A DNA stretch of 12,920 nt from Ferruginibacter sp. (GTDB taxonomy: Bacteria; Bacteroidota; Bacteroidia; Chitinophagales; Chitinophagaceae). Positions 1 through 12,920 of the stretch are shown in pieces. Within the stretch, counting starts at the first letter, position 1, and each line of letters starts with the position of its first letter. Position numbers and translations under genes: made by a program. Under the pieces are notes generated by a model that saw only the letters and a list, made by a program, of their open reading frames with translations, was not told the origin of the DNA and made no database searches. The DNA is taken from NCBI GenBank assembly GCA_025362765.1, contig JANYFI010000636.1:1-12920 (forward strand), given 5' to 3'.

Positions 1-1067
1 CCAGTGTACGCATCCAGTGTTAATGTCGATTTGCCAATTTTTCCCCGCTTAGTAGTAACAATTACAACACCATTCGCACCTTGCAGACCATAAATCGCTG
101 CTGCAGATGCATCTTTTAAAACATCAATTGATTCAATATCATTCGCAACAATATTTGTTAATCCTTGCTTAGACATCACCCCATCAATAACATACAATGG
201 ATTGGTGTTATTCAAACTTCCTATCCCTCTTATGGTTATTTTAGTAGAGCCACCAGGTGTACCATCGTTAGATGTTACATTTACCCCAGCCAATTTACCC
301 TGGATTGCCTGATCTGCGCCTGTTACAGCCATTGCTTTTATATCAGCCCCTTTTACAGAACCAATAGCGCTTGATACATCTTTTCTAGACTGTGTTCCGT
401 AACCCACTACTACAATATCTGAAAGATCATTTTTTGCAGTTTTCAAACTTACAGCAAAATCAGTTTTTCCTTTGATTGGAATTTCAACCGCTTGCTTACC
501 CACGTAAGAAATAACCAGCGTACCAGAAACTTCATTTGTTTCGAGGTTAAAAATACCCGCTTTATTAGTTGTAGTAGACTCAGTAGTATTTTTTATTTTA
601 ACAGTAACGCCTTCAAGTGGTTCACCGTTTTCATCAACTACTTTACCCCTAATCTCTGTTGTTGTTACCAGAAGCGGCTGTGGGGCCTTGACAACTTCTT
701 CTGTCACACCCAGCTCTTTTTGTTTTATTATAATTTGCTTTTCATCAATTACATAGGTGTAAGGCTGATCCTTAAAACAAACGTCCAGTATGGTTTTCAA
801 TGAACCATCCATGATATCCAACGTTATTTTTTTGGAATTTTTTAATAATTTTTCGTTGTAAAAAAACCGGTAGTCACTTTGTTTTTCAATCTCCTGAAAA
901 ACTTTTTCAATGGAAGCTTTCTTTAAGGAAATATTAATGTTTTGAGAGTAGCCGCCTGCACTTACCTGCAGAAAACTGACGAGCAAAAGAAAAGCAGTAA
1001 GTTTCATCATTAACAATTTTTGGTGGAGTCCGTTTCCCCGATGGACAAAAAATTCCTTTTTTTGCAT
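1..1067 (-). CDS. SusC/RagA-family TonB-dependent receptor with STN domain, N-terminal part (cut by left edge)
   Basis: Outer-membrane receptor that would import a ligand, probably an oligosaccharide, with a partner SusD protein and energy from TonB. The reverse strand is open from an ATG at 1067 to the window edge, giving 355 codons. A signal peptide has its hydrophobic core at about residues 22-37 (LTAFLLLVSFLQVSA). An STN signalling domain follows at about 44-115, a carboxypeptidase-regulatory-like beta domain at 138-208, the family signature VVVGYGTQ at 219-226, and the plug with YVIDG and VLKDASAAAIYG at 292-327. The beta barrel lies outside the window. The start at 1067 is preferred over the double Met at residues 20-21, because a polar 19-residue lead such as MQKKEFFVHRGNG is usual in this family. 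It follows the FecR-like gene by 148 bp, and the STN domain fits signalling to that anti-sigma factor. Substrate unknown. Confidence 0.93.
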   Translation of the reverse strand, partial: MQKKEFFVHRGNGLHQKLLMMKLTAFLLLVSFLQVSAGGYSQNINISLKKASIEKVFQEIEKQSDYRFFYNEKLLKNSKKITLDIMDGSLKTILDVCFKDQPYTYVIDEKQIIIKQKELGVTEEVVKAPQPLLVTTTEIRGKVVDENGEPLEGVTVKIKNTTESTTTNKAGIFNLETNEVSGTLVISYVGKQAVEIPIKGKTDFAVSLKTAKNDLSDIVVVGYGTQSRKDVSSAIGSVKGADIKAMAVTGADQAIQGKLAGVNVTSNDGTPGGSTKITIRGIGSLNNTNPLYVIDGVMSKQGLTNIVANDIESIDVLKDASAAAIYGLQGANGVVIVTTKRGKIGKSTLTLDAYT

Positions 1068-1123
1068 ACTTTTGAGTTTTAGGTTTTTTAATAAACAGTC
1101 TGGCGCAATTGTAACAATTAAAC

Positions 1124-1177
1124 TAACTTAAACGCTACCGGAGGTGTCTTCAGCACTTTCGGTTTTTATTTAAGTTA
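1124..1177 (-). promoter_or_regulatory. Two-tier stem-loop in the leader of the module 1 susC-like gene
   Basis: Read on the coding (minus) strand, TAACTTAAA (1177-1169) pairs perfectly with TTTAAGTTA (1132-1124). Inside lies an internal loop of 5 nt on one side and 4 nt on the other. The inner arms ACCGAAAGTG (1163-1154) and CACCTCCGGT (1146-1137) then pair with two A-C mismatches, closing with GTG/CAC around a 7-nt loop (CTGAAGA). The structure ends 56 nt before the susC start. No T-run follows on the coding strand, so it does not look like a simple terminator. The same architecture recurs at 9356-9407. Function is inferred: mRNA processing, stabilisation or attenuation between fecR and susC. 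Confidence 0.6.
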
Positions 1178-1215
1178 TATTGTCTTCTATTTTATGGTTT
1201 TTCTCGGTATAATAT

Positions 1216-2427
1216 TTATAATGATACTATAAGTTTTTTCCCGTTCAATTTAAAATGGACATCACTGTATTCAAGCCATTTTAAAAGCCTGGATAAATTG
1301 ACCGACATCGGTATTATTCCTGTAAACCTATTTTCTGTGCTAGGCTTATTTAAGTACACAACTTTAATATCATACCACCTTGCCACCTGCCGCAGTACTG
1401 AACTAACATCTGCACTATTAAATTTAAAGTTGCCATTTTTCCACGCCACCGTCTCCTCAAGGTCTGTATCCACCTGCACTTTGATAATGCCACTTCTATC
1501 AATCTTAGCCTGGTTACCTGGTACTAATAAAATTTTTTTTGAGCCGGTAGAAATATTGATTGACCCTTCCAGTAAAGTAGTTTTTATTTCGTCCTCATCG
1601 GTATAAGCCTTTATATTAAAATGCGTACCCAAAACCCTTACTTCCGCTCCATTATAAATTTTAACGATAAAGGGTTTACTGGCATCTTTGGCAACTTCAA
1701 AATAAGATTCACCCGTAATAGTTACCCTTCTTTCCTTTTCTAAAAAGGCGGTGGGATAGTGAATGGAGGAGGATGCATTTAACCAAACTCTACTTCCATC
1801 GGGGAGTGTTAACTGGTACTGTCCACCTACCGGTGTACTCATGGTATTATAAACAGTTTCGATATTGCCTAAAGTACTGGCAGTATATTGAACCTGTCCA
1901 TTGGCGAGCTTTATTACTTTTGTGCCTCCCTGTTTGCTTAGTAAGCCATTAGATGCACTATCCAAAATTATCTGAGATCCGTCGGATAAAGTAAGGAGCG
2001 CTTTCCGGCCGCCCGGCATTATATCATTTTTATTAGCAGGAACATTTACTATACCATTTGCTACAGGCGCAATAGTAGTTGGGGTAAGTTTAAAATATCC
2101 GATTGAAAAAATTATTAATATGGATGCTGCTACCGTTATCCTTTTTAACCAGATAACTTTAATATTTATTGGTATAACATTATCTGCGGACGAAATAATC
2201 TTTTTAGAAGATAAAGGAGTGAAAACAGCGGCAATAATTTTTTCTGATTCAGCATTAGAGAGTGTGTCCAATGCCTGGTGCTTGTGCCATTGGTATTCTA
2301 ATAACTGTAATATTTTTTCATCATTTGCATGTTCGGTTACCCATTGCGAGAGCTCCTGAAGTTCAACTTCATTGATTGTTTTATCAAAATAAAGTCCTAT
2401 CAAAATTTGCAACCTTTCTGGTAACAT
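1216..2427 (-). CDS. FecR-like anti-sigma factor with DUF4974 C-terminus (module 1)
   Basis: Inner-membrane anti-sigma factor expected to hold the upstream ECF sigma factor and release it when the receptor's STN domain signals. Residues below count from an ATG at 2460 (414 aa). The N-terminal cytoplasmic part covers about 12-100. One membrane helix lies at about 107-123 (ITVAASILIIFSIGYF). The FecR domain covers 203-302, with LPDGSRVWLNASSSIHYPTAF and GESYFEVA. DUF4974 covers 343-412, with the typical FKFNSADVSSVLRQVARWYD start. I choose the second ATG at 2427 (403 aa, MLPERLQIL). Its upstream sequence (TAAAATATT, then ATTGC just before ATGTTA) matches that before the other fecR-like gene, whose protein begins with a similar MLSSKERIYYLL. 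Gene order sigma, anti-sigma, receptor is the standard Bacteroidota arrangement. Confidence 0.93.
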   Translation of the reverse strand: MLPERLQILIGLYFDKTINEVELQELSQWVTEHANDEKILQLLEYQWHKHQALDTLSNAESEKIIAAVFTPLSSKKIISSADNVIPINIKVIWLKRITVAASILIIFSIGYFKLTPTTIAPVANGIVNVPANKNDIMPGGRKALLTLSDGSQIILDSASNGLLSKQGGTKVIKLANGQVQYTASTLGNIETVYNTMSTPVGGQYQLTLPDGSRVWLNASSSIHYPTAFLEKERRVTITGESYFEVAKDASKPFIVKIYNGAEVRVLGTHFNIKAYTDEDEIKTTLLEGSINISTGSKKILLVPGNQAKIDRSGIIKVQVDTDLEETVAWKNGNFKFNSADVSSVLRQVARWYDIKVVYLNKPSTENRFTGIIPMSVNLSRLLKWLEYSDVHFKLNGKKLIVSL

Positions 2428-2441
2428 AAGCAATCGTCTAT

Positions 2442-2453
2442 TAAAATATTTTA
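2442..2453. promoter_or_regulatory. AT-only palindrome just upstream of the module 1 fecR-like start
   Basis: TAAAATATTTTA is a perfect 12-bp palindrome ending 14 nt before the preferred fecR start at 2427. A related 20-bp palindrome sits 15 nt before the other fecR-like gene. It may be a translation-initiation element, a small hairpin or an operator. Such AT palindromes can also arise by chance in AT-rich DNA. Confidence 0.3.
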
Positions 2454-2675
2454 GCAGCATTTACATTTACAATTAAAAAAACTTTAATAATAAATGTCAT
2501 CACAACTATTGTATAAGACGATTAGTGAATGATTAAGGACTAGTTGAAAATAAAATATTTTTGAAATAAAAAAATGGTCGGAAAGAGAAAATAAGTACTT
2601 GTACAGGAGGTTATAGATTGAAAAGCGAAAACAAGCAACAGACAAATAATAACTAACATTAAATTGGCAAAGCAG

Positions 2676-3275
2676 TTAAATAAAAACATTACAGCATACA
2701 ATCAATAGCAGCATTTCATTTAATTCCATATCATTTTTTAAAAATGCTTTGATGGTTTTTAATGCCTGTACCATGTGGTTCTTTACAGTACTGGTAGAGA
2801 GGTTTAGTTGTTGGGCAATTTCTTCATGCTTAAGCCCCTGCTCTCTGCTTAACCTGTATACCAGACATTGTTTCGGAGGTAGCTTTTTAATCATTTCATT
2901 CAATTTCGTTTCCAATAATTTAAATTCCAGATTTGCTTCAATTGAGTCATCTATCAATGCAACAACTGGATTCTTTTTAAGAATACTGTACTTCGACATG
3001 CCGCGTTTAAAGCTATCAAGCGCCCGATTTTGAGCAGCCCTAAAAATATAACTACTGAAATTATCAATGGAAGATAGATTGGCTCTGTTAATCCAAAGTT
3101 TCATAAAGATATCTTGCACAAGATCCAACGATTCCTCCTCTGACTTTGTTATCCTTAGTAAAAAGCTATACAGTTTATTATTGTATGAATTGAACATTTC
3201 AATAAATGCAGCTTCATTATCATTTGCAGCAAGACGCAATAGTTCTTTTTCGGTATGTAAGTTTATATAATGCAA
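2676..3275 (-). CDS. ECF sigma-70 factor, FecI-like (module 1)
   Basis: Alternative sigma factor that should direct RNA polymerase to the adjacent receptor operon once freed by the FecR-like protein. At 199 aa it has the family's usual size. Region 2 lies at about 21-90, with the core-binding stretch LDLVQDIFMKLWINR (50-64). Region 4 lies at about 121-180, with KLPPKQCLVYRLSREQGLKHEEIA and the helix-turn-helix LNLSTSTVKNHMVQAL. The protein ends in a hydrophobic tail, MLLLIVCCNVFI. The reading frame has no ATG between an upstream stop near 3330 and residue 27, which lies inside region 2. TTG at 3275 is therefore the best start. The FecR-like gene begins 248 bp downstream, a rather long gap. 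Confidence 0.92.
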   Translation of the reverse strand: MHYINLHTEKELLRLAANDNEAAFIEMFNSYNNKLYSFLLRITKSEEESLDLVQDIFMKLWINRANLSSIDNFSSYIFRAAQNRALDSFKRGMSKYSILKKNPVVALIDDSIEANLEFKLLETKLNEMIKKLPPKQCLVYRLSREQGLKHEEIAQQLNLSTSTVKNHMVQALKTIKAFLKNDMELNEMLLLIVCCNVFI

Positions 3276-3780
3276 AGCAGTGTTAGTAAAAAAAGTTAGT
3301 TTAATAAAATGAAAATGTTTCTAACCAGTTGTGGCAGCCGTCCTTGAAAGTTGCTTAAATGCCTCTTTCAGAAACTATTACCATATGTCCTTTATTTCAC
3401 CTTATTTTAAATGGTAGTTTCATTATTGGACTGGCGACCCAATTTAATTATTTCATATCTAGCCTCCTACGCCCGTAATAATTAACCTTTGCGAATTTGT
3501 TTTAATCTGAGCGCTACTCGCTTCTGATAATTTCTTATATGAATGGCCGACATTAGTTGGGTAAAACCCACTGGCATTTGATAGTAGCAAAAAATTAATG
3601 GCATATAACTATGATTACAGGTAAATGGTAAATTAATCGTTAAATTGTACTGTTAAAAGTAGGTCGTATGATTTTACCATAGTTTATATAAGTTACCAAG
3701 TTTGTATAGGTTATTAGCAAGTGTGTAGGAAATATTTGCTAATGTTGACGATTTAAAATCCATTTACAAAAAAAGTCCAC
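3276..3780. other. Divergent intergenic region between the sigma and AraC-type genes
   Basis: These 505 bp carry no convincing gene. They must contain the promoters for the leftward sigma gene and the rightward AraC-family gene, but I could not find a clean Bacteroidota promoter (TTTG at -33 with TAnnTTTG at -7) for either. The only structures seen are an imperfect inverted repeat (AAACT 3372-3376, ACCAT 3380-3384, ATGGTAGTTT 3411-3420) and the degenerate direct repeats at 3681-3740, listed separately. Confidence 0.6.
3681..3740. repeat. Three degenerate direct repeats upstream of the AraC-family gene
   Basis: Copies begin at 3681 (AGTTTATATAAGTTA), 3699 (AGTTTGTATAGGTTA) and 3720 (AGTGTGTAGG), spaced 18 and 21 bp. 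The first two match at 13 of 15 positions; the third is weaker. The array lies about 40-100 bp before the AraC-type start. Direct repeats about two helical turns apart are what AraC-family dimers commonly bind, so self-regulation is a reasonable inference. The DNA is AT-rich and chance similarity is possible. Confidence 0.35.
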
Positions 3781-4665
3781 ATGTCTTTTAAAGCAAAGTT
3801 TCTTTTAATAGATTATCCAATGAAAAGTTCTTTCAATATTAAAATTGACAGAGCGTTGGAAACACCTTTTCATTTTCATCCCGAGATAGAGTTGCTTTAC
3901 AGCATCAGAGGCCGAGGCACTGATTATATTGGAAATAGTATAGAAACGATCGAAGAAGGAGAACTGTTGCTTTATGGTGAAAATGTACCACACACCCGTT
4001 TAAAAGACGAAAGTTTTTACGAGCGATATCCAGCCGAAACACCTGAGGCAATTGTAATACAATTTCGAAAAGATTTCTTAGGATCTAACTTTTTTACTTA
4101 CAAAGAGTTAGACCATATTGGTGAGTTAATAAGCCGTTCAGCTAAAGGACTTCGATTTTTTGGAGCTACCCGGGAAAATGTTGGCAAAAAATTATTAAAA
4201 ATTAGTAAAAAAAAGGGGTTGGCTGCTTTACTTGCATTGCTTTCCACCCTTGATACATTGGCAAAATCTGAAGAATATACTTTTATTAACAAAATTGACA
4301 ACTCTGCTAACCTTGATAATGAAACACTCAATCGAATTAAAAACGTATTTCAATATACATTAGATAATTTTAGGGAACCCATTTCTTTAGAATATGTATC
4401 AGCCTTAGCATTTCTTTCCCCAACGGCATTTTGCCGTTTTTTTAAAGGCCATACCAGAAAAACTTATCATGAATATTTAACTGAAGTTAGGATTGACAAT
4501 GCTTGTAAATTATTAAGATCAGGCAATTATGATGTGAAGACCGCATCTTTTGAATCAGGTTTTACCAATACCCCTAACTTTATAAAACAATTTAAAAAAG
4601 TTACACAGATGATGCCAAGTGAGTATCGCCATACTTTTAACTCGAAGATTATAAAACCAAAATAA
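3781..4665 (+). CDS. AraC-family transcriptional regulator with cupin-type sensor domain
   Basis: DNA-binding regulator of 294 aa, the usual length for one-component AraC proteins. The N-terminal cupin-like sensor covers about 1-115, with the histidine motif HFHPE at 31-35 and a further His at 71 (NVPHTRL). These are typical of sugar- or metabolite-sensing members. The C-terminal pair of helix-turn-helix units covers about 185-284. The first includes SLEYVSALAFLSPTAFCRFFK. The second includes SGFTNTPNFIKQFKKVTQMMPSEYR, a slightly divergent form of the family signature. The ATG at 3781 has no Shine-Dalgarno, as expected here. It diverges from module 1 and could add carbon-source control to one of the modules or to itself, but no target can be proven from this window. 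Confidence 0.92.
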   Translation: MSFKAKFLLIDYPMKSSFNIKIDRALETPFHFHPEIELLYSIRGRGTDYIGNSIETIEEGELLLYGENVPHTRLKDESFYERYPAETPEAIVIQFRKDFLGSNFFTYKELDHIGELISRSAKGLRFFGATRENVGKKLLKISKKKGLAALLALLSTLDTLAKSEEYTFINKIDNSANLDNETLNRIKNVFQYTLDNFREPISLEYVSALAFLSPTAFCRFFKGHTRKTYHEYLTEVRIDNACKLLRSGNYDVKTASFESGFTNTPNFIKQFKKVTQMMPSEYRHTFNSKIIKPK

Positions 4666-4812
4666 TTTGAAGTTTTGAAAAAGAAAAGCGAATTATACTG
4701 ATAATAATTATCTGGTTTTAATTTATACCATAGCACTACCTTTAAATATATTGATACAGATTTCGAATAGAAATAATTCCAAATTGAAATCAACTTTCGG
4801 TTGACTCAAATA

Positions 4813-4833
4813 CTATGGGTTAGAAACCCATAG
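4813..4833. repeat. Perfect 9-bp hairpin at the downstream side of tnpA
   Basis: CTATGGGTT (4813-4821) and AACCCATAG (4825-4833) pair perfectly around the 3-nt loop AGA. This is the strongest of several palindromes after the tnpA stop codon and may mark the right end of the IS200-like element, whose ends are recognised as single-stranded hairpins. It could also act as a terminator for tnpA, though no clear T-run follows. Confidence 0.55.
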
Positions 4834-4844
4834 GTTGAATTCAT

Positions 4845-4901
4845 TGACTAAAAGTCATTTGATTGTAGGCTAAAGCCTATTAAAAACCTTAAACTAAAGT
4901 T
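4845..4901. repeat. Array of three short palindromes with a CTAAAG-like core
   Basis: Three small inverted repeats follow one another: TGACT-AAA-AGTCA (4845-4857), TAGGCT-AA-AGCCTA (4866-4879) and AACT-AA-AGTT (4892-4901). They are spaced about 20-26 bp and share the core CTAAAG (CTAAAAG in the first); each is followed by YATT or ATTT. A fourth member lies on the other side of tnpA at 5379-5392. They resemble REP-like or IS-end palindromes tied to IS200-type TnpA. Confidence 0.5.
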
Positions 4902-4909
4902 CATTAAAA

Positions 4910-5347
4910 TTATTCCAGAATAAAATTCTCATCACTATTAGGGCCTTGTTTGTGATGATTCAAATATTCCTGTATCATTTCATCTGTGATATTTCCTGTA
5001 CTCCATGCTGCATAACCTATACCCCACAAATGACCTCCCCAATAACGTCTCTTTAATTCTGTATATTCTACCAACAAAAGCTTCGCACTTCTACCCTTTA
5101 AACGCTTCATTATGTCACTTATACTCAACTTCGGAGGATAACTAAGATCCAAGTGGACATGATCTTTACTCACAACTCCCTTCAGTATTTGAATATCCAA
5201 ACTATCGCAGGTTTGACGAATTAAATCCCTGCAACGAACTTGAATATCACCACGTAATACCTCATAACGATATTTAGTACTCCACACCAAATGAACATGT
5301 AATTGATGAGTAGTATGACTCCCTTTTCGGATATTATGCATCCTCAA
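4910..5347 (-). CDS. tnpA: IS200/IS605-family transposase TnpA (Y1 HUH)
   Basis: Single-strand DNA transposase that cuts and rejoins hairpin-containing ends through a tyrosine-DNA intermediate. It is complete at 145 aa, within the usual 130-155. The HUH metal-binding motif is HVH at residues 63-65 (KDHVHLDL), and the catalytic Tyr is Y128 in DEMIQEYLNHH. The N-terminal family signature HQLHVHLVWSTKYRYEVL is present. HLWGIGYAAWSTGNIT precedes the catalytic helix. There is no tnpB nearby, so this is an IS200-like single-gene element. Short palindromes lie on both sides (4813-4901 and 5367-5398). Exact element ends and cleavage sites could not be fixed. All catalytic residues are intact, so it may be active. 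Confidence 0.95.
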   Translation of the reverse strand: MRMHNIRKGSHTTHQLHVHLVWSTKYRYEVLRGDIQVRCRDLIRQTCDSLDIQILKGVVSKDHVHLDLSYPPKLSISDIMKRLKGRSAKLLLVEYTELKRRYWGGHLWGIGYAAWSTGNITDEMIQEYLNHHKQGPNSDENFILE

Positions 5348-5366
5348 ATTTACGTTAGATTTGTAG

Positions 5367-5398
5367 AAGCTAAAGCCTTGCCCTAAAGGGCATAGCTT
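5367..5398. repeat. Nested palindrome upstream of tnpA, likely left end of the IS200-like element
   Basis: TGCCCT (5379-5384) pairs with AGGGCA (5387-5392) around AA. An outer arm AAGCT (5367-5371) pairs with AGCTT (5394-5398). The inner palindrome has the same CTAAAG core as the array downstream of tnpA. It sits 20-50 bp before the tnpA start codon, where the left-end hairpin of IS200-type elements lies. Confidence 0.5.
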
Positions 5399-5400
5399 TC

Positions 5401-5889
5401 ACTAACGGATTGAGACCAGTAAAATGAATGGATAATGCTCATCATAAATTAAAAAGTAAATAATTGTATTGCCCTTTAAAACAATTATAACGCCAAGCCA
5501 TCCGGAAACAAATAATCAAATATTTTTTATAGATGCTGGCATAAAACAGCACCAACCGGAGTAGCAGCGGCAGCATACCGGCCCAATAGCGGAAGGCCTA
5601 AATCAATTCCATCTTTCATAAAATCCCCGAAGTAATGTTGCCTCCAACTCCGGCAATGCAAGACATTTTATTTCGATGCTTTTTGATTCAAGTATATTAT
5701 TACGCTCAATTTGTTTCAACCCCTTTCTTCGGCTGGTTACAAACCAAATAAGCGGTATCAAGATCAGAAATCATCCGCGGATAATGGATATTGAACTAAT
5801 GTTAGTGTCGGCATTTTTGTTTTTACATTTTGCATAGCAGGGCGTTTTCCAAACCGGCACCAGCAATATTTTCCATCTGGGAAATAAGC
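5401..5889. other. Gene-poor decayed stretch with weak minus-strand coding traces
   Basis: No intact gene is visible. On the reverse strand, short frame-broken pieces read like protein: about 5590-5770 contains WFVTSRRKGLKQIER and KCLALPELEATLLRGFYERW, and about 5480-5620 contains GIDLGLPLLGRYAAAATPVG and KKYLIICFRMAWRY. The last piece faintly recalls the start of MacB/FtsX-type permeases, but the match is too short to name. An 8-bp inverted repeat (ATAATTGT 5460-5467, ACAATTAT 5481-5488) is also present. Probably remnants of one or more inactivated genes. Confidence 0.35.
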
Positions 5890-6568
5890 AATATTTTCTT
5901 GAAGCGTTCCAATAGTAGGCTTTATTATTACAGTTCACTGTCTTAATACGGTTGAGTTAGACAGCAATTTTTATAAAATTCTCCTGCCGACTACTTTTAA
6001 AAAATAGTCATTAGAAGTGCCGGTTTATTTCCGTTTTTCTATAAACCTCTTTCAGGATATTTCCCATTTAAAACACTTGCCATTTTCTTCTGAGGACATA
6101 AAGCAGTTTATGCAGGCCGTAACGGCTCTTGCTAAAACAGGTTGTTTATTGATAAAGTTTTCGGGCAAATTTCATTTGATTATTTTAGCCAGATAGAACA
6201 TTTAATGGATGGCATTGCATCAAACGACCCCCAAAAACTTTGACGTTTGGCGGTAGAAATCAGAAGCGCTGACTGGCACGCCGCAAAAACGTTTGAGCTA
6301 TTGAATCGTTATGGAGCGTCGTTGGTATTGCACGAAATCTCCAAAATAAAAAACAACAAATTGTATACGCAGGAGCCATTTGTATATACCGGATCATGGA
6401 CCAGCATGCAATTACAGGGGAAGCTATAGTATTTTATTTTTATATCAGCCGGCAGAAAAAATAAAGCAATTGCTTACGGATGGAAAAAACGTATACGCCT
6501 ATTTCAATAACACCATTGGCAATGCCTTTCAAAACGCAATGACGTTACGCAACCTGGTTAAAGAATGA
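5890..6568 (+). pseudogene. DUF72 (YecE-like) protein pseudogene
   Basis: Pieces of a DUF72-family protein appear in the right order in changing frames. About 5900-5950 gives LYYYSSL, then NTVELDSNFYKILLPTTFKK (5945-6004). After a TAG at 6005 the same frame continues with DISHLKHL (6056-6079), the family's ITHxKxL region, to KTGCLLIKFSGKFH. The frame shifts near 6170 and continues DYFSQIEHLMDGI to a TGA at 6241, then RLAVEIRSADWH and YGASLVLHEI. It shifts again near 6385 to HGPACNYRGSY and VYAYFNNTIGNAFQNA, ending at TGA 6566-6568. At least two stops and two frameshifts make function very unlikely. The N-terminal 30-40 residues are poorly recognisable. DUF72 proteins adopt a TIM-barrel-like fold of uncertain function. 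Confidence 0.8.
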
Positions 6569-6913
6569 ATTTTCTTAACCATTGATAGTTTGCTCCCACT
6601 TACTGCTTTTATTAATGCCTACACTGCCTCAACCAAACAGATAAGGATGCTGCGGAACAATAAAATTCAGCCCAGCCTTCCTCATTAACTGAAAAACGGG
6701 TATTGTATGTTTGCCAATTAGCATGATCAAAGTAATCGCTTTGCTGGCCGTAGACATTCTTTACCTTGCTTGCAACAAAGCTTCAAGACCGTCTACTTTG
6801 TCAAAGAAAATTTCATTGTCACCGCCGTCTTTTCCTTTGTCTATATAACTGCAATGCAAGAGTCAATTTTATATTTCTAATTTAACCAGCCATTGAGTTG
6901 CTAAAAAAATATC
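6569..6913. other. Non-coding stretch with unassigned minus-strand coding trace
   Basis: No intact gene. The reverse strand at about 6590-6840 has protein-like pieces in three frames: GKDGGDNEIFFDKVDGLEAL, then either NVYGQQSDYFDHANWQTYN or ITLIMLIGKHTIPVFQLMRK with FIVPQHPYLFG. Stops and frame changes prevent a continuous reading. I do not recognise a family; it is probably another broken gene in the same decayed region. Confidence 0.3.
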
Positions 6914-7317
6914 ATGAACGATAACCAGTTACCCATTACAACACTGATATCAGATAACTGGAAGCATCAGCTTAAAAGAACGAGTGACTTATTTAATTTA
7001 CTGACGGATAAACAACGGATGCAGGAAATTGCGTCTGGCCGTAATCGTAGTATTTACTCGCTGGTACATTTGACCGCAGTGCACGACAGGAAATTGTCCT
7101 TGCTATCTTTAGCAGAACAATTGTATCCCAAACTGGATGAACCTTTTCTAACACAGCCAGACAAGTCGGCAGCCACTTTACCCACCAGAAAAGAATTAGG
7201 TTTTAGTGTAAAATGGTTAATTCCGCACTGGATATACATTTCGAATCAATAAAACCTGCTGACTTTTGCTAAGCAGAACAAAAACGCATAAGCCTGCCTT
7301 ACCGGAATGCTTTCTAA
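6914..7317 (+). pseudogene. DinB-family protein pseudogene
   Basis: The first 96 or so residues of a DinB-like protein are intact: LITTL-type start, then LLTDKQRMQEIASGRNRSIY, the helix with the metal-binding-type HLTAVHD (53-59), and YPKLDEPFLTQPDKS. The frame then shifts near 7213. It continues in the next frame as VNSALDIHFESIKPADF (7216-7266), meets TAA at 7270, runs on briefly (AEQKRISLPYRNAF) and fades at 7317. The normal C-terminal half with its later His ligands is not recognisable. DinB-superfamily proteins are four-helix bundles, often metal-dependent thiol transferases. The surviving 112-aa reading frame could be mistaken for a small gene, but it lacks most of the fold. Confidence 0.75.
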
Positions 7318-7478
7318 AGCCACAATCACCCAATGAATTAAATTAAAAGAACTGCTGCCGCAAACTTACTGCGCAGGTAAAATCTTTAGTAGCAAGCGGT
7401 TGGTAAAACGCCCATTCTACAAAATTAAAGTTGAAAGCAAAAAAATAATTTTCCTAATTTTAAATAAAATTTTGTTTT
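7318..7478. other. Upstream region of the module 2 sigma gene
   Basis: This 161-bp AT-rich leader should carry the promoter for the sigma-fecR-susC module. I could not identify a clear -33/-7 pair. TAAATAAAATTTTG (7461-7474) just before the start is the closest to a Bacteroidota -7 element but is imperfect and very near the start codon. Confidence 0.3.
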
Positions 7479-8066
7479 TTGCCTGACTGCTCACAATATG
7501 ATGATAAAAGCTTGCTTCTGGAAATTGCTGCCGGAGACGAACGTGCGTTTAGAAAATTATTTGAACTATACAAGGAAAGATTTTACTCAGTTGCACTGAA
7601 GATGACCCGATCCAATGAAGTGGCTGAGGATATTGTGCAAGATGTGTTCATGTATATTTGGAGCAAGCGTGAAAATATTATAGCTATTGAGAATCCATCT
7701 TCGTATTTTTTTACTTGTGTGTACCGAAAAGTATATCAGTATTATCGCAAAATAGCACTGGAAAAAAAATTATTAGAGAACATATCATCCCAAAACGAAT
7801 TTATAAATACTACAGATAAAAGGGTATTGGATCGTGAAAATAAACATTTAATATCCCAGGCAGTAGCGAAACTTCCACCGAAACAACAACTGGTCTTCAA
7901 ACTTAGCAAATGGGAAGAGCTTAGCAGGGAAGAAATTGCACGCCAATTACAAATATCTCCCCATACAGTCAAGAATCATTTGACTGATGCCATTAAATTT
8001 ATCCGCACTTTCTTACGCGACTCCACCCTAACCTTGCTGGTGATATATTCGTTTTTCAAAAAATAA
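7479..8066 (+). CDS. ECF sigma-70 factor, FecI-like (module 2)
   Basis: Alternative sigma factor of 195 aa expected to drive the downstream receptor operon. Region 2 lies at about 21-92, with AEDIVQDVFMYIWSKREN (49-66) as the core-binding helix. Region 4 lies at about 122-180, with KLPPKQQLVFKLSKWEELSREEIA and helix-turn-helix LQISPHTVKNHLTDAI. The C-terminus is hydrophobic (LTLLVIYSFFKK), like the tail of the module 1 sigma. No ATG occurs in frame between the TAA at 7461 and residue 42, so TTG at 7479 is the likely start (PDCSQYDDKSLLLEIAAGDE follows). The FecR-like gene starts 79 bp downstream, implying co-transcription. Confidence 0.93.
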   Translation: MPDCSQYDDKSLLLEIAAGDERAFRKLFELYKERFYSVALKMTRSNEVAEDIVQDVFMYIWSKRENIIAIENPSSYFFTCVYRKVYQYYRKIALEKKLLENISSQNEFINTTDKRVLDRENKHLISQAVAKLPPKQQLVFKLSKWEELSREEIARQLQISPHTVKNHLTDAIKFIRTFLRDSTLTLLVIYSFFKK

Positions 8067-8110
8067 TTTTTTACCGGGTAGGACAATAGCTTCTGAGCAG
8101 CATCTGTCTG

Positions 8111-8130
8111 TAATATTTTATAAAATATTA
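8111..8130. promoter_or_regulatory. Perfect 20-bp AT palindrome before the module 2 fecR-like gene
   Basis: TAATATTTTATAAAATATTA is its own reverse complement and ends 15 nt before the fecR ATG. The TAAAATATT part and the following ATTGC before ATGTTA are shared with the leader of the other fecR-like gene. It could be an operator, or a hairpin affecting translation of the anti-sigma relative to the sigma factor. Confidence 0.4.
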
Positions 8131-8145
8131 AAATTGTAAAATTGC

Positions 8146-9339
8146 ATGTTATCATCTAAAGAGAGGATATATTATTTGTTGGAGGCTTATATTTCCAGGC
8201 AGGCAACAGCCACCGAGGAAAGCGAATTCATGGACTGGATTCTTGAAGCTGGGGAAGAGTCTGCTTTAAAAGATTATGTACTTGATATCTGGAACCAATA
8301 TAAAACTGAAGAGGATCTATCGTATGTAAATTGGGACCAAATATATTTGCGTGCAATGCAGCAGCCGGTTGTTTCTATTGACCCAGGAATAAAGAAAATA
8401 AAATGGGTTAGATTCGCCGCTGCCGTAACAGGTTTGGTTGTTCTTGCTGCAGGTGCTTATCTCTACTTTACTCCCCGTTCTCAGCAGGCAATCGCAACAA
8501 TTGACATTAAACAGAAAGATATTGCGCCACCTTCAGATAATAAGGCAATACTAACCCTGGCTAATGGAACAAAAATACAATTAGACAGCAGTGGAAATGG
8601 AACGCTGGCCGTGCAAGGCAGTATACAGATTATCAAACAAGCCACCGGAGAAATCAGTTATTCCGGAACTTCTGCAGGAGAAGTTAGTTACAATACGCTT
8701 AACGTACCAGCAGGAAGCAAACCCATAAGCCTCACGCTATCTGATGGCAGCAAAGTTTGGATAAATGTAGGATCAAGCCTCACTTATCCAACTGCATTTA
8801 CAGGCAAGGAAAGAAAAGTAAAAATTACTGGAGAGGCTTATTTTGAAGTAGCGCACAAAGCCAGCATACCTTTCATTGTACAACATGATGAGTTAACTGT
8901 AAGCGTTTTAGGAACACATTTTAACGTGAATACGTACAAAGACGAAAGTACTGAACGAATAACATTGCTGGAAGGTTCGGTAAAAGTTAACCAGAATGCC
9001 TTGTCGGAATTATTAAAACCTGGCCAACAGGCCCGCATTAGTAACAATGGCAATAGGGCTATTAAAATATCCAATGATGTGAATATGGATGAGGTGATGG
9101 CCTGGAAGAACGGTAAATTTATGTTTGGTGACAATACAGACCTCGGTACTATCATGCGCCAGATTACCCGATGGTACAATGTGGAGGTAGTATATGAAGA
9201 ACAGATTAACCAGCATTTTTGGGGATCTATCTCAAAAGATGTGAACGTATCACAAGTACTAAAAATACTGGAAGCCACAGGTGGTGTAAAATTTAAAATA
9301 GAAGGGAATAAAATAATGGTGATGCCCACCTCCCACTAA
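8146..9339 (+). CDS. FecR-like anti-sigma factor with DUF4974 C-terminus (module 2)
   Basis: Membrane anti-sigma factor of 397 aa, expected to sequester the sigma factor encoded just upstream and to be contacted in the periplasm by the receptor's STN domain. The cytoplasmic N-terminus covers about 1-85. The membrane helix lies at about 89-108 (RFAAAVTGLVVLAAGAYLYF). The FecR domain covers 182-280, with LSDGSKVWINVGSSLTYPTAF, GEAYFEVAH and VLGTHFNVNTY. DUF4974 covers 323-393, with KFMFGDNTDLGTIMRQITRWY. The usual GGQYQL near the FecR domain start is replaced by SKPISL. The ATG at 8146 is clear. The susC-like gene follows after 128 bp that contain a structured leader. Confidence 0.95.
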   Translation: MLSSKERIYYLLEAYISRQATATEESEFMDWILEAGEESALKDYVLDIWNQYKTEEDLSYVNWDQIYLRAMQQPVVSIDPGIKKIKWVRFAAAVTGLVVLAAGAYLYFTPRSQQAIATIDIKQKDIAPPSDNKAILTLANGTKIQLDSSGNGTLAVQGSIQIIKQATGEISYSGTSAGEVSYNTLNVPAGSKPISLTLSDGSKVWINVGSSLTYPTAFTGKERKVKITGEAYFEVAHKASIPFIVQHDELTVSVLGTHFNVNTYKDESTERITLLEGSVKVNQNALSELLKPGQQARISNNGNRAIKISNDVNMDEVMAWKNGKFMFGDNTDLGTIMRQITRWYNVEVVYEEQINQHFWGSISKDVNVSQVLKILEATGGVKFKIEGNKIMVMPTSH

Positions 9340-9355
9340 ATATTTTTTAAATAAA

Positions 9356-9407
9356 CTGAACTAAATAGCCGGGAAGTGTTTGCTCCACAACCCGGCGAAA
9401 AGTTCAG
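9356..9407 (+). promoter_or_regulatory. Two-tier stem-loop in the leader of the module 2 susC-like gene
   Basis: The outer stem is CTGAACT (9356-9362) with AGTTCAG (9401-9407). An internal loop of 5 nt (AAATA) and 4 nt (GAAA) follows. The inner stem is GCCGGG (9368-9373) with CCCGGC (9391-9396), then an AA/AA internal loop and GTG/CAC closing a 7-nt loop (TTTGCTC, 9379-9385). It ends 60 nt before the susC ATG and begins 16 nt after the fecR stop. The layout matches the structure at 1124-1177 although the stem sequences differ. No T-run follows, so it is not an obvious terminator. Confidence 0.65.
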
Positions 9408-9467
9408 GTTAACTATATAATAAATCGCTTAAGACTACTATTTCATCAAACTAAACCAAACAAAGCT

Positions 9468-12400
9468 ATGGATTTTAAAGTTCATTATTACTGTTGGCCT
9501 TCCTTGCCGAAAGTATCAAAACAAACGCTGAACATTATGAAGCTTATTGCCCTCATATTATTTGCAGCAGGCCTCCAAGTAAGTGCCCGTGGCTATTCGC
9601 AGATCACGCTTTCTGAAACCAACACACCGCTGGAAAAAGTATTTCAAAAAATAAAGCAACAGAGTGGTTACGATTTCGTATCTACGTATGAAACGTTGAA
9701 AGATGCGGGAAATGTAACAGTTAATGTGCAGAATGTATCTCTGCAAAAAGCGCTTAACGAATGTTTACAGGGCAAGTCGCTTACTTATGTTATTATAGGT
9801 AAAACGGTAGTAGTAAAGCCCAACGAAAAAAAATCCTATAATTCAAGTGCCCTTCTTTTACCCGAAAAGCTACTACCGCCACCTGTTGAAATTCATGGAA
9901 CAGTGTTGAATGAACAGGGGCAACCGTTACAGAATGTATCGGTGTTAGTAGCTGGCACCAAGATAGGGACCACTACTAATAAAGAAGGAAATTTTACACT
10001 CACCGTTCCTGATAATAAAAATGTGACCCTGGAAATTTCAAGCGTTTCATATATAACAAAAAAAGTAAGCCTTGGAAAACAGAGTGAGGTAAGTGTTGTT
10101 TTACAAACAGACGTAGCAGGAATGAGCGATGTGGTGGTAGTAGGATATGGCACACAGAAAAGGTCATCAGTTACTGCTGCCATTTCTACTCTAAACGGAA
10201 AAGATGTGGCTTCCACTCCTATTGCGGATTTAAGTAATAGTTTAGGTGGACGGGTTCCCGGAGTAATCGTAAGGCAAAACAATGGTGAGCCTGGTAACGA
10301 CGGGTCAGATATTTATATCAGGGGAATTTCTTCAACAGGAGGCAATCAGCCCCTATTGATAGTGGATGGTATCCCGCGGAATTTTAAACAGCTTGACCCA
10401 AACTCCATCAAATCGTATTCGGTATTAAAAGATGCCGCCGCAGTAGCTCCCTATGGAGTTGCAGGTGCCAACGGTGTAATTCTTGTTACCACCAAAACTG
10501 GTAAAAACGGCGATCCATCAGTCACTTATGATGGATATGTGGGTTTTCAAAATCCAACCATATTTCCCAATTATGTTAGTGGATATCAATTTGGTGTATT
10601 GCAAAATGCTGCTGCAAAAGCGGCAGGAGTTTCCCTTCCTTATTCAGATATTGCACTTCAGAAATTAAAAGATCATTCCGATCCTGATGCCTATCCTGAT
10701 CCCAATGTTTATAGGGACTTGGTTAGAAAAAATACTGTTTTGACAAATCACCACATAGAAGTTTCAGGAGGTACAGAAAAAGTAAAGTACTATGGCAGCT
10801 TTGGATATCAACAGCAGAACGGTATGTGGCCCACTACCAGCGACAAAAAATACAATCTTGATTTTAATTTGAGTGTGCAAGCTACCCAATCAACAAAAAT
10901 TACTTTTGGAATAAATGGGAGATTGCAAAATTCCAATTATCCTTCTGTTCCCTCAGGTTTTGTTGACAACAGTCTTTTTGAGTTGATTGGTTATACTCAT
11001 ACTCAAAGTGGGCCGTTATATTTTAGTAACGGAATGCCCGGTACTTATATCACTTCAACCCTTTTAAAAAGCGGGTATAATAAAGTGAATACTACGTCCT
11101 TGTATTCACAAATTTCTATTGATCAGGACCTGTCGTTCATCCCCGGACTTAAGGCAAAGGTGACTGTTGCTTATGATCCAAACTTCCTTTCAAACAAAAT
11201 TTGGCATATCCCTGTTCACCTGGCCACTATCAACACATCCGTCCAGCCATATGTAATCACAGACGGAATATTTGGACAAACCCAATCGTCTCTAAACGAA
11301 AGCTTTACCCAGTCTTATCAGCTTACCACTCAAGCTTCACTAAACTATGCCAGATCATTTGGCAAGAGTAATATAAGTGCGTTGGCTTTGTTTGAAACAA
11401 AGGACAATGGTTCTAACAACCTGTCTGCTTCCAGAATGAATTATAACTTGGATATTGATGAAATTAGTTTAGGTAGTTCAAGTAATGCTGATATGACTAC
11501 CGCAGGAACATCCAGCAGGGCGAAGCAGATTGGACTGGTATATCGTACTACCTATGCCTATGAAAATAAATATTTGTTTGAAGCCAGCGGCAGATATGAT
11601 GGAAGCTATTATTTTGCGCCTAATGTAAGATTTGGATTTTTCCCTGCGTTTTCAGTTGGATGGCGTTTGTCTGAGGAGAATTTCATGAAAAATATACACT
11701 GGATTAATAATTTAAAGATCAGGGGATCTTACGGAGAGGTTGGTGCGCTTGCCGGAGCTCCATTTCAGTATTTAAGCACTTTTAGTGCCTTCGGCCCTGC
11801 CTATGTGCTTGGCGGACAAGCAGTTCAAGGTGTTGCTGAACGAAATGAAAGTAACCCCAATATTACCTGGGAACGTGCCAAAAAAAGTGATGTAGGTTTT
11901 GAGACAACCTTGTGGAATGGGTTATTGAATTTAGAAGTAGATTATTTTTATGAAAAGAGATCAAATATGCTCGTAAAACCTGATGTGCTGATTCCTGCGG
12001 AATACGGAATAGGGCTCAGCCAAGTAAATGCGGGAATTATGCAGAACCAGGGAATTGACCTCTCTATTGGTTCAAATTATCGTATCTCCAAAGACTTGCA
12101 AGTATCGCTAAGTGGTAATATTACTTACGCAAAGAATACGCTAGTAAAAGTATTTGAAACATCTACCACCTTTAATAATCCAAACAGAAGATTAACAGGT
12201 AAGTCACTTGGAACGCAATTTGGTTTCCATGCATTGGGCTTCTTCCAGGTGGGGGATTTTAATGGCGGGGTATTAAAAGCAGGAATAGCTTCACAACCAT
12301 GGGGTTCGGTACAGCCCGGTGATATCAGGTATGAAGATGTAAATAAAGATGGGAAAATTAATGAAGATGACTTTACGAAAATTGGAGACCCTAATGTACC

Positions 12401-12869
12401 ACAGCTTATCTACGGCATATCTCCCAGCGTGCACTATAAAGGGTTTGCGCTGGATATACTTCTTCAGGGAGCCGCAAAAGCGAATATTTATTTAGATAGA
12501 CAAAATGCCTGGGCATTTTATAATGGAATGTCAGCGCTGGTGGAGAATATGAATTATTGGACGCCTGAAAATCCCAATGCCTCTAATCCACGGATCACGT
12601 CCAGCCCAACTACAAACAATACACAAACCTCCTCCTTTTGGATGAAAAGCGGAAGTTATTTGAGATTGAAAAGTGCAACAGTATCCTACACGATTCCTAT
12701 ATCTGTTTTAAAAAAGATAGGTAGTCAAAATGCCAGGGTATTTGTTTCAGGGCAAAATATAATTACATTGACAAATTTGAAAAATTTTGATCCGGAAAGT
12801 ACAGGGCCGTACTCAAATCTTTATCCGCAGCAGAAAGTTATTTCAGTAGGATTAAATGTCACCTTTTAA
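9468..12869 (+). CDS. SusC/RagA-family TonB-dependent receptor with STN domain (complete)
   Basis: Outer-membrane transporter of 1133 aa, typical for SusC proteins that carry a signalling domain. A long polar N-terminal lead precedes the signal peptide core (LIALILFAAGLQVSA, 26-40). The STN domain covers about 46-117, the carboxypeptidase-regulatory-like domain 141-215, the signature DVVVVGYGTQ 221-230, and the plug about 233-344, with IYIRGISS, LLIVDGIPR and SVLKDAAAVAPYGVAGANGV. The beta barrel fills the rest and ends on a C-terminal Phe (VISVGLNVTF). A DVNKDGKINEDDF loop near 960 is common in this family. Met24 is an alternative start. A SusD-like gene begins 19 bp downstream. STN plus the upstream sigma/FecR pair indicates ligand-induced self-regulation. 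Substrate unknown; glycan uptake is likely from the family. Confidence 0.96.
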   Translation: MDFKVHYYCWPSLPKVSKQTLNIMKLIALILFAAGLQVSARGYSQITLSETNTPLEKVFQKIKQQSGYDFVSTYETLKDAGNVTVNVQNVSLQKALNECLQGKSLTYVIIGKTVVVKPNEKKSYNSSALLLPEKLLPPPVEIHGTVLNEQGQPLQNVSVLVAGTKIGTTTNKEGNFTLTVPDNKNVTLEISSVSYITKKVSLGKQSEVSVVLQTDVAGMSDVVVVGYGTQKRSSVTAAISTLNGKDVASTPIADLSNSLGGRVPGVIVRQNNGEPGNDGSDIYIRGISSTGGNQPLLIVDGIPRNFKQLDPNSIKSYSVLKDAAAVAPYGVAGANGVILVTTKTGKNGDPSVTYDGYVGFQNPTIFPNYVSGYQFGVLQNAAAKAAGVSLPYSDIALQKLKDHSDPDAYPDPNVYRDLVRKNTVLTNHHIEVSGGTEKVKYYGSFGYQQQNGMWPTTSDKKYNLDFNLSVQATQSTKITFGINGRLQNSNYPSVPSGFVDNSLFELIGYTHTQSGPLYFSNGMPGTYITSTLLKSGYNKVNTTSLYSQISIDQDLSFIPGLKAKVTVAYDPNFLSNKIWHIPVHLATINTSVQPYVITDGIFGQTQSSLNESFTQSYQLTTQASLNYARSFGKSNISALALFETKDNGSNNLSASRMNYNLDIDEISLGSSSNADMTTAGTSSRAKQIGLVYRTTYAYENKYLFEASGRYDGSYYFAPNVRFGFFPAFSVGWRLSEENFMKNIHWINNLKIRGSYGEVGALAGAPFQYLSTFSAFGPAYVLGGQAVQGVAERNESNPNITWERAKKSDVGFETTLWNGLLNLEVDYFYEKRSNMLVKPDVLIPAEYGIGLSQVNAGIMQNQGIDLSIGSNYRISKDLQVSLSGNITYAKNTLVKVFETSTTFNNPNRRLTGKSLGTQFGFHALGFFQVGDFNGGVLKAGIASQPWGSVQPGDIRYEDVNKDGKINEDDFTKIGDPNVPQLIYGISPSVHYKGFALDILLQGAAKANIYLDRQNAWAFYNGMSALVENMNYWTPENPNASNPRITSSPTTNNTQTSSFWMKSGSYLRLKSATVSYTIPISVLKKIGSQNARVFVSGQNIITLTNLKNFDPESTGPYSNLYPQQKVISVGLNVTF

Positions 12870-12888
12870 AACTTTAAAACAAAGAATT

Positions 12889-12920
12889 ATGAATAATATA
12901 TTTAGAAGTTTCAATGTCAC
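12889..12920 (+). CDS. Probable SusD/RagB-like lipoprotein, first codons only (cut by right edge)
   Basis: An ATG 19 bp after the susC stop opens a frame (MNNIFRSFNV) to the window end. The call rests on position: SusD-type surface glycan-binding lipoproteins follow susC genes almost invariably in Bacteroidota, with short spacing. Ten residues are too few to show a lipobox or any domain. Confidence 0.65.
   Translation, partial: MNNIFRSFNV

Follow-up and report, generated by a model that had tools for sequence, protein, structure and literature searches.

Each of the two modules in the window (the whole 12,920-nt stretch analysed here) very likely carries a gene for a DonS-like antisense RNA that represses susC, a computational prediction that draws on the folds and signals described below. 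In our reading, the main object of selection would be this antisense RNA gene with its terminator, and not a hairpin of the fecR-susC mRNA. The two-tier hairpins that the original prediction had placed between fecR and susC are real; what is conserved in them folds chiefly on the opposite strand. The structures, the strand that they serve, the terminator geometry, the promoter-like box and the concentration of these features at fecR-linked susC genes are all supported by computation.

Both modules have the arrangement ECF sigma factor, fecR and susC with an STN domain, as judged from Pfam matches (Table 1). Between them lie an AraC-type regulator gene (3781-4665), the N-terminus of whose product has a weak cupin match, and an IS200-like transposase gene (4910-5347; Y1_Tnp). 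The source genome is 69% complete and has 11 FecR_C matches, which by their coordinates represent 8 fecR genes and 3 sites inside susC. In a side observation, the FecR_C profile (PF16344) weakly matches the N-terminal (STN) part of the adjoining susC at G000:C342:3198-3401, C797:429-626 and C676:698-895. These weak matches hint at a shared ancestry of the STN domain and the C-terminal part of FecR.

Table 1. Features of the two modules, with strand and basis of assignment.
Feature	Module	Position	Strand	Basis or remark
ECF sigma factor gene	2	7479..8066	+	Pfam Sigma70_r2, Sigma70_r4_2
fecR (anti-sigma)	2	8146..9339	+	Pfam FecR, FecR_C
susC with STN domain	2	9468..12869	+	Pfam STN, CarbopepD_reg_2, Plug; TIGR04056
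Outer stem, 5' arm in mRNA	2	9356..9362	+	Fold
Outer stem, 3' arm in mRNA	2	9401..9407	+	Fold
Predicted antisense RNA, 97 nt	2	9360..9456	-	Predicted; -30.5 kcal/mol, z -4.4, 0/200 shuffles
5' stem-loop SL1 of antisense RNA	2	9402..9456	-	Fold; stem tested across 110 loci
Terminator-like hairpin SL2	2	9368..9396	-	Inner stem of the original prediction, opposite strand
U-rich tail UAUUUAGU	2	9360..9367	-	5 U of 8; weak U-tract
Predicted -7 box TAGCTTTG (for TANNTTTG)	2	9461..9468	-	Overlaps susC start codon
susC 5' part with STN domain	1	1..1067	-	Pfam STN, Plug on 6-1067; runs off contig end
fecR (anti-sigma)	1	1216..2460	-	Pfam FecR, FecR_C
ECF sigma factor gene	1	2676..3275	-	Pfam Sigma70_r2, Sigma70_r4_2
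Outer stem, 5' arm in mRNA	1	1169..1177	-	Fold
Outer stem, 3' arm in mRNA	1	1124..1132	-	Fold
Predicted antisense RNA, 93 nt	1	1079..1171	+	Predicted; -21.5 kcal/mol, z -3.0, 2/200 shuffles
5' stem-loop SL1 of antisense RNA	1	1079..1131	+	Fold; stem tested across 110 loci
Terminator hairpin SL2	1	1137..1163	+	11 unbroken pairs here; mismatches interrupt the mRNA-strand stem
U-tract UUUUAUUU of antisense RNA	1	1164..1171	+	Sequence, terminator scan
Predicted -7 box TACTTTTG	1	1067..1074	+	Overlaps susC start codon (ATG 1067-1065, minus strand)

Folding of the mRNA strand confirmed both two-tier hairpins, at 9356-9407 (+) and at 1124-1177 (-). The hairpin of module 2 has the form described for it, with a 7-bp outer stem, a 5/4 internal loop, GCCGGG/CCCGGC, AA/AA, GUG/CAC and a 7-nt loop, and reaches -22.8 kcal/mol (z -5.8; none of 200 shuffles folds as well). 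For module 1 (-12.6 kcal/mol, z -2.7; equalled by 2 of 200 shuffles) the two-tier fold stands, but its outer stem has 10 bp instead of 9 and its internal loop is 4/3 instead of 5/4. The distances from hairpin to susC ATG, 60 and 56 nt, had been given correctly. As whole leaders on the sense strand, the 128 nt of module 2 have a z of -3.6 (0 of 200 shuffles as good) and the 146 nt of module 1 are unremarkable (z -0.5; 57 of 200). An Rfam scan of the window returned nothing over the gathering score, its three matches (E up to 5) all falling far below it, in agreement with the earlier supposition that the hairpin belongs to no named family.

For comparison, fecR-susC junctions were assembled from several sets. 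Named contigs gave 74 usable junctions of 60-360 nt out of the best 80 loci among the matches listed. From the matches listed for the class, 80 places were taken, of which 2 lacked a susC start, 21 were shorter than 60 nt or overlapping, 1 exceeded 360 nt and 56 were kept. Two families supplied 135 loci or places among the matches listed (120 extracted, 112 kept), and the genus together with the source genome supplied 26 junctions, 11 other FecR_C loci, most of them without a susC junction, having been excluded by hand. Removal of 52 near-duplicates reduced the pooled 268 junctions to 216 non-redundant ones. This sampling favours the best FecR matches among those listed, and the p-values given here ignore relatedness between loci. 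Junctions below 60 nt (21 of 78 in the class set) did not enter the comparison, so that the feature is absent in cases where the two genes touch. The hairpin search, run over 230 nt against mononucleotide shuffles, was strand-neutral: only Watson-Crick pairs counted, and every mismatch was penalised equally. As controls, we used 38 susC genes without fecR, from four genomes, and 190 other starts on the named contigs, these being first ATGs of open frames of at least 150 codons and not annotated genes.

A strong hairpin was found in 177 of the 216 non-redundant junctions, compared with 296 of 2,160 shuffled sequences. The two outcomes that would have refuted the original prediction did not occur: the hairpin is conserved at other junctions, and shuffles fall short. 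At the 8 fecR-susC junctions of the source genome, a hairpin is seen by eye in all 8, scores at least 12 in 6 and has an A-run as well in 4; the start-codon box described below is present in 7.

Because a G.U wobble in one RNA appears as A.C in its complement, the type of mismatch inside a conserved stem reveals the strand on which the stem forms. Read on the susC strand, mismatches of the inner hairpin comprise 108 A.C and 10 G.T across the 216 junctions, compared with 77:41 in shuffles (p = 3e-11), and smaller junction sets are concordant (37:3 and 66:6). This excess of A.C indicates that the structure is maintained for the antisense RNA. Moreover, an A-run of at least 4 lies on the 5' side of the hairpin in 134 of the 177 cases, which on the antisense strand is a U-tract following the hairpin. 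By its geometry, the conserved hairpin is a predicted intrinsic terminator for antisense transcription. A sense-strand attenuator was also considered and rejected: just 7 of the 177 hairpins have a T-run of 4 behind them, making attenuation unlikely.

The two modules differ in how clearly they display these signs. In module 1, the segment 1133-1167 folds with -14.7 kcal/mol (z -4.8) as antisense RNA and with -5.8 (z -1.0) as sense RNA, and its SL2 is the first row of the terminator scan. In module 2, SL2 reaches -18.5 kcal/mol antisense versus -15.1 sense (sense z -3.4); strong but interrupted and with a weak U-tract, it was missed both by the terminator scan and by the covariance model R1 introduced below. 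The scan found 8 terminator-like sites over the whole window versus 8.6 in shuffles, which is no excess. A GC-rich hairpin with a U-tract on the antisense strand is present in relatives and in module 1.

These results bear on the interpretation offered originally, in which the two-tier hairpin works within the mRNA of fecR and susC, as a signal for processing, protection or attenuation, and sets an expression difference. The good sense fold of the module 2 inner hairpin speaks for it, but the same hairpin in module 1 is unremarkable as sense RNA, and the mismatches that predominate in the inner stem, as in a second stem taken up below, are A.C in the mRNA. Both stems wobble-pair in the antisense RNA only, and the U-tract is likewise confined to that strand. 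We therefore regard a purely sense-strand function as highly unlikely. Binding of a small RNA had been among the options named for setting expression, and that part may hold; what was missed is that the small RNA would be encoded at the site itself.

A hairpin of score 12 is unspecific when taken alone, as one is present in the 230 nt preceding 20 of the 38 susC genes that lack fecR. The hairpin combined with an A-run occurs at 88 of 137 fecR-susC junctions versus 3 of these 38. R1, a covariance model made from 57 antisense hairpins picked for pairing, was run against three whole genomes, scoring 150 of 458-1,303 first-look candidates per genome, and gave 16 hits with E no greater than 1. Twelve of these are antisense and just upstream of susC; 11 of the 12 are fecR-linked, and 7 of the 11 lie outside the training sequences, module 1 included (E 0.0012 when the window is searched, 0.37 for the whole genome). 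R1 recovers 5 of the 8 fecR-susC junctions of the source genome, module 2 not being among them. In the alignment of the 57 hairpins (A3), 10 of 10 pairs have changed on both sides (score 1.01 versus 0.27 shuffled), a count that gives no independent support for structure or strand because the hairpins had been chosen for pairing with A.C allowed.

Of the other four R1 hits, one has no clear role and three are sense-oriented and located shortly after the 3' end of a gene, from which it follows that the fold is that of an ordinary terminator. Together with the terminator geometry, those three would suit an element that only keeps stray antisense transcription of susC out of fecR, with no functional small RNA made. 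Such a roadblock leaves the second antisense-specific stem and the start-codon box unaccounted for, and it does not explain why hairpin plus A-run is so rare at susC genes without fecR, which have antisense strands too; we consider it very improbable.

Two further observations concern the hairpin. Sixty-five loci have 6-nt loops, most commonly TTGGCG, CGCTAA, CGGCAA and CTGCAA on the susC strand, and these are nonrandom: 42 of the 65 have G as their third base, and 43 have A as their fifth. An antisense terminator-like hairpin of the same kind is also seen at a susC gene that has no listed FecR_C match and adjoins a glycosidase-like gene (L268 and L435; G060:C2 near 148756).

A second conserved pairing, the 5' stem, joins a leader segment near the start codon to a segment just past the hairpin. 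Over the 110 loci in which hairpin and ATG are 55-125 nt apart, the arms score 7.60 with their own partners versus 6.23 with those of other loci (0 of 1,000 permutations). Its A.C:G.T ratio is 75:8, compared with 1844:904 in mismatched controls (p = 1.9e-6); at the strictest threshold it is 10:2 (p = 0.35). The stretch from hairpin to start codon has a fold z of -2.15 as antisense RNA versus -0.83 as sense RNA, the antisense fold being better at 94 of the 110 loci (p = 8e-15). That the sense strand also beats shuffles somewhat is a point in favour of a structure in the mRNA, but the A.C mismatches of this stem count against it. The corresponding values are -0.22 antisense and -0.33 sense upstream of the 38 susC genes without fecR, and -0.01 and -0.18 at 140 fecR 3' ends; both controls show next to no structure and no significant strand asymmetry.

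As folded, both antisense RNAs predicted in the window consist of a 5' stem-loop, a 5-nt linker, a terminator stem-loop and an 8-nt tail. For module 2, the 5' end was set 5 nt past the box and the 3' end was placed at the end of the U-rich stretch. Across the 80 loci that have both box and terminator, the predicted length has a median of 93.5 nt and lies within 78-128 nt in 76, a range that depends on predicted ends and is partly fixed by junction geometry and the 230-nt search.

The start of susC is often overlapped by CAAANNTA, the opposite strand thus reading TANNTTTG, which is the -7 promoter consensus given for Bacteroidetes in the accessible text of PMC7366714. This box is present at 49 of the 74 named-contig junctions versus 4 of the 190 other gene starts, and overall it overlaps the susC start at 113 of the 216 junctions, in several ATG phases. 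Among the 38 susC genes without fecR it occurs in 3, each time at an offset other than the three commonest. (Positions -14 to +12 were covered for the 74-junction and 38-susC counts, -16 to +12 for the sets of 137 and 216.) Both window modules carry the predicted -7 box of a sigma-ABfr-type promoter; the TTTG of such promoters at about -33 was sought across the junctions and is not enriched. In Flavobacterium johnsoniae the -33 element is likewise not identifiable, according to the part of PMC7366714 available to us. Box and terminator occur together at 80 of the 216 junctions, the terminator alone at 54, the box alone at 33 and neither at 49; in a subset of 137 junctions, their association is only modest (Fisher p = 0.012).

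The sequence CAAANNTA might instead be a translation-initiation signal of susC mRNAs and no antisense promoter, as would fit its place at the start codon, the A-rich and G-poor leader before it and the missing -33 box. A signal of that kind would be expected neither to be so rare at susC genes without fecR and at other starts nor to vary in its position: the offset of the ATG from the start of the box is 7 nt at 79 junctions, 3 nt at 23, 8 nt at 5, 12 nt at another 5 and 14 nt at 1. For these two reasons, a translation signal as the sole cause of the box was rejected, and we hold this explanation to be unlikely.

In the 3-nt-offset class (L055, L063, L066, L070, L092, L110 and others), SusC begins with Met-Tyr-Lys or similar, the second codon being TAT or TAC. 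This codon results from the overlap of the DNA box CAAATGTA with the start, so that a non-coding signal shapes the N-termini of proteins. Seen by eye, GGTTAAC directly follows the hairpin, with GACT some 20 nt further on, in the window (9407-9439) and at L009, L027 and L046; TTAACC is enriched in the stretch past the hairpin (28 of 120 loci versus 2.9 expected). The pair GGTTAAC...GACT is a candidate for, and possibly is, the sense ECF-sigma promoter of susC.

The outer stem behaves differently from the two stems above. Tested at 114 of 134 loci, its own arms score 6.80 and arms combined between loci 5.91, a difference reached in 0 of 1,000 permutations, in keeping with the earlier claim that pairing is retained while sequence changes. 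A score of at least 8 is reached at 32 of the 114 loci versus 1,157 of 12,882 mismatched pairs. By set, own and other arms score 7.80 versus 6.05 on named contigs and 7.05 versus 5.95 in the genus; in the distant class set the stem is missing (5.81 versus 5.84, 24 loci). Its mismatches comprise 13 G.T and 10 A.C, while the G.T:A.C counts are 4:50 for the 5' stem (p = 8e-6) and 4:92 for the hairpin (p = 2e-8). Over rising score thresholds, G.T:A.C runs from 30:18 at 6 (p = 0.003) through 18:14 at 7 (p = 0.10) and 13:10 at 8 (p = 0.20) to 6:6 at 9 and 2:5 at 10. The compensation in this stem and its tilt to G.T at loose thresholds are what a signal in the mRNA would produce, but the tilt is lost at strict thresholds, and the absence from the class set speaks against the mRNA hairpin as a general explanation. 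Hence, the outer stem is statistically real and lacks the antisense signature; it probably forms in the mRNA.

The 3' arm of the outer stem falls in sequence that the 5' stem of the antisense RNA also uses, and the folds of the two strands would therefore differ and be partly exclusive. The outer stem would then be a second fold, probably in the mRNA, with one sequence giving two folds on two strands. It is conceivable, although we lean against it, that the DNA stretch is tuned for both: its wobble pairs would be positioned to allow two stem-loops in the antisense RNA, and in the mRNA, with A.C mismatches at those positions, the start side would stay open and the shared arm would be held in the outer stem by a segment upstream of the hairpin.

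The mechanism that we favour, an antisense RNA gene acting on susC, would proceed as follows. From the promoter-like -7 box on the susC start codon, transcription would run back through the susC leader and stop at about 95 nt, at the hairpin and U-tract. The RNA would fold into a 5' stem-loop and a terminator stem-loop and, being complementary to the susC leader, would most likely repress susC when the inducing glycan is absent. Repression could come about by pairing with the leader of the fecR-susC mRNA, leading to RNase attack or a block of translation. Collision of RNA polymerases may be an alternative or additional route, and is conceivable since the box sits on the susC start. That the RNA is produced, where it ends and that it represses are points that we infer from the features above.

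DonS and DonS-like PUL-associated cis-antisense RNAs of Bacteroides were reportedly described by Cao et al. in 2016. The predicted RNAs resemble them in lying opposite the 5' region of susC, with promoter-like box and terminator on that strand, and in the ECF sigma/anti-sigma pair that Pfam places with susC in both window modules. Their predicted ends give lengths of 97 and 93 nt, within the 78-128 nt stated for the antisense RNA family to which DonS belongs, a family whose members lie opposite susC and reduce its expression, DonS reducing that of its PUL (accessible text of PMC7366714). The same text counts ten more B. thetaiotaomicron RNAs oriented like DonS, some of which show anti-correlation with susC, while the available portion of PMC10994844 raises the DonS-like count to 32 and finds both correlation and anti-correlation with susC. 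Host-glycan PULs, that of DonS for example, are typically controlled by ECF sigma/anti-sigma pairs, as stated in an excerpt of PMC11697453. Unlike DonS, the present RNAs belong to genomes of Chitinophagaceae/Sphingobacteriaceae type and some other Bacteroidia, and are predicted from sequence alone. The present analysis describes the start-codon box, the pair of antisense stems and the sense stem that competes with them; the likeness to DonS refers to its published description.

Comparison can be extended to other known systems. Intrinsic (Rho-independent) terminators share the GC-rich hairpin followed by a U-tract, here on the antisense strand; in contrast to them, the present element lies before fecR-linked susC and not at a gene end, and at part of the loci inside a sense outer stem. 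In CopA/CopT and RNA I/RNA II, complementary strands both form stem-loops with imperfect stems. Here, by contrast, the strands appear to prefer different folds of one sequence, and plasmid control is not involved. The FopS and GibS sRNAs and RbpB of B. thetaiotaomicron are linked to carbohydrate use, and the sRNAs bear a 3' terminator hairpin (available part of PMC11697453); the predicted RNAs share the connection to carbohydrate use and the terminator hairpin at the 3' end. FopS members differ from them in having a conserved single-stranded seed and in being mostly intergenic (9 of 14, with 4 antisense, in the same excerpt), and no Rfam family matches the window. For one Flavobacterium, 287 antisense regions are given in the accessible part of PMC9723704, where the work on Bacteroides is also cited. 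The open-licence literature searched, in its accessible portions, yielded no account of antisense RNAs to susC from genera other than Bacteroides.

The wobble-asymmetry test lets genomes alone tell which strand an RNA structure serves. FecR-controlled SusC systems can abound, with up to 81 FecR_C matches per genome among those listed, some of them inside susC. If many of these loci carry an antisense RNA of their own, the repression mechanism of Bacteroides would extend well beyond that genus, as a locus-specific off switch. Should the tentative two-fold reading also hold, the read-through fecR-susC mRNA and the antisense RNA would be alternative users of one arm, in a general layer of locus-specific repressors on ECF sigma/FecR-controlled SusC systems across Bacteroidia.
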